From positions 1 through 64,000 of the forward strand of contig JACZXB010000007.1 in NCBI GenBank assembly GCA_022571845.1: 64,000 nt of DNA, in the 5' to 3' direction. The stretch is from Candidatus Zixiibacteriota bacterium. Its GTDB lineage: Bacteria > Zixibacteria > MSB-5A5 > GN15 > FEB-12. Positions 1-64,000 of the stretch are shown in pieces (positions within the stretch are counted from its first letter, which is position 1; every line of letters begins with the position of its first letter). The notes beneath the pieces were generated by a model. It was not told the origin of the DNA and searched no databases. It was given only the letters and a program-made list of their open reading frames with translations. A program made the translations under genes and the position numbers.

Positions 1-1
1 G

Positions 2-289
2 GCTATGCTGAGACCAAAAATGGCGCTGCTTGATGAAACCGATTCCGGTCTTGATATTGATGCTCTCAAAATTGTTGCCCAGGGTATTAACCGTTTCCAC
101 TCGGACAACAACGGTATTCTTTTGATAACTCACTATCAGCGGATGCTGAACTATGTTAAGCCGGATTTTGTACACGTCATGATGCGCGGCAAGTTTGTTA
201 AAGAAGGCGGCCCGGGTCTGGCGATGGAACTTGAAGAAAAAGGCTACGAATGGGTTGAACAAGAAACAGCCCAGAAAGTCGAGGTTTAA
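2..289 (+). CDS. sufC: SufC, Fe-S assembly ATPase (C-terminal part; 5' end outside window)
   Basis: This is the C-terminal third of the ABC-type ATPase that drives the SufBCD Fe-S scaffold in the cytoplasm. The visible part holds the Walker B/D-loop region ([15 protein letters not shown]), which is diagnostic for SufC, followed by the H-loop region with ITHYQRML. The reading frame is already open at base 2, and the ATG at base 5 lies inside the conserved ATPase core, so it is not the true start. Walker A and the signature motif must lie upstream. The stop is 3 bases before the sufB start, which indicates one transcript. Identification is firm and only the truncation limits it. Confidence 0.95.
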
Positions 290-292
290 ATA

Positions 293-1726
293 ATGTCCGA
301 ACAAGTAAGAACCCAAAATGAAGAACTGAACCTTATCGGTCAGGATTATGAATCCCGTTATGGATTCCATGACCCGGTAGAGTATTTCCATAAGGGCGCC
401 AAAGGTATTAATCACGAAGTTGTCGAGATGATTTCTAAAATGAAGAAGGAACCTCGCTGGATGACCGAACGCCGTCATGAAGCGCTTGACATCTTTTTCG
501 AAAAACCAATGCCGCGCTGGGGCAACACCAAATTATTGAATGAAATTGATTTCGATAATATCTACTACTACATGAAACCGATTGAAGATCAGAAAGACAA
601 CTGGGACGATGTCCCCGAATATATCAAGAAAACTTTCGACAGACTTGGAATTCCCGAAGCTGAGAAGAAATTCCTGGGAGGCGTCTCGGCACAGTATGAA
701 TCTGAAGTAGTCTACCATTCTTTGCAGAAAGATCTCGAAGATATGGGTGTAATCTTTCTGGATATGGACTCCGGCTTAAGAGAGTACGAAGATATAGTCA
801 AGAAATATTTTGGCACTATAATTCCGTCCAACGATAACAAGTTTGCCGCTCTAAATTCGGCTGTCTGGTCGGGAGGCACTTTCATCTATATACCACCCGG
901 ACTTGATGTCAAAGCTCCTCTTCAGGCATACTTTCGTATAAATGCAGAAAATATGGGACAGTTCGAGAGAACACTAATCATAGTCGACAAAGGCTCACGA
1001 GTACACTACATAGAGGGCTGCACCGCGCCTGTTTATTCAACCAACTCGCTCCACACAGCAGTTGTCGAAATGATCGCCCTGGAAGATTCATATATACGTT
1101 ACACTACTATTCAAAACTGGTCGCGTAATATTTATAACCTCGTCACCAAACGTGCCAACGTCTACAAGAATGCAACGGTAGAGTGGGTCGACGGCAACCT
1201 CGGCTCGCGTCTGACCATGAAATACCCTTGCATTCAGCTATTGGGTGAAGGCGCCAAAGGAGAGATTCTTTCTGTCGCATTTGCCGGTATTGACCAGCAT
1301 CAGGATGCCGGCGCCAAAGTAATTCATGTGGCATCGAATACATCCTCAAGGATTACATCAAAATCCATTTCGAAAGATAATGGACGCGCTTCGTACCGCG
1401 GATTGGTCAAAGTCCACAAAAATGCTAAGAACTGCAAAGTATCAGTTGAATGCGATGCTCTGTTGATTGGCGAAGATGCCCGCTCGGACACCTACCCGAC
1501 TATGGAAATTGACAATGACCAGGTAAAAATTGAGCATGAAGCCAGGGTCTCCAAGGTAGCGGAAGAGCAGTTGTTCTATCTGACCAGCCGTGGGCTTTCT
1601 GAAGACGAAGCCAGACTCTTGATTGTTAACGGCTTCATGGAGCCATTCACCAAAGAACTGCCAATGGAATACGCGGTGGAACTCAACCGGCTGATTGAAC
1701 TTGAGATGGAAGGATCCATAGGATAA
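293..1726 (+). CDS. sufB: SufB, Fe-S cluster scaffold subunit
   Basis: SufB is the scaffold subunit of the SufBC2D complex on which nascent Fe-S clusters form. The 477-residue length is normal for the family. The N-terminal third is the SufB-specific segment. The C-terminal half is the beta-helix core ([19 protein letters not shown], then [17 protein letters not shown]) ending in the conserved helical tail with [20 protein letters not shown]. It sits 3 bases after sufC and 2 bases before sufD, so the operon is tightly coupled. SufD downstream is a paralog with the same beta-helix and tail. The identification is secure. Confidence 0.97.
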
Positions 1727-1728
1727 CT

Positions 1729-3063
1729 ATGAGTGTAGAGCAACTGAAAGATAAGTCCGAAATGGATTACAACATCGAAGAACTTGCAGAGGAGCTGACC
1801 AACGGTCCCGACTGGCTGACAGACCAGCGCCGTAATTCGCAGAAAGCTTTTAACGATACGCCTGTGCCCCGCCGGGGATTGCACCTCTGGCGATATACCG
1901 ACCCTTACCAGTTTCTGTTTAACCGGGAAAACATGACAGAGACAGAAGTCAGTGCCAATCACGCCAGCGTCAAAAAAACAGCCGTTAGTCAGTTCAAGGA
2001 AAATAATACTTCCTGCCTGGCCATAGATTTAAGCGGCCGTGAAATCAAAATTTCTGGCGCTGAGAATTTCCAAAAAGATGGTCTGGTTGTGGCCTCCCTT
2101 AGCCGGGCAGTAAAATCGCACCCGGAAATTGTTGAGAAGTATCTCTACAAACTGGTTGGTAACAAGACCGGTAAATTTGAGGCAATGAACGGCGCTCTAT
2201 GGCATGATGGAGTCTTTATATATCTCCCGGACGGTAAACAACTGGAAAAACCGCTGCACATCCTTCACGATGCCGGCAGAGAAAATTCATCTTCGTTCCC
2301 TCGTGTCTTAATTGTAGTCGGAAAAAATTCCGAGCTGACTGTCATAGATGAATATTCGGGAGGCGGCACAGATTCAGAAAAAGGGACCAGCTATTCCAAC
2401 GGCGTAGTTGAGTTTTTTGTTGAGCAGGATAGCCGCACCCGCTATGTATTCTTGCAAAGGCAGGCTTCGGCGATAAAATCGTACTACACCTACCGCTCCC
2501 AAATTGAACGGGGTGCCAGCATGCTGACTATTGCACTATCTTTTGGCGGTGCCTTGACCAAGCAGAATTTTGGTATAACGCTTAACGGTCCCGGTGCACA
2601 AAGCACTATCTACGGACTTTTGTTTGGGACAGACCACCAGCACTTTGACAATCATACAATCCACCAGCATTCGGCGGGACAGACCAGATCAGACATTAAA
2701 TTCAAAGTTGTCTTAAGAGACAAATCTCTTTCGGCTTACACCGGGCTCATCAGGATAGAACACGATGCCAAGACCTGCGAGGCCTATCAGGAAAATAGAA
2801 ACCTGCTTTTGAATAAGGGAACTCGTGCCGAAACAATACCGGAACTTGAAATTCTAAATGAAGACGTTTCCTGTTCACACGGAGCGACAATCGGCCCGAT
2901 AGATCCTGATATGGTCTTTTATCTGACATCAAGAGGACTCAGCAAATCAGAAGCAGTCCGCACTATTGTAAGCGGCTTTGTAGCTGACATATTGAAACTT
3001 CTGCCCGACGACCTCAGACAGCGCATTTCCGGTTTCGTAGAACAGCGGCTTGAAAACATCTAG
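1729..3063 (+). CDS. sufD: SufD, Fe-S cluster assembly subunit
   Basis: SufD is the second beta-helical subunit of SufBC2D and pairs with SufB to form the scaffold interface. The N-terminus has WLTDQRRNSQKAF, and the core has FEAMNGALWHDGVFIYLPDG, parallel to the matching SufB segment. The C-terminal tail holds [20 protein letters not shown]. It lacks the SufB-specific insert and is 444 residues, within the SufD range. The gene starts 2 bases after sufB and is followed after 5 bases by the Rieske gene. It could loosely be called a second SufB, but its position and core favour SufD. Confidence 0.94.
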   Translation: MSVEQLKDKSEMDYNIEELAEELTNGPDWLTDQRRNSQKAFNDTPVPRRGLHLWRYTDPYQFLFNRENMTETEVSANHASVKKTAVSQFKENNTSCLAIDLSGREIKISGAENFQKDGLVVASLSRAVKSHPEIVEKYLYKLVGNKTGKFEAMNGALWHDGVFIYLPDGKQLEKPLHILHDAGRENSSSFPRVLIVVGKNSELTVIDEYSGGGTDSEKGTSYSNGVVEFFVEQDSRTRYVFLQRQASAIKSYYTYRSQIERGASMLTIALSFGGALTKQNFGITLNGPGAQSTIYGLLFGTDHQHFDNHTIHQHSAGQTRSDIKFKVVLRDKSLSAYTGLIRIEHDAKTCEAYQENRNLLLNKGTRAETIPELEILNEDVSCSHGATIGPIDPDMVFYLTSRGLSKSEAVRTIVSGFVADILKLLPDDLRQRISGFVEQRLENI

Positions 3064-3068
3064 GTTAG

Positions 3069-3380
3069 ATGGCGGAGTTTAAGAAAGTCGCCCGGACAGA
3101 TGATATCCCCGTCGGTAAAGTCAGAGGTTTCGAAATTGGGCCTGACAGAATTGTCATCTGTAACACCGGCCAGGGATTTTATGCCATGATTGATGAATGC
3201 ACTCACGAGTCACTCCCGCTTTCAAAAGGCAAACTAAAAGGAAACGTACTTACCTGCCCGCATCACGGCGCCAGATTTGACGTTACCACCGGAGAAGTGA
3301 CACATCCGCCTGCCATCGTTGAGATTGATACTTATGAAGTTAAAATAGAAAACGGCGAACTCTTTGTAAAGATAGATTAA
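3069..3380 (+). CDS. Rieske-type ferredoxin in the suf operon
   Basis: A 103-residue soluble Rieske [2Fe-2S] protein. The two ligand pairs are Cys44-x-His46 (ECTHESLPLS) and Cys63-x2-His66 (CPHHGARFD), the standard C-x-H/C-x2-H Rieske pattern. The size matches the stand-alone bacterial ferredoxin components of dioxygenases and the NirD-like small family. It has no signal peptide or membrane segment, so it is cytoplasmic. It lies between sufD (5 bases upstream) and sufS (1 base downstream). Inference: it supplies electrons for cluster or persulfide chemistry in the Suf machine. The sequence alone does not prove that role. Confidence 0.9.
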   Translation: MAEFKKVARTDDIPVGKVRGFEIGPDRIVICNTGQGFYAMIDECTHESLPLSKGKLKGNVLTCPHHGARFDVTTGEVTHPPAIVEIDTYEVKIENGELFVKID

Positions 3381-3381
3381 A

Positions 3382-4656
3382 ATGCATACCAAACCTGAAG
3401 ATATTGTTATAACGGAAGATAATTCATCAAGATTATGCGCCCGGACAATCAAAGCCGACTTCCCTGTTCTGTCTCAAAATATTAACGGCCACAAACTGGT
3501 TTATCTCGATAACGCTGCCAGTTCCCAGAAACCACAGACTGTCATTGATGAGCTTTCCAGGTTTTACTCAGAAGATAACGCCAATATCCATCGCGGCCTT
3601 CACACACTGGCCGAGCGCTCAACCAACGCCTATGAGAGTACTCGCAAACGTGTGGCAAAGTTTATCAGCTGCCAGAACCCCGAGGAAGTTATCTTAAACA
3701 GCGGCACGACTGCTGCAATTAATTTGATAGCCTATAGCTGGGGTGAGGAACATATCAATGAAGGAGATGAGATTGTCATTACCGAAATGGAGCACCACGC
3801 CAATCTGATACCCTGGGTAATTCTGGCAAAACGTAAAAAAGCCGTTCTAAAAAGAATTCCGATAACCTCAGACGGCCGGCTTAATCTTAACGGCATTGAA
3901 AATATAATTACTGACAAAACTAAAATCGTTGCTCTCAGTCATATGTCCAACGTACTGGGAACTATCAACCCGGTTTCGGAAATCGCAGAGATTGCTCATA
4001 AGCATGGTGCAGTAGTAGTTGCCGATGGCGCTCAGGCCGTGCCGCATATGCCGGTCGATGTCAGCACTCTTGGGGTAGATTTCTATACTTTCTCGGCCCA
4101 CAAAATGCTTGGCCCTACCGGAGTCGGTGTGCTTTGGGGTAAGAAAGAATTGCTTGATAAAATGCAGCCATTTATGACCGGCGGTGAAATGATTCGCGAA
4201 GTTCATTTTGATAAAGTAACCTGGGCGGAAATCCCCCACAGATTCGAACCCGGCACGCCCAACATCGCCGGTGTGGTTGGCTTTGCGGCGGCTATTGATT
4301 ACCTGGAAAAACTTGGCATGGACAAAATTCGTCAGCACGAAATTGAAATTACCAAATATGCACTGGAGCAGCTGAGTAAAATCAAAAACCTGGAAATTCA
4401 AGGACCAACCGACCCGCAAATTCGCGGAGCGGCAGTATCATTCACTGACCCAGATATCCATCCGCATGATATCAGCACTTTCTTAGATTCCAAAGGCATT
4501 GCAATTCGCGCCGGACATCACTGCGCCCAGCCGCTTCTGAGAATATTGGGAAAGGTTGCCACAGCCCGTGCTTCGTTTTATATTTACAATGATGAAACTG
4601 ATGTCGACAGGCTTGTCGAAGCAATTATCGAAATGAGAAAATATTTTGGAGTATAG
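3382..4656 (+). CDS. sufS: SufS, group II cysteine desulfurase
   Basis: A PLP-dependent enzyme that takes sulfur from cysteine as an enzyme-bound persulfide for Fe-S assembly. The PLP lysine is Lys241 in TFSAHKMLGPTGVGVLW. The persulfide cysteine is Cys381 in RAGHHCAQPLL, the short-loop arrangement of group II (SufS/CsdA) enzymes. The N-terminal YLDNAASSQKP and NIHRGLHTLAERST blocks are typical. Length is 424, slightly above the usual 405-410 because of an N-terminal stretch of about 20 residues before the conserved core. It is followed 2 bases later by sufU, its expected sulfur acceptor. Confidence 0.97.
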   Translation: MHTKPEDIVITEDNSSRLCARTIKADFPVLSQNINGHKLVYLDNAASSQKPQTVIDELSRFYSEDNANIHRGLHTLAERSTNAYESTRKRVAKFISCQNPEEVILNSGTTAAINLIAYSWGEEHINEGDEIVITEMEHHANLIPWVILAKRKKAVLKRIPITSDGRLNLNGIENIITDKTKIVALSHMSNVLGTINPVSEIAEIAHKHGAVVVADGAQAVPHMPVDVSTLGVDFYTFSAHKMLGPTGVGVLWGKKELLDKMQPFMTGGEMIREVHFDKVTWAEIPHRFEPGTPNIAGVVGFAAAIDYLEKLGMDKIRQHEIEITKYALEQLSKIKNLEIQGPTDPQIRGAAVSFTDPDIHPHDISTFLDSKGIAIRAGHHCAQPLLRILGKVATARASFYIYNDETDVDRLVEAIIEMRKYFGV

Positions 4657-4658
4657 CT

Positions 4659-5135
4659 GTGCTGCTTGATGACATGTACCGTGATGTAATCCTCGACCAC
4701 TACCGTTACCCCCGTGGCCGAAAACCGATTGGGAAAAAAGATTTCTCATCGATAGGGCACAACCCAGCCTGCGGCGATGATATCACCATCCAGATTGCCT
4801 TAGAGAATGGAAACATCAGTGAAATCTTTGCTGATTGCAAAGGCTGTGCTATCTCTACCGCTTCCGGTTCTATTATGGCCGAATATATAAAAGGAAAAGC
4901 GGTAGACGAAGTTAAAGAGATTGCACAAAATGTCCGCCAGATGCTTAAAGGTGAACCCTGTGATCTCCCCGATGACATGGGCGATATCGACGCTCTTGAA
5001 GGCGTCAAAAACTTTCCGGTCAGAATAAAATGTGCGCTGCTGGCCTGGATAACTCTCATTGAAGGCATTGGAAACTATGAGTCGGGGCATGCCGATGAGG
5101 TCGTGGTAGTATCTACCGAACAAGGAGAAGACTGA
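4659..5135 (+). CDS. sufU: SufU-type Fe-S scaffold / sulfur-transfer protein
   Basis: A 158-residue IscU/SufU-fold protein that accepts sulfur from SufS. The three conserved cysteines are Cys38 (HNPACGDD), Cys63 (DCKGCAIS) and Cys125 (RIKCALLAW). The insert between the second and third cysteines (GEPCDLPDDMGDIDALEGV) is the region that marks SufU rather than IscU. A GTG start at 4659 is chosen because a GGAG lies 7 bases upstream; an ATG at 4674 is the alternative. It lies directly behind sufS, as in Gram-positive suf operons. SufU usually works as a zinc-bound sulfur-transfer partner. Scaffold function here is not proven. Confidence 0.93.
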   Translation: MLLDDMYRDVILDHYRYPRGRKPIGKKDFSSIGHNPACGDDITIQIALENGNISEIFADCKGCAISTASGSIMAEYIKGKAVDEVKEIAQNVRQMLKGEPCDLPDDMGDIDALEGVKNFPVRIKCALLAWITLIEGIGNYESGHADEVVVVSTEQGED

Positions 5136-5138
5136 CAA

Positions 5139-5450
5139 ATGGCGTTACCAACTAAAGAAGAAGTTTTTGAAGCTCTAAAACCGGTTCAGGATCCGGAGAT
5201 TAGAATCGGTATTGTAGACCTCGGTTTGATCTATGATGCTGATATCAGCGAGAACGGAAAAGTCACAGTCAAAATGACGCTGACCACTCCGGCCTGTCCC
5301 TATGGTGAGATGTTAGTGGCCATGGTGCACCGCGCTGCTGAAGATTTGGATGAAGTCACCGAAGTTGAAGTTGTTTTAGTCTGGGAACCGACCTGGGACC
5401 CGGTCGAAATGGCCTCCGACGTCGCCAAAGACTTGCTTGGTATCTGGTAG
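5139..5450 (+). CDS. sufT: SufT-like MIP18/DUF59 family protein
   Basis: A 103-residue MIP18-family (DUF59) protein involved in Fe-S cluster maturation or delivery. The family hallmarks are visible: VQDPEIRIGIVDLGLIYD near residues 16-33, TTPACPYG with the conserved Cys53, and VWEPTWDP towards the C-terminus. It starts 3 bases after sufU and closes the suf operon. Family members take part in Fe-S carrier steps in bacteria and in CIA targeting in eukaryotes. The symbol follows usual practice for stand-alone DUF59 proteins in suf operons. The fused SufT form has an N-terminal extension that is absent here. Confidence 0.88.
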   Translation: MALPTKEEVFEALKPVQDPEIRIGIVDLGLIYDADISENGKVTVKMTLTTPACPYGEMLVAMVHRAAEDLDEVTEVEVVLVWEPTWDPVEMASDVAKDLLGIW

Positions 5451-5520
5451 AATAACAATTCTATCATTACTCCGTGGGCGGCCGCCTGCGGCGTGTCCTC
5501 ATCTGCCCCATGTTTTGATT

Positions 5521-5560
5521 GAGTAGGTCGAAACCCGCTTCCAATGCGTGGTTTCGACAT
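5521..5560. repeat. Palindromic repeat R3, copy 1
   Basis: A 40-base unit with perfect 9-base arms GTCGAAACC and GGTTTCGAC around a 14-base centre. Its reverse complement recurs at 13261-13300 with 37 of 40 bases identical; the three differences lie together in the centre. Confidence 0.85.
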
Positions 5561-5655
5561 GTCACCTTTCGACTCCTTCGGCTTCGCTCAGGACAGCGTC
5601 CTCTCAGGATGACTCTCTGTAACCGTACACCCCTCCTGTTATCCCTGTACCTTTT

Positions 5656-5769
5656 TTGTCATTCCAGCTTTAGTCCCTATAAGGGGCGGAGGCTGGAATC
5701 CATTTTTATATGCTTAGATCCCACCCCGCAACTACTCGGGACGATGCCGCAAGCGGTGGGCGACCTTTC
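5656..5769. repeat. Dispersed repeat unit R1, copy 1
   Basis: This copy matches 6472-6587 almost base for base. It starts at TTTGTCATTCCAGC and ends at GTGGGCGACCTTTC. It contains the inverted pair ATTCCAGC ... GCTGGAAT around a loop with CCCTATAAGGGG, and then CCACC ... GGTGG. It is too short to encode a transposase, so it is an intergenic repeat or MITE-like unit. Confidence 0.85.
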
Positions 5770-6471
5770 CATAAACGGAGGTCCACTCCCGACCCCTCAT
5801 ATTAGCTCAAGAACGCATGAAAATGGGTTCGTTTTGTTATATTTAACATCCTTTTTAAAGTCGCTCCCCAACTGGTGAGCAATTGGTCCACGGACCCTCG
5901 ACGCTCCGCGCAAATGGGTTCGTTTTGTTATAATTTTGATTTCGGCTATTAAGTTTAGTAGTAATTTTGCGATCGAAACATTCAGAAAAAAATGAGTTAT
6001 GCGTTTGAATGGGAATTTCGGGATTGAATAGTTTTATAGTCATAGTAATAAAGGGCGGGCGGAGTATTTTGTAGTGATTTATAGGCGAATTTGTGATTGG
6101 TCTGGATAGAAAAGACTAAACAGGAACCCAGCATAAAGGGCTTGTTGATAATGGTGTCTTATCAGTAATAGTCACCCTTCGACTCCCACCGAATACGTTC
6201 GGGACTTTGTCCGTTCAGGATGACTCTGTGTAACCGTGCGCTCCTTTCTTTCCAGCTCTAGTCCCTATAAGGGGCGCAGGCTGGAATCCATTTTTATATT
6301 AAACCATACTTCGACTCCGCTCAGTATGACTGTCAAAGGAATAACTATCCCATCGGCACCTTAGTGCCGTCATTCCACGCTTGACGTGGAATCCAGCCAT
6401 TGATACGAGCACTAAGCTAAATCTATTAGTCCCACAGGAACCCACCATAAATGGTGGGCCACCGCGGCCAT

Positions 6472-6587
6472 TTTGTCATTCCAGCTTTAGTCCCTATAAG
6501 GGGCGCAGGCTGGAATCCATTTTTTATATGCTTAGATTCCACCCCGCAACTACTCGGGACGATGCCGCAAGCGGTGGGCGACCTTTC
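6472..6587. repeat. Dispersed repeat unit R1, copy 2
   Basis: This is the second full copy of the unit at 5656-5769, differing by a few substitutions and one extra T in the T-run. A shortened third copy (6248-6300) has only the first palindrome. Confidence 0.85.
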
Positions 6588-6670
6588 TGTTATTTCAGCA
6601 CTACTTTTGTCTTTCCAGCCCGCCTCGGCGGGGAATCCATCTTCAATCTTCGTGATGGAAATGTTCCCTA

Positions 6671-7162
6671 CTAATCGCGCATATGCTCGATAATTTGGAG
6701 CATTCTGAAAAACGGATTTCTAGTATCATGAGTAGTTGTTGACGCTTCGGCCATGAGGTATGCTATACGCACCTTGTAATCTCTATTTATGTATAGTTCT
6801 AGCCCTTTCATTTTGTTGAGTTCTTTCGTTAACTCTCCTACAGGTACATAAGGAGACCAAAACATAAAATGCACGTTTGGAAAAGCTTTTAGATATTTCT
6901 TGGCATACTGCTTTTGGTTTCGGTGCTTCTTTTTAATACGTTTAATTGTTACACTATGAGTGCCATATTGCAACCCTCTGATATGAGTGGTCACTTCGCA
7001 TATGTACGCTGTTTGACTCTTAAAGTCCAGCCCAATCACATCAAGTTCATTTAGGCCTTTCAATCCTCCCCCAGGCGGCCGAACGTTATAGTCAATAAAA
7101 TCACATTTTAGAATTAGCTTGAGATAAGCTCCTACGATGTATTCACCAACATCTGTAATCAC
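6671..7162 (-). CDS. Putative PD-(D/E)XK nuclease-like protein
   Basis: A 163-residue protein not recognised as a named family. Residues 38-57 read NELDVIGLDF followed by TAYICEVTTH. This acidic, aliphatic, acidic pattern (D...E-x-T) resembles the core of PD-(D/E)XK endonuclease folds such as VRR-NUC or Mrr-like domains, although the usual lysine is replaced by threonine. A basic stretch (IKRIKKKHRNQKQY) follows and could contact nucleic acid. The GTG start at 7162 is preceded by GGGGGAATGTC, a good ribosome site. The gene stands alone among dispersed repeats, and its codon use looks different from its neighbours, so transfer is plausible. The function is a guess from motif shape. Confidence 0.6.
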   Translation of the reverse strand: MITDVGEYIVGAYLKLILKCDFIDYNVRPPGGGLKGLNELDVIGLDFKSQTAYICEVTTHIRGLQYGTHSVTIKRIKKKHRNQKQYAKKYLKAFPNVHFMFWSPYVPVGELTKELNKMKGLELYINRDYKVRIAYLMAEASTTTHDTRNPFFRMLQIIEHMRD

Positions 7163-7373
7163 GACATTCCCCCAATCTTCTGAAACGGCAGAACCACTAA
7201 AGGGTTCTGCCCTACGTTATTTTCTAAAGGGTTCTGCCCTACGTTATTTTCACTACGTTATTTTCACTTATATTCATAAGCTGGTCGCCCGCAGCTTGCT
7301 GCGAGTTCTAATCAATAGTTCACGACTATAAATGCACAGGAACCCACCATAAATTGTGAGGCGCCCGTAAAAT
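7163..7373. repeat. Short repeat block between the nuclease-like gene and fabL
   Basis: The sequence contains a direct duplication of AAAGGGTTCTGCCCTACGTT (7199-7245), further iterations of CACTACGTTATTTT, and a copy of the 'aggaacccaccataaa' element near 7335. No gene is visible. Confidence 0.7.
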
Positions 7374-8120
7374 TTACGTCAGCCTGAAGCCGCCGTCGGC
7401 GAGAATCGTCTGGCCGGTAATCCAACTCGATTCCTGACTGGCCAAAAAAGCAACCACATTGGCGATTTCCTGAGGTGTGCCGACACGACCATGCGGTGTT
7501 CGCGCGCTGGCTTCTTTGAGCATATATTCAAAATTCGGGAATATTTTTAATGAATCGGTAGCAATAAACCCGCCAGAAACACAATTGACATTTATCTTCT
7601 TCGGTGCCAGCTCTATCGCCGCATACATCATGATACTTTCAATGGCCGCTTTGGAAAAACCTATAGAAGCATAACCCGGAATGTAAGATGACGAACCAAT
7701 CGATGTCAGCGCCACTATGCGGCTATTCTCGGGCATTATCGGCACGGCCAATTGTATACATCTCAAAAAAGCGCGGGCATTGGTGTCCATTGCTATTTGC
7801 CAGGCCTTGTCATCGACTTCCAGCAAACTTGAATAAGTACCGAGTGCGGCGTTTGAAATAAGAATATCGAGTTTGCCGAATTTCTTTTTTATTTTGTCAA
7901 AAATTGGTGCCAACTGTTCAGCCTTGCCCATGTTTGCCCGGTGTGCATAGCATTCCACGCCATTGCTTTTGATTTTTTCTATAGCCTCATCGGCAGAGCT
8001 GCGGCTGCGGAAAAAATTTATGACTACGTTCGCCCCGCCTTTGGCCAGCGTTTCTGCTATCGCCAGTCCAATACCACGCGTGCCGCCGCTTACAAAAGCG
8101 GTCTTGCCCTTAAAATCCAT
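7374..8120 (-). CDS. fabL: FabL-type enoyl-[acyl-carrier-protein] reductase (SDR)
   Basis: A 248-residue short-chain dehydrogenase. The Rossmann motif is SGGTRGIG (11-18), and the catalytic pair is Tyr150 and Lys157. The Y-x6-K spacing marks enoyl-ACP reductases (FabI/FabL) rather than ordinary Y-x3-K SDRs. The block CVSGGFIATDSLKIFPN and the end GQTILADGG closely resemble Bacillus FabL. The enzyme would perform the last reduction of fatty-acid elongation with NAD(P)H. It is the last gene of an E2-lipB-fabL minus-strand run. A less specific SDR remains possible, but the spacing argues against it. Confidence 0.85.
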   Translation of the reverse strand: MDFKGKTAFVSGGTRGIGLAIAETLAKGGANVVINFFRSRSSADEAIEKIKSNGVECYAHRANMGKAEQLAPIFDKIKKKFGKLDILISNAALGTYSSLLEVDDKAWQIAMDTNARAFLRCIQLAVPIMPENSRIVALTSIGSSSYIPGYASIGFSKAAIESIMMYAAIELAPKKINVNCVSGGFIATDSLKIFPNFEYMLKEASARTPHGRVGTPQEIANVVAFLASQESSWITGQTILADGGFRLT

Positions 8121-8156
8121 TTAATATCCTTCCATCATATTCAAAACAAATATTTT

Positions 8157-8858
8157 TTAAATTACGTCGCTGCCTCTTTGAGATTCAATCTCTTCAGCCA
8201 ATTCATCAAGTTTTATACTTTCAAAAGTCGTGTCAAATAAGCGGTCATAATTTTCGAGCAGCTTCTCGCCGAATTTATCAAGACTCACTTTTTTACCGGT
8301 CTCTTTTAAAACAGAGGTCATAATAGTCGCACTCAAACCGCAGGGATTAATCTGCTCGAATTCTGCGAGATTCGTATTCAGATTGATGGCCACCCCGTGA
8401 AAGGTAATCCAGTTTTTGACTGCGATGCCAATCGAAGCGATCTTGTGCTCGCCTACCCAGATTCCGGTATGTTCATTACCGCGCTTAGCGTTGATTTTGT
8501 ACTCTTTCAAAGTGTCAATAACACCGGTCTGGATATTGGTCATAAATTTGCGCAGGTTTTTGCCTCGTCTTGAGAGATTGAAAATAAAATAGGCCACCAG
8601 CTGCCCCGGCCCGTGATAAGTGACATCTCCTCCGCGCTCGATAAAAACCGGCTGCGCCGATAAGCCTTCAAAGTTTTCCTTGCGAGCGCTGCGACCAACT
8701 GTCACCACCGGCGGATGTTCCACTAACATTATTATGTCGCGGCTGAGTCCCTCGCGGCGCATTTTGACTAACCCCCGCTGCCAGCTAAGGGCCCGGTCAT
8801 AGTCGATACGCCCGAGATTCATAGCCCAACCGACAGGGCTGTGCTTTAAACCAATCAT
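8157..8858 (-). CDS. lipB: LipB, octanoyl-ACP:protein N-octanoyltransferase
   Basis: LipB moves octanoate from acyl-carrier protein to the lipoyl domains of 2-oxoacid dehydrogenases and GcvH. Visible motifs are EHPPVVTVGRSA, RGGDVTYHGPGQLVAY, the acyl-site Cys173 in NPCGLSATIMTS, and the paired Lys139 in EHKIASIGIAV. Length (233) is normal. It starts 6 bases downstream of the E2 gene, whose lipoyl lysine is a natural substrate, and is followed by fabL, which serves the acyl-ACP supply. The three genes form a coherent lipoylation and fatty-acid run. No lipA is present in the window. Confidence 0.95.
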   Translation of the reverse strand: MIGLKHSPVGWAMNLGRIDYDRALSWQRGLVKMRREGLSRDIIMLVEHPPVVTVGRSARKENFEGLSAQPVFIERGGDVTYHGPGQLVAYFIFNLSRRGKNLRKFMTNIQTGVIDTLKEYKINAKRGNEHTGIWVGEHKIASIGIAVKNWITFHGVAINLNTNLAEFEQINPCGLSATIMTSVLKETGKKVSLDKFGEKLLENYDRLFDTTFESIKLDELAEEIESQRGSDVI

Positions 8859-8863
8859 AGGAC

Positions 8864-10252
8864 TTAACGAAGCTGAAGCACTAATTTTTTAGGGTCTGCT
8901 AAATATTCATGTACGCGGTGCAGGAACTGAACCGCAATGTGGCCGTCTATTAAGCGATGGTCAAACGATAAGCAAAACGTGCAGATATCTCTGACCTTGA
9001 TTTCGCCATCAACCACCCAGGGCTTTTTCATAATAGCGTGCACGCCAAGAATCGCCACCTGCGGCTGATTGATAATCGGAGTCGAGGCGGTGGCCCCGAA
9101 CATTCCGGCATTGGTCACCGTAAATGTGCCGCCGCTGACATCATCGGGCAGCAATTTATTAGTGCGCGCCTTGTTGCCCAGCTGGTTTATCTCAACCGCC
9201 AGTTCAACAATCGTCTTTTTATCGGCGTCTTTGATTACCGGAACTATCAAGCCATCTTCACGCGCTACGGCGATGCCAACATTGTAATAATTTTTGACTA
9301 TTATTTCTTTGTCGGTCAGTGAAGCATTCATCAGCGGAAATTCTTTCATGGCTGTTGTCGCGGCCTTTATGATAAACGGCATAAAAGTAATATTAGCGCC
9401 GTAGGTCGCTCTAAAATCAACTTTGATGCTGTTGCGGTAAGCGACCAGTTCGGTGAAATCGATATCTTCGAAAGTCGTCACATGGGGGGACGTCCGTTTG
9501 GACATGACCATATGGTCGGCTATCATTTTGCGTGCACCCTGTAGCGGGCTGCGAGTTTCTCTCTGTTCAGCAGGTAGTGGCTGGAAAACAGGAATCTGAA
9601 CTTCAACTTTTGGCTTCTGTGGCTCAGCTGCCGGAGCGACAGCAGCCATCCTGCCTGCCCCTGCGGAAAACGGAACCGGAGGTGCCGGAGCAGCTATCGG
9701 GCCGGCTGTAAAGCCTCTTCCCTGTGAGCGGGTTTCCACCGCCCGGGTGACATCATCGACAGTGATAAGACCTTCTTTGCCGGTCGGGGTAATAACCAGC
9801 GGGTCGAGCGAATACTCACGAATCATCATGCGAACTTTGGGGGACATCTTGCCCTTGCCGATAGCAGCAGTCGCATTAACAGGCGGAGCCATCGTGGCTG
9901 CCACGGCACCACCACCGGAACTGACTGAAGGTACTGCCGGTGCTACTGACGCAACTTGGGCTGGTTGGGCTTGGGATTCGGAAGCGTCACTTGAGCCTTT
10001 GACCGCATCGCCGCTGCCGTCGTCAATGATCGCTATCCGGGCGCCTACTGGCACCACTTCACCCTCTTTGACCAGAATCTCTTTTAAAATACCGTTCACT
10101 TCGGAGGGGATTTCGATATTGACCTTGTCAGTCATCAATTCGACTAAGGGCTGATTTAGCTCAATTTTATCGCCTATTTTGACTTTCCATTCCAGAATCG
10201 TGCCCTCCAGCACAGATTCACCCATTTGCGGGACTACTACTTCAACAGCCAT
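8864..10252 (-). CDS. Dihydrolipoamide acyltransferase (E2) of a 2-oxoacid dehydrogenase complex
   Basis: A 462-residue E2 protein. Residues 1-75 form a single lipoyl domain with the modified lysine at 43 (ELMTDKVNIEIPS). A Pro/Ala-rich linker follows, then a peripheral subunit-binding domain at about 135-170 (KMSPKVRMMIREY), a second linker, and the catalytic domain. His432 lies in SFDHRLIDGH. The DKVN context and overall layout suit branched-chain or pyruvate E2, and the sequence does not settle which. E1 and E3 genes are not adjacent. It is the first gene of the E2-lipB-fabL run. Confidence 0.92.
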   Translation of the reverse strand: MAVEVVVPQMGESVLEGTILEWKVKIGDKIELNQPLVELMTDKVNIEIPSEVNGILKEILVKEGEVVPVGARIAIIDDGSGDAVKGSSDASESQAQPAQVASVAPAVPSVSSGGGAVAATMAPPVNATAAIGKGKMSPKVRMMIREYSLDPLVITPTGKEGLITVDDVTRAVETRSQGRGFTAGPIAAPAPPVPFSAGAGRMAAVAPAAEPQKPKVEVQIPVFQPLPAEQRETRSPLQGARKMIADHMVMSKRTSPHVTTFEDIDFTELVAYRNSIKVDFRATYGANITFMPFIIKAATTAMKEFPLMNASLTDKEIIVKNYYNVGIAVAREDGLIVPVIKDADKKTIVELAVEINQLGNKARTNKLLPDDVSGGTFTVTNAGMFGATASTPIINQPQVAILGVHAIMKKPWVVDGEIKVRDICTFCLSFDHRLIDGHIAVQFLHRVHEYLADPKKLVLQLR

Positions 10253-10695
10253 ATTTTTAACCTTTCGGCTTCACGGGAACCCACCTAAAAGGTGGGCCAC
10301 CCAGGACTCTCTGTCTTTTCATTCCTGTCATTTTGTCATTCCCGCGTTTTAATCCCGAGCGATGTCGAGGGGCAGGCGGGAATCCATATTCGTATTTTCA
10401 GTTGGAACAATAAACAAAAATGGAATTATCTAGTCAAGCTTGAGGATTTTGTGGGGAGTATCTGCTTTTATACAGTCATCCTGAGTCCGCCGCGGCGGAA
10501 AGGGTGCCACACCGGGTGTAAAATGGGTTCGTTTTGTTATATTTTAACATCTTTTTTTTAGTGAGGCCTCTGGTCATGTTGGTGGCCGCTTTATATGGGG
10601 GTATGACTGGGCTTTTTGCGGTGATGGGTGAGGGAATTTGGGGGGTCTGGGCACACATTAAATTGGGGTTATGAGGGCAGCTGCCACCCTCAAGG
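10253..10695. repeat. Gene-free repeat block upstream of the E2 gene
   Basis: This block contains GGGAACCCACC/GGTGGGCCACCC (10275-10302), a GTCATTCCCGC ... GCGGGAAT palindromic unit (10335-10385) related to R1, a 'tcatcctgagtccgcc' unit at 10477, and a third copy of AAATGGGTTCGTTTTGTTATA (10520-10560). The G-rich stretch at 10561-10690 shows no gene. Confidence 0.75.
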
Positions 10696-11697
10696 TTACT
10701 TACTTCGTTTCATTGCTCGTAGTTGAACCATAACTTGATCGCCGTATCGAGTGAGTCTCCATGCGATTGACTCTGCACTCCTCTCTATTAAGCCTAGTGA
10801 TCGTAATTGAATTTTTATTGTGTTAAAATCGTCTTCAACGCATCTAAAGTCGAAGAAACTGTGGACGCCTTTCAATTTTCTTCGGATGCTATCTATTGAC
10901 TCTGACTCAATCAATTTATTGATCATGGACTTTATTTCATGTTCACCTGCCCAAACTAACAAATTGGGTGCAATAAATCCAAATATTTTGTCCCATGTCA
11001 GTTCTATCTTTTGATCCACAGTTTCTTTAACTGTTGTAGCTACAAATGAGTACCTGAATCTTAATGTCACAGTATCTTCCGCCTGTGCCAATTCTTCTAT
11101 ACCTGCGGGGGGTTCCGTGCGCACTTTCCTTAACTGAGATTTCAGTTCATCAATACTCTGAGTCAATCGCAAAATCCTTCCAGAAGCATCTTCGGGAACT
11201 TTATCGGCCTTAATCCACCCCACTCTTGGATTTATACTTTTCATTTGATTTAAGCTTATTGCCACTTGACCTGCAAGCCCTTCAGGTGTTGTCCAAGCCT
11301 TGCACATTCGTTTTTTACAAAGTTGGCGAAATTCCTCCAATTTTTCCTTTCCTCCAGAATCCGATTCTGATTTCGCGCTTGGAATGTCCCCCGGTTCGCC
11401 ATGAATAAATGCCATAACAGGCACTTCACTTTCTACCGCATATTCATACTCTTTTTGAGTGTAGCTCTTCTCGTCATTTGCTATAGAACCGTACCTACCT
11501 GCTACTATTACAACATAATAGTCGCAGTCGCGAATCACTCTCTTGATTAATTCCCATTGTGACTCATCTCCAGCAGGAAAATATTCCATGCCAACGGGGA
11601 TACACTCACAACCTAATACTGCTTCAATAACTCTTTGCCGCTCTTCTCTTAAGTCTTCGAAAGTCGAACTTACAAATACTTGATATCTTTTATCCAT
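10696..11697 (-). CDS. DUF4062-domain protein
   Basis: A 333-residue protein. The N-terminus (about residues 5-110) is a DUF4062 domain: VFVSSTFEDLREERQRVIEAV, then YYVVIVAGRYGSI and SYTQKEYEYAV. This TIR-like alpha/beta module is often joined to NTPase or effector regions, including in proteins from defence loci. The remaining part has a short coiled coil (near RILRLTQSIDELKSQL) and a C-terminal region, rich in basic residues, that I do not recognise. No P-loop is visible. It begins 9 bases after the nadA stop, with AGGGG only 3 bases before the ATG. Low-GC codon use and the repeat-rich flanks suggest acquisition. Its role is unknown. Confidence 0.8.
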   Translation of the reverse strand: MDKRYQVFVSSTFEDLREERQRVIEAVLGCECIPVGMEYFPAGDESQWELIKRVIRDCDYYVVIVAGRYGSIANDEKSYTQKEYEYAVESEVPVMAFIHGEPGDIPSAKSESDSGGKEKLEEFRQLCKKRMCKAWTTPEGLAGQVAISLNQMKSINPRVGWIKADKVPEDASGRILRLTQSIDELKSQLRKVRTEPPAGIEELAQAEDTVTLRFRYSFVATTVKETVDQKIELTWDKIFGFIAPNLLVWAGEHEIKSMINKLIESESIDSIRRKLKGVHSFFDFRCVEDDFNTIKIQLRSLGLIERSAESIAWRLTRYGDQVMVQLRAMKRSK

Positions 11698-11706
11698 TTC
11701 CCCTAT

Positions 11707-12786
11707 CTAGCTTATCTCCAGCATTTTATCAAGCGCCAGTCTGGCTTCGGAGCGTTTTGGTTCGGTGACGACTATCGGTTTGATGTCGGCTAAGTTTTCA
11801 AGTGTATAGGCCAGGTCGTTTATCGTTGTGCGGTACATGTTGGCGCAGACAGGACAGGTCTGGCCGGAGAGTTCAAAAATCTTTTTGTCGGGGTGGTCGT
11901 GCGCCATGCGGTTTATCAGGTTTATCTCGGTGCCGATGGCAATAGTCGCACCGGCCGGAGCACTTTCGCAGTACTCGACGATGAACTTGGTAGAGCCGAC
12001 CCCATCGGCAAGTTTGACGACATTATGCGGGGTTTCGGGATGCACTATTATTTTGACATCGGGATATTTTTCGCGCACTTCAGTGACATGTTCGGGAATA
12101 AAATTTGTATGGACGTGGCAGTGACCTTTCCAGAGGATAATTTTGGCGCGCTTGACTTCTTCAGCCGAGAGGCCGCCATCGTCACGGGAGAAATCCCAGA
12201 TGACCATTTCTTCGGGTTTGATGCCGTACTTGATGCCGGTGTTGTAACCGAGATGCTGGTCAGGAAAGAAAAACACTTTTTCGCGCTGCTTGAAGGACCA
12301 CTCCATAGCGGCGGCGGCGTTTGAGGAAGTACAGATAATCCCGCCGTTTTTTCCGGTGAATGCTTTGAGACCGGCGGCAGTATTCATATACGAGACGGGC
12401 ATGATATTTTCGGCACCGCCGAATTCTTCAAGGTAGTCCCAGGCGGCCAGAACATCGGCCATCTCAGCCATGTCGGCCATCGGACAGCCAGCCAGCGGAT
12501 TGGGCAGGTAAACCATTTTTGAGAGGTCGGTCAGGATATCCGCCGATTCGGCCATAAAGTGCACGCCGCAGAAGACTATCGACTCGACATCTTTTTTCTC
12601 AGCGGCGATTTTTGAAAGGCCGTAAGAGTCGCCGATATGGTCGGCATGCTCGACAACTTCGAGCCGCTGATAGTGATGCGCTAAAATGGTCAGACTGCTG
12701 CCGAGTTTTTCTCTGGCGGCAGTGATGCGGTTTTTCAGGTCATCCTGTGTCGCCTGACGGTATTCTTGTGGTAATGAAAAGTACAT
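11707..12786 (-). CDS. nadA: NadA, quinolinate synthase
   Basis: A [4Fe-4S] enzyme that condenses iminoaspartate with dihydroxyacetone phosphate to quinolinate in de novo NAD synthesis. The cluster cysteines are visible in NPLAGCPMADM, ICTSSNAAA and GQTCPVCANMYR. The substrate-binding blocks HYQRLEVVEHADHIGDS and HPETPHNV are also present. The 359-residue length is normal. nadB and nadC are not in the window. The DUF4062 gene is immediately downstream and could be co-transcribed without being functionally linked. Confidence 0.95.
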   Translation of the reverse strand: MYFSLPQEYRQATQDDLKNRITAAREKLGSSLTILAHHYQRLEVVEHADHIGDSYGLSKIAAEKKDVESIVFCGVHFMAESADILTDLSKMVYLPNPLAGCPMADMAEMADVLAAWDYLEEFGGAENIMPVSYMNTAAGLKAFTGKNGGIICTSSNAAAAMEWSFKQREKVFFFPDQHLGYNTGIKYGIKPEEMVIWDFSRDDGGLSAEEVKRAKIILWKGHCHVHTNFIPEHVTEVREKYPDVKIIVHPETPHNVVKLADGVGSTKFIVEYCESAPAGATIAIGTEINLINRMAHDHPDKKIFELSGQTCPVCANMYRTTINDLAYTLENLADIKPIVVTEPKRSEARLALDKMLEIS

Positions 12787-13321
12787 GGTATTTATCTATT
12801 CATATCAGTTCGTTTCGACAAGGTCAAGTTTTCTTGGGACAGTTTTCTCCATGGTTGAATAATGCTTCGACTCCGCTCAACATGACGTTTATTTGATGCT
12901 TCGTCTTCCTCAAGGGGCAGATGAGGACCCGTCTCACGCGGGCCGCCCACAATATTCAAGTCTTTAAGGTATCATGCTTCGACGCTTCGACAAGCTCAGC
13001 ATGACTTATTATATTTTATCAACCCTTAACTTTTAGTCATTCTGAGCCTGTCGAAGGGTGATTGACTCAAGACTGAGATTGCTTCTTCGCTTGCGGCGAA
13101 TCGCAATGACTGATTTTCGATGCTTCTACTCCCGCGATTCCCACAGGACTTTGTCCGCTCAGCATGACTATTTTATCTTATTTTAGGTAGGGCAGAACCC
13201 TATAGCGGTTCTGCCGTTATTAGGATCCCACCGTAAGCAGTGGGCGACCTAAACCTCTTAATGTCGAAACCACGCCCAGGAAGCGGGTTTCGACCTACTC
13301 AAATACTCTCAGCATGACTTA
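12787..13321. repeat. Gene-free repeat block between nadA and the FNR gene
   Basis: This block is made of short dispersed units: GCTTCGACTCCGCTCAACATGAC (12864-12886), related copies at 12975-13007 and 13036-13061 (the latter inverted), an 'agattgcttcttcgcttgcgg' unit near 13077, a GGTAGGGCAGAACCC/GGTTCTGCC palindrome (13186-13215), CCCACCGTAAGCAGTGGG (13225-13243) and the inverted R3 copy (13261-13300). No gene was found. Confidence 0.8.
13261..13300. repeat. Palindromic repeat R3, copy 2 (inverted)
   Basis: The reverse complement of the unit at 5521-5560, with 37 of 40 bases identical. Both have GTCGAAACC/GGTTTCGAC arms. Confidence 0.85.
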
Positions 13322-14389
13322 TTAAGTCTTAGCGACTTGGTCCCCTTTTTGTTTCTGCTTGGCGATTTTTCTGAGCGCCAGCACATGTTTATCGGTCGAA
13401 TGTCCCGGACTGATTTTGGCCTTGGGGTCAATATCATGCTTGGCGTTATTGACCGCAATAGCCACTTCGCCACAGCCCAAAGAAATAAGTTTCAGCTTGC
13501 CATCGTAGGCCACGATATCCCCGGCCGCAAATACGCCCTTGACGTTTGTGCGCATTCTACTATCTACAACAATGGTATCCTTTTCCAGTTCCAGGCCCCA
13601 GTCGGTTATTGGCCCCAAATCGGTGATAAAGCCGATACTCAGCACTATTGCTTCAATATCGAGCGTTAGTTCTTCATCAGTTTTGGTCTGGTGTAAAGTG
13701 ACTTTTTCAACCCCTCCGTTGCCTTGAATCTCTTTGATCTCCCAAAATGGGTATTTCATGGTGACAGAGGAGTTCATTACTTTTTCGATGGTGTGCTCGT
13801 GGGCGGTAAACATGCTGTTTCTGTGTATGTGCGTGACAGATTTTGCCACCTTTTCAAGCATCATTGAGTAGTCAAAGGCAGCGTCGCCGCCGCCGACTAT
13901 CAGCACGTTTTTATTTATGAAATTGTCAATCGGATTTACAAAATAATAGACGCCGTTGCCCTCGTACTTTTCAAGGTTTAGAATATCGAATTTGCGCGGT
14001 GTATAGGAGCCAAGACCGGCGCAGATCACCACTGTTTTGGTCCAGTGTTGCCCCTTGTTGGAAGTTATTTTTATGGTGCCATCATCAAGATGCTCTAAGC
14101 CGGTGACTTTTTCTTCCATGCAAAACGTCTGCGGATAGAGACAGGCCTGCTCATACATTACTTTTACCAGATCTTTGGCAAAAATTGCGGGGAAACCGGC
14201 CATATCATAGATATATTTTTCAGGGTAAAGGGCAGTCAGTCCTCCCCCTACCTCACCCAGCATGTCGATAACTTTTGATTTCATCAGGCGGAGTCCGGCA
14301 TAGTACATGCCATATAGTGCGACCGGGCCGGCGCCTATAAAAGTTATATCGAAGAGGTCTTTTTCTGCTGCTGCTGTCATTGTGCTCAA
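13322..14389 (-). CDS. Ferredoxin/flavodoxin-NADP+ reductase, thioredoxin-reductase-like type
   Basis: A 355-residue two-dinucleotide-domain flavoprotein. The FAD motif is IGAGPVALYG (18-27) and the NADPH motif is VGGGDAAFD. The C-terminal FAD block contains GVFAAGDIVAYDGK. The redox CxxC of thioredoxin reductase is absent, which points to the TrxR-like ferredoxin-NADP reductases (YumC type). It would exchange electrons between NADPH and ferredoxin in the cytoplasm. The C-terminal extension (about 25 residues, rich in Lys) covers the length usual for this type. The peroxiredoxin gene upstream is on the same strand, about 95 bases away. Confidence 0.9.
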   Translation of the reverse strand: MSTMTAAAEKDLFDITFIGAGPVALYGMYYAGLRLMKSKVIDMLGEVGGGLTALYPEKYIYDMAGFPAIFAKDLVKVMYEQACLYPQTFCMEEKVTGLEHLDDGTIKITSNKGQHWTKTVVICAGLGSYTPRKFDILNLEKYEGNGVYYFVNPIDNFINKNVLIVGGGDAAFDYSMMLEKVAKSVTHIHRNSMFTAHEHTIEKVMNSSVTMKYPFWEIKEIQGNGGVEKVTLHQTKTDEELTLDIEAIVLSIGFITDLGPITDWGLELEKDTIVVDSRMRTNVKGVFAAGDIVAYDGKLKLISLGCGEVAIAVNNAKHDIDPKAKISPGHSTDKHVLALRKIAKQKQKGDQVAKT

Positions 14390-14484
14390 TTTATCACCTA
14401 ATTTTGGAAATTAACACTTTCAAATTCTTGCTTCAATTTTTTTGGTGGAATCAGGCCGGCAAGCGGCTGCCGGAATTCAGTTTT

Positions 14485-14994
14485 TTAGTCGCGACCCGCT
14501 GCCGTCTGGCTGACAAGCTTAGCCATTTGGTCAAAAAGGTCGATTGTTTCAGGTATTTCTTCAAAGCCATACCGATCAATAAAACGAATTTTGCCATTAA
14601 TATCAATCAGGAAAACTGACCTTTCTGCATAGCCTTTTTCTGAGAGCACTCCGTATCTTCGGGAAACCTGGCCGTGCGGAAAATAGTCCGACATCAGCGG
14701 AAAACTGAAATCCCCGCATGAACTTGCCCAGGCAATGTGACAGGGAATTGAGTCGACCGAGACGCACAAGAGCTGGCAGTTGCAGTCGTTAAAAAAGCCG
14801 ATGTTTTCCTGATAGCCGGGGATTTGAACAGAACAGGCCGGGGTCCAGTCGCCCGGATAAAAGGCCAGCACAACATTGTGGCGGCCACGGTACCAGCCCA
14901 GGTTGAGCTTGCCTTCATTGTGAGTCGGCAGGGTGAAATCGGGGGCTTCGTCGCCTACCTGTAATTGGCGATTATTTTTAGAAGATTCGTTCAT
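14485..14994 (-). CDS. Peroxiredoxin (AhpC/TSA family)
   Basis: A 169-residue thioredoxin-fold peroxidase. The peroxidatic site is [11 protein letters not shown] with Cys54, following the PxxxTxxC rule. The N-terminal [11 protein letters not shown] and the later [22 protein letters not shown] are typical. It probably reduces peroxides with thioredoxin. An odd feature is the number of extra cysteines in the 70-100 region ([13 protein letters not shown] and the [15 protein letters not shown] that follows), where most relatives have none or one. One of them may be the resolving cysteine. It lies between gltX and the FNR gene on the same strand. Confidence 0.9.
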
Positions 14995-15021
14995 GACTAA
15001 AAGTTTAGAATTGACTGTAAA

Positions 15022-16467
15022 CTACATATTTGAATTAATAAAATCAACAGCCTTGCGGATTCGGGTGACCACCCGCTTTTGTCCGACCAGTTCAAGCAGA
15101 ACAAACAACCCCGGGCCGACCGACATGCCGGAAACAGCCAGTCTGGTGGGATGTATCAATTTCCCACGCTTTAGACCTTTTTCATCAGCAAGTTTATCCA
15201 GTTCTGCTTCTGCTGTTTCTTTGCTGAATTCAGAAAGTTTTTCAAAGCGTTCAGCCAGTTCGGCCAAGAAAACAGCGTTTTCTGAGTTGAATTGTTTTTC
15301 GGCAGCTTCTTGGTCGTAGTCGAATTCGTCTTTGAAAAAATAAGCGCCTAACGAAACAAAATCTGTCAGTTTTCTCACCCGTTCTTTTAGCGAATCTATG
15401 ACACGTAGCAGATATTCTGAGTTCGCTGCCATGTTTCCGTTATCCGGACCCAGCTTATCTTTAAATAGCTCAGATACGATTGGCGCTAACTCAATGGTTG
15501 GTTTTTTCATTATGTGCTGTTTGTTAAATGCGATGAGTTTTTCTTCGTCGAAGATAGCGTTGGCCGAATTAAAATTTGCCGAATCAAAAATTTCAATTAG
15601 TTCTTTAACCGTATAAATTTCGCGCTCAGTCTTTGATGACCAGCCCAGGGTGCAGAGGTAGTTGAACATCGCTTCGGGGAGAATGCCCTCGTTCAGATAC
15701 TCGGCGACATCTTTATCACCCAGGCGCTTTGATATTTTTTTCTTATCGGGCCGTAAAAGCAGCGGCACATGGCCGAATTTCGGCTGCTCATAGCCCAGGG
15801 CTTTGTAAATATGAATTTGTTTAAAAGTGTTGGTAATATGGTCATTACCGCGAATAACATGACTGATTTTCATCTGGTGGTCATCGACCACTACTGCCAG
15901 ATTATAGGTAGCGCTGCCATCGGAACGAGCGATAATGAAATCCTCTATTTCTGTGTTCTGCCGTTTTAGCTCACCCGCGACCATGTCGGTGTAGGTTGTC
16001 TCTCCCTCTGGTATGCGTATCCTGATTGCAAACGGCACACCTTCCGCGATCTTGTTGGCACAGTCTTCTTCAGTATGTTTCAGACAGCGGCGGTCGTATC
16101 GGGGCGGGCGTTTCTCAGCACGGGCTTTCTCTCTGGATGCTTCAAGTTGTTCCGGAGTGCAAAAACAGCAGTAGCCGTGGCCGCTTTCAAGAATCTGATG
16201 AGCTACTGCGCTGTAAATATCCTTGCGCTGCGATTGCAGAATTATCTCTTCGTCGCTAACCAGGCCCAGCTTATTAAGTGCTTCAAGTATATTATAAACT
16301 AAAGCCGGGTCGGAGCGTTCAACATCGGTATCTTCAATCCGCACCAGAAACTTGCCGCCATGATGACGGGCATATAGATAATTAAAAATAGCAGTACGGG
16401 CGGTACCAACGTGAAGATATCCCGACGGCGACGGTGCAATGCGCACTCTTACTTTTGAATCAGACAT
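15022..16467 (-). CDS. gltX: GltX, glutamyl-tRNA synthetase
   Basis: A class I aminoacyl-tRNA synthetase charging tRNA-Glu. The HIGH-type motif is YLHVGTAR (residues 17-24), and the KMSKS-type motif is KKISKRLG (243-250). Cys100, Cys101, Cys103 and Cys128 form a zinc-binding-like cluster in the acceptor-binding region. The C-terminal anticodon-binding domain is complete. Length is 481, which is normal. Whether it also makes Glu-tRNA(Gln) cannot be told, because no gatCAB or glnS is in the window. Confidence 0.95.
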   Translation of the reverse strand: MSDSKVRVRIAPSPSGYLHVGTARTAIFNYLYARHHGGKFLVRIEDTDVERSDPALVYNILEALNKLGLVSDEEIILQSQRKDIYSAVAHQILESGHGYCCFCTPEQLEASREKARAEKRPPRYDRRCLKHTEEDCANKIAEGVPFAIRIRIPEGETTYTDMVAGELKRQNTEIEDFIIARSDGSATYNLAVVVDDHQMKISHVIRGNDHITNTFKQIHIYKALGYEQPKFGHVPLLLRPDKKKISKRLGDKDVAEYLNEGILPEAMFNYLCTLGWSSKTEREIYTVKELIEIFDSANFNSANAIFDEEKLIAFNKQHIMKKPTIELAPIVSELFKDKLGPDNGNMAANSEYLLRVIDSLKERVRKLTDFVSLGAYFFKDEFDYDQEAAEKQFNSENAVFLAELAERFEKLSEFSKETAEAELDKLADEKGLKRGKLIHPTRLAVSGMSVGPGLFVLLELVGQKRVVTRIRKAVDFINSNM

Positions 16468-16487
16468 AATAATAATTGCTTAATGGA

Positions 16488-17102
16488 TTAGTCGTTACTC
16501 AAATAATCGGGCGGTTTAAATTTATCGTTGTCTTTCTCTGCTTCTTTTGGAGGCGGAGGTGGCGGAGCAGGTGTAGCTGTAGAATCGGTGAGAGGGTCTG
16601 TTTCTGCATTTGCCGGTTTGGCGCTGCCTGAAACCGGAGGCGGCGGCGGCGGGACTATCTGTTTTGCTTTTATTGGCTGAATAGTCAGAGATTCCAGACC
16701 TGCCTGCGCGCCTAATGGCGCGGCTATTGGCCCGGCCGCCTGAGTATTTGCCACCGGATTTAAGACAAATTCCAAACCACCTGTCATTCTGACTATTAGA
16801 TTGTAAAAGCCAACGATTACAGCTCCGGCAATTGTTCCAAAAACAGCATTCCCCATTGAAAACAGAAAACCCATCACAAATACATAAATTGCTATGGGGA
16901 AGCCGCCCTGCATATCAAAAACTTCTTCGGGCATAATCATTAATTCTGTGGCTATTGCCAGGAAAGCACCGGTGAAAATGCCGTAAAAAATCCCGAGGAC
17001 GAAACCTACTATCAGGTTCACGAAAAACATGACCTTTATATATGACCAGGTGCTTATTGATTTTAGCTCATACCGCATTAAAACGCTCCTGTCTTTGGAC
17101 AT
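16488..17102 (-). CDS. Proline-rich membrane protein of unknown function
   Basis: A 204-residue protein. Residues 10-110 contain two or three membrane segments (FVNLIVGFVLGIFYGIF, IAIYVFVMGFLFSMGNAVFG, IAGAVIVGFYNLIV). Residues 120-204 are a disordered tail with runs of six prolines at two places. The N-terminal MRYELKSISTWSYIKV followed by a hydrophobic hairpin faintly recalls DUF3566-type proteins, which is not certain. It starts 20 bases after the gltX start region on the same strand and is probably the first gene of a gltX transcript. The function is unknown. Confidence 0.75.
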   Translation of the reverse strand: MSKDRSVLMRYELKSISTWSYIKVMFFVNLIVGFVLGIFYGIFTGAFLAIATELMIMPEEVFDMQGGFPIAIYVFVMGFLFSMGNAVFGTIAGAVIVGFYNLIVRMTGGLEFVLNPVANTQAAGPIAAPLGAQAGLESLTIQPIKAKQIVPPPPPPVSGSAKPANAETDPLTDSTATPAPPPPPPKEAEKDNDKFKPPDYLSND

Positions 17103-17166
17103 TTGCTAATAGATTCAGTCTAAGAAGTAACTTGAACATGGTCAACATATATAACAGCAATTTGTA

Positions 17167-19272
17167 TTAAGCGTTAAGGATGAAGCGAGCGTCGACGGCT
17201 TTGCAATTGTCTGTAATCGGGCTGGCAATAAAAGGGTTAATATCAATTTCTTTGAAGCAGTCAAAATCTTTGACAAGCTGTGACAGACGAAGCAGTACTT
17301 CTTCGATAGTCGCTATCTGCACCGGTTTTGCTCCCCTGAAACCTGTCAAAAGAGGATATGAGCGCAGCGACCTGACCATCTCTTTGGCATCCTGAGTAGA
17401 CAGCGGATTTATCCGAAATGAAACGTCTTTCATGATCTCAACATATATACCGCCCAGCCCGAACATCAGCAAAGGTCCAAACTGTGGATCGGTTGTCATG
17501 CCAATTACTGTCTCCACTCCATGCTTGACCATTTTTTGAATTGCTACCGAGAATTTTTCTCCCTTTTTGAGTTTGTCTATTCTGGAGCGAAGTTTCTCAA
17601 AAGATTGTTTTATTTCGTCGGCGTTTCGCAAATCAACCCGTACCCCGCCGGCTTCGGTTTTGTGCAGCAGCACCGGCGTATTAATTTTCATGACCACCGG
17701 ATAACCTATCTTTTTTGCGGCTGTTACTGCTTCCTCTTGTGACCAGGCATACTTGTAGCCTGCTGCCGGAATGCCATAAGCTTTTAGTATCTCTATGGCT
17801 TCTTCGCTTACAATAGCCTTCTGCTTTTGCTCTCTGGCTTTAGCAATTATCTGCGTCACTCGTTTGCCATCTACTTTAAATTTCTTAAACTTTCCCTTAG
17901 GTCTTTTTAGCCACTGCCGGTAATTATTGATAGAGGCCAGAGCTAAGGCTATCGATTCAGGATATTTATAGACCGGAATGCTTTTGCTTTTTAAGTACTC
18001 GATAGCTTTGGAGCTTTCACCTACGCCCATAAAACAGGCCAGTATGCTTTTGTCTGTATTTTTAATTGATTCATAAATGCTTTCGGCTACCTGCATCTGG
18101 TCGATAGTAACAGGCGGCACCACGATAGGTACTATGGTATCATAACGTTTGTCTTTTTTTATGGCATCAAGTGTAATCTTAAACTCTCTGGGGCCTGCCC
18201 CGGCTACCATATCCATCGGGTTTGAAAAAGAGGCTTCGGCAGAAATAGATTGTTTTAGCTTCTTTACAGTCGCCGGTGACATAGCCGGCATTTCCATACC
18301 GTTTTTTATCAAAGCATCTGTTGCCAGAATGCCCGGTCCTCCGGCGTTAGTCACTACCATCACCCGGTTTCCTTTGGGGACTGGCTGTAACGATAGCGCT
18401 GCTGCCACATCGAATAACTCCTGCACCGTATCGACTCTTATGACGCCGGTCTGGTTAAACAGGGCGTCAACGCCGACATCAAGTCCGGCCAAAGCCCCGG
18501 TATGCGAAGAAGCCGCCTTGGCACCCAGACTGGTCCGGCCGGATTTTACTGCCACGATAGGTTTTGTACGGGATACCTGGTGGGCGATGCGAATAAAATT
18601 ACCGGGATTTCCAAAATTCTCCAGATACATTAAAATTATGTCTGTATCCGGGTCGTCTTTTAGGTAATCAAGAATATCGTTTGAAGAAATATCAGCCTTA
18701 TTGCCGATTGATGCGACAATTGAAAAGCCAATACCCAGCTCATTGGCATGATTCATTATGGCTTCACCCATAGCGCCAGACTGGGTAATAAAACCTACTC
18801 TGCCCCTTTTAGGGAATATCTTTCCAAAGGTAGCGTTAAGGCTGATTTTCGGATCGGTATTGACTATCCCAAAGCAGTTTGGCCCTATCATGCGCATGCC
18901 ATAGCGATGAACTTCTTTGAGAACCGCTAATTCTTTCTTCTTGCCGTCTTTGCCGACCTCGGAAAACCCCGCCGAGATAACAACAACTCCCTTAACTCCC
19001 TTTTCACCGCATTGCCGGACGACACCGGCGACAGCATCTTTGGGCACTATGATAATAGCCAGATCCACGGCATCGGGAACGTCGAGAATAGTTGCGTAGG
19101 CTTTTATCGAATGAATTACGCTGGCCTTGGGATTGACCGGAAATACTTTGCCACAAAATTCGGCCATCAAGATGTTATGAAGCGTCTCTCTGCCTATTGT
19201 TCCTTTGCGTGTAGAAGCTCCAATGACGGCTACTGCAGAGGGTCGAAAGATACCTGCTAACTGATGTTTCAT
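17167..19272 (-). CDS. ADP-forming acyl/acetyl-CoA synthetase (fused alpha-beta)
   Basis: A 701-residue NDP-forming acyl-CoA synthetase that makes ATP from acyl-CoA, ADP and phosphate, usually with acetyl-CoA. The N-terminal CoA-binding domain begins SAVAVIGASTRKGTIG. The phospho-histidine is His257 in SSHTGALAGLD. The C-terminal half (about 480-701) is the ATP-grasp beta domain (GYPVVMKINTPVLLHKTEAGG, then MLMFGLGGIYVE-like residues). Alpha and beta parts are fused in one chain, as in many bacteria and archaea. The ppdK gene lies 94 bases upstream on the same strand, suggesting a shared role in pyruvate/acetate energy metabolism. Substrate specificity is not determined. Confidence 0.92.
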   Translation of the reverse strand: MKHQLAGIFRPSAVAVIGASTRKGTIGRETLHNILMAEFCGKVFPVNPKASVIHSIKAYATILDVPDAVDLAIIIVPKDAVAGVVRQCGEKGVKGVVVISAGFSEVGKDGKKKELAVLKEVHRYGMRMIGPNCFGIVNTDPKISLNATFGKIFPKRGRVGFITQSGAMGEAIMNHANELGIGFSIVASIGNKADISSNDILDYLKDDPDTDIILMYLENFGNPGNFIRIAHQVSRTKPIVAVKSGRTSLGAKAASSHTGALAGLDVGVDALFNQTGVIRVDTVQELFDVAAALSLQPVPKGNRVMVVTNAGGPGILATDALIKNGMEMPAMSPATVKKLKQSISAEASFSNPMDMVAGAGPREFKITLDAIKKDKRYDTIVPIVVPPVTIDQMQVAESIYESIKNTDKSILACFMGVGESSKAIEYLKSKSIPVYKYPESIALALASINNYRQWLKRPKGKFKKFKVDGKRVTQIIAKAREQKQKAIVSEEAIEILKAYGIPAAGYKYAWSQEEAVTAAKKIGYPVVMKINTPVLLHKTEAGGVRVDLRNADEIKQSFEKLRSRIDKLKKGEKFSVAIQKMVKHGVETVIGMTTDPQFGPLLMFGLGGIYVEIMKDVSFRINPLSTQDAKEMVRSLRSYPLLTGFRGAKPVQIATIEEVLLRLSQLVKDFDCFKEIDINPFIASPITDNCKAVDARFILNA

Positions 19273-19366
19273 TTGCTCCGCACAGTTCTGGTTAAATTGC
19301 AGGAATTTATAGCAAGGCTGTGTTTCACAAGTTTATCTGCCCCCCTAGAAAAAAGAAGTTAGTCGC

Positions 19367-22225
19367 TCACTTTCCCTTTTTTGCTTTTTTTACAGCTTTC
19401 TTTTTTCCGCCAGAACCGTTGAACTTAAGCGTCGCCTGGGCCGCTGACAATCGCGCTATGGGGATTCGGTAGGGCGAACAGGAAACGTAGTCTAATCCGA
19501 TTTTGTGGCAAAACTCTATTGAGCTGGGGTCGCCGCCATGTTCACCGCAGATACCTATTTTAAGCTCAGGGTTTGTTGCTCTTCCTTTTTCAACGCCCAT
19601 CTTGATAAGCTGACCTACACCGGACTCGTCAATTGAAACAAACGGATCAGTCTCTAAAATGCCATTTTCAAGATAGTACTGCAGAAACTTGCCGGCATCA
19701 TCCCGTGAAAAACCCATGGCCATCTGAGTCAAATCGTTGGTGCCGAAACTAAAGAACTGCGCCTCTGTTGCAATTTCGTCAGCTGTCAGGGCAGCGCGTG
19801 GAATTTCAATCATAGTTCCCACCAGATATTCCAAGTTGCGAACTTTGTATTTGGCAATTACTTCGATGGCGATTCGGTCTATTATTTCTTTTTGATGTTT
19901 GAATTCGTTGATATGTCCCACCAGCGGCACCATAATCTCAGGAAAGACCTTTTTTCTATCTTTGGTAATTTCGCAGGCAGCTTCTAAAATAGCCCTGACC
20001 TGCATCTCGGTAATTTCCGGATATACGATACCCAGGCGGCAGCCGCGATGACCGAGCATCGGATTTATCTCGGAAAGTTCGTCAATCCTGCGAATCAGCC
20101 GGGTCAGTTCTTCAAAATCCTCTTCGTAGCGGTCTGATTTCTTGTCCAATTCTTCCAGTTTTAGTTCTATCGTTTCTTTTTTGGGAAGAAATTCATGCAG
20201 CGGCGGGTCCAGAGTTCTTATTGTGACCGGCAGCCCGTTCATCACTGAAAAAATTGCTTTGAAATCTTTCTTTTGCATTGGCAGAAGTTTATCCAGCGCC
20301 GCCTGACGTTCTTCGGCAGTCTCAGCAACTATCATCTGCTGTACTATAGGAATGCGAGCCTCGGCGAAAAACATATGTTCGGTCCGGCAAAGACCGATAC
20401 CTTCAGCGCCAAACTCTAATGCCTGAACGGCGTCGGCCGGCGAATCGGCGTTGGTGCGTATTTTGAGCGTGCGTACCTCATCTGCCCAGCTCATGAACTC
20501 TGCATATTCAACAGATAGTTCCGGCTCGACTGTGGCAACTTCACCCGTTATGACCTGACCGGTCGAACCGTTCAGAGTAATAATTTCGCCTTCTCTGATG
20601 GTAAGCTTGCCAACCTGAAAACGTTTTTTAGCAGCGTTTACACGTACCGCCTCGGCACCGCAGACACAGCATTTGCCCATGCCACGGGCTACTACTGCCG
20701 CATGAGAGGTCATACCGCCGCGAGAAGTAAGAATGCCTACTGCAGCATGCATTCCTTCTATGTCATCAGGGTTGGTTTCTTCCCGAACCAAAATCCCTTT
20801 AACCTTTGAGCCAAGACCTACAATGTCTTCGGAGGTAAAATAAACTTTGCCGGATACTGCTCCCGGCGAAGCCGCCAAACCGGTAGTAATAACTTCATAT
20901 TTGGCCTTGGGGTCGATGGTCGGGTGCAGCAGCTGGTCTAAATCCATCGGCTTGATGCGCATCAGGGCATCTTCTTTTGAAATCAATTTCTCCTTGACCA
21001 TATCAACCGCGATTTTTATAGCTGCCTGGGTAGTGCGTTTGCCCGAACGGGTCTGCAGCATGTACAACTTTTCATTTTCTACTGTGAATTCGAAATCCTG
21101 CATATCCCGGTAGTGCTTCTCAAGGCTGGTGGCTATGGTACTGAGCTGCTTATAAACTGCCGGCATCCCTTTTTTGAGATTCTTAATATCTTCCGGTGTT
21201 CGAATTCCGGCAACGACGTCCTCGCCCTGAGCATTCACCAGATATTCGCCGAAGAATTCTTTCTCGCCTGTCGAGGGATTGCGGGTGAAGCCTACTCCGG
21301 TACAGGACTTCTTGCCCATATTTCCGAATACCATGGCCTGTATATTGATGGCCGTCCCGGGCAGCGGCGGAATGTTATTTAGCCGGCGGTATGAAATCGC
21401 ACGGGGATTATTCCAGCTGCGAAATACGGCATCGCGCGACATACGCAGCTGCTGCCAGGGATCTTCGGGGAAAGTTTCACCGGTCTTGCGTTTGATAATC
21501 TGCTTGTATCGTTTAATGATATCGCCCAGGTCGCTCACTTGCAAAGAGCTGTCATGCTTTACCCGTCTTTCGACTTTCTTCTTCTGTATGACCGCTTCAA
21601 AAGCGCCCCTTTCTATTCCCAAGACAACGTCGCCAAACATCTGGATAAAGCGGCGATAGTTATCTAAAGCAAAACGCATATTGCCGGACTTGCCGGCAAT
21701 TCCTTCAAGCGTGTCATCATTCATGCCCAGATTCAAAATAGTGTCCATCATGCCTGGCATTGAGAATTTTGCTCCGGAGCGAACTGACAGCAGCAGCGGA
21801 TTAGTGCTGTCTCCGAATTTTTTCCTGGTTTCTTTCTCAATCATGGCCACATATTTTTCAAGCTGGGCGTCAATCTCTAAAGGCAGTGTCAGATCATTGT
21901 CGTAATAGAGTTTGCAGGCACTGGTGGCAATGGTGAAGCCGGGAGGGACAGCAATTCTGGCTAAGGCCATTTCGGCCAGATTGGCGCCTTTGCCGCCCAG
22001 TTCATCCCGCATTTGGGCGTTGCCATCGGCTTTGCCGGGTGAGAAAAAATAGTAGTAGCTGGAAGGATTATCGATTTTCAAGACTTGTTTTACCTCTTTT
22101 GCTGTTTTTTTCAATTTCAATTTAATGACAGTGCCCTTTTTGGGCGTTAATTTGCTGTTTTTGGAGGCTGAAGCTGTTTTTTTCGGCCTTCCTCTTTTTT
22201 TGGCGCCTGCACTCACTTGAGGCAT
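19367..22225 (-). CDS. ppdK: Pyruvate, phosphate dikinase with lysine-rich terminal extensions
   Basis: Interconverts pyruvate + ATP + Pi with PEP + AMP + PPi. The nucleotide domain starts at about residue 60 (GKADGNAQMRDELGGKGANL). The swivelling histidine is His508 in GGMTSHAAVVARGMG. The PEP domain ends with GTNDLTQMAMGFSRDDAG and the catalytic cysteine block CGEHGGDPSS. The chain is 952 residues, longer than the usual 870-900. Residues 1-50 form a basic extension with an AT-hook-like KKRGRPKK (9-16), and the last 12 residues are mostly Lys and Gly. The ATG at 22225 is preceded by GAGAGGAAAAAATT, a strong ribosome site, so the extension is probably translated. Confidence 0.95.
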   Translation of the reverse strand: MPQVSAGAKKRGRPKKTASASKNSKLTPKKGTVIKLKLKKTAKEVKQVLKIDNPSSYYYFFSPGKADGNAQMRDELGGKGANLAEMALARIAVPPGFTIATSACKLYYDNDLTLPLEIDAQLEKYVAMIEKETRKKFGDSTNPLLLSVRSGAKFSMPGMMDTILNLGMNDDTLEGIAGKSGNMRFALDNYRRFIQMFGDVVLGIERGAFEAVIQKKKVERRVKHDSSLQVSDLGDIIKRYKQIIKRKTGETFPEDPWQQLRMSRDAVFRSWNNPRAISYRRLNNIPPLPGTAINIQAMVFGNMGKKSCTGVGFTRNPSTGEKEFFGEYLVNAQGEDVVAGIRTPEDIKNLKKGMPAVYKQLSTIATSLEKHYRDMQDFEFTVENEKLYMLQTRSGKRTTQAAIKIAVDMVKEKLISKEDALMRIKPMDLDQLLHPTIDPKAKYEVITTGLAASPGAVSGKVYFTSEDIVGLGSKVKGILVREETNPDDIEGMHAAVGILTSRGGMTSHAAVVARGMGKCCVCGAEAVRVNAAKKRFQVGKLTIREGEIITLNGSTGQVITGEVATVEPELSVEYAEFMSWADEVRTLKIRTNADSPADAVQALEFGAEGIGLCRTEHMFFAEARIPIVQQMIVAETAEERQAALDKLLPMQKKDFKAIFSVMNGLPVTIRTLDPPLHEFLPKKETIELKLEELDKKSDRYEEDFEELTRLIRRIDELSEINPMLGHRGCRLGIVYPEITEMQVRAILEAACEITKDRKKVFPEIMVPLVGHINEFKHQKEIIDRIAIEVIAKYKVRNLEYLVGTMIEIPRAALTADEIATEAQFFSFGTNDLTQMAMGFSRDDAGKFLQYYLENGILETDPFVSIDESGVGQLIKMGVEKGRATNPELKIGICGEHGGDPSSIEFCHKIGLDYVSCSPYRIPIARLSAAQATLKFNGSGGKKKAVKKAKKGK

Positions 22226-22300
22226 AATTTTTTCCTCTCAGTTGCATTTTTGCACTTTAACGAACCTTGAAGTTATCAAAATTATGCGGCTTGAGCAAAC

Positions 22301-22338
22301 TAAAAGGCGACTGAGAGCTAAATTCTCACAGTCGCCTT
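22301..22338 (-). terminator. Rho-independent terminator of the 114-aa gene
   Basis: On the minus strand AAGGCGACTG-GAG arms close around a loop of about 7 bases and are followed by CCTTTTAGTTT. It lies 31 bases after the stop of the small basic gene and separates it from ppdK. Confidence 0.8.
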
Positions 22339-22368
22339 CACCTATTTTCCAGCAGTTAAACTCTAAAT

Positions 22369-22713
22369 CTACATCGTAAAGAAGCGTTCGCCGCTGATTA
22401 TCTTTTCAAGCATCCGCAGTGTTTTCTCAACCGGTGAATGCATCAAATCTGTCGTATTAAATGTAGTACGGATCACTTCACGGGGGGCATCGGAACCTTT
22501 ACCGCGTCCAATCCGCGCTTTTTTCTTGTGCGTCAAATTGTATTGACGCTGGTATTCTTTCGCCTTTTCCTTGTGCATTTGATAGTAGCGACGTTGATAC
22601 TCCCGGCGCGCTTCAGCATTTGAGAGATTTCCAGACACTACAATCTTAGGGGACTTTTTGGACTCCTGGCTATCTACCGTTCCTACCGGTTCGGTCTGAT
22701 TTTTACGAGTCAT
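22369..22713 (-). CDS. Small basic protein with an internal tandem repeat
   Basis: A 114-residue protein, strongly basic, not recognised as a named family. The centre has two tandem copies of an amphipathic unit: EYQRRYYQMHKEKAK followed by EYQRQYNLTHKKKAR (about residues 37-66). Similar 'EYNRRYREKHKE' units occur in small phage and host proteins that probably bind nucleic acid. The N-terminal 30 residues look disordered, and the C-terminal part is helical. The start is supported by GAGGAAGGGA just before the ATG. It has its own terminator, so it is not in the ppdK operon. A nucleic-acid-binding role is an inference from charge and repeats. Confidence 0.7.
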   Translation of the reverse strand: MTRKNQTEPVGTVDSQESKKSPKIVVSGNLSNAEARREYQRRYYQMHKEKAKEYQRQYNLTHKKKARIGRGKGSDAPREVIRTTFNTTDLMHSPVEKTLRMLEKIISGERFFTM

Positions 22714-23182
22714 TCCCTTCCTCGCTTTCCCTGAGGATTAGCTACCCTCTTTCACTTCCTTCTCTGTATCAGCCACAGACGCTGATTGGTTCCTCCAACA
22801 GGGACTGTAGGAAATCTATTCCTATTTGTCAAGTAATTTTTAGAAAAATTTTAAATTTAATCGTGGTAACTATAAGAGTCGCTGCACACTATGTTACCTC
22901 CAATTTCCTCCTTTTGTAACTGATTGACTGTCAAGCATATATAACGTCTAATTTCTTGCGACACTTTCAGCCTCAAGATTTTCTAACTAATACCTTGAAA
23001 GATATAACTTTACAATTTCCTGCTATGTCCGGCAAGCTTGAGTAAATTTTGCCTATCGCTATTTGTTTGCCGTTAAGCACATATATAGTCATACGCAAAT
23101 ACGATAGTTTTGACGTTAAACTAATCAACAAAAAAACTAATTAAATTTTTTGTTCTCAGGCACTTTTAGAACAAGTACTACA
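22714..23182. other. Gene-free AT-rich stretch
   Basis: No gene, tRNA or strong hairpin is visible. It is AT-rich and has several stop codons in every frame. It probably contains the promoter of the small basic gene at its left end, and the repeat element at 23183 closes it at the right. Confidence 0.5.
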
Positions 23183-23328
23183 CTTAGCGGTTTGTTGATA
23201 AAGGCACGTATCAGTCATTGCGAGCGCAGCGCGGCAATCTCAATCGTTAAGGCACCAGGAGATTGCTTTGTTACCGCCGAGGCGGCTTCTCGCAATGACG
23301 TAACAGGGTTTTTCAACAAGCGCTTAGG
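23183..23328. repeat. MITE-like nested inverted-repeat element
   Basis: The outer imperfect arms are CTTAGCGGTTTGTTGATAAA (left, from 23183) and GTTTTTCAACAAGCGCTTAG (right, to about 23327). The inner perfect 11-base arms are GTCATTGCGAG (23214-23224) and CTCGCAATGAC (23289-23299). There is no coding capacity. The right arm contains the TAA stop codon of the 266-residue membrane protein. A related piece of the outer arm (CTTGTTGATAA ... TATCAGT) is present at about 6141-6170. Confidence 0.75.
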
Positions 23329-24124
23329 CTGAAGTGCCTGCGGCCTGAGACGGCTTGTCTTTGTTGCTCAGGTATTTCTTGTACTCAAAGACAGCATAGA
23401 CTAAGAAGATTAACCAGACCGCCCAGAAAAGAGCCTGAAATCCGGCGTGGTAATTTACGTTTGAAGTATCGGCAGCATTAAAAGCCGTCTGCCCCCAGTT
23501 AATATCAAGGTATTGAATGCGGTTTATAAAAAGAGAAATTCTTGCCATAACAGTAAAACCAAAAGATGCTCCGAAGCCGAGCATCAGAGTCCAGATTCCA
23601 AATTTTGCTACCGCCCCAAATGCTCCGGTATGGGCTTTTGAGAAAAAGAAGTAAACCAGAGCTGAAACCGTACCGACAAAAATAAACAATTCAGAATAAC
23701 CTGAACCAATATCCAAATACCTTTCGCCCCAGAAACTGCTCCAGTTGATCGGCTCCATCATGGCCCAGAGCTGCCGGTTGACACGGTTGGCCATTTCCAG
23801 AGGAATAGCCAGTCCGGTAGAGATACCTATATACATGGCCAGCGGCCAACGTGATATCCACGAGGATTTTTTGAAAAAACGGGCAAACATCATAACACCC
23901 AAAATGCCGGGAACAAAATACCACCAGTCACCGTCTGCCAGCTTTTTGAAAAGATTCGGAACCAGCGCGCCATGCCAGAGAATTATTACAAAGTATCCGG
24001 CCGATACCCCGACAAACAAGTGTTCTGCAAACTTGTACATGGGGTTGTCTTTATATAAAAACGAAAAAACAGCCAGAGTCAAAAAAGCTGCAACTGTTGT
24101 CCAGAGAAAAGTAGTGAATTCCAT
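23324..24124 (-). CDS. Cassette protein A, copy 2: polytopic membrane protein
   Basis: A 266-residue inner-membrane protein with about seven hydrophobic segments. It is the clear paralog of the protein at 27120-27764. Shared blocks are FSFLYKDNP, LFVGVSA, SRWP, VYFFFSK and FGASFGFTVMARISLFINR. Compared with that copy it has an extra C-terminal part of about 50 residues carrying one more membrane segment (AGFQALFWAVWLIFLVYAVF). It is the last gene of the second four-gene cassette. Its stop codon lies in the arm of a repeat element. No catalytic motif is recognised. Function is unknown. Confidence 0.85.
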   Translation of the reverse strand: MEFTTFLWTTVAAFLTLAVFSFLYKDNPMYKFAEHLFVGVSAGYFVIILWHGALVPNLFKKLADGDWWYFVPGILGVMMFARFFKKSSWISRWPLAMYIGISTGLAIPLEMANRVNRQLWAMMEPINWSSFWGERYLDIGSGYSELFIFVGTVSALVYFFFSKAHTGAFGAVAKFGIWTLMLGFGASFGFTVMARISLFINRIQYLDINWGQTAFNAADTSNVNYHAGFQALFWAVWLIFLVYAVFEYKKYLSNKDKPSQAAGTSA

Positions 24125-24134
24125 AATTTATTTC

Positions 24135-25004
24135 TTAAACTTTTCGTTCCTTATATCGAGTTGCCAGATAGCCGACGTTACCAATCAGAATAAACAGAAT
24201 AATCAAAAGATGAGCCGGCAGCTGCACCCGCATACCGTCTTTGGCCAGTCCGGGATTGTCGGCCAGTTGCTCATACTGTGCCGCTCCCAGCAGTCCGCCC
24301 ATCAGGCCCATTACCTGCTTTGATTGTAAAAAGGGATAATACTGAGCCGTCATAACTCCGGTCAGGCCGAGCGCCAGTGGAAAATCAAACTTGCCCTGAC
24401 CGTAAGAAATCCAGGCATCGGTGATACTGCCGCTGGAAATATCAACCACGATAGCGATATCATCATAATTGTGGACTCTCCTCATCATCGGTATCGAGTC
24501 CAGCGGGGTGCCATAGTAATCACTTGGGAAAAGAATGCGGTAGTCCTGACCCATGGCCGTTATGACGATGGCATAATACGGTTTGTAACCCAGGAAAGTA
24601 TAATCAATGCCGTTGACTATATCTTTACCCTCATAAAATATGCCATTATAAGTTTTGGGGAGCTTGAGCGAGTCCGTAATGTCTCGTATGGCCTGGTCAA
24701 CCATGCCCGGGCCGTTTTGTGATAGCGCCGTAAAAATAACTTTTAGATCTTTGCGGAAAGCGTGTTCCACCAGAGCATAGGTCATGGGATGCAGTTCAGC
24801 CTGGCTGGAGGGGTCGTAGTCTACAGCCACGAATATGATTTCACCCGGCTCAAGAGCCTCGATAAAATCATAGATTGCTTTAGTTTCGTCTTCAACTATG
24901 GTAGGCACGGTAAAGTCTGAATAATAGGCTGTCAGACAAACAATCACCAGTAGCAGATATACCCAGCGGCGATCAAGTTGCATTAACTTACTAAAAAAAT
25001 TCAT
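24135..25004 (-). CDS. Cassette protein B, copy 2: doubly anchored extracytoplasmic protein
   Basis: A 289-residue protein. It has an N-terminal membrane segment at about 14-30 (WVYLLLVIVCLTAYYS), a soluble alpha/beta domain of about 220 residues, and a C-terminal segment (LLIILFILIGNVGYLA). The soluble part has GEIIFVAVDYDPSSQAELHPM and MGLMGGLLGAAQYE, both matched in the paralog at 27789-28703 (CAFDYDPPSAPELQPM, LLGGMIGAAEFE). The topology predicts the soluble domain on the outer face of the inner membrane. No known enzymatic motif is seen. It is flanked by A and C copies with gaps of about 10 bases, so it is co-transcribed. Confidence 0.85.
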   Translation of the reverse strand: MNFFSKLMQLDRRWVYLLLVIVCLTAYYSDFTVPTIVEDETKAIYDFIEALEPGEIIFVAVDYDPSSQAELHPMTYALVEHAFRKDLKVIFTALSQNGPGMVDQAIRDITDSLKLPKTYNGIFYEGKDIVNGIDYTFLGYKPYYAIVITAMGQDYRILFPSDYYGTPLDSIPMMRRVHNYDDIAIVVDISSGSITDAWISYGQGKFDFPLALGLTGVMTAQYYPFLQSKQVMGLMGGLLGAAQYEQLADNPGLAKDGMRVQLPAHLLIILFILIGNVGYLATRYKERKV

Positions 25005-25014
25005 ATCTTCCCTA

Positions 25015-25827
25015 TTATCCTTTACCCATATAGCCGCGCTCTATGCCAAGAATCACTTTCAAGGCTGTGGCTACAATCCCCAGACCAATGCCGATTACAA
25101 TTGCCCTCTGTGCGGCCAGATTGGGGACGTTCATTACCCAGGACGAAGTTTTGGCCAGATATTCTCCCCAGGGGCCGGGTGTGAATCTAAGCATGACTAT
25201 CAAAGCCGAAATGAGCAGCAAAGTTGCCAGCAGGTTCCTGGCCCGAAAAGCCCGGTAAGATGCCGATGTTATAAAAAAGGCCAGCAAGGCGAACATGGTA
25301 GCTTGAAGAGGTATCATAATATAATCAAAAAAGTGGACAAACATCTGGTTAGTCAGACCTTCGGCAGTATAGAATTTGAATTCCCAAGAGCCGTCAAAGA
25401 TTGCCAGCAATGAAAAGACAATCACAAGACCAAGAGCGCTTAAAGATTTCACGTTTCTATTGGCCGCATTGCCCATCAAACCTTGAGCAAGCATCCATAA
25501 GGCAGCCAGTAAGACTGCTATTGCCAGAAAATAGCCCCACCATGAGGCATCTTCGGCATGGGATGTAAACCCAAAGAATATCATCACCGTCAGACTAATC
25601 AGCGTGACCAGCGGATATTCCCAGTTTTCTTTGCGGCTGTTAATTTTATCAATAGAAACTTGAACTAAAGACCAGAGGCCGAGCGCCAGCGCAAAAATTC
25701 CGATAATAACGATCCAGTCGAGTAAAAAGCCTTTGACAATTTCTGAGTTTTCATGCGGAACGAAATACTGAATGACCATCAGCGTGCCAAAAACAAAAAC
25801 GATTACAAGTGGTATCTGTCTCTTCAT
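25015..25827 (-). CDS. Cassette protein C, copy 2: polytopic membrane protein
   Basis: A 270-residue membrane protein with about seven to eight hydrophobic segments. It is paralogous to the protein at 28700-29380. Shared blocks are MKRQIPLVI at the start, YFVPHE, ATMFALLAFFITSASYRAFRAR and, at the C-terminus, AAQRAIVIGIGLGIVATALK followed by ILGIERG. This copy is about 44 residues longer in the middle. The conserved basic patch SYRAFRAR between membrane segments probably lies on the cytoplasmic face. Function is unknown. Confidence 0.85.
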   Translation of the reverse strand: MKRQIPLVIVFVFGTLMVIQYFVPHENSEIVKGFLLDWIVIIGIFALALGLWSLVQVSIDKINSRKENWEYPLVTLISLTVMIFFGFTSHAEDASWWGYFLAIAVLLAALWMLAQGLMGNAANRNVKSLSALGLVIVFSLLAIFDGSWEFKFYTAEGLTNQMFVHFFDYIMIPLQATMFALLAFFITSASYRAFRARNLLATLLLISALIVMLRFTPGPWGEYLAKTSSWVMNVPNLAAQRAIVIGIGLGIVATALKVILGIERGYMGKG

Positions 25828-25839
25828 AATTTATTCGAC

Positions 25840-27120
25840 CTAATCAATAACCTCAAACCAGCTTTTAAACGTTTCACCAAAGTCAGGGAAAATATTTATC
25901 AAAAGAATACCGATAATCGCGCTGGCCAGCAAAACCGCCTTGGCATAGTCCTGAGCTTTAAGAGAGCCCAGTAGTTCCGGCTCGCGGCCGAGATATGCCG
26001 AAGCTGCAAACAGTTCTTCTCCGATTAAAGTGTAATCGCAGGCGACAAAGAAAAACGGAATCTGCGGGATTTCATCTGTGCCCGCTATCTGTATGGAGCC
26101 CGCAGCTGCGCCGGTTTCGGCAAGTATTAACGACTCGGCAAAAAACTTACCCATATATACATTTGTAGCCGGCAGGTCACGCATAATGATGCCGTTAACC
26201 GCACCCACATAAGCGAACTGAGAATTTGTTATGAAGTGTACTATATCATCCTTATAGGCTTCGGGACGGCCGGCGTCGATAAAGGCTGATTTGACAACCT
26301 CCTGGGCAACGGCCATTACAATCGGGTCATAGCAGGGAACATTGAGCTCAGTCTGATACTCGGCAACTTTCTTGGCTACTCGTCCTAAAATTGTAAACGA
26401 GGCAATAGTAGCAATATCAGCAGCCGACCCCAGTCCCAACACATACAGAATAGGCCTGCCCATTTCGGTAGCCCGACCAATTGCTTCATCGACAGCTTCA
26501 ATGCCAGCCAGAGGCCGAACATATAAGTCCATTCCCTTTTTGGCGAGTTGTACAAAAATCATAGTAAGAATCGTAAAAATTAGTATAGCAATAAGAACCG
26601 GTACCAAACCGGCATTGAACCACTGGCCGGAACTCTGCACGGGGCCGACGATTTCGGAAGATGAAAACAGAGCGGCGTTTGTGGTCATGGCTTCAACGCG
26701 GTAATAATAATCGGTGTTATCAGAGAAATAGCCTTCTGAGTTTTTGTCAATGGCGCTTGAGTTGACGTGAGAAGTTGCGCCGAGAGGCACCAAACCGACT
26801 GAATCAAAGGGACCATCGGGCGACTCTGATTTCATTATGCGATAGCTGATAACGCTATTAGCCCCGGCGCCGTCATCGGCAGAAAGCGTCCATTCTATGG
26901 TAATAGAATGGCCATGGTCGTTGTCGGTGTCAAAAGCTTTTAAGTCTGTCGCAGGAGCGGGGGCAGCTAATGCTAAAATCGAATCAGCCGGAGTGTCAGA
27001 GTCGTTGTCTGCTTGGGCAGATACAGAAGTTGAAAACGAAACAATTAGTAAAAGTAATGAGCATACAAAAACTAATAGCAGCGCTCTTGATGCTCTCGTC
27101 TTTTCAAAAGAGTTCCGCAT
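25840..27120 (-). CDS. Cassette protein D, copy 2: FN3 domain plus DUF6754-like membrane protein
   Basis: A 426-residue protein. It has a signal peptide (ALLLVFVCSLLLLIVSFST), a fibronectin-III-like domain at about 55-165 (ITIEWTLSADDGAG, YRIMKSESPDGPFDSVG), a membrane segment near 173-192, and a domain of about 200 residues (IEAVDEAIGRATEMGRPILYV, then VACDYTLIGEELFAASAYL). A final membrane segment lies near the end (AVLLASAIIGILLINIF). The large C-terminal domain resembles what is catalogued as DUF6754, as far as I recall. It starts in a TAATG overlap with the stop of protein A copy 1, which ties the two cassettes into one transcript. The biochemical role is unknown. Confidence 0.85.
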   Translation of the reverse strand: MRNSFEKTRASRALLLVFVCSLLLLIVSFSTSVSAQADNDSDTPADSILALAAPAPATDLKAFDTDNDHGHSITIEWTLSADDGAGANSVISYRIMKSESPDGPFDSVGLVPLGATSHVNSSAIDKNSEGYFSDNTDYYYRVEAMTTNAALFSSSEIVGPVQSSGQWFNAGLVPVLIAILIFTILTMIFVQLAKKGMDLYVRPLAGIEAVDEAIGRATEMGRPILYVLGLGSAADIATIASFTILGRVAKKVAEYQTELNVPCYDPIVMAVAQEVVKSAFIDAGRPEAYKDDIVHFITNSQFAYVGAVNGIIMRDLPATNVYMGKFFAESLILAETGAAAGSIQIAGTDEIPQIPFFFVACDYTLIGEELFAASAYLGREPELLGSLKAQDYAKAVLLASAIIGILLINIFPDFGETFKSWFEVID

Positions 27121-27764
27121 TATCGTAAAATACCCAACCAGTCTCCCAACAGAAAATCAACCCGTCCTATTAGTAGTGACATACGACTCATGACAGTGTA
27201 ACCAAACGAGGCACCGAATGTAACCATCAAAAACCAGGTGCCGACTTTGGCCGTTGCCCCAAAAACTCCTTTGTGTTCTTTGGAAAAAAAGAAATATACC
27301 AGTCCAGATACAACACCAACCAGAATAACCATGGTACCAAATGTTTCACCCCAGGCAATTGCACCAGTTAATTCATCGCGCGCAATAATGTTAGAAATCG
27401 TATTGCCGATTTGGTTCATGGCATTCGATACGAAATAGCCGACCATCCAGAGTCCGGCAGTAGCGCCAACTATGAGAGCCATCGGCCAGCGGGAGACCCA
27501 GCCGATTTTCGGTACAAGTCTGGTCAAAAAGAGAAGACCAAGTATGGCACCGATCCAGAGGAAATAATCCGGTTCTTCGGCAGTAACAGCACCTTCGTAG
27601 AATTTTTTATAAATGTTATCAAAATAAAAGACTATGGCCCAGTAGGCGGCCGAGACACCGACGAACAAAGCCTCACAAGCCTTGTAAAGCGGATTGTCCT
27701 TATAAAGAAACGAGAAAATCCCTAAGGTTAAAATTGCCGCAATCCAGATGCTGATCATTTCCAT
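27120..27764 (-). CDS. Cassette protein A, copy 1: polytopic membrane protein
   Basis: A 214-residue membrane protein of about six segments, paralogous to 23324-24124 but without that protein's C-terminal extension. Conserved blocks are FSFLYKDNPLYKACEALFVGVSAAYW, here given in part, then SRWPMALIVGA, VYFFFSKEHKGVFGATAK and FGASFGYTVMSRMSLLIGR. The stop overlaps the ATG of the next cassette's D gene by one base (TAATG). This probably couples translation across the cassette junction. Function is unknown. Confidence 0.85.
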   Translation of the reverse strand: MEMISIWIAAILTLGIFSFLYKDNPLYKACEALFVGVSAAYWAIVFYFDNIYKKFYEGAVTAEEPDYFLWIGAILGLLFLTRLVPKIGWVSRWPMALIVGATAGLWMVGYFVSNAMNQIGNTISNIIARDELTGAIAWGETFGTMVILVGVVSGLVYFFFSKEHKGVFGATAKVGTWFLMVTFGASFGYTVMSRMSLLIGRVDFLLGDWLGILR

Positions 27765-27788
27765 ACTATCTATACCACCCGACCATCA

Positions 27789-28703
27789 TTATCGTGCTCC
27801 TGCCGTTTTCTTTTTTCTTGAAGCAAAGAACGCCAGATTTCCAATTATTATAAATATAATTACAGTTGCGTGAGCAAAAGTCTGAGCTAAAAGAAAAGTG
27901 CTGGCTTTGCCTTTTTCGTTCAATACTTTTTCAAACTCAGCGGCGCCAATCATCCCGCCAAGAAGGCCCTTTAATTGTCCTGCCCGAAGATAGGGGTACA
28001 TCATCGGCGCCTGCACGGCCGTATTGCCCGCTCCCAGTTCAAACCCGAATCTGTCAACCCCGAACTGGACCCATTCATAAGTCCCCGGTTTTCCTGCACT
28101 AAAATTCATTACGAAATCAACATTGCTGAAATTGACAACATTCTGAAGTAGCGGAATATCTTCATACGGAATCCGGCGGTTATCTTTAGGAAACATTCGT
28201 TTGAATTCTGTGCCCATAGATTGAATGACAAACTCATTGCCGGACTGAAAGCCGAGGTTAACCCAGTCTTCCCCTTGCACCAGATTTTTGCCTGCGATAA
28301 TCGGGTCCAGCATCGCTTCTTCTATAGCCTGCTGAGCTTGCTGCGGTCCCTGCGGCCACAAACCCATAATTATAATTTTGAAATCTTTTTTGAAAGCGTA
28401 TTTCAAAAATGCTACCGCCATCGGCTGAAGTTCCGGCGCCGAAGGTGGGTCATAATCAAAAGCGCAGAGCACTTTCGAGCCGGGCTGCAGCTGCTCAAGT
28501 CGGTCATAAAGTTTTCGAACATCTTTGGTAACCGGCAGCGGCAGAGTCTTATTCATCAAAAGCGGCAGGACTACAGCCAGGCCAATGTACACGAACACAA
28601 TTCTTCTTTCTACGGGATGTCCTTGAATTGTCCTGATCAATAAGTAGATCAGTGACAATCCCACGATGGCGCTCAAAATCATAGCGATAGTACTTAACAT
28701 CAA
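27789..28703 (-). CDS. Cassette protein B, copy 1: doubly anchored extracytoplasmic protein
   Basis: A 304-residue protein. Hydrophobic segments lie at about 6-23 (IAMILSAIVGLSLIYLLI) and 35-48, followed by an alpha/beta soluble domain and a C-terminal membrane segment (TVIIFIIIGNLAFFAS). Conserved pieces are KVLCAFDYDPPSAPELQPM, KDFKIIIMGLWPQGPQQAQQ and GLLGGMIGAAEFE. The paralog at 24135-25004 shares them with only modest identity, so the duplication is old. It overlaps protein C copy 1 by 4 bases (ATGA). Function is unknown. Confidence 0.85.
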   Translation of the reverse strand: MMLSTIAMILSAIVGLSLIYLLIRTIQGHPVERRIVFVYIGLAVVLPLLMNKTLPLPVTKDVRKLYDRLEQLQPGSKVLCAFDYDPPSAPELQPMAVAFLKYAFKKDFKIIIMGLWPQGPQQAQQAIEEAMLDPIIAGKNLVQGEDWVNLGFQSGNEFVIQSMGTEFKRMFPKDNRRIPYEDIPLLQNVVNFSNVDFVMNFSAGKPGTYEWVQFGVDRFGFELGAGNTAVQAPMMYPYLRAGQLKGLLGGMIGAAEFEKVLNEKGKASTFLLAQTFAHATVIIFIIIGNLAFFASRKKKTAGAR

Positions 28704-29380
28704 CCGCTCCCTCCGCCGATATGAGAGCGCTCTATGCCCAGAATAATTCTGAGCGAGCTGGACATAATACCCAGTGCAATGCCTATCATAATGGCACGCT
28801 GTCCGGCGGTGTTGGGGTAGGTCATTATCCAGTCGGCGAACCAGCTAAAGACAGGGAAATCAGTTATGGGAGAAATCATCATATCAAAAAGCGGTACTCT
28901 GCCGCCCATCACGAAGAAGCCTGCTATCAAGAGTAAGGTGGCCTGCACATTGCGGGCGCGGAAAGCACGGTACGACGCTGAGGCCACGAAAAAGGCCAGC
29001 ATCGAAAACATTGTCGCCGAAAGCGGCGTGTATATAAAGCGATAGAGCCAGTCAAAATTTGTGCCCGGGTCACGGAAAGATACCTGAGGGTCCTGCGCCA
29101 TGCCGGAGTAGCCATCGTAAAAGCCGACAGCCAGAGTTCCAATGAGCGATACTATTATGATAGCAGCATAATGCCGGTCGGCGGATTTACTGCTGATTTT
29201 TTCAAATGAAATTTTAAGAAGATTAAGAGCTCCCAGCCATACTGCAAAAGCCTGTACAATCGTAATCCAGTCGCCAAAGATTGATTCCGATTCCCCAAAG
29301 GGGTCATGGGGAATAAAATAACTGATTGCAAAGACTAAACCTGCAATAGTCGTAATTAATATGGGAATCTGTCTTCTCAT
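28700..29380 (-). CDS. Cassette protein C, copy 1: polytopic membrane protein
   Basis: A 226-residue membrane protein with about six segments, paralogous to 25015-25827. It starts MRRQIPILI and carries ATMFSMLAFFVASASYRAFRAR and, at the C-terminus, AAQRAIMIGIALGIMSSSLR followed by ILGIERS. The last 4 bases overlap the start of protein B copy 1. Function is unknown. Confidence 0.85.
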   Translation of the reverse strand: MRRQIPILITTIAGLVFAISYFIPHDPFGESESIFGDWITIVQAFAVWLGALNLLKISFEKISSKSADRHYAAIIIVSLIGTLAVGFYDGYSGMAQDPQVSFRDPGTNFDWLYRFIYTPLSATMFSMLAFFVASASYRAFRARNVQATLLLIAGFFVMGGRVPLFDMMISPITDFPVFSWFADWIMTYPNTAGQRAIMIGIALGIMSSSLRIILGIERSHIGGGSG

Positions 29381-29415
29381 TATATATTTATATTTCCGTT
29401 ATTCCTGTTTTATCT

Positions 29416-30681
29416 CTATTTCGAGGCAAAAATAACGCTCATGTCCCAAACATTAAGAGTTGCCAAAATAACGCCAACAATAATACACAAAATAAACAGC
29501 CCCTTGCCCATGTCCTGTCCCTTAAGCGATCCCAACTGACGCGGTTCACGGGACAGATAAGCCGAGGCCGCAAATAATTCTTCACCGATAAGAGTGTAGT
29601 CGCAGGCCGCCACAAAGAATGGCAGCTGCGCCGGCTGGGCTGTACCTGCAATCTGGATAGCGCCGACAGAGTTACCGGTCTCGGCCAGAATCAATGACTC
29701 GGCAAAAAACGCGCCCATGTAAAAAATCGTAGCCGGTTTTTCACGTACAATCATACCGTCGATTGCCGCGGCATAGCCAAACTGGTCATCTGTCAGATAG
29801 TGCACCTGAGCATCCTGAAGTGCATCCGGACGGCCAACTTTGGTGTAAGCCTCTTTCATCGCTTCACGGGCAGTCACCAATACCATCGATTTAGAAACGG
29901 GTACTTCCAGCCAGGTATCGTACTCGGCAGCCATTTGGGCTACACGCCCAAGTATGGCGATGGAGGCTATTGTTTGAACGTCGTTCATATCCTGAATGCC
30001 GGGGATGTAGAAAATCTTTTTGCCCATTTCGGTAGCCCGGCCGACTGCTTCATCGACAGCATCAATGCCTGCGATTTTGCGAATGTATATTTCATCCCCC
30101 TTTTTGGCCTTTTCGATATAAAAAATAATCGCTCCAGCCACAAAGAGCATAAACAAAAGCACGTATAGGCGATTCATGTTAAACCATTGAGCAGACGACT
30201 GCACCGGGCCGGTCACAGTAGCTGCTGAAGTTATTCTGATTTTTTCCTCGGCTGCGTCCAGATACTCAAAATAGGCGGCTACTTTATAGAAATAAACTTT
30301 GTCATCATCAGTCTTATTGTCAGTAAATTTTGTAGCGCCACGGACGGCATTACCGGCTGTTTCAAAAGGGCCGTCTTTGGATTCTGAGCGTTGAACCAGA
30401 TAGCCGGATACTTTGCCGTTACCGTCGTCATCGGGAGACAATTCCCAGCTGACTAAAACAGCCCCGCCTTTATCATTGGGGAGGTCTGCCACCATAACAT
30501 TGACAGCCGGAAGAGGAGCCACATTGGCTGAGTCTACGGCTTGTTCGATAGTGACAGCGGTATCAGGAGCTGTTTCGGCATCCTGCGCTAGCGGAGCATT
30601 TAAACTGATTAATAAAAGAGATAGTGTGAATAAGGCGATTTTCAAGCAATTATGAGTCAGATTTGGAGAAGATAACCGCAA
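29416..30681 (-). CDS. Cassette protein D, copy 1: FN3 domain plus DUF6754-like membrane protein
   Basis: A 421-residue protein and the first gene of the eight-gene run. It has a signal peptide (LKIALFTLSLLLISLNAPLA), an FN3-like domain at about 60-160 (VLVSWELSPDDDGNGKVSGY), a membrane segment near 172-188 (LYVLLFMLFVAGAIIFYI), then a C-terminal DUF6754-like domain with GIDAVDEAVGRATEMGKKI, ACDYTLIGEELFAASAYL and a terminal membrane segment. The TTG start at 30681 is chosen for the GAGGAAAGAG just upstream and because it precedes the signal peptide. Paralogous to 25840-27120. Function is unknown. Confidence 0.85.
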   Translation of the reverse strand: MRLSSPNLTHNCLKIALFTLSLLLISLNAPLAQDAETAPDTAVTIEQAVDSANVAPLPAVNVMVADLPNDKGGAVLVSWELSPDDDGNGKVSGYLVQRSESKDGPFETAGNAVRGATKFTDNKTDDDKVYFYKVAAYFEYLDAAEEKIRITSAATVTGPVQSSAQWFNMNRLYVLLFMLFVAGAIIFYIEKAKKGDEIYIRKIAGIDAVDEAVGRATEMGKKIFYIPGIQDMNDVQTIASIAILGRVAQMAAEYDTWLEVPVSKSMVLVTAREAMKEAYTKVGRPDALQDAQVHYLTDDQFGYAAAIDGMIVREKPATIFYMGAFFAESLILAETGNSVGAIQIAGTAQPAQLPFFVAACDYTLIGEELFAASAYLSREPRQLGSLKGQDMGKGLFILCIIVGVILATLNVWDMSVIFASK

Positions 30682-31172
30682 ATTCTCTTTCCTCTAAGAT
30701 TCCTAATATGTTTTGCTAATCATCAGCGGCATTCTAACTTGAACGAATCGCATCGCTAATATATCCAATATATCTTATTCTTTGTATTCGCTTAATGCTT
30801 AAAAAACGTCGCGCGGCAACTAAAGCCGGTCTTCTGGCCGCAAAATATAATTCGCCAATAAAGACCCGCCCCAAAATTAAGTCAAGGAAAAAGAAGCCCG
30901 GCGAATCGCATCCCTGCTTTGCCGCAGGCCACTGCTTGGCAACTAGTTCCTTGCCGCAGGTACTGGTCTGTTATGAAGCCCCCTTGTGCCAAAATTCACA
31001 GACTATCTCTTGCTTTAAAAAAGAAAAGCGGCCAAAAATGTGGCCGCTAATCCGTAGCTTTATAAAAGCTGTGCCTTGTAAAGGTAATTATCGGCAGAAA
31101 TTATTGAAAAGTCAAGGGGAAAATTAAAAAATGTCAGGGGCTGTGCCTTTTACTCGCCCCTTGACATTCGCG
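30682..31172. other. Intergenic stretch upstream of the duplicated cassette
   Basis: This stretch should hold the promoter of the eight-gene run, but I see no clear -35/-10 pair. A 110-codon open frame on the plus strand (30795-31127) starts with a basic stretch, then loses any protein-like character and crosses the terminator at 31013-31048, so I do not call it a gene. Confidence 0.5.
31013..31048 (-). terminator. Rho-independent terminator downstream of tRNA-Thr
   Basis: The 7-base arms AGCGGCC and GGCCGCT enclose an 8-base loop. On the minus strand they are followed by TTTTCTTTTTTAAA. It lies about 125 bases beyond the 3' end of tRNA-Thr and would end that transcript. Confidence 0.8.
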
Positions 31173-31245
31173 TACCGCCGCCGGGAGTTGAACCCGGATC
31201 TGAGTACTTACAAGGCACACGCTCTATCCGTTAAGCTACGGCGGC
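31173..31245 (-). tRNA. tRNA-Thr (anticodon UGU)
   Basis: A 73-nucleotide cloverleaf on the minus strand. The acceptor arm is GCCGCCG/CGGCGGU. The D-arm is GCUU/GAGC with GG in the loop. The anticodon loop CUUGUAA gives anticodon UGU, reading ACA (Thr). The T-arm is CCGGG-UUCAACU-CCCGG. CCA is not encoded (A73 is followed by CGCG). Two features are slightly unusual: the first acceptor pair is G1-U72, and the top of the anticodon stem is a U27-U43 mismatch. Confidence 0.88.
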
Positions 31246-31316
31246 GGGGTAAAATAGCTAATTAGCCTCTAAATAGCAATACAAATAGCCCCCGGGGTCG
31301 TATTCACAACCCCATA

Positions 31317-31565
31317 TCACCAAACGGTAGGGAACAGCATTACAAATATCAGGCTCTGCACTTCTAATAGGAGGGCAATCTTGGTGTTTTTTTCTGGCAC
31401 ATCATTAAAATGTCTTATTGCATAAACAATATTCAAGAAGGGTACAGAAAGACAAACAAGCCCCTTCCAAGCCTCACTTTCAAAGGCTCGATAAACGACC
31501 CAGCCCCACCCAATTATACCGCCCATTAGCGATAAGAAAGCCACGGTTTCAATTATATTCTGCAA
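31317..31565 (-). CDS. Small membrane protein of unknown function
   Basis: An 82-residue protein with three hydrophobic segments (AFLSLMGGIIGWGWVVYRAF, GLVCLSVPFLNIVYAI, LLLEVQSLIFVMLF). The layout recalls the many small 'G-W-hydrophobic hairpin' membrane proteins found across bacteria, without a known function. A TTG start is used because GGTGGGGGATAACT precedes it. It lies upstream of tRNA-Thr on the same strand, so both may share a transcript. Confidence 0.6.
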   Translation of the reverse strand: MQNIIETVAFLSLMGGIIGWGWVVYRAFESEAWKGLVCLSVPFLNIVYAIRHFNDVPEKNTKIALLLEVQSLIFVMLFPTVW

Positions 31566-31714
31566 AGTTATCCCCCACCTTAAGACACAAATCTAATCCG
31601 CATCACATCATAAGATAGCCACGTTCAAGCGGTTGTCAATTAGTATGAGTTATTTATGTTTTCATAGGAAATCGACTGCACCTAAAAAAACCGAACAAAA
31701 AGCGAAAATAATAC

Positions 31715-31954
31715 TTGTGCTGGTTTGTTAAATGTGCTATATTAGAACCGCATAAGAAAAAAAGAAAGGCCGAGCGCCCAGAAGCAATTCGACCTTTCGA
31801 GGTAGTGCTGGTTAGTCAGTTTCCGCCTGCAATACAAAAGAAAGCAGGGACTGAAGAACTGGCTACCAGTGCTATTTTATTGGAAGATAATACATTAGAC
31901 CCCAGATGTCAAGTAATTTTACTGGCTAAAAGAGAGGTGATTTTGTGCCGTTAA
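31715..31954 (+). CDS. Possible small basic protein
   Basis: A 79-codon open frame ahead of, and overlapping by 10 bases, the coiled-coil protein at 31945. The first 25 residues are basic (HKKKRKAERPEAIRP), and the rest has no recognisable motif. It has no strong ribosome site before its ATG. The overlap with the next gene and the absence of any other gene here make it possible, but coding is not proven. The rest of 31566-31944 shows nothing else. Confidence 0.3.
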   Translation: MCWFVKCAILEPHKKKRKAERPEAIRPFEVVLVSQFPPAIQKKAGTEELATSAILLEDNTLDPRCQVILLAKREVILCR

Positions 31955-32355
31955 GTCTCAAGGATTTGCAAGAAGAAGAAAAGCAGCTATCTAAAATTCT
32001 CAGACAAACAGAGAAAGAGCTGGAACTGTTGAGAGAACTTATCAAGGGCAGGCAGCTTCGAGGAGAGTCGGGGTTATCTCAAGAAACGTCTATATCTCAA
32101 TTGAGCGTTGAAAAGGCCGCAAAATTGATTCATTGTGAGTTGCCAAATAAGTGGATTATAAGCGCTGAAATGACAGAAATAATAAAGAAAAGAGACCCTA
32201 ATAGAAGCACTAAATCCTTAAGAGTAAATGTTGGTAGTGCTCAAAAGAACCTGCACGAAAAGAGGGGGGTTCTTGATCGGAAAGACATCGGAGATACACA
32301 AGTGATGTATGCTTATAGATGGAAAGCGCCCAAAGAAGGGAGTGAAGTAATATAG
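31945..32355 (+). CDS. Coiled-coil protein of unknown function
   Basis: A 136-residue soluble protein. Residues 5-40 form a strong coiled coil (EEEKQLSKILRQTEKELELL). The remainder (about 60-125) reads like a small helix-turn-helix-type helical domain with WIISAEMTEIIKKRDP and SLRVNVGSAQKNLHEKRGV. I do not recognise a family. A GTG start at 31945 is chosen because GAGAGGTGA lies 5 bases upstream. It sits in a stretch of small unknown genes beside a tRNA, a place where mobile DNA often inserts, but no integrase or attachment repeat was found. Confidence 0.6.
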   Translation: MPLSLKDLQEEEKQLSKILRQTEKELELLRELIKGRQLRGESGLSQETSISQLSVEKAAKLIHCELPNKWIISAEMTEIIKKRDPNRSTKSLRVNVGSAQKNLHEKRGVLDRKDIGDTQVMYAYRWKAPKEGSEVI

Positions 32356-32459
32356 GTCGGCGGGTTTTCCGCTAATCACCAACTTGTTACTAAACTGGAG
32401 TAGGTTCGTTCGTGGGGCACGACCTGCAATCCAGTGGGCGTAACCAAAGGGGGTGACTA

Positions 32460-32531
32460 ATGCGAAACCTATTCGTTACGTTTCTATGGGTAGTCATCAT
32501 TTTGTTGCTACTCACAGAGCGTGCTTGGTAA
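32460..32531 (+). CDS. 23-residue single-span membrane microprotein
   Basis: A short open frame coding MRNLFVTFLWVVIILLLLTERAW. After four leading residues it is one hydrophobic span with a charged end, the usual shape of membrane microproteins. The ATG is preceded by AAAGGGGGTGACTA, one of the strongest ribosome sites in the window, and the stop is followed within 5 bases by a terminator hairpin (32536-32557). Together these argue for a real mini-gene. The role is unknown. A leader peptide or a small holin-like or regulatory peptide are possibilities. Confidence 0.5.
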   Translation: MRNLFVTFLWVVIILLLLTERAW

Positions 32532-32535
32532 CGCA

Positions 32536-32557
32536 GGCGGGTTCCCCGCCGCCTTTT
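32536..32557 (+). terminator. Rho-independent terminator after the microprotein
   Basis: GGCGGG-TTC-CCCGCC hairpin followed by GCCTTTT. It ends transcription from the small-gene block before the MutL-like gene. Confidence 0.75.
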
Positions 32558-32771
32558 ATTTGTTCATTCCACTCTACATGTTCAACTAAAATCCTCAATT
32601 TTTATGCCAAATTTTAAAGATACCTATATCTTTTCTCAAAAAATCTCAAACCTGACCATCACCTTGCCGCAGGGCGCTTTACAAGACGGGCAAGTTGTGT
32701 TATATAGGTCGTCTTTGGTTGAAATGGCGGGCTTGGCCTGCTTTTGAATATTATTATAGAGAAAGATATTG

Positions 32772-34616
32772 ATGGCAAAGTTCGATAAACCTGAAGATAT
32801 TAAAGTAATAGTAGCTACCGACTGTGGCTCCACCACCACCAAAGCTATATTAATAGAATTTACCAACGGCGAGTACCGACTGGTTTCGCGCGGCGAAGCG
32901 CCTACTACCGTAGAAGCGCCATTTGAAGACGTTACCATGGGAGTGCTCAATGCCGTCGCTGAGCTTGAAGAATTAACCGGCCGTAAGATTTTGGACAAAA
33001 ACAGCAAATTTATCTCCCCTGCCAATGGTAAAATTGGCACAGATATATACATATCAACTTCTTCTGCCGGTGGCGGACTCCAGATGATGGTTGCCGGAGT
33101 TGTCCGCTCTATGACAGCGGAATCTGCCGAGCGGGCCGCCCTGGGAGCCGGGGCAATCGTAATGGATGTGATAGCCTCAAATGATAAACGATTACCGCAC
33201 GAGCAGATAGAACGAATTCGCCACCTGCGGCCAGATATGATTTTATTGTCCGGCGGAATCGACGGCGGTACCACCACTCACGTTGTAGAACTTGCCGAGC
33301 TAATATCAGCGGCCGACCCAAGACCGAGACTGGGTTCATCGTATCAGCTTCCGGTAATTTATGCCGGCAACAAAGATGCTGCAGAGGCAGTCGCCAAAAC
33401 TCTTGAAGATAAAGTTGATTTGAAGACAGTAGATAATCTCCGACCTGTTTTAGAAAGAGAAAATCTGGGACCGGCCCGCGAAGAGATTCATGAACTTTTT
33501 ATGGAGCACGTTATGGCTCAGGCTCCGGGTTACAAAAAGCTGATGTCCTGGACCGACGCTCCCATCATGCCGACCCCCGGTGCGGTCGGGCTAATTATTC
33601 AGACTATCGCCGACCAGTATAATATAGAAGCTATTGGCGTAGATATTGGTGGCGCCACTACTGATGTCTTCTCGGTCTTTCGTCCCGAAGGTAACAAGCC
33701 GGTCTTCAACCGCACAGTCTCAGCCAATCTGGGCATGTCGTATTCAATTTCAAACGTCTTTGTCGAGGCTACCGTTCCCATGGTCATGCGCTGGGTGCCG
33801 TTTGAAATGGACGAGCGCGATTTGCGCAACCGCGTCAAAAACAAAATGGTTCGTCCGACTACTATACCGCAGTCACTCGAAGAACTTATTTTTGAACAGG
33901 CGATTGCCAAAGAAGCCCTCAGACTGGCTTTTATCCAGCACAAAAGTTTTGCAACTAGTCTGAAAGGTGTGCAGCAGCAAAGAACAATTGCAGACGCCTT
34001 TGACCAAAAATCTTCAGGCGATTCGATCGTCAATATGCTGTCACTTGATATGTTAATTGGTTCCGGCGGTGTGCTGTCTCACGCACCCCGCAGGCAGCAG
34101 GCTGCTTTCATGATGATTGATGCTTTTTTGCCGGAGGGAATAACCCGACTGGCAGTAGATTCAATTTTCATGATGCCGCAGCTGGGTGTTTTAGCAGAAG
34201 TTCAGCCTAAAGCTGCTACTGAAGTATTTGAAAAAGACTGCCTGATTCATCTGGGCACTTGCATTTGCCCGTCGGGAAAAAGTAAAAAGGGCGGCCCGGT
34301 AATGAAATACAGTATAGAACTGCCTGATGGCGCCAAAACAGGTACACTAAATCATCTTGAAATGAAAAAGTTTAAGTTAGGTCTTGGAGATGACGGCCTG
34401 CCTCTCAAAGCCAGAGCCGTTTTAGAACCGGAAAAACAATATGACCTTGGAGCCGGCAAAGGTGTTAAGGTCGATGTAGAACTAAACGGCGGCGTAGTCG
34501 GTATCATTCTTGATGGTCGCGGCCGACCGTTTGACCTTTCTACATTGGGAGAAAAAGAGAGAGTCTCATACTTAAAAGAGTGGATGAAGGAACTCGATAT
34601 CTACCCCGGCATGTAA
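32772..34616 (+). CDS. MutL/GlmL-family ASKHA protein (glutamate mutase accessory-like)
   Basis: A 614-residue protein of the glutamate mutase L (GlmL/MutL) family. It has the actin-like ATPase phosphate motifs: VIVATDCGSTTTKAILIEF near the N-terminus and IGVDIGGATTDVFSV near residue 295. A third motif region, LSGGIDGGTTTHVV, lies between them. Family members accompany B12-dependent mutases and are thought to reactivate or load them. No mutase gene (glmS/glmE) is present in the window. The ATG at 32772 is preferred to an in-frame TTG one codon earlier because of the better ribosome site (GAGAAAG). Two uncharacterised genes follow on the same strand. Confidence 0.85.
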   Translation: MAKFDKPEDIKVIVATDCGSTTTKAILIEFTNGEYRLVSRGEAPTTVEAPFEDVTMGVLNAVAELEELTGRKILDKNSKFISPANGKIGTDIYISTSSAGGGLQMMVAGVVRSMTAESAERAALGAGAIVMDVIASNDKRLPHEQIERIRHLRPDMILLSGGIDGGTTTHVVELAELISAADPRPRLGSSYQLPVIYAGNKDAAEAVAKTLEDKVDLKTVDNLRPVLERENLGPAREEIHELFMEHVMAQAPGYKKLMSWTDAPIMPTPGAVGLIIQTIADQYNIEAIGVDIGGATTDVFSVFRPEGNKPVFNRTVSANLGMSYSISNVFVEATVPMVMRWVPFEMDERDLRNRVKNKMVRPTTIPQSLEELIFEQAIAKEALRLAFIQHKSFATSLKGVQQQRTIADAFDQKSSGDSIVNMLSLDMLIGSGGVLSHAPRRQQAAFMMIDAFLPEGITRLAVDSIFMMPQLGVLAEVQPKAATEVFEKDCLIHLGTCICPSGKSKKGGPVMKYSIELPDGAKTGTLNHLEMKKFKLGLGDDGLPLKARAVLEPEKQYDLGAGKGVKVDVELNGGVVGIILDGRGRPFDLSTLGEKERVSYLKEWMKELDIYPGM

Positions 34617-34618
34617 AT

Positions 34619-35353
34619 ATGAAAAAAGCAGTCATTGCAATCTTGTTTTTGGCAACGGCCAATCTATCCGCCGGAACATATGTTAGTTTTAAGGGCGGCT
34701 TTTATTTCGAATATCCCGAAAACTGGATTCAAGTTGATTTCAATACTGCCGACCTGTTTTTGAGCCGCTCGGTCACAGACCCGTCTTCAATGGAGTACGA
34801 AGCAGTATTCGCCCTGGCTGAATCTTCACCATTTTTTGCCGGTGAATATCTAATTCTAAAACTCGACACTCTGGAATGGCTCTACGAATATAAAGAAGAC
34901 TCTATTATTGAAGCGGTTGAGGCAGACATCGGCCAGAAACTACTGAAGACATCAGTTTGGAATCACCTGGCGGATACTAACTCGTTCATTTCGGTTTACG
35001 ACGAAGAAAATAAAATAATTTTCATCCAGAGCGACATTACTCAAGGCGTTCAAATTCTTAAGCGCAGCATTTTTATAAAAAAGATGTACGATAAAGGAGT
35101 GGCCGAATTTTACTTTTTTGCTCCGCTTGAAACTTTTGAGTCAAGCAAAGAAGTTTTCAAGAATATTGTGATCTCATTTTCAACAGAAAATGTTGAACAG
35201 GCTCTGCCGACTGAAAAACTAAAAGTCGCCGAATTTGACGACGACTCAGACGATTCCAGAACTACCATGATCGCCCTGGCGGCTGCTCTGTTAATTATTA
35301 TTGCCGTAATAGTGCGCAAGATGAAATTGGCCAATAGAAAAAAGAATAGCTAA
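34619..35353 (+). CDS. Secreted membrane-anchored protein of unknown function
   Basis: A 244-residue protein starting 2 bases after the MutL-like gene. It has an N-terminal signal peptide (MKKAVIAILFLATANLSAG), a soluble beta-rich domain with YFEYPENWIQVDF (reminiscent of PsbP-like or 'fatty-acid-binding-like' small domains, not certain), and a C-terminal membrane segment (TMIALAAALLIIIAVIV) with a basic tail. The soluble part should face the periplasm. An upstream in-frame ATG at 34580 overlaps the previous gene and was not chosen, because the signal peptide starts at 34619. Confidence 0.75.
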   Translation: MKKAVIAILFLATANLSAGTYVSFKGGFYFEYPENWIQVDFNTADLFLSRSVTDPSSMEYEAVFALAESSPFFAGEYLILKLDTLEWLYEYKEDSIIEAVEADIGQKLLKTSVWNHLADTNSFISVYDEENKIIFIQSDITQGVQILKRSIFIKKMYDKGVAEFYFFAPLETFESSKEVFKNIVISFSTENVEQALPTEKLKVAEFDDDSDDSRTTMIALAAALLIIIAVIVRKMKLANRKKNS

Positions 35354-35374
35354 GGTTTATAAAAGGAAATAAAA

Positions 35375-36499
35375 TTGGGTCACGCATATACACCAGGCTT
35401 AAAAGTAACCAATAATTATCTTATCAAGAAAGACAGAATTCTGCCGCTTAAGGGCGAAGTAAAAGTCAAAGTGGGTGACAAAGTCCAGCCCGATGATGTT
35501 GTTGCCGAAACGCATCTGCCGGGCAACGTTGTCCCCTTAAACGTGGCCAATATTCTGGGGCTCCCCCCGGAAGATCTGGAAATGGCCATGTCCAAAAAAG
35601 AGGGTGAAGCAATTACCGAAGGCGAGCAAATTGCTCTAAAAAAATCTTTCATAAGGTATTTCAATAAAGCCTGCAACGCTACAATCGACGGCAGAATCGA
35701 ATCAATTTCGCACATAACCGGTCAGGTATTGCAACGGGGAAAACCTGTGCCGGTACAGGTCAAAGCATATTTGCGAGGTGAGATAGTTGAAGTAATTCCG
35801 GGCGAAGGTGTTGTGGTGGCCTGTCATGGCGCTTTTGTTCAGGGCATTTTTGGTATTGGCGGCGAAACTTACGGCAAATTGCGAATTGCAGTTTCGGATA
35901 ATAGCACAGTATTGACCGATGATTTGATTACGGATGATATGGCCGGTCAGGTTATTGTCGGTGGTTCGCTGGTGACCGCCGATGCCCTCGAAAAAGCAAT
36001 TAAAGTAAAGGCAAGGGGAATCGTCGTCGGCGGCTTTGATGATAAAGATTTGCGCGACTTTTTGGGATACGACATTGGTGTAGCCATTACCGGCTCTGAA
36101 GATAAAGGCATAACTCTGGTGGTATCCGAAGGCTTTGGTAAAATCGATATGGCCGGCAAAACTTTTGATCTCTTAAAAAGTCATGATGGTCAGATGGCCT
36201 GTATCAACGGCGCTACCCAGATTAGAGCCGGAGTGATACGCCCGGAAGTTGTTATCCCCCGGGCCGAGCAGGAACATATCGAGGTTACAGGACCTACCGA
36301 AGTCATGGGACTCGCCACTGGCTCACCAATTCGCGTTATACGCCATCCCTATTTTGGCAGACTTGGCAAGGTCACAGACCTGCCGTCTCCGCTGCACACG
36401 CTGGAATCAGAATCTAAAGCACGTGTTTTGGAAGTTGAGTTTGAAGACGGCAGCAAAGCTATCGTTCCCAGAGCCAATGTTGAAATGATTGAAAATTAG
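35375..36499 (+). CDS. Conserved hypothetical protein linked to the MutL-like gene, KOW-like C-terminus
   Basis: A 374-residue cytoplasmic protein not matched to a named family. The N-terminus contains GEVKVKVGDKVQPDDVVAET, a pattern like barrel-sandwich (lipoyl/biotinyl or RnfC-like) hairpins but without a modifiable lysine in the usual place. The central part is glycine-rich alpha/beta (GIVVGGFDDKDLRDFLGYD, VAITGSEDKGITLVVSEGFG). The end (YFGRLGKVTDLP ... FEDGSKAIVPRANVE) resembles a KOW-type beta-barrel. A TTG start at 35375 is used. Its place behind the MutL-like gene suggests a shared role, which is inferred. Confidence 0.7.
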   Translation: MGHAYTPGLKVTNNYLIKKDRILPLKGEVKVKVGDKVQPDDVVAETHLPGNVVPLNVANILGLPPEDLEMAMSKKEGEAITEGEQIALKKSFIRYFNKACNATIDGRIESISHITGQVLQRGKPVPVQVKAYLRGEIVEVIPGEGVVVACHGAFVQGIFGIGGETYGKLRIAVSDNSTVLTDDLITDDMAGQVIVGGSLVTADALEKAIKVKARGIVVGGFDDKDLRDFLGYDIGVAITGSEDKGITLVVSEGFGKIDMAGKTFDLLKSHDGQMACINGATQIRAGVIRPEVVIPRAEQEHIEVTGPTEVMGLATGSPIRVIRHPYFGRLGKVTDLPSPLHTLESESKARVLEVEFEDGSKAIVPRANVEMIEN

Positions 36500-36527
36500 A
36501 TTTTAAGAAAAATAATTCGCATCAAAG

Positions 36528-36564
36528 AAAAAGCCTCCCCGATATTTAATCGGAGAGGCTTTTT
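36528..36564. terminator. Bidirectional terminator between convergent genes
   Basis: A near-perfect inverted repeat AAAAAGCCTCCCCGAT / ATCGGAGAGGCTTTTT around ATTTA (one C/A mismatch). It ends with T-runs on both strands. It serves the plus-strand gene ending at 36499 and the minus-strand lipoprotein ending at 36584. Confidence 0.85.
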
Positions 36565-36583
36565 GTATCATTTACAGAGTTGT

Positions 36584-36811
36584 TTATTTATCGCCGCCTT
36601 CGGCTTCAGCTTCGGCTTCATCTGCAGCATCATCCGCTGCTGCCTCTTCGGCAGGCGCGGCAGAATCCATAGCAGTTGTGTCCTGAGCTTCAGCTTCCTG
36701 AGTTGCGGCCGGCTCTTTGGTAGTATCGTCTTTGGTACCTTCCTTCGAACAGCCAAGTACCAGCATTGAGATAAATAATAGAGCCAGAGTAGTTGCCAGT
36801 AGTTTCTTCAT
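36584..36811 (-). CDS. Small acidic lipoprotein
   Basis: A 75-residue protein with a lipoprotein signal peptide ending in the lipobox LVLGC (Cys21). The mature part is an Ala/Glu/Asp-rich, probably disordered tail. It would be anchored in the membrane by its N-terminal lipid. The start has a strong AAGGAGGA 7 bases upstream. The role is unknown. Such short acidic lipoproteins are common beside envelope genes, and the tol cluster begins 240 bases away in the other direction. Confidence 0.75.
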   Translation of the reverse strand: MKKLLATTLALLFISMLVLGCSKEGTKDDTTKEPAATQEAEAQDTTAMDSAAPAEEAAADDAADEAEAEAEGGDK

Positions 36812-37051
36812 AAAATTCCTCCTTCAAGATTATTATTAGAAATGCTATTTACGTTTCTGGTAAGCAAAAGTCCAACAGAAACTGCTAAAGGTCAAGTTTT
36901 ATCTGGAAACTTCCGCTTTTGGCCGTTTTCCCCTGTTTTAGTTGATTGTCTGGCTAGGCGAGAGTAGCTTGGCTCCCTTTATAAAGGAATTTGGTAAAAG
37001 TTTTTAAAAAGTTAAATTGTAACCAAAACCGAAGGGTATTGTAAAACTGAT

Positions 37052-37768
37052 ATGACAAAATTGATACTGCCGGCGATATTTTCAGGGTCATTATGGGAAA
37101 TAGTAGCTACCACGTCCGGGTTTGGGCTATTTATTTTGCTGGTACTCATATTTATGTCCATGGCCTCCTGGTCTATAATCTTCAACAAGTGGAAGCAGTT
37201 TAAGGAAGTTGAGCATCAGAGCCGGCAATTCTTAGCCTACTTCAAACGCTCCAAAAAAATATCCGAATCAATAGGACAGGCGAAGACTTACGGCGATGCT
37301 CCGGTCGCCAATATCTACAGCGCCGGAATCAAAGAACTAACCGAGCTAAGCCAGAGTAAGAATCAAGGCGGTGAGCTGCAGCAATCTTTACATCCTCTGG
37401 AAGAAAGAGAATATGAGATTGTAGAAATGGCGATGGAAAGAGCCATGAGTGAAGAGCTCGGCAAGCTCGAACGGCAGATCATCTTTTTGGCTACCACCGG
37501 CAATACTGCCCCCTTTATGGGACTTTTAGGGACGGTTGTGGGAATTATGGATTCGTTTTGGGCGATCGGAGAAAGAGGTTCGGCCTCGCTGGCTGTAGTT
37601 GCCCCCGGAATCGCCGAAGCTTTGTTGGCCACGATTGTAGGCCTGGGCGCAGCCATACCGGCTGTGATTGGCTTTAACTGGGCCAATAATAAAATGAAAT
37701 ACGTAAACGATGACTGCACCAACTTCATCCTGTTCTTTATCAGCCGCGCTAAAAAGGAAAACATTTAG
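37052..37768 (+). CDS. tolQ: TolQ/ExbB-type proton-channel protein
   Basis: A 238-residue MotA/TolQ/ExbB protein with three membrane segments (about 16-37, 148-170 and 190-214). The conserved channel block is TTGNTAPFMGLLGTVVGIMDSF and the following region has SLAVVAPGIAEALLATIVGLG. It works with TolR (next gene) to couple proton flow to envelope motion. Its stop and the TolR GTG overlap by one base. Being followed by tolR, tonB/tolA, tolB, pal and cpoB makes TolQ the better name than ExbB. Confidence 0.93.
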   Translation: MTKLILPAIFSGSLWEIVATTSGFGLFILLVLIFMSMASWSIIFNKWKQFKEVEHQSRQFLAYFKRSKKISESIGQAKTYGDAPVANIYSAGIKELTELSQSKNQGGELQQSLHPLEEREYEIVEMAMERAMSEELGKLERQIIFLATTGNTAPFMGLLGTVVGIMDSFWAIGERGSASLAVVAPGIAEALLATIVGLGAAIPAVIGFNWANNKMKYVNDDCTNFILFFISRAKKENI

Positions 37769-38196
37769 TGCGACGCCCGAAAAAAAGAACCTATGGCGCT
37801 ATGGCCGATATAAATATCGCAAACTTAGTCGATGTGGTGCTGGTACTTCTCATAATATTTATGATTTCTGCGCCACTTTTGCAATCCGGAATCGAGGTAG
37901 AACTGCCTAAAACACGGGCGGCTGTTATCGAAGAAGAAGTTGAAGGAATTGTAATTACAATTGATGCCCGGGGAGGCATTTATATTAACGATGTCTGGTC
38001 GCGCCTTGAAAATTTTGAAGCTGATTTGGAAGAAGAGATAAGCATTAAAGGTACATCTTCAGTATATCTTCGCGGCGATTCGGCAGTAACCTACGGCATA
38101 GCGATTGGTGTAATTGGACGACTAAAGGAGATGGGCATCGAAGAAATTGGGCTGATTACTGCAAAAATTGAAGAATCTTCAAAAAACAAGAAATAG
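37768..38196 (+). CDS. tolR: TolR/ExbD-type protein
   Basis: A 142-residue ExbD/TolR protein. One N-terminal membrane segment contains the proton-path aspartate in NLVDVVLVLLIIFMISAPLL. A periplasmic domain with GIEVELPKTRA follows. A GTG start overlaps the tolQ stop (TAGTG), so translation is coupled. The length suits the family. It probably forms the inner-membrane motor with TolQ. Confidence 0.92.
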   Translation: MRRPKKRTYGAMADINIANLVDVVLVLLIIFMISAPLLQSGIEVELPKTRAAVIEEEVEGIVITIDARGGIYINDVWSRLENFEADLEEEISIKGTSSVYLRGDSAVTYGIAIGVIGRLKEMGIEEIGLITAKIEESSKNKK

Positions 38197-38202
38197 ATCC
38201 TG

Positions 38203-38883
38203 ATGTCCAAAGGACTTTTATACTCATTCATTTTGCATGTAATATTTTTTGGCGGAGCCTTGATAACATCACCGTTTGACCTTCGCAAGAAAATTGATCT
38301 CGGCGATGTCATAAAAGTAACTATCAAGTCGATGCCAGAACTTAAAGCTACAGAGCCGGTTTCTATTTCGCCTCCGACAACTCCTCAGGCTATTATGGTT
38401 GATGAACCACCTGATATTCCGCTGTCTGACCCGCTTACCGTAAAAGAGAAAAAGAAGCTCAAGGAAAAGCCAAAAGCAAAAGAAGAAAAGAAAGCCGAGG
38501 CACAGCCCTCCAAAGCCGCAGAACCGCCTGAAAAGGAAATTGAGTCAAAAACTACTCAGTCTGGTTCGATGTTTGCCGGTGCAACAGTTGATAACAGAGC
38601 CTTTGACTATCCCTACTGGTTCGATTTGGCTTTCAGTAAGATTCATTCAAACTTTCGCAGCCCAATTTCGTCAGATGCTACCATCACAGCAGTAATCTAT
38701 TTTGAAGTTATTCAGTCTGGCAGAGTAGTACTCGTCAGAGTTGAAGAATCTTCCGGCATCGAGCGATTCGACGAGGCTTGCATGCTGGCAATAAATCGCT
38801 CAGCCCCTTTTCCACCATTGCCCCGCAGTTTCGGTGAGGAAATAATTGGCATTACACTTCCCATGGCTTATGACCCATACTAG
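38203..38883 (+). CDS. TonB/TolA-like energy transducer
   Basis: A 226-residue protein. It has an N-terminal membrane segment (SFILHVIFFGGALITS), a Pro/Lys/Glu-rich periplasmic linker (about 55-120, with KEKKKLKEKPKAKEEKKAE) and a C-terminal TonB-type domain (ITAVIYFEVIQSGRVVLVRV, then FDEACMLAINRSAPFPPLP). It takes TolA's place in the cluster but has a TonB-like C-terminal domain, as is common outside Proteobacteria. It should carry motor force across the periplasm to TolB/Pal. Naming as tolA is avoided because the C-terminal fold is TonB-like. Confidence 0.88.
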   Translation: MSKGLLYSFILHVIFFGGALITSPFDLRKKIDLGDVIKVTIKSMPELKATEPVSISPPTTPQAIMVDEPPDIPLSDPLTVKEKKKLKEKPKAKEEKKAEAQPSKAAEPPEKEIESKTTQSGSMFAGATVDNRAFDYPYWFDLAFSKIHSNFRSPISSDATITAVIYFEVIQSGRVVLVRVEESSGIERFDEACMLAINRSAPFPPLPRSFGEEIIGITLPMAYDPY

Positions 38884-38892
38884 GAACATACA

Positions 38893-40224
38893 ATGATTGA
38901 ATTCAGAAAACTGAAGCCTTTTTGGACACTACTCACACTCTTGATTTGCACTTCTTCCCTGTTCGCCCAAAGTGACAAAGTCCGCAATGTTTATTTTGAT
39001 ACGCTCAAAATCGGCTATGTCGAGCCGACTCCAATCGGCGTGGACGAAATGAAATATGTCGGCAACGAGTACATTGATAAGAATGATTCTTCGCTGATGC
39101 GTTATGTCACTGGCATTGTCAAACGAGACATAGATTTTTACGCCGATTTTGATCTGGTACCGATAGACAGCTTCTTTATTAAGACTTATGAGATTTTGGA
39201 AATGGATTTGCGCGGCTGGAAAAGACTCGGGGCAGACTATGTCTTAAAGCTTGAAGCTGAATTTCCCGGCAGGAGAAATATGAGAGTTTACTGGAAACTT
39301 TTCTATACTTTTAATTATCGCCGGATTGACAAGGGTCGCATCGAAGTGCACCGCGACGAGTGGCGCCATATGGCTCACCGGATTTCAAATGAAATAGTCC
39401 GTACCCTGACCGGCGAAAAAGGAATTTTCCTGACCAAGGTCGCCTATGTCAAGAAGATAGGGAAAGCCAAAGAAATAGCTATCGCCGATTATGACGGCGC
39501 CAACGAAAGGCTTTTGACCAACAACGGCTCTATCAACCTCTCGCCTACATTTTCACCGAACGGCAAAGAGATTTTCTTTACCAGTTTTCTGGAAAAGGAC
39601 CCAAAACTGTTCAAAGTCAACATAGCCAGCGGCCGCCTCACCAAACTGACCGATTTCCCCGGATTAGCTGCGGCTCCTTCGGTTTCCCCTAACGGCAAAA
39701 GACTGGCTTGTGTGCTATCCAAGGATGGCAATTCGGAAATCTATGTGCTGGATATGAAAGGCCGGGTCAAACGACGGCTGACCCATAACCGCTCTATTGA
39801 TACCGCCCCCTCCTGGTCGCCAAACGGCAATTATATAACATTCACATCAGACCGCTCCGGCCGGCCGCAGGTTTATATGATGGATTCCGATGGCCGCCGC
39901 CAGAGGCGACTTACCTATGAAGGCAAATACAACGACTCCCCCTCCTGGTCAACCAGAGGTGACCGGGTTATTTTTGTCAGCCGCTCCAAAAGAGGCCGGT
40001 TCGATATAGCTTCGATTGACACCAGCGGCATTGATTATCACATTATGACCGAGGTGGGAATGAACGAAAACCCCCATTTCTCCCCGGATGGCAAACATTT
40101 GGTCTTTTCTTCGACAAGATTGGGCAAACCGGACATTTTCACGATGGATGTCACCGGCCGGCACCAGCGCCGACTGACCCGAACAGGCAGCTGCACCAAT
40201 CCGGTCTGGGGGCCAATTAATTAG
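38893..40224 (+). CDS. tolB: TolB, periplasmic beta-propeller protein
   Basis: A 443-residue periplasmic protein with a signal peptide (LLTLLICTSSLFAQ). An N-terminal TolB domain (about 40-170) follows, and then a six-bladed propeller of PD40/WD40-like repeats: LSPTFSPNGKEIFFTS, SVSPNGKRLACVL, SWSPNGNYITFTSDR, SWSTRGDRVIFVS and HFSPDGKHLVFSS. It binds Pal and takes part in outer-membrane constriction at division. Spacing to the previous gene is 9 bases. Confidence 0.94.
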   Translation: MIEFRKLKPFWTLLTLLICTSSLFAQSDKVRNVYFDTLKIGYVEPTPIGVDEMKYVGNEYIDKNDSSLMRYVTGIVKRDIDFYADFDLVPIDSFFIKTYEILEMDLRGWKRLGADYVLKLEAEFPGRRNMRVYWKLFYTFNYRRIDKGRIEVHRDEWRHMAHRISNEIVRTLTGEKGIFLTKVAYVKKIGKAKEIAIADYDGANERLLTNNGSINLSPTFSPNGKEIFFTSFLEKDPKLFKVNIASGRLTKLTDFPGLAAAPSVSPNGKRLACVLSKDGNSEIYVLDMKGRVKRRLTHNRSIDTAPSWSPNGNYITFTSDRSGRPQVYMMDSDGRRQRRLTYEGKYNDSPSWSTRGDRVIFVSRSKRGRFDIASIDTSGIDYHIMTEVGMNENPHFSPDGKHLVFSSTRLGKPDIFTMDVTGRHQRRLTRTGSCTNPVWGPIN

Positions 40225-40337
40225 AAACAGCAAAGACAGTAGATTTAACCCTTTTTATTATTGACCTTTTAGTGTCAACAGTAGATTATTCAACAGATTC
40301 GAGAGTAAAATTATTATGTATGGAGGCATATAGATTA

Positions 40338-40853
40338 ATGAGAAGATTCAATGTACTAATGACGCTGGGTTTGCTTTTCGTATTTATGATGTTAACAGCT
40401 TGCCCAACCCCCCCAAAGGTTGAACCAGAAGCAACGCCAATAGATACTAGTACCACCATCCCTGAAGATGTGGTTACTGAAGAAGAGACAGACGCGCCGC
40501 AGGAGATTATTAAAGAGTCACAGTTTGAAACTGTTTATTTTGACTTTGACAAATCCAGTCTGCGTTCCGATTCCAAATCAGGCCTTGACAGCAACTATGA
40601 CCTGCTGATGCAATTCCCCGATGTGATGGTCAAAATTGAAGGGCATTGCGATGAGCGCGGTACAGTTGAGTACAACCTTTCTCTGGGCGAAAAACGGGCC
40701 ACATCGTGCATGGATTATCTGGTTGGACTGGGTATTGATGCTTCAAGGATTTCAACCATCAGCTACGGTAAGGAAAAACCGGTGGATGCCGGACACAGCG
40801 AAGCCGCCTGGGGCAAAAACAGACGATGTGAATTTAAAATCGTCAGCCAGTAA
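40338..40853 (+). CDS. pal: Pal, peptidoglycan-associated lipoprotein (OmpA family)
   Basis: A 171-residue lipoprotein. The signal peptide ends in the lipobox LTAC, and the OmpA-like domain has YFDFDKSSLRSDS, MVKIEGHCDERGTVEYNLSLG and GKNRRCEFKI. The ATG at 40338 is chosen because GGAGG lies 11 bases before it and it puts the signal peptide at the N-terminus. The longer frame from 40272 adds residues that do not look like a leader. It would tether the outer membrane to peptidoglycan and bind TolB. Short acidic linker at 30-60. Confidence 0.93.
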   Translation: MRRFNVLMTLGLLFVFMMLTACPTPPKVEPEATPIDTSTTIPEDVVTEEETDAPQEIIKESQFETVYFDFDKSSLRSDSKSGLDSNYDLLMQFPDVMVKIEGHCDERGTVEYNLSLGEKRATSCMDYLVGLGIDASRISTISYGKEKPVDAGHSEAAWGKNRRCEFKIVSQ

Positions 40854-40873
40854 TAATTACGGGTATAAAGAAT

Positions 40874-41665
40874 ATGAAAACCCGCAAAGCTAAAACTGAA
40901 ACCGCCATTTTTATAATGGCGGTTCTGTTTATAGGAATTATTGCCAGTTCCTGTGTTACGCCCCACCAGATTGAAGAAGTCCGGGCTGATATCGCTCAGC
41001 TCAGTTATGATAATCAGGAAACTCAAACGATGATCAGACGGGTAGATTCTCTGATGGTCAATCTCGACCGGGAGAATAAGAAATTCCGTAATGATGTCTC
41101 TTACACCACCGAAGAACTTCAGCGCCAAATAGCATTGCTTCTGGAAAACTATAATGAGATGATGACCCTGTTAACAAAGGTCAGCGCTCAGGGCAAAGTT
41201 ACTCATGTCATCAGATCTTCTCCCGGAGCAGATGAGCAGACATCAGATACGATAGTCACCGGCCAGATCACTATGCCTGCTAAACCACAAATAGATTGCC
41301 AGAACGCCTATGATGAAGCCTTTATTTTGGTGCGTCAGGGCGAATACGAAAAATCTATCAGCGAGTTTGAAAAATTCCTGGCAGAGTGCAAAGGTCATCC
41401 CTCGGCAGAAAACGCCCACTACTGGATTGGCGAATGCTACTACTCTCTGGGGAAATTTGTCGATGCGATTGACTGGTTCCAGACGATGATTGACAGTTTT
41501 AAGGGTTCTGCCAATAGCGGCCGGGCTTTGTACAAATTAGGACGCTGCCATCAGGAACTGGGAAAGATGGATAAAGCCAGGAAAGCTTTCAAACAAGTCG
41601 TTGATGACTATCCGCAGACGCTGGAAGCAGAACAGTCCAAAGAGCGCTTAAAAGATATAGGTTAG
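40874..41665 (+). CDS. cpoB: CpoB/YbgF-like Tol-Pal system protein
   Basis: A 263-residue lipoprotein-like protein: signal sequence with IIASSCVTP (putative lipobox Cys), a coiled coil at about 40-95 (trimerisation region in CpoB), a linker, and three TPR repeats in the C-terminal half (AYDEAFILVRQGEYEKSI, AENAHYWIGECYYSLGKF, GRALYKLGRCHQELGKM). CpoB coordinates peptidoglycan synthesis with outer-membrane constriction. It ends directly against the next gene at 41666. Confidence 0.9.
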   Translation: MKTRKAKTETAIFIMAVLFIGIIASSCVTPHQIEEVRADIAQLSYDNQETQTMIRRVDSLMVNLDRENKKFRNDVSYTTEELQRQIALLLENYNEMMTLLTKVSAQGKVTHVIRSSPGADEQTSDTIVTGQITMPAKPQIDCQNAYDEAFILVRQGEYEKSISEFEKFLAECKGHPSAENAHYWIGECYYSLGKFVDAIDWFQTMIDSFKGSANSGRALYKLGRCHQELGKMDKARKAFKQVVDDYPQTLEAEQSKERLKDIG

Positions 41666-44276
<2,611 letters not shown>

Positions 44277-44459
44277 TTTTGTCTTGTACGTGGACCAATC
44301 ATGGATATAATGTACTTGCTAAAAAAACGAAACTTGAGTATTTTTTTCAAGACGGTTTTGTAATTAGGTAGACTTGCTGTAATGTAAGTTACAGGCTTTT
44401 TATTCTGAAAAATCGATAGCGCCATTCTCTTTAAACTTGCCTCATGGGAGGGCTCAAAA

Positions 44460-45608
44460 ATGAAACATGTGACATTATTAGCTTTAGTAGCCTCAATTGT
44501 CCTGACATTATCGCCGCTTACTATTGCTCAAATTTGTGGTGATGTAAATAACGACGGTACATTTAACATTCAGGATATGATCACAACCATTGATTATCTT
44601 AGAGGAGGAACTCCGTCCCCATTTGATTCCAGCAATGCCGATTGCGATGGAATACCCGGCATTTCAGTCTCAGATGCCGAGAGAATGGCTGAATTTATAT
44701 TTCAAGGTGGTAGTGTCAATTGTACGCTTTCGGGTTCCTACAGCTTTTCATCGACTTCTAGCGATACAATTTATCTGCCCAGATTATTGAATGTCCCTGA
44801 CAGCGTTACCGGTGCAGGATTGCTAGTAGTTAGTTCTTTTCACAGCACTGTTGATGGATTCTATGTGCCTCTGTTGAGTAAAGTAACCGGAAGCAGCGGC
44901 CATTTTGATCTGAGTTCCACTTTCCACAATACTGGCATTAATATAGTTTTGTCATCGACGTTCGATCCCGACACGAATATTGTGTTGGGCGTTGATCTCG
45001 CTGGTTCAGGAGTCTTTACCGGCAGCCCGAAAAACGTGCTCTTACTAAATTATACCCGACAGACGACTGGGACAGCGGATATTGTACCCGAAGAATTTGA
45101 CTTTACTTCACCGCTTCGATTTGCAGTTCTCATAAACGGCGACTTGCGCGTGCCGGTTGTTAAGTATTACGATGCTTCTTCACCGGAACCATTTGTTATT
45201 TCCACCAGAAACATATTTCTCAATGCTAGCGAAGACTCGTTGTCCTCAAATTCCGTAATGGTAGATATTGATTTCCCTGTGCCGGGAGTTAGCTTTGAAC
45301 TTGACCCATCACAATCATGGATTAATCTGAGTTCAACCACCGGAACATCACCAGCAACAATTACTGTTTCTGGCGACGCAGCGGGTCTTACTCAAGGCAA
45401 TTATGCCGGGACTATCGCGGTTGAGTTTGCAGGTATTGGTACTACCGTTGATTTAATCAATGTAGAGATGGCCGTTGATTCTGTTATTGTAATTCCATTT
45501 TTTCCACCGGGTGATGCCAATTGCGATGGCTCCTATGATATTTTGGATTTGGTATATACGGTTGATTATATATTCCGGGGCGGCCCGAACGCTTTCCCGT
45601 GTGAGTAG
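44460..45608 (+). CDS. Secreted dockerin-type repeat protein 1
   Basis: A 382-residue secreted protein. A signal peptide (about 1-24) is followed by a dockerin-like segment at 25-85 (CGDVNNDGTFNIQDMITTIDY, DADCDG-like NADCDGIPGISVSDAE). A beta-rich domain follows at about 90-340 (SGSYSFSSTSSDTIYLPRLLNVP). The C-terminus has a second dockerin-like half (GDANCDGSYDILDLVYTVDY). The calcium-loop pattern DxNxDGxxxxxD is clear. The ATG is preceded by GGGAGGGC. A paralog follows at 45905. No cohesin partner is in the window. Binding partner and substrate are unknown. Confidence 0.85.
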   Translation: MKHVTLLALVASIVLTLSPLTIAQICGDVNNDGTFNIQDMITTIDYLRGGTPSPFDSSNADCDGIPGISVSDAERMAEFIFQGGSVNCTLSGSYSFSSTSSDTIYLPRLLNVPDSVTGAGLLVVSSFHSTVDGFYVPLLSKVTGSSGHFDLSSTFHNTGINIVLSSTFDPDTNIVLGVDLAGSGVFTGSPKNVLLLNYTRQTTGTADIVPEEFDFTSPLRFAVLINGDLRVPVVKYYDASSPEPFVISTRNIFLNASEDSLSSNSVMVDIDFPVPGVSFELDPSQSWINLSSTTGTSPATITVSGDAAGLTQGNYAGTIAVEFAGIGTTVDLINVEMAVDSVIVIPFFPPGDANCDGSYDILDLVYTVDYIFRGGPNAFPCE

Positions 45609-45904
45609 GTACTACTGAACGCGGGTCAAAAAACTGGGGGTTGAAGTTGTCAACGAATTAGAATTACTAGATCTAATTCGATAGTCAACAATACGCGTAA
45701 CGTTCTTTACTTCACAGACTTAAGGGAAACATGACCGCATTCGGTTCAAGAAATCACTTGACTAAAATTGTAATTTGCGATATTGTGTTAAGTATATTCG
45801 AGGGAGTGGCCGTAAATATCCCTGATTTCATTAAGATTACAAGTCGTTTCGTGAATAGATTGATAGTGTCTTTCCCCTCAACCCCTCATAGGGAGGAATA
45901 ACAA
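45609..45904. other. Intergenic stretch between the two dockerin genes
   Basis: No gene is visible in these 296 bases. The stretch GTAATTTGCGATATTGTGTT at 45768-45787 is followed by AAGTATATTCG, which could hold a loosely spaced promoter. AGGGAGGAA just before the second start is its ribosome site. Confidence 0.4.
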
Positions 45905-47056
45905 ATGAAATCTCTCAAGTTAACAGCCGTGGCGCTTTTGATGATGTTTCTACTTGTCGGAAGTTCATTTTCATCAACGCTTTGTGGAGATGTAAACGAC
46001 GATGAACTACTCAATATCATCGACCTGGTTACAATCATTGATTATACCAAAGGCCTGCCGGTTTCGCCTTTCAATGCCGCCAATGCGGACTGTGATGGTG
46101 TTACAGGTATTACTCTCTCTGATATTGTCGCATTAGCCGCCAATTTTTTTGCCATGGTTCCCCTAAATTGTTCAGTTTCCGGTAGCTACAGTTATTCGGC
46201 AGCAGGCAATGATACAATTTATATTCCCCGATTACTGAACGTGCCGGAAGATATTGATAATGTAAGCCTTATGGTAGTCGGCAGCTTTAGCCAGGATGCG
46301 GGTGGTCTCTTTCTACCATTTCTGGAGCAGGGTGCGGGAAGCAACGCTGTTTTCGAACTGACCAGTTCGATTCCTTCAAATCTTGGCGTCGGCAGTGGCA
46401 CAGAGATCGGTACCGATACAACTCTCCTTTTACAAATTGATGCTTACCAATATCCACATTTCATGAACAACAATGAAAACTTGCTGATGTTGAACTATAC
46501 CAGAGTCTCGGCGGGAGTGGGAAACATTGCGCCGGAAGCAATAGATTTGGCTACTCCTCTTGACCTGGTTCTGGAAAGAGGAAGTGACCTATTGGTACCG
46601 GTAATCGCCTACTACGATGCCACCGCCGGAGCGGGTGGTTTTGAGCTGTCTTCAGAAAGCCTGACATTCAATGCTTTTTCTGATTCACCGGCTATTGAAA
46701 CTCGTATATTGGGAATCGCTCACAATGACCTGTCTGTTGGCTTCGAGCTGGTAACTACTGAATCATGGTTAGAAGTCGACGTCAACAACGGTGTAACTCC
46801 CGCCATGATAACGGTAAACGCGGATGCAACCGGACTGGGTCCGCTGGATTATACCGGATATATTAGAATTACCTATGATGCTATTTGGCAGCCGGTTGAT
46901 TCTATTCTGGTCACAATGTCAGTACATCCTGATGGAAGTTTAGTTTTCCCTGCCGGCGACCTTAACTGTGACGGCGACTTCAACATTTTGGACTTAACAT
47001 ATATAGTGGACTTCCTCTTTAGAGGCGGCCCGACTGCTTTTCCGTGTGAAAAGTAG
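45905..47056 (+). CDS. Secreted dockerin-type repeat protein 2
   Basis: A 383-residue paralog of the preceding protein with the same order of parts. It has a signal peptide (KLTAVALLMMFLLVGSSFS), a first dockerin-like segment (CGDVNDDELLNIIDLVTIIDY, NADCDGVTGITLSD), a beta-rich domain (SGSYSYSAAGNDTIYIPRLLNVP) and a final dockerin-like half (GDLNCDGDFNILDLTYIVDF). One calcium loop of the first segment has a weaker match (DVNDDELLNI). AGGGAGGAA precedes the ATG, so it has its own translation start. A terminator follows at 47107. Partner and function are unknown. Confidence 0.85.
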   Translation: MKSLKLTAVALLMMFLLVGSSFSSTLCGDVNDDELLNIIDLVTIIDYTKGLPVSPFNAANADCDGVTGITLSDIVALAANFFAMVPLNCSVSGSYSYSAAGNDTIYIPRLLNVPEDIDNVSLMVVGSFSQDAGGLFLPFLEQGAGSNAVFELTSSIPSNLGVGSGTEIGTDTTLLLQIDAYQYPHFMNNNENLLMLNYTRVSAGVGNIAPEAIDLATPLDLVLERGSDLLVPVIAYYDATAGAGGFELSSESLTFNAFSDSPAIETRILGIAHNDLSVGFELVTTESWLEVDVNNGVTPAMITVNADATGLGPLDYTGYIRITYDAIWQPVDSILVTMSVHPDGSLVFPAGDLNCDGDFNILDLTYIVDFLFRGGPTAFPCEK

Positions 47057-47106
47057 TGCTCTTAATAAATTGAAGTAGTCAAAGATTTTCGAGTTTATGT
47101 AGTTTT

Positions 47107-47149
47107 TCAGGTCGCATCCCGACTAGAGTCGGGATGCGACCTGATGTTT
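47107..47149 (+). terminator. Strong Rho-independent terminator after the dockerin pair
   Basis: A perfect 18-base inverted repeat (TCAGGTCGCATCCCGACT and its complement) with a 2-base centre, followed by TGTTTTT on the plus strand. The minus side has no T-run, so it serves the plus-strand gene. Confidence 0.9.
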
Positions 47150-47183
47150 TTCGATGGTAAATTTTAGCAGGCTTGTAGACGGC

Positions 47184-47780
47184 TCACTTGCTCAGACCGG
47201 CTAAGGCCGTCTCAATTTTCTTGAGTTGCTTGCCTATCTTATCAACTTTTGCTTCAAGTCTCTTAAAATCACTCTGCTTTGACAGTTTCATGTCCTGCAC
47301 AAATGCAGAAACTTCTTTTTGAACTTTTGCTGCCTCTGTAGAAACTTTCTTTCTAAAATCAGCCGTAGACTTATCAGCTTTTTTCAGAAGCTCCATTATT
47401 GCTTTTTTGCGCTCAGATCTATCAAGCTCACCTTTTTTGATGAGCTCATCGATAATCTTGGTAGCTTTCTCTTTGGTCACTTGTAAAGCGCCTAAAGAGG
47501 CCAGGATAGTGTTTTTTAGTATCGACATCGGGTATTCTCCTCCGGTTAATATTATTGCCTTAAATAATTCTTGTGAACCTTTGTGGTCGCTCCAGTGGGT
47601 AGCTTCAAAGAGCATCAGCCTGCCCAATACAGGAAGGGTTATATCTTTGCCAGTTTGCGAATCAATTACTCTTAGTTCTATACCCTCTTTTACCATTTCA
47701 GAAAGGTCCGACTGCGTAATAGTCCGGCTGCTTTCTGTGTCATAAAGCCGCCGGTTTGAATATCTCTTAATTACTCTCAT
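47184..47780 (-). CDS. phaR: PhaR-type polyhydroxyalkanoate synthesis regulator
   Basis: A 198-residue DNA-binding regulator. The N-terminal PHB/PHA accumulation regulator domain is clear (VIKRYSNRRLYDTESSRTIT, GIELRVIDSQTGKDIT). The C-terminal half is a long helical region that resembles phasin-like regions (DKIGKQLKKIETALAGL). Family members repress PHA genes and themselves and respond to PHA granules. No PHA synthase or phasin is in the window. A perfect palindrome lies in its promoter (47793-47811), which suggests autoregulation. DNA-binding domain identification is firm; the linked PHA role is not shown. Confidence 0.85.
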   Translation of the reverse strand: MRVIKRYSNRRLYDTESSRTITQSDLSEMVKEGIELRVIDSQTGKDITLPVLGRLMLFEATHWSDHKGSQELFKAIILTGGEYPMSILKNTILASLGALQVTKEKATKIIDELIKKGELDRSERKKAIMELLKKADKSTADFRKKVSTEAAKVQKEVSAFVQDMKLSKQSDFKRLEAKVDKIGKQLKKIETALAGLSK

Positions 47781-47790
47781 CTCAGGTTAT

Positions 47791-47819
47791 AATATAGTGC
47801 ACCGCACTATAAATTGCAA
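47791..47819 (-). promoter_or_regulatory. Candidate phaR promoter with an embedded operator
   Basis: On the minus strand TTGCAA (47819-47814) and TATATT (47796-47791) are 17 bases apart. The perfect 8-base inverted repeat TATAGTGC-ACC-GCACTATA (47793-47811) fills the spacer and reaches into the -10. Reported PhaR sites contain TGC/GCA dyads, so autorepression is likely. The start codon lies only 11 bases from the -10. Confidence 0.65.
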
Positions 47820-47847
47820 CAAAAAAAAGCACGGCTGCTTCTCTCCC

Positions 47848-48243
47848 TTAAGTCATTGAACTCAGCACAATATTGACGATTTCCAGAAGCCGTTCGCAGG
47901 AGAAAGGCTTCTTAATGTACATGTCACCGCCGGACTGAAACGACCTGCCCCCGTCATCTTCGCGGTCTTTTCCGGTCAGGAAAATTATCGGGGTATTGGC
48001 AAAATCAGGGTCCTGCTTAAGTTCCTTGCAGACAGCGTAGCCGTCGCTGCCGGGCATCATAATATCAAGCAGGACAACATCTGGTTTGAACTCTTTAGCC
48101 TTGCTGACTGCCTTGAGAGGTGAATTTTCTACCGCAACTTTGTAACCGGCTTCGGTCAGAAAAGTCTCTACGATTTCAGTAATTTGCGGTTCATCATCAA
48201 TAATTAGAACCTTAGCAGAGCCAATTTTAATTTTGTAAGACAT
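47848..48243 (-). CDS. CheY-like response regulator (single receiver domain)
   Basis: A 131-residue receiver domain with no output domain. The acidic pair is in VLIIDDEPQ (Asp16, Asp17). The phosphoacceptor is Asp60 in PDVVLLDIMMPGSDGY. The conserved lysine lies in IFLTGKDRED and the switch threonine in that same strand. It probably acts by protein-protein contact. No histidine kinase is adjacent, so the partner is unknown. Confidence 0.92.
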   Translation of the reverse strand: MSYKIKIGSAKVLIIDDEPQITEIVETFLTEAGYKVAVENSPLKAVSKAKEFKPDVVLLDIMMPGSDGYAVCKELKQDPDFANTPIIFLTGKDREDDGGRSFQSGGDMYIKKPFSCERLLEIVNIVLSSMT

Positions 48244-48385
48244 CTATAACCCTCAATAACTGTTTACAGCCCTACCCCCCGATACTGACAGGCCTAATCT
48301 TTTTATCGGTAGATTCTGCTGAAAAGATTAGCAGCTAAAAGACCTGCAAAAAAGCCTTATTAGTCCCCCAATCAGCTCTTTTTAA

Positions 48386-48414
48386 TTGCGGCTTTTGGGG
48401 GCAGTCCATATTCT
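48386..48414 (+). promoter_or_regulatory. Candidate smpB promoter, near-leaderless
   Basis: TTGCGG (48386-48391) and TATTCT (48409-48414) are 17 bases apart. The expected transcript start falls within a few bases of the ATG at 48422, and no Shine-Dalgarno precedes that ATG, so the mRNA may be leaderless. This is weaker than the phaR and PKD promoter candidates. Confidence 0.4.
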
Positions 48415-48421
48415 AATATTT

Positions 48422-48883
48422 ATGGGTCTAAATGATAAAGTACGCTATGTGGTCAGAAACCGCAAAGCTCGCCATGATTACACAATCCAGGACACCATTG
48501 AAGCTGGTATAGAGCTTCGGGGCTGTGAGGTCAAATCCTTAAGAGAGGGGAAAGTCAACATTTCTGATGCTTATGCGGTGATAGAAAATGGTCAGCTATT
48601 TTTAAAAAAACTGCATATTTCACCTTACAAGATGGCTCAGGAAGAAATTGACCCACTCCGAACAAGGAGATTACTTTTGCATAAGAAAGAAATCAGAAAA
48701 TTTACAGCCGAAATCGAGCAGAGAGGCAAGACGCTTATTCCACTGTCTATTTACTTCAAGGGTAATATCGCAAAAATCGAACTTGCCCTGGGAGTTGGAC
48801 GTAGAAAGTATGACAAAAGGGAGGCGATCGCAAAACAGGAGTCCGATAGACGTATTCGCCGGGCAATAAGAAAAGATATTTAA
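48422..48883 (+). CDS. smpB: SmpB, SsrA (tmRNA)-binding protein
   Basis: Binds tmRNA and delivers it to stalled ribosomes. The 153-residue chain has NRKARHDYTIQDTIEAGIELRG and CEVKSLREGKVNISDAY at the N-terminus, then HISPYKMA, and a basic tail GVGRRKYDKREAIAKQESDR that folds on the ribosome. The ATG at 48422 puts NRKARHDY at the usual position; the longer frame from 48386 would add 12 residues not found in the family. It heads the smpB-amidase-murI-rdgB run. Confidence 0.95.
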   Translation: MGLNDKVRYVVRNRKARHDYTIQDTIEAGIELRGCEVKSLREGKVNISDAYAVIENGQLFLKKLHISPYKMAQEEIDPLRTRRLLLHKKEIRKFTAEIEQRGKTLIPLSIYFKGNIAKIELALGVGRRKYDKREAIAKQESDRRIRRAIRKDI

Positions 48884-48893
48884 CAGAAACCGG

Positions 48894-50393
48894 ATGAAAT
48901 TATATATGAGAAAAATGATATTTGCACTGCTTTTAACTGCTTTGTTCGTGGTTCCCGTATTGGCTGGCAAAGTTAACGTAGCGATATCCGGTGATGACGA
49001 GGAAATTCAGTCCTATAAAAAGAACAGAGTTACCTACATTTCCTTTTCAGAACTTGTAGAAATTCTTGGCGGTCTGATTGACTGGGAAGAAGTCGGCCAT
49101 AAGGTTTCTTACAAAATCGATACCTCGGTTTTCCATTTTCTTTTGGAATCCGCATATTTCAAGCTGGGTGATTCGATTTTTAATATGACCTATCCGGCAG
49201 AGCTGCGTGAGGGACAGCTCTACTTGCCGGTCAAGACTTTCGCTCCTTTTTTAGACCGGGTAATATCTGATAAAGTCACCTGGGACCAGAACAAGAGACT
49301 GATAAGAATTTCATCGGATTACTTTAATGTAGCTGACCTGACCGTTGTCAAAAAAGCAAACGGCCTTTTGATAGAAGTCTTCCTGACAGCATCTCTGGCA
49401 TATGATGTTTTCGTAACCGAGGGCAACTGGGTAAACATTTCAATAAGGGGCGGGCGCATAAACAGAACTAGAGTCTTATCCAGACTTGACCGCAAGCTGA
49501 TGTACAATCTCAAAGTTCATCAGCTGGCAGAATCGGGGCAGGTTTCTTTGCGGATGCGCCACAAAATTACCAACTGGCACCATAAATTGGCCGATAACCC
49601 TCCGCGCATCCAGATATCGATTGCGGATTCGGATTTTGAAATCGAAGAGAAGCCGCGCATAACTCCGATTGGTCCGGATGCAAAAATTGACGTTATAGTT
49701 ATTGATCCCGGACATGGCGGACAGGACTATGGCGCCATAGGCAAAAAAGGTACCCGCGAAAAGGATATCTGTCTTGCTATTGCCAAAGAACTGGCCAAAA
49801 TTATCCGAAAAGATAAACAATTCAAAGTTGTCATGACCCGCGATCGCGACAAGACAATAACTCTTCAGGAGAGAGCCAGGATTGCCAATGAATCGGCCGC
49901 CGACCTGTTTATATCAATTCATGCGAATGCTTCCCTGAAGGACCACGTCAGGGGCTGGAACGTCTTCTTTTTGGCGCCGGCAAAAAATGACTCTGCCCGG
50001 GCAGTCGCCCAGTTTGAAAACAGCGTTTTTTTGAGAGAACATGCCTCGATAAATGAACCTGACGAAAATATGTTTTCAGAATACTATAATAATCAAATCT
50101 TAAGTATCTTAAACGAAATGATTATGACAGAATTTCAAGAAGAGTCGCAGGATTTTGCCCTGATGATTGACCGGGAATTCAGACGAAAGCTGAATATTCC
50201 TGCCCGCGGTGTTGACCAGGCCGGATTTTATGTTCTTAATTCTGTCTATACCCCCTCGGTACTTGTAGAAGCCGGCTTTATTACTAACAGGAAAGAAGAA
50301 AAAATCATTGCTTCCAAATCATATCGTAAGAAGATTGCCAAAGCTATTTATGGAGCTATCAAGAGGTTCAAAGATAAGTATGAAAGCCATTAA
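48894..50393 (+). CDS. N-acetylmuramoyl-L-alanine amidase (AmiC-type, Amidase_3)
   Basis: A 499-residue periplasmic enzyme that cuts the amide bond between peptide and MurNAc. It has a signal peptide (MIFALLLTALFVVPVLAG), a copper-amine-oxidase-N-like/AMIN-type beta region (about 30-250), and a C-terminal Amidase_3 domain with VIDPGHGGQDYGAIG, the zinc His within it, SIHANASL and VLVEAGFITN. It works at septal or wall remodelling sites. It lies 10 bases after smpB. Which specific amidase it is cannot be settled from sequence. Confidence 0.92.
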   Translation: MKLYMRKMIFALLLTALFVVPVLAGKVNVAISGDDEEIQSYKKNRVTYISFSELVEILGGLIDWEEVGHKVSYKIDTSVFHFLLESAYFKLGDSIFNMTYPAELREGQLYLPVKTFAPFLDRVISDKVTWDQNKRLIRISSDYFNVADLTVVKKANGLLIEVFLTASLAYDVFVTEGNWVNISIRGGRINRTRVLSRLDRKLMYNLKVHQLAESGQVSLRMRHKITNWHHKLADNPPRIQISIADSDFEIEEKPRITPIGPDAKIDVIVIDPGHGGQDYGAIGKKGTREKDICLAIAKELAKIIRKDKQFKVVMTRDRDKTITLQERARIANESAADLFISIHANASLKDHVRGWNVFFLAPAKNDSARAVAQFENSVFLREHASINEPDENMFSEYYNNQILSILNEMIMTEFQEESQDFALMIDREFRRKLNIPARGVDQAGFYVLNSVYTPSVLVEAGFITNRKEEKIIASKSYRKKIAKAIYGAIKRFKDKYESH

Positions 50394-50413
50394 AGACTCC
50401 AGGGGAGCGTGGC

Positions 50414-51238
50414 ATGGCAGATAACAGAGCCATAGGGATTTTTGATTCCGGAGTGGGCGGTCTAACCGTCACCCGCGAGATAATCAGACTTCTGCCTCAG
50501 GAAAACGTCGTTTATTTTGGCGATGTCGGCCGTACTCCTTATGGCGGCCGTTCCAGAGATATCATCACTCATTTCACCAGGCAGGACATTACTTTTCTGA
50601 TGGAACAAAATGTAAAATTCATCATCTGTGCCTGCAATACAGCCTCGGCGGTGGCACTCGAAGAAATATCTCAGGATTACAACACCCCCATGACTGGAGT
50701 AATAAAGCCGGGGGCAAAAGCTGCCGCAGAGAAAACCAAAAACGGCAATATCGGCGTTATCGGAACTCTGGCAACTATCAACTCAAACGCCTACGCCAAG
50801 CAGATTCATAACATTGACCCCCAACTAAAAGTCTATTCGCTGGCCTGTCCGCTATTTGTGCCTATGGTCGAGGAAGGCTACACCGACAAAGAGGCAACTT
50901 TCTTAATCGCCCGTGACTATCTACACACGATGCATGATGTTGATATCGATACGCTGGTGCTCGGCTGCACCCACTACTCTTTGCTCAAAGATGTAATCAG
51001 CGATGCTATGGGGGATAAGATTCAGCTTGTTGAAAGCGGTGTAGAGATTTCCAAATCAGTCTATCAGTATCTGGAAGAGAACAATATGATGAACACCCAA
51101 ACCTCGCAAGAACCCGGGCCAGCCGGTGAACGCAAGTTTTTCGTATCAGACGTTCCTGACAAATTTACCGGCCTGGCTTCGCGCTTTTTAGGAACGGAAA
51201 TAAAACACGCCACCCGGGTTGATATAAGTGAGTACTGA
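50414..51238 (+). CDS. murI: MurI, glutamate racemase
   Basis: Makes D-glutamate for peptidoglycan. The 274-residue chain has IGIFDSGVGGLTV at the N-terminus (catalytic Asp region), the two catalytic cysteines in ICACNTASAVALEE and LVLGCTHYSLL, and YFGDVGRTPYGGRS. The start at 50414 has GGGGAGCGTGGC upstream. The stop overlaps the rdgB ATG (TGATG). Confidence 0.95.
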   Translation: MADNRAIGIFDSGVGGLTVTREIIRLLPQENVVYFGDVGRTPYGGRSRDIITHFTRQDITFLMEQNVKFIICACNTASAVALEEISQDYNTPMTGVIKPGAKAAAEKTKNGNIGVIGTLATINSNAYAKQIHNIDPQLKVYSLACPLFVPMVEEGYTDKEATFLIARDYLHTMHDVDIDTLVLGCTHYSLLKDVISDAMGDKIQLVESGVEISKSVYQYLEENNMMNTQTSQEPGPAGERKFFVSDVPDKFTGLASRFLGTEIKHATRVDISEY

Positions 51239-51858
51239 TGAATCTGGTACTGGCCACTAACAACGATGATAAAATCAAAGAGATAAAATATCTCCTCGAA
51301 GACCTGCCGGTAACTATCTTTTCCCGCAGCGATTTTTTGGAGTTTCCCGATGTCGAAGAAACCGGCCAGACCTTAAAAGAAAACGCACTCTTAAAAGCCA
51401 AAACGATTGCAGAATTTTGCGACATGCCGGCTCTGGCAGACGACACCGGACTTGAGGTAGAGGCACTTGATGGCGCTCCCGGAATTTTCTCTTCACGCTA
51501 TGCCGGGGACAACGCCAGCTATGCCGACAATGTTAATAAGCTGATAAAAGAGATGAAACACGTGCCCAAAGAAAAGCGCGGCGCCTGTTTCAGGTGCGTT
51601 ATTGCTATAGACTGGAACGACGGCAATACCGAAACTGTCGAGGGCGTTTGTGAGGGCTATATCACCGAAGACGTTCAGGGAAAACAGGGCTTCGGCTATG
51701 ATCCTGTTTTCTACTACCCTCCAAAAAATAAACGTTTTTCCGAAATGAAAATTGAAGAAAAAAATATGGTGTCACACCGTGGTCTGGCTCTTCAGAACAT
51801 GGTCGGCTTAATAATGGAAAAAGTAAATAAACTGCGGGCGGCCCAGAGCGGCGAATAA
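51238..51858 (+). CDS. rdgB: RdgB/HAM1, XTP/dITP pyrophosphatase
   Basis: Hydrolyses non-canonical purine triphosphates to prevent their incorporation into DNA. The 206-residue protein has LVLATNNDDKIKEI at the N-terminus, the catalytic and binding block ALADDTGLEVEALDGAPGI followed by SSRYAG, and GFGYDPVFYYP, HRGLALQNM near the C-terminus. It starts in a one-base overlap with murI, so translation is coupled. Length is normal. Confidence 0.94.
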   Translation: MNLVLATNNDDKIKEIKYLLEDLPVTIFSRSDFLEFPDVEETGQTLKENALLKAKTIAEFCDMPALADDTGLEVEALDGAPGIFSSRYAGDNASYADNVNKLIKEMKHVPKEKRGACFRCVIAIDWNDGNTETVEGVCEGYITEDVQGKQGFGYDPVFYYPPKNKRFSEMKIEEKNMVSHRGLALQNMVGLIMEKVNKLRAAQSGE

Positions 51859-52102
51859 AACTTTGTCACCCTTCGATTCCTCGGCTCCCACGGGAATTAG
51901 CACGCTCGGGATAAGGACCTGTTTTGAATCAAACCATTTTGGCAGTTTCGTAGGGCACCATGCCCTTAAGCGATTCTGCCAACTGATGATAACTTTGAAA
52001 ATATCAATGAAAAATTAAGAGAATGGCAGGACCGCTCTTGAGCAAGCTCAAGAGGGTACTGCCCTACTTACTCTGCGCGATGCGGCAATTACACTTAAGC
52101 AG
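51859..52102. repeat. Intergenic dispersed-repeat block
   Basis: Contains CACCCTTCGATTCC near 51867, 'gtagggcaccatgccc' at 51951, and a palindromic unit at 52025-52067 with arms GGCAG/CTGCC enclosing CTCTTGAG-CAAG-CTCAAGAG. They belong to the same dispersed families as the 5.4-13.3 kb blocks. No gene is seen. Confidence 0.7.
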
Positions 52103-52597
52103 CTACTTCAACTTCAGTTCCATATACTCGGCGCCTTCAACCGGGTTAAAGCGGTAAGCTGAGGTAGATTTAAAACCGAGCGAAACATATAACTTTATGG
52201 CTGCGGTCATACTGTCAATTGTATCAAGTTTCATCTTAGCATAACCAATCAGCCTGGCCTGCTCTATTACAAATTTTGCCAGCTGGCGTCCGATCTTCTT
52301 GCCGCGAAATTCGGGACGTACCCAGAGCCGTTTCATCTCGCAGACTTGGTCGTTGACTTTCCAGAGAGCGACACAGCCGGCTATTTTCTCTTCGTAGAGC
52401 GCTAACAGCAAGCGGCCAGCGGGTGCTGCATACTTGCCGGGCAGCTGTTCTAATTCTTTGTCGAAGCCCTGAAAACAGAGATCAAAATTTAATGATTCGG
52501 CATATTCCAAAAAGAGTTGGCGAATTGTTTCTATCTGCTGGCTTGATTCGGCGGTGACTATCTTGAGGACTTGTCTGTGCCGGTCATCTGTCCGCAT
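52103..52597 (-). CDS. GNAT-family N-acetyltransferase
   Basis: A 164-residue acetyltransferase of the GNAT fold. The acetyl-CoA motif A is MKRLWVRPEFRGKKIGRQLA, with the Q/R-x-x-G-x-G/A-like loop RGKKIGRQL, and motif B contains KLYVSLGFKS. The start at 52597 (MRTDDRHRQVLK) overlaps the preceding metalloprotease gene by 14 bases. Longer upstream frames run inside that gene and lack family character. The substrate is unknown. It is the last gene of the 58397-52103 minus-strand run. Confidence 0.88.
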   Translation of the reverse strand: MRTDDRHRQVLKIVTAESSQQIETIRQLFLEYAESLNFDLCFQGFDKELEQLPGKYAAPAGRLLLALYEEKIAGCVALWKVNDQVCEMKRLWVRPEFRGKKIGRQLAKFVIEQARLIGYAKMKLDTIDSMTAAIKLYVSLGFKSTSAYRFNPVEGAEYMELKLK

Positions 52598-53858
52598 ACG
52601 CTTTTGTTTTTTGTCTAATGGCTGCGGTAACATCTTGTTCATTAATATGAAGTACTCGCTCGATCGTTGCATAAAGCTCGTCGTCTGCAACTCCGGAAGA
52701 AAGCAGTTCTTTGACTTTCTCTGCTCTGTCCTGCTGGTAGGCCATCTTACAGAGCACGGCTCCGACTGTGTAGTAAATGGCAGTACTGCCCTCAAGATAC
52801 GGACTGTCAAGAATCTGCTGAAAGGTAATGCTGTCATTGCTATCAAAAAACTGGGCTAAGTCTACAACCAAGCTGTCGAACGGCCGGTTCATCGAGCCGC
52901 CTAAATAGGTGGCAATGCCTTCATTGAGAATAAAATGCGGCTTATAATCTCTGAACAGAAGATGAGTGATCTCGTGCGGATACCATTCGCTGGCCAGCGA
53001 ACTGAAAACTTGCGCGTTAGGAGTATTAGACCTGCCTGCCGACGACCCTAATATAAAATTAAGACCCACGGCTGCTGCTATCTCATCCTGATTGCGAGTA
53101 ATGTAGAATTCTATCGGCGACACTTTGGACAAATCATATTTTTTGCGGACAGCTTTGATAAATTTAGTCATTCGCAGACCGACAGATCGGTCAAAGAAAT
53201 AATCGTGCGGAAAATGATAATCAATCGGCCCCATCCGTCTTTTGTCCCAGCTATCGGTAATAACATGCAGCGGGTCAAACAGCCTGTATTCGGCAGAGTC
53301 TTTTTTCTTTCTCAGGCTGTCAGGCGTTGGCGCTACGTAGCCTACTCGCTTGCCCTGAGGTAAAGCATCCATCCTTTTTTCTTCATTTTCGTTCTTGATT
53401 TTGATTTTCACTTTTTTGGCGTACATCGTCTGCATAGCCCAGGGGTTTGAACTTTTATACGGTTCTTCTAAGCCTTCGCTGTAATATAGAGTTCGTATAG
53501 CGTAGAACTTCCCCTCTTTTTCTATACTTAAGAGAAGCGGCGGAAAAGATTTTATAATTTGCTCGCTGTTATAAATCCAGCTGCGGGCAGCATAGGGGTC
53601 GCCATAGCGCTTCAGTTCTTTTTTGTTCCAAAGAGATGCATCAATAGCGCTGTCGGGACGGGAGCTCAAGAATTTCCGCCAGAGGTCGTAGACCGCTTTG
53701 ATATCTGCATCAGTCGTATCCACGCGGACGGTTATGGGCAAGTCAATAAGTTCGACATAGCCGGGCGGATGTTCGGCTGCAGAAAGATTACAAATGGAAA
53801 TAAGAAAGATTGTGACAATCAGAAAAACTCGCCGCCTGAAAAGTACAAGACAGTTCAT
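52584..53858 (-). CDS. Secreted gluzincin-type zinc metalloprotease
   Basis: A 424-residue protein with a signal peptide (VFLIVTIFLISICNLSAAE). The zinc site is His295-Glu296-x2-His299 (EWYPHEITHLLFRD), and Glu313 (ILNEGIATYLGG) is the expected third ligand. This HExxH...E arrangement resembles peptidase_MA/gluzincin proteins. It should act in the periplasm or outside. It is followed at once by the GNAT gene and preceded by the two PorV-like genes. It might process surface proteins of this operon, which is inferred. Other peptidase MA families fit less well. Confidence 0.82.
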   Translation of the reverse strand: MNCLVLFRRRVFLIVTIFLISICNLSAAEHPPGYVELIDLPITVRVDTTDADIKAVYDLWRKFLSSRPDSAIDASLWNKKELKRYGDPYAARSWIYNSEQIIKSFPPLLLSIEKEGKFYAIRTLYYSEGLEEPYKSSNPWAMQTMYAKKVKIKIKNENEEKRMDALPQGKRVGYVAPTPDSLRKKKDSAEYRLFDPLHVITDSWDKRRMGPIDYHFPHDYFFDRSVGLRMTKFIKAVRKKYDLSKVSPIEFYITRNQDEIAAAVGLNFILGSSAGRSNTPNAQVFSSLASEWYPHEITHLLFRDYKPHFILNEGIATYLGGSMNRPFDSLVVDLAQFFDSNDSITFQQILDSPYLEGSTAIYYTVGAVLCKMAYQQDRAEKVKELLSSGVADDELYATIERVLHINEQDVTAAIRQKTKAYADR

Positions 53859-53863
53859 GTTGG

Positions 53864-54778
53864 CTACAGACTAAAATTTAGATTAAACAAATGCGAGGTG
53901 CCCAAATTATTAGAAAACGGCATAAAGGCGTAATCAACCGATATATTTCTTTTTGTAAATGTCGCGCCGGCCGTAAAATTCTTGCTGTCGTAATTTAACA
54001 TGTAACCTGCGCGGACGCTGAAAATTTCGTTGACGACAGACTCCGCTCCCAGATGCAAATGTGCTTCATCATCAAGATAAACCAGTTCGGCGGCGCCATT
54101 GTAGCGCTCGTTATACTCGTAGGCAGCCCCAATGCGATAGGTCGTCGGCAGTGCAATATCATTTGAACCAATCAGGCCCGCCTGCTCTAACCGGAAACTC
54201 GAACCCAGCGATATGGCCGAGCCGGCCAGTTCAATCCTGTGAGTCGCCTGATAGCGTGCGCCTATATCGACATTGAATGACGAACCGCGATAGCTGCCAA
54301 TCTTTTCAATTATCCAGCCGGCGCCTATGCCTATGTCGAGCCTTGGATTAATTCGATAGGCAAAGCCGCCTTTGAATGAAACATCGTGCGCCTCAAATTC
54401 GGCTATTGGGTCGGCCGTTGGAAAAAGCCTGTTTTCGATCCCATCGACTGCCGCAAATCTTATTCCGGCATGAATAAACAGTTTCGGAGTTAATCCGGCT
54501 GCAATAAAACCGGACTCCAGCCGGATATTTTCCCAGTACTCGGTATGACCAAACGATGCTGTAAATTTTTCAAAACCTGCCGCCGCCGCCGGGTTGAAAA
54601 CCACAGCATTGGGGTCGTTTGAACTTCCGGGAAAAGTCGAGCCCATTCCGGCCAGGCGCGCGCCGTGGTCTATTTTGAGCAGCGCCACTCCATCCTGAGC
54701 CTGTGGCATGCTGAACAGGAATGCGACTGCTAAAATCGTCAGGCTTAATATTGTAAACAGGTTTTTCATTTTTATCAT
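53864..54778 (-). CDS. PorV/PorQ-like outer-membrane protein 2
   Basis: A 304-residue outer-membrane protein. It has a signal peptide (NLFTILSLTILAVAFLF), then GARLAGMGSTFPGSSNDPNAVVFNPAAAAG, given here only in part, which is the UPF0164/PorV hallmark, and a beta-barrel with alternating strands. The protein ends in an aromatic-rich last strand (LGTSHLFNLNFSL), as expected for barrel insertion. In Bacteroidetes such proteins serve the type IX secretion system or other envelope roles. The start is ambiguous by three codons (the first Met or Met4). Confidence 0.8.
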   Translation of the reverse strand: MIKMKNLFTILSLTILAVAFLFSMPQAQDGVALLKIDHGARLAGMGSTFPGSSNDPNAVVFNPAAAAGFEKFTASFGHTEYWENIRLESGFIAAGLTPKLFIHAGIRFAAVDGIENRLFPTADPIAEFEAHDVSFKGGFAYRINPRLDIGIGAGWIIEKIGSYRGSSFNVDIGARYQATHRIELAGSAISLGSSFRLEQAGLIGSNDIALPTTYRIGAAYEYNERYNGAAELVYLDDEAHLHLGAESVVNEIFSVRAGYMLNYDSKNFTAGATFTKRNISVDYAFMPFSNNLGTSHLFNLNFSL

Positions 54779-54790
54779 TAATGTTTAACT

Positions 54791-55777
54791 TTAAAAGAGA
54801 ATGTCGAATGAGAAAATATGCTCTTCCCCTTCGCCGGCTTTGTCGGTAGAGAAAGCATAATCTATAGCCAGAGTATTACCGCCCAGCTTAAACAGATAGC
54901 CGGTACCTGCCGTGAAGCTTCCGTCCGAAAGTCCGGCTCTTATTGCAAATTTTTTGTCAACCAGATATTCGGCACCGCTGTGAAATCGGATATGAGATTT
55001 GTTATGTTTTAAGAGATCAACCGCCAGATTAAGAGTCTTGTTTAAGAAACTTGCCGCTCCGCCTATGGCAAACTCGGTGGGAACATTATCTACCTGCTCT
55101 CTGGCCTGAGTAGCCCCGAAATATCTTCTGACATAATTGCCGTTGCTCCAGACAAACCTGGCTCCGATATTTTTGACAGCAACCCCGAGTTGAATATTCT
55201 GGACCGGCATCTGGTCGCGTTTTTCCCGGTCGACAAATTGGTCAAAGTAAATCATTATGCCGAAATCTATCCCGACAGTACCGCTGTTTATTTCTGTAAA
55301 ATTTGACTGAAAATAGTTAATCTTAAGTCCTGCCGATAGATAGTTCTCAAAACGTTTGGCAAATAGAATCCCAAAATCGTGGCTGTTAAAACTTACGTCA
55401 TGCCCTGATAACTGTCCCAGGCTGTTTCTTGCTTCGACCGAACCGGAACCGGCATAGAGCCAGTTGACGCCCAGTACGGAATTACCCTGGGTCGGAAACA
55501 GTATTGAAATATAAGCCAGCGAACGGTCAAGTTTCATGGCCCGATAGGAAGTAGTAAACAGTTTCTTTTTCATATTGGCCAGACCGGCCGGATTATACAA
55601 GAGTCCGGCGCCATCATCGGAAATCCCCATGTACGCCCCACCCATAGCAGCAGCTCTGGCGCCGATAGGTATTTCCAAGAAGCTCGCGGCATAGCCGCCG
55701 TTCTCATCGCCTGCATATGCTGAACATATTGCAAGTGAAAAAATGAGCCCGGACAGTACTATAGTTTTTCTAATCAT
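54791..55777 (-). CDS. PorV/UPF0164-like outer-membrane protein 1
   Basis: A 328-residue outer-membrane barrel protein. It has a signal peptide (GLIFSLAICSAYAG), then IPIGARAAAMGGAYMGISDDG, the typical PorV/UPF0164 opening, and LLYNPAGLANMKK. A series of amphipathic strands ends in GEEHIFSFDILF. It lies between the sorting-domain protein (11 bases upstream) and its paralog (12 bases downstream). The position suggests a shared secretion or surface attachment function. No other T9SS core gene is in the window. Confidence 0.85.
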   Translation of the reverse strand: MIRKTIVLSGLIFSLAICSAYAGDENGGYAASFLEIPIGARAAAMGGAYMGISDDGAGLLYNPAGLANMKKKLFTTSYRAMKLDRSLAYISILFPTQGNSVLGVNWLYAGSGSVEARNSLGQLSGHDVSFNSHDFGILFAKRFENYLSAGLKINYFQSNFTEINSGTVGIDFGIMIYFDQFVDREKRDQMPVQNIQLGVAVKNIGARFVWSNGNYVRRYFGATQAREQVDNVPTEFAIGGAASFLNKTLNLAVDLLKHNKSHIRFHSGAEYLVDKKFAIRAGLSDGSFTAGTGYLFKLGGNTLAIDYAFSTDKAGEGEEHIFSFDILF

Positions 55778-55787
55778 TAATGTTTAC

Positions 55788-58397
55788 CTATGGTATAATT
55801 GCCAGTTTTCCCCAGCGGGTTTCGCCGGTCGAAAATTCAACTTTGAAATAATACATACCAACCGCTAACTCATTGCCCTGCCCGTTAAGAGCATCCCAGT
55901 CAGCCCTTTTAGTTAGATTTGGATAAAAACCCGATGTAAACGGCTGGTTATCTTTAACTCTGCTGACTAAGTTCATTGCAAAATCGTAAACTTCGATTGT
56001 CACCAAAGCATCCTGCCTCAGTTCAAACCGAAAAGTAATTTTTTTTCCGCTGTGCTGAGCATAGCTATACGGCACCGGAAAAGCATAAACCTCTTCGGCC
56101 GGTGTAGTCGTGTCGACAACAAAGAATCCTCGCGCGACTAAACTATCTAAATCAACAATCAGTACTCTGTCTTCACCGCCGACCCAAAGATTGCCGTCGA
56201 TTACCTCTACCCCAAAAACAGGGCGAGAGGCATCGTATATTTCATTCCCGGCGGAATCAATAAACTGCATCGTATCCCAGCTGAATCCGGTATCCGCTGT
56301 AAAAATCAATCCATTGTTAGTTGCCGCAAATACAGTATCACCGTTAAAAGCAAAGTTCCAGGCGAAATCGTCATAAACCGAAACCCAGAGACGCTCAAAA
56401 CTAAATGACGAATCCGGCAGCAGCACCGGCACCACCGCACCGGCAGCGATACCGTTAGTCTGTCCGCTTCCGACAGGACGGCATGACGACCAGACTATGG
56501 CCGGGTCGGCGCCGCGGTACTGAACTTCCATGGCCGGCACAAAATTTCCGGTTACTCCCGCAACAAAAGGATTTGCCGGGTCATATTGAAACTGGATGAC
56601 CGCGTTGGCCAGCAGGCTGTCGGTATTTATTCTGGTAATTTTAAATTTTGGAGGCTGGGCAGAGTCGCGCGCATTGGCAATAGCAAAGCCATTCCTGGTA
56701 CCAATAAAGATGGTGTCGCCGTGCACTTCGATTGTTGTCAACGTGTCCGTGCCCGGGTCAAAAGCATCGCTTGTTACACTATCTTTAATCAAGAAACTTT
56801 GTATAAACATTCCTGGAGAATACGACGCTATCCTCTTAGCTCCCTCTGTCCCGACTATGTAAACCGTATCACCGGTGAAGTTAACATCGTGACTGAGCTC
56901 GGCTACTCCCTGGCCTATCTGCAAAGGATCCCAGTTCAGGCCGCCGTCACTGGAGCGGGCAACAATAGGAAAACCGTCAATGGTCGTCCGCTGGTTGACT
57001 GTCCAGATAGCTGTTGAATCCAAAGTTGTGTCGGTGAAAAACCGCTGAGTGCGGACTCTACTGACTCTGGCAGAGCTGTTGGCATCTTCTGTAAAAACAT
57101 AAAACCGCGATGAGTCTACTACTCCGGAAGGATCCATGAACAACTGCACCAGTCCTGAATCGGTTCCGAGCCTGAGCGTGTCAGCTTGAGCATCAAGGGC
57201 ATAAACGACATTTCGTCTGTTACCCTGACTTACATCAGGAGTATCGACTACTACTGCCGACCAGCTCAAGCCGCTGTCTGACGACATCAATAAGCCGGCT
57301 TCTTCTGCCGCCAGATAGAGTCTTTCACCAATAACAGCAAAATCGTAAATCCTGTTGGAGTTTCCGGCCAAGGCGTAGCTCGAATTAAATCCGGAAACAG
57401 GTGTGAACGAATCACCCCGGTCATCGGAGTAAGCCAGTCCAGTCGAAGAACTGCCGTTAGCGTTAGCCGTACCGACAATAACTCTGCCTCGGAAATCTAT
57501 TACGGCGCTTACCTGCGGCCCAGGCAAGCCGTCTGACTGAAAACGCGAGACAAAAGGTCCGCCGGTCTTAAAGCCGCGAGTCAGGCCGTTGTTGCCGCCT
57601 ATAAAAACGAAAGAACCGGTCGAATCTGTACAGGCATCACAAAATGCAAATTGATTTATCAACGGAGAAGATGCTTTTAAGTCAGCGGGAATAAAAATGT
57701 ATTGGAAAATGCCTTCGGCAGTACCACCCCACAAAAAGAGAGTGTCTCCGTGCGAAGTGTCTACCGCACAGGAAAAATAGAGCATGCGCAAATCAGGAAC
57801 AGCATTGTTGGTATAATTTAGCGAATCAACTATCGAAGGAAACAGCCTGCGCCAGCTGCTGCCGCCATCGCGGGAGGCTACCAAGGCACCCGCCCATGCT
57901 GAGAAAAACAACCAATCTTCATTTTGATTGACATCATAATGGCCGGTAATGTCGAATATCTGTGAGTTTACTCCCAGCAGCTTATCCACGCCTGAGGCGC
58001 TAAAATCAACCTGAAACCAGTTGTCTCCCAGATCATCGGTGTAAAGTAATCCGTCGGAAAAAGTAGTAGGCGTCTCGCTGACTAATTCCGAATGATTGGC
58101 ACCCACCCAGAGCCGATTGTTTAACGAAAAAATTGCCGAGAGGTTATCACTGAGCATACCGTTGCTTGCATCATACAAAAGCCAGGTTTGCCCCAGATCG
58201 AAGGTAAAATTCACTCCTGCGCCAGTGGACGCCCATACTCCGCCAGCATGTTTTACAAATTCTATGGTGGTAGTGGCAGCCAAAACCGTATCAGGATCTA
58301 CATAGCTGCTGGCTATCGCTGCTTTGGCTTTAGGGATTAGAATTATTACCAGAAAAAAACAGAGAAGAAATTTGACTCTACTCAATAGTCGCTCCAT
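55788..58397 (-). CDS. Large secreted beta-propeller protein with a FlgD/T9SS-like C-terminal domain
   Basis: An 869-residue secreted protein with a signal peptide (VKFLLCFFLVIILIPKAKA). Repeated BNR/Ycf48-like units contain the D-x-G-x-x-W signature (VASRDGGSSWRRLF, SSDSGLSWSAVVV, SSDGGLNWDPLQIG, TADTGFSWDTMQF). The end is a FlgD/T9SS-like Ig domain (TFRFELRQDALVTIEVYDFA, then ELAVGMYYFKVEFSTGE and GKLAIIP). These C-terminal domains are typically needed for surface secretion. It is the first gene of the operon with the PorV-like proteins. Ligands are unknown. Confidence 0.85.
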   Translation of the reverse strand: MERLLSRVKFLLCFFLVIILIPKAKAAIASSYVDPDTVLAATTTIEFVKHAGGVWASTGAGVNFTFDLGQTWLLYDASNGMLSDNLSAIFSLNNRLWVGANHSELVSETPTTFSDGLLYTDDLGDNWFQVDFSASGVDKLLGVNSQIFDITGHYDVNQNEDWLFFSAWAGALVASRDGGSSWRRLFPSIVDSLNYTNNAVPDLRMLYFSCAVDTSHGDTLFLWGGTAEGIFQYIFIPADLKASSPLINQFAFCDACTDSTGSFVFIGGNNGLTRGFKTGGPFVSRFQSDGLPGPQVSAVIDFRGRVIVGTANANGSSSTGLAYSDDRGDSFTPVSGFNSSYALAGNSNRIYDFAVIGERLYLAAEEAGLLMSSDSGLSWSAVVVDTPDVSQGNRRNVVYALDAQADTLRLGTDSGLVQLFMDPSGVVDSSRFYVFTEDANSSARVSRVRTQRFFTDTTLDSTAIWTVNQRTTIDGFPIVARSSDGGLNWDPLQIGQGVAELSHDVNFTGDTVYIVGTEGAKRIASYSPGMFIQSFLIKDSVTSDAFDPGTDTLTTIEVHGDTIFIGTRNGFAIANARDSAQPPKFKITRINTDSLLANAVIQFQYDPANPFVAGVTGNFVPAMEVQYRGADPAIVWSSCRPVGSGQTNGIAAGAVVPVLLPDSSFSFERLWVSVYDDFAWNFAFNGDTVFAATNNGLIFTADTGFSWDTMQFIDSAGNEIYDASRPVFGVEVIDGNLWVGGEDRVLIVDLDSLVARGFFVVDTTTPAEEVYAFPVPYSYAQHSGKKITFRFELRQDALVTIEVYDFAMNLVSRVKDNQPFTSGFYPNLTKRADWDALNGQGNELAVGMYYFKVEFSTGETRWGKLAIIP

Positions 58398-58732
58398 ACA
58401 CCCAAATTTAATCGAGTTTCAGTTATTCAATTCAAGAAATCAGTTAGCTATTTTCTTATAGTTACCTCAATTAGCAAAATTTCTAAGCGAGGTCTGAAGA
58501 AAATACCCGATAGCAGGGTGAGGAGCAAGCCAAATAAGAGCATACCAATTATACCCAAATTGAGCTCAAAAAAGCAAATTTTTGTCAGTTGATTAATTCC
58601 CCAATAGCGAAAATTATTGGGACAGAATCCTGCTACAATCGTAAGACATTAGAAGAGAATAAACGATTGACACCAAAACCGGCAAACCTGTATATTTCAG
58701 ACCGGAACCTTTAGACTTTTGACGGGAAAAAA
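58398..58732. other. Divergent intergenic region
   Basis: This region lies between the minus-strand secretion operon and the plus-strand PKD gene and must hold both promoters. The plus-strand promoter is visible at 58667-58696. I see no obvious pair for the minus-strand operon. Confidence 0.5.
58667..58696 (+). promoter_or_regulatory. Sigma-70-like promoter of the PKD lipoprotein gene
   Basis: TTGACA (58667-58672) and TATATT (58691-58696) are separated by 18 bases. The expected start near 58703 gives a leader of about 30 bases with GACGGGAA before the ATG at 58733. Confidence 0.65.
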
Positions 58733-59344
58733 ATGAAAAGAATCTGGATAATTACAATCTTTGCAGCAGCTGCTTCTGCAGCTTTTTTAGTAACCTCCTG
58801 CGATGAACTCATAACACAAGTCAACGAAGTCACCCTCAGCGGATACCCCGAAGCATTAATTGATGCCGAAATAAACTCCTGCTGTTTACCATGTGTCATT
58901 AAGTTTTATAGTAATTCTAACGGCCCTCATCATGAATGGCTCTGGGATTTTGGCGACGGCAACACCTCAACAATTCAAGATCCATCGCATAGCTATGCTC
59001 AGGCCGGAAAATATACGGTCATGTTGACTATTACAGATACAGTAGAAAATAATGATAACCGGGAAATCAGAATAAATTTTATAAATGTAAAAGATACTCT
59101 GTACCGAACGACTGCACAGTTAACTTTTTCCCATTTGACACCTACCATAAATGATACTATCTCTTTTTCCGTTTCAGATTTTGGAACGGCCAAAACCTGG
59201 TTCTGGGATTTTGGCGACGACAGCACGTCAACCGAAAACTCACCGACCCACGTTTATGCAGCAGCTGATACATTCGAGATCAGACTTACTATTACAAATG
59301 ACTGTGATTCTCTTGATATAGTAGATACGCTGATAGTAAATTAA
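58733..59344 (+). CDS. Lipoprotein with two PKD domains
   Basis: A 203-residue protein. The signal peptide ends in VTSC (putative lipobox Cys). Two PKD domains follow, at about 50-110 (HHEWLWDFGDGNTST, HSYAQAGKYTVMLTI) and 130-200 (AKTWFWDFGDDSTST, THVYAAADTFEIRLTI), both with the W-x-F-G-D-G/D core. PKD domains are extracellular beta-sandwich spacers or ligand-binding modules. It is a single gene with its own promoter and faces the secretion operon. Its partner is unknown. Confidence 0.85.
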   Translation: MKRIWIITIFAAAASAAFLVTSCDELITQVNEVTLSGYPEALIDAEINSCCLPCVIKFYSNSNGPHHEWLWDFGDGNTSTIQDPSHSYAQAGKYTVMLTITDTVENNDNREIRINFINVKDTLYRTTAQLTFSHLTPTINDTISFSVSDFGTAKTWFWDFGDDSTSTENSPTHVYAAADTFEIRLTITNDCDSLDIVDTLIVN

Positions 59345-59376
59345 AGACTTCAAATTTTCAGTCGTTAAAACTGAAT

Positions 59377-59784
59377 TCAGACTTTCACAAAAATACGGGC
59401 TATTCTGACTGTTATGAAAATTGCCATAAGAATTCCGGCAATCGCTGCCGCCATAAACCAGGGCGGATGTGGAATCTCAAGCATTGTATAAATCGAACCG
59501 CCCATTATGACAAGCCCGATTAGTGAGGCAAAAAGCAGCGGCTTAACTTTGGAAATAATGCAGGCCAGGAGACCGCCACCCATGGTGGCCACTATCCAGG
59601 CCGACAAAACTATAAGCAAGGCTTCGGGGGGGAGACTCTCTACATGCTTGCGCATCTGGTCAAGATTTTGGGTGTCCAGACCATCCGGAAGAGGGTAGAG
59701 TTCGTAGCCTAATCCCTTAATAGCCATGACTAAGGCAAATGCTGCAAGAATTCCGACAACTGCTGCTATGATTTTGCGAATCAT
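59377..59784 (-). CDS. Small four-span membrane protein
   Basis: A 135-residue membrane protein with four hydrophobic segments (IIAAVVGILAAFALVMAIKG, ALLIVLSAWIVATMGGGLLA, LLFASLIGLVIMGGSIY, WFMAAAIAGILMAIFITV). No named family was recognised by eye; small proteins of this kind are widespread and poorly characterised. It lies 27 bases downstream of etfA on the same strand and may share its transcript. No motif suggests a specific transport or enzymatic role. Confidence 0.75.
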   Translation of the reverse strand: MIRKIIAAVVGILAAFALVMAIKGLGYELYPLPDGLDTQNLDQMRKHVESLPPEALLIVLSAWIVATMGGGLLACIISKVKPLLFASLIGLVIMGGSIYTMLEIPHPPWFMAAAIAGILMAIFITVRIARIFVKV

Positions 59785-59811
59785 CCCTTATACCTCCATC
59801 AAAAATGGGAA

Positions 59812-60774
59812 TTAGCCCCCAAGTTCTTTATTAAACTTTGCAGTTAAAGCCGGCACAATTTCAAAGGCATCACCAACAATACCATAATTGGCGACGCTAA
59901 AAATCGGAGCATCTTTATCTTTATTAATAGCCACAATAGTCTGCGAGGTTCTCATGCCTACCAGATGCTGGATAGCTCCTGAGATACCGACCGCAATATA
60001 AAGCTTAGGATTTACAGTCTTGCCAGTCTGTCCGACCTGGTGGGAATACGAAATCCAGCCGGCATCTACAATAGCCCTGGAGGCCCCCAGAGCCGCCCCC
60101 AGAGACTTCGCCAGCTTCTCGACAATAGGAATATGCTCCGGACCTTTCATCCCCCTTCCGGCCGAGACAATCCGGTCAGCTTCAGTCAAGCTGAGTTCGC
60201 CGGCCGCTTCAACTTTGGATTCGACCACTTTTGAGACTGACTCAAAGGCGGCAGAATCAACCGTTTCATTTATTACTTTTCCAGAACCATCTTTTGATTC
60301 AGAGAAAATCTTTGCCCTGACTGAGACAAAGAACGGCGAACTGCCTCTGTTTTCTACAGTAGAAACTACTGAGCCACCATAGTGGGGTCTGGTAACTTTT
60401 AGATTCTCTCCATCTTTTTCAAGCCCGGTAGCTTCGGAGGCCATAGCCCCGCCATTGAGAGCAGCCAGCCGACACAGCAGAGCCTTGCCGTAAAGTGAAG
60501 CAGGACAAAGGATTACATTTGGGTTGTGCTTTTTGATTAGTGCTGTCAATACCTTAGCATAAATCTCTTCGTTAAAGAGCTTTAAGGACTCATCAGAAAC
60601 TGCTAATACTTGCCCGCCTCCCCGGGAGGCTAACTCTGAAGCAATAGAATCAGTATTCTCGGCCAAAATAGCAGTTGATATATCTTCAGAAATAGATCTT
60701 GCCGCCTGGATAATTTCAAATGAGGCTGAAGCAAGCTTGTTATCTTTCTGAAGGGCAATAGCTAAGACTTTCAT
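59812..60774 (-). CDS. etfA: EtfA, electron transfer flavoprotein alpha subunit
   Basis: A 320-residue ETF alpha subunit. The C-terminal FAD-binding half contains [44 protein letters not shown] and [15 protein letters not shown]. It carries electrons from acyl-CoA dehydrogenases or other flavoenzymes to the respiratory chain, and needs the beta subunit. No etfB lies next to it. The upstream side is a non-coding stretch and a divergent operon, so etfB must be elsewhere. A promoter candidate lies at 60828-60856. Confidence 0.93.
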
Positions 60775-61110
60775 TGTAACCTGTTCTCTCTTAATTCATT
60801 ATTAGCAAATTCATCATTTAGGATTATTATATAATCGATTCTCAATTTGACTGCAACTTCATTAGTAAGACCAAACATCAAGAATTGAACAATTATGACT
60901 ATCCTTCTGTTGAAAATTCCGGCAATAGCAGGGGATGTCTAATTATAGCCGTAGAAAGCTGATTTTCAGTTTAAGTTTGCCTCTTCCACGCCGATAATAT
61001 TGGTACTGGTTCGTAAAATAGCCGGTTTGGATTAGTTGTCTCATAGGATTGAAAAAACATTGGTCTAAGGCCAGACAAAGTTGCATGAAAAGCAATAAGA
61101 GGATATTCCC
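60775..61110. other. Divergent intergenic region between etfA and the FHA operon
   Basis: No gene is visible in these 336 bases. The etfA promoter candidate sits at 60828-60856. AAGAGGATATT precedes the FHA gene start and is its ribosome site. Confidence 0.55.
60828..60856 (-). promoter_or_regulatory. Candidate etfA promoter
   Basis: On the minus strand TTGCAG (60856-60851) and TATATA (60833-60828) are separated by 17 bases, about 50 bases before the etfA ATG. Confidence 0.5.
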
Positions 61111-61806
61111 ATGGCTGAAATATTAGTCAAATTTGAAGACAAGCTGATCGAACGAATTGTTACCGAGAAGAGACGTCTTTCTATCGGTCGTACTACTGAC
61201 AATGACATAGTCCTTGAGAACCGCGGAGTCTCGCGCAAACATGCCATGATTGAATTTAATGAAAACGCCGCAGTTATTATAGACAATGAATCTCTAAATG
61301 GTACTTTCGTCAACAACCGCAAGATCAGTGAAGAAGTTCTCCGGGATTCAGACGTTATCTCAATAGGTAAGTACTCCCTCATATACAAGACTGAAACATC
61401 TCAGGAAGCCAACGAGGCTATCAATTTCGACGGAACTATGGTTCTTAATACTAAGGCTCAAAGAAAGCTCTTGGAAATTGATAGAGTTGAAAGACAGATA
61501 GTAGAAAAATATGGCGGCTCAGTATTACTTGGTGAAGAAAACGCGGACTTTCTGGAGTTCAAACTGGACCGCGAAGTTACCACCATTGGTAAGGCGAAAT
61601 TTGTTCATGTAAAGGCCAAGGGCTTTTTCCTGGCCGGTATCCAGGCGAAAATTGTACAGGAGAACAATAACTTCTCACTGGTTAACCTTGGCAAAGCTAA
61701 TAAAACAAAACTCAATGGTGAAGCTGTCAGCAGAGCCCATTTGAAAAATGGGGACATCATAACAATAGGAAAATCCACTTTCAAGTTCGTTGAAGGCAAC
61801 CAATAA
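61111..61806 (+). CDS. Protein with two FHA domains
   Basis: A 231-residue soluble protein. The first FHA domain (about 5-88) is canonical: LSIGRTTDNDIVLENRGVSR, given in part, then KHAMIEF and NGTFVNNRKI, so phospho-threonine binding is expected. The second (about 145-228) keeps VTTIGKAKF, KIVQENNNFSLVNLG, TKLNGEAVSRAHLKNGD but lacks the SRKH-type pattern, so it may not bind phosphopeptide. The two are joined by a helical linker. AAGAGGATATT precedes the ATG. The gene overlaps the phosphoesterase start by one base, which puts signalling and enzyme in one operon. Confidence 0.88.
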   Translation: MAEILVKFEDKLIERIVTEKRRLSIGRTTDNDIVLENRGVSRKHAMIEFNENAAVIIDNESLNGTFVNNRKISEEVLRDSDVISIGKYSLIYKTETSQEANEAINFDGTMVLNTKAQRKLLEIDRVERQIVEKYGGSVLLGEENADFLEFKLDREVTTIGKAKFVHVKAKGFFLAGIQAKIVQENNNFSLVNLGKANKTKLNGEAVSRAHLKNGDIITIGKSTFKFVEGNQ

Positions 61807-62534
61807 TGCGCATAGCTCTGGTATCGGATGTCCATGCCAACCTCGAAGCACTAGAAGCTGTACTTAAACATATCGAAACAGAAAACACAGACGAAATTTG
61901 TAGTTTGGGTGACGTAGTTGGATATGGCAGCGACCCCTCAGCTTGCCTCGAGCTGGTCAATAAAACTTGTCAGATTAAACTGATTGGCAACCACGACTAT
62001 TATGCCCTGGGACGGGAATCCTCAAATGACTATACTCCCCTGGCTCAGATCTCTACTGAGTGGACCAAAAAAACTTTGACGGATACGGATATTTCAATTT
62101 TGGATTCTTTTACGATGGAAGAAGTAATCGAGGGAATACACCTTGTGCACGCTTCGCCATTTCAACCGCAAGAATTTCACTACATTTTGACCAACAATGA
62201 TGCTGCTAATGCTTTTCCCAACTGCAAAACAAATCTTTGCTTCATGGGACATACCCATGTTCCGTTAATATTCAATGAAAAGCCGGGCCAACTGCCCCGC
62301 CAGAGAGTTGGCCATGACTTTGTACCTGATAAAAATTGTAAATATTTGATAAACGTAGGTTCGGTAGGTCAGCCCCGGGACAATGATCCCAGGGCATCTT
62401 ATGCAACTTATGATACCGAGACCAGAGACGTCTGCTATCACCGGATTGAGTATGATATCAAAACAGCCCAGAAAAAGATGGAAGAGGCCAAGCTTCCGGA
62501 AATGCTAATAGAAAGGCTTGCTATCGGTAAGTAA
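61806..62534 (+). CDS. Calcineurin-like metallophosphoesterase
   Basis: A 242-residue soluble metallophosphoesterase of the YfcE/diadenosine-tetraphosphatase-like type. The metal motifs are SDVHANLEALEAVL, SLGDVVGYGSDPSACLE, IGNHDYYALG and CFMGHTHVPLIF. The C-terminal part has NVGSVGQPRDNDPRASYA, typical of this subgroup. The substrate (a small phosphoester or nucleotide) cannot be told from sequence. The TAATG overlap with the FHA gene and the following CHASE2 gene suggest one signalling operon. Confidence 0.92.
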   Translation: MRIALVSDVHANLEALEAVLKHIETENTDEICSLGDVVGYGSDPSACLELVNKTCQIKLIGNHDYYALGRESSNDYTPLAQISTEWTKKTLTDTDISILDSFTMEEVIEGIHLVHASPFQPQEFHYILTNNDAANAFPNCKTNLCFMGHTHVPLIFNEKPGQLPRQRVGHDFVPDKNCKYLINVGSVGQPRDNDPRASYATYDTETRDVCYHRIEYDIKTAQKKMEEAKLPEMLIERLAIGK

Positions 62535-62539
62535 TAGAC

Positions 62540-64000
62540 ATGACTAAATATGCTTCATATATAGTTTTTCTATTGATTTCTATTTTAGTAGCTACTTTTT
62601 ATATAAACGGATTTGGTCCGATTGAAGGTCTCCAAAGCAGCATCAATGACAAACTTCAGAACCTGACCGCCTCGGATGAAATGGTTCAAAATGTAGTAAT
62701 CGTAACAATCGATGGAGCCGCCCAAGACCAATATGGCAGCTGGCCCTGGGGTCATGACCGGATAGCAGATTTAGCCGCGGCCATAGCAGGCGCAAACCCA
62801 AAAGTTATAGTGCTGGATTTTGAACTTCAGGAAAATGCTGCCCAGGAAAAAGCCGGTAATACTAAAATTTTGACCGAGCAGCTAAGCTGGATTGACAATT
62901 TAGTCATTCCTTATGATATCGCTCTGGCCACTTTCAGAAGCAGCCGGACAAGTAACCCCGACTATCTCTTTGATTACTCTTTGACAGTTAATGACCAATT
63001 GGGGATTATGGAAGAGAACTCAAGCCTTTTAGCCCGCAAATTATTTCTACCTGCGGCTAAAATACTCAAGACAAGGCCTAAGCTTGGCTTTAGTTACATA
63101 ATGCCGGATGAAGACAGAATCTTGAGACACCAGTCGATGGTGATGAATTACGAAGGATACTATTATCCATCGGTGGCTCTTATGGCTGCCGCAGTCTATG
63201 AAAAAGTACTGCCCGATATGGTGAAAATAACAGAAGGCCAGAAGATAGAGCTGAGCAGCCGGGTAACTATACCTATAAACGAGAAAAGTGAGTTTTTCCT
63301 GAATTTCTACAAAGAAAACCCGTTTGTAAAATATTCCGCCAGCCAGATTTTGGGCGAAGGCTTTAATTTCAGCCAGCTGGCCGGAAAAGCGGTTCTCATT
63401 ACCGTTGACGAATTTGAAAATTCAGAATACTTTAAAACTCCAGTAAGCGACGAATCACCAAGATATATGATAACTGCTACCACCCTGAGCAATCTCATAA
63501 ACCGGGATATGATTACCATCGGTTTTAATTCAGTATTGTACAATCTCTTACTTCTGTTTTTGCTTGGCGGCATTTGCGCTTTTGTGATGCCGCAGATTTC
63601 ACTCTTGTACCGCTTTGTTACACTCGGAATCGGGCTCTTTTTGTTGATCAATGTTAATTACTTTATGTTAAGTTCTTTCAAGGTGCTGGTAGAGCTAACA
63701 TATATTGGCCTGGAATTCGTCCTGTTTATGGCTGCCGCACCGATGTTAGAGACTAGCCTTGTATTGGGTGAAGAAGCCGAAGAAATCAAAAAGAAAAAAG
63801 CCAAAGAAAAAGCCAAGAAAAGAATGGAAAGGCTTCGCCTTAAAGCCAAATCTCAATCTGACGGAGCAGATATTGACGAACCGGTTGTCAGAGAGATTAA
63901 GGCCAGCAGTTCCGATCCGGAAAACGTGGTAACTGCTGTCCTGTCTGGAGAAGAAATCAAGGTGACCAGCGCTATCGAGCATGACGGCAAGGGCTCCCTT
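62540..64000 (+). CDS. CHASE2-domain membrane protein (3' end outside window)
   Basis: An open frame of 487 codons runs to the last base without a stop. It has an N-terminal membrane segment (ASYIVFLLISILVATFYI), then a CHASE2-type extracytoplasmic sensor domain (about 45-330; NVVIVTIDGAAQDQYGSWP, then VIVLDFELQ). Two or three C-terminal membrane segments follow near 335-410 (LLLLFLLGGICAFVMPQI). The tail is a basic coiled coil (EEIKKKKAKEKAKKRMERL) leading out of the window. CHASE2 proteins usually end in a kinase, cyclase or GGDEF output module. Which one occurs here is not visible. It starts 5 bases after the phosphoesterase. Confidence 0.82.
   Translation, partial: MTKYASYIVFLLISILVATFYINGFGPIEGLQSSINDKLQNLTASDEMVQNVVIVTIDGAAQDQYGSWPWGHDRIADLAAAIAGANPKVIVLDFELQENAAQEKAGNTKILTEQLSWIDNLVIPYDIALATFRSSRTSNPDYLFDYSLTVNDQLGIMEENSSLLARKLFLPAAKILKTRPKLGFSYIMPDEDRILRHQSMVMNYEGYYYPSVALMAAAVYEKVLPDMVKITEGQKIELSSRVTIPINEKSEFFLNFYKENPFVKYSASQILGEGFNFSQLAGKAVLITVDEFENSEYFKTPVSDESPRYMITATTLSNLINRDMITIGFNSVLYNLLLLFLLGGICAFVMPQISLLYRFVTLGIGLFLLINVNYFMLSSFKVLVELTYIGLEFVLFMAAAPMLETSLVLGEEAEEIKKKKAKEKAKKRMERLRLKAKSQSDGADIDEPVVREIKASSSDPENVVTAVLSGEEIKVTSAIEHDGKGSL

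Follow-up and report, generated by a model that had tools for sequence, protein, structure and literature searches.

Results

Operator dyad and promoter within the window

The locus analysed here raises the question of which protein recognises a palindrome embedded in a promoter and which genes that protein controls. The palindrome lies in a 64-kb stretch of Zixibacteria DNA, the whole of which is referred to as the window. We have compared the site across the phylum; very probably it serves as operator for the PhaR-type protein whose gene follows directly, and through it that protein would repress its own gene.

Direct reading of the window reveals an exact 8-bp inverted repeat with a 3-nt centre, TATAGTGC-ACC-GCACTATA, at 47793-47811 (no strand assigned), containing the core TGCRNYGCA and identified as a predicted operator by conservation and by its match to the published PhaR consensus. 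On the minus strand, sequence and a promoter scan place a -35 hexamer, TTGCAA, at 47814-47819 (read 47819-47814) and a -10 hexamer, TATATT, at 47791-47796 (read 47796-47791), separated by a 17-nt spacer (47797-47813). An earlier note on this DNA had described an exact 8-base palindrome in a promoter with 17-base spacing between the hexamers, and both observations are borne out. The accompanying statement that the dyad exactly fills the gap was inaccurate: its first four plus-strand bases (47793-47796) are shared with the -10 hexamer, while 2 nt of spacer beside the -35 hexamer lie outside it.

Palindrome and promoter are each unremarkable alone in view of the chance counts for the window, in which exact 8-bp arms separated by 0-10 nt number 29, and a promoter scan covering 46900-48500 returned 5 promoter-like sites compared with 2.1 expected. 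When the loop is fixed at 3 nt, this dyad is the only exact 8-bp arm pair in the window, and the motif with up to 3 mismatches was seen once against 0.14 expected, at least one occurrence being obtained in 14 of 100 shuffles. The case for the dyad rests on conservation in relatives, not on the palindrome itself.

Conservation of the promoter-dyad across Zixibacteria

The strict pattern TTG-N8/9-GTGC-NNN-GCAC-NATAWT was searched in 132 Zixibacteria genomes alongside a reversed control. It was detected at 68 places in 66 genomes, corresponding to 67 distinct sites since one G029 site is read on both strands, and at none in the control. All 67 sites are positioned 11-127 nt upstream of a PF07879 domain on the same strand. 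PF07879 is present in 91 of the 132 genomes, and the strict pattern occurs in 66 of these 91 and in 0 of the 41 genomes lacking the domain (Fisher 8e-17, relatedness ignored; counts across genomes are not phylogenetically independent). Nearly all the 25 PhaR genomes that the strict pattern misses are accounted for by relaxed forms, 20 carrying GTGC-RNY-GCAC and four (G053, G059, G120 and G121) the one-sided GTGC-RNY-GCAA, with nothing upstream in one; in G103 (C2:9218) neither a dyad in the 330 nt upstream of the PhaR gene nor a receiver-type end was found. At the family level, the PF07879 domain is observed in 15 and the strict pattern in 11 of the 19 families sampled. The -35 element of the strict sites in relatives is mostly TTGAC-.

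Two loci have an unusual arrangement. In G029 (C1:2799804-2799837) the pattern is present on both strands over one dyad, resembling face-to-face promoters which share one operator. G079 contains two phaR-type copies (C186 and C238), each with an operator; one copy resides in an open frame of 67 aa close to the end of its contig and is a possible assembly duplicate.

Positions left free in the search are also conserved. R-N-Y forms the centre of the dyad at 66 of 67 strict sites and at 24 of 24 further sites (20 full and 4 one-sided), and the T of the left arm is T in 67 of 67. The pair flanking the dyad is mostly T-T (43 sites); where the right flank is C, five of six sites have G on the left (Fisher 0.002, uncorrected for relatedness), a flank change which, judged from these bases, preserves symmetry at the expense of the -10 box. 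Published PhaR consensus sequences are TGCRNYGCASMA for Bradyrhizobium (PMC6201568), YTKNTGCRNYGCANMAR for R. eutropha (PMC12849132) and, for S. meliloti (PMC12542648), WNWD2NYGCRNYGCRNH2WNW, one listed S. meliloti site including TTGTGCGGCGCACAA. The Zixibacteria sites have the core TGCRNYGCA in common with these sequences.

The regulator is a putative repressor-phasin fusion

The gene downstream of this promoter (47184-47780, minus strand) encodes a 198-aa protein and begins with an ATG situated 10 nt beyond the -10 box. Its N-terminus is a PHB_acc_N DNA-binding domain (residues 3-57; 47610-47774, minus strand) matching PF07879 at 73.5 bits against a cut-off of 25 (E=1.4e-20). A phasin-like helical domain follows (residues 93-189; 47214-47504, minus strand), matching PF05597 weakly, at 33.2 bits against 28.8, and the phasin-related NCBIfam model NF047773 is exceeded (45 bits against 35). 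The protein scores below TIGR01837 (30.3 against 94.7) and below TIGR01848, the full-length PhaR equivalog (65.1 against 109.45), and is therefore termed PhaR-type rather than a PhaR equivalog. The previous description of the first minus-strand gene as a PhaR-type regulator thus agrees with the PF07879 match, though the score lies under the TIGR01848 cut-off, while the statement that the window has no PHA genes overlooked the phasin-like C-terminal half of this same reading frame.

The fusion is not peculiar to the window. Three named relatives, 93-94% identical, derive from Candidatus Zixiibacteriota MAGs, and in an alignment of 46 relatives, out of 92 domains found, PF07879 was matched in 46 of 46 and PF05597 in 44 of 46 at E<=0.001. 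An AlphaFold model has a mean pLDDT of 67.5, about 90 over residues 1-50 and mostly low over the remainder, so that the modelled helices of the phasin-like domain are low-confidence. Foldseek comparison of the model with the PDB gave no match at E<=0.001, and by sequence the PDB yielded a single hit at E<=1, to an ATP synthase b' subunit (0.61); these structural results are without bearing on the verdict.

The distance from the -10 box to the nearest in-frame ATG at 55 strict sites was 0-10 nt in 25, 11-20 nt in 20 and more than 20 nt in nine, with no such ATG in one. In some relatives the transcript may have no leader or almost none, which is not claimed as a general trait. The plus strand of the window also encodes two adjoining secreted-looking proteins (44460-45608 and 45905-47056) with dockerin-like repeats, as judged by eye, near both ends.

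Search for additional target sites

The earlier note placed the regulon elsewhere in the genome. A related alternative is that the PhaR-type protein does repress itself but that its main role is to control a broader set of degenerate sites, as happens in rhizobia, with the self-site merely the strongest of them; the available text on S. meliloti describes PhaR working through degenerate sites at many promoters. In 54 genomes of family f1, TDGTGCRNYGCACHA was detected at 66 sites compared with 7 in the control. Forty-five of the 66 are the phaR sites of 44 of 44 PhaR genomes, one genome having two, and 17 of the 21 sites located elsewhere lie inside open frames of at least 363 aa, a distribution which argues against a wider regulon. 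A site recurring in genus g20 was rejected as a target and read as coding conservation, as it occupies the same position of a 538-aa frame in five genomes. Four sites remain outside long-frame interiors (G011:C16, G026:C171, G000:C11 and G004:C277), the first three having no long frame, and blastn comparison of three locus pairs among the four detected nothing in common, again arguing against a shared regulon.

Some observations favour additional targets. The G004 dyad (C277:1774-1788) is situated no more than 69 nt into a 596-aa frame, with a TATAAT and an ATG following at a short distance, and could be a second target in G004 alone. The looser TNGTGCNNNGCACNA gave 111 sites in 60 genomes against 51 in the control, an excess of 60 which is larger than the 41 genomes with a fused gene, leaving about 20 sites unexplained by phaR. 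G042 alone has 7 such sites against 0 in the control, and the phaR site is all that the profile described below returns in G042 at E<=10.

A symmetric profile was constructed from 35 of the 49 distinct phaR-site 19-mers, in both directions, and used to score 150 first-look candidates in each of 20 genomes. The phaR site was the best match in 16 of 16 PhaR genomes, as expected for a profile built from such sites. Among the candidates scored, five further, lower-scoring places were observed in four of these 16 genomes, few for a wider regulon, and no match in the four genomes without PhaR. One of the five, at about C11:7817-7831 in the window's own genome (G000), scores 13.7 bits compared with 18.1; it has an RNY centre and is located in the gap that precedes a 257-aa ORF, and, as a second RNY dyad in this genome, it is consistent with a wider regulon. 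An ORF nearby resembles, by eye, an AAA/RepA-type ATPase. In a phasin search of this genome, which covered the family PF05597, the fusion gene itself is the sole match.

A shared second target was therefore not found among strict sites in the 54 f1 genomes or by profile in the 20 genomes, and the regulator's own gene is, by sequence, the only conserved target found. Degenerate sites would slip past strict patterns, and degenerate targets elsewhere are possible. We consider it rather unlikely that a wider regulon is the main function, and the placing of the regulon elsewhere is not supported by the distribution of sites.

Loss of the PhaR domain is accompanied by loss of the dyad

A receiver-only response regulator is encoded just upstream of the phaR-type gene (47848-48243, minus strand). 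The dyad might accordingly be the operator of another regulator, with its link to PhaR reflecting merely gene order. In a survey of 81 loci, of which 5 lacked the search motif and 76 were readable, 64 of the 76 had a receiver-type end (KKPF motif) in the preceding 520 nt, making the response-regulator gene the commonest upstream neighbour, as this alternative would have it. Domain search of the 47848-48243 product, on the other hand, detected a receiver domain only, and six genomes that carry the strict dyad (G066, G105, G106, G109, G119 and G122) showed no receiver end in the 520 nt preceding the gene. The dyad therefore goes with PhaR and not with the response regulator.

The same conclusion is suggested by genomes in which the fusion is incomplete. 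A protein match was obtained in 48 of 60 relatives, and seven of the 60 (G014, G017, G019, G041, G043, G047 and G049) match by the phasin-like half only. PF07879 was not found in these seven genomes, and TGCRNYGCA is absent from up to 400 nt upstream of all seven lone frames, the G049 contig starting about 90 nt ahead of its frame. All seven lone genes nevertheless adjoin the same kind of response-regulator gene upstream. A tree of these seven together with 46 of the 92 fused proteins, which is based on 116 columns and leaves several forks unresolved, places the lone forms at four or more positions: G043 with G037 (99/90), G041 and G049 with G059 (100/81), G047 with G054 and G056 (95/90), and the three f1 lone forms within an f1 clade (99/91). 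The simplest reading is that PhaR domain and operator were lost jointly on more than one occasion, which links the dyad with the DNA-binding domain, and that the phasin-like half was worth retaining by itself. The dyad is thus gone where the PhaR domain is gone, though neighbour and phasin-like half persist, and its core equals that of PhaR sites in the published text available; control by another regulator is very unlikely. A functional link between the response regulator and the phaR-type or lone phasin-like genes is possible.

An exact inverted repeat just past the response-regulator gene could also be an RNA hairpin or terminator of that gene, but the T run precedes rather than follows the dyad, the dyad is missing from the output of a terminator scan, and -35 and -10 elements at fixed spacing are conserved along with it, as is the RNY centre, so that we regard this explanation as highly improbable. 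A chance palindrome over an ordinary promoter, for which it can be said that a single 8-bp arm pair around a 3-nt loop is close to the chance level for 64 kb and that looser loops are frequent, has a negligible probability, being strongly opposed by conservation at the promoter in the 11 families with the strict pattern and by the failure to find the dyad where the PhaR domain is absent.

PHA synthase is not detected in the phylum sample

The name of the regulator suggests polyhydroxyalkanoate metabolism, as the earlier note assumed, a framing which the searches did not bear out. PhaC_N was detected in 0 of 132 phylum genomes, a Caulobacter control scoring over the cut-off, and TIGR01836 in 0 of 60 relatives, for which the Caulobacter control matched but under that cut-off. 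The WS/DGAT family PF03007 was likewise detected in 0 of 132 genomes, a result that shows nothing because no control genome matched either. On the evidence of these genomes, the surface that the phasin-like half may bind is not classical PHA from a recognisable PhaC.

Discussion

Proposed mechanism of autoregulation

The proposal that the palindrome is an autoregulatory switch at which a bound regulator blocks RNA polymerase is well supported, at the level of sequence, by the location of 67 of 67 sites and by the co-loss of domain and operator. A dimer, suggested by the symmetry of the dyad, would bind TGC-RNY-GCA over both spacer and -10 box; bound protein would sterically shut out RNA polymerase and repress its own gene, autorepression being inferred from position and family. 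The helical phasin-like domain would bind a hydrophobic surface in the cell, and a free surface would draw the protein off the DNA, derepressing the gene, with more coat protein then made until the surface was covered. Relief upon surface binding is the model for C. necator in the available text of PMC9049629, and its transfer here by analogy with the known PhaR-phasin circuit is tentative, somewhat short of an even chance. The protein is probably a repressor-phasin fusion which controls mainly itself and is relieved by its C-terminal half on a hydrophobic surface other than classical PHA. More speculatively, and with still less assurance, a phylum-wide collapse of the PhaR/phasin circuit into one polypeptide might be envisaged, the coat protein acting as its own sole repressor and sensing a non-classical-PHA hydrophobic surface: a one-gene homeostat for an inclusion or membrane surface.

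Autoregulation of phaR is reported in several species but varies, the literature available describing repression in R. sphaeroides and a weak positive effect in S. meliloti, while the B. diazoefficiens protein is listed as 'not autoregulated' in a review table. Six plasmid-borne PhaR genes were read from the 21 plasmid records found, and TGCRNYGCA was present within 320 nt upstream, taken from assumed starts, in none of the six; the Legionella gene closely follows other genes and its promoter may lie further upstream, and the start of the Shinella gene, where there is no annotated gene, was guessed. In view of the varied autoregulation elsewhere, a strong, near-universal self-operator may be a trait of the Zixibacteria version.

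These observations provide a case, phylum-wide and open to experiment, in which a PhaR-type regulator and its operator occur with no PHA synthase detected, and suggest that PhaR and phasin-like domains can serve surfaces besides PHA granules. The co-loss of domain and operator constitutes a natural experiment, and the fused protein is testable with one promoter and one protein. To a specialist, autorepression itself will be familiar; what is unexpected is that PHA synthase is missing and that the design is fused and apparently has a single target.

Comparison with known PhaR and phasin systems

A literature search, which covered titles and abstract openings of mostly non-subscription papers, returned no PhaR in Zixibacteria and no PhaR-phasin fusion. 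With the PHA-responsive repressor PhaR of Cupriavidus necator, Paracoccus and rhizobia, as far as the available text describes them, the Zixibacteria protein has in common PF07879, the TGCRNYGCA operator, siting over promoter elements and, in several species, autoregulation. It differs in being fused to a phasin-like domain and in scoring below the TIGR01848 cut-off, and the sample in which it occurs yielded no PHA synthase and a single conserved target, its own gene. PhaR of C. necator, unlike the Zixibacteria fusion, has phasin genes as separate targets. The C-terminal half matches the PF05597 phasins and is predicted to be helical, but the match is weak, is carried on a repressor and occurs where no PHA synthase was found.

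The closest parallel in arrangement is phaRP of Haloferax mediterranei, in which, like the fusion, repressor and phasin are under one self-repressed promoter according to the available text of PMC9049629. There, in contrast, phaRP is a two-gene operon and not a fused protein, PhaR is AbrB-like in its C-terminus (PMC9049629), and the organism is described as making PHBV. Thus a PhaR-type operator with autorepression is already known, and what is new is its occurrence without a detectable PHA synthase, in an apparently single-target layout, upstream of a repressor-phasin fusion.
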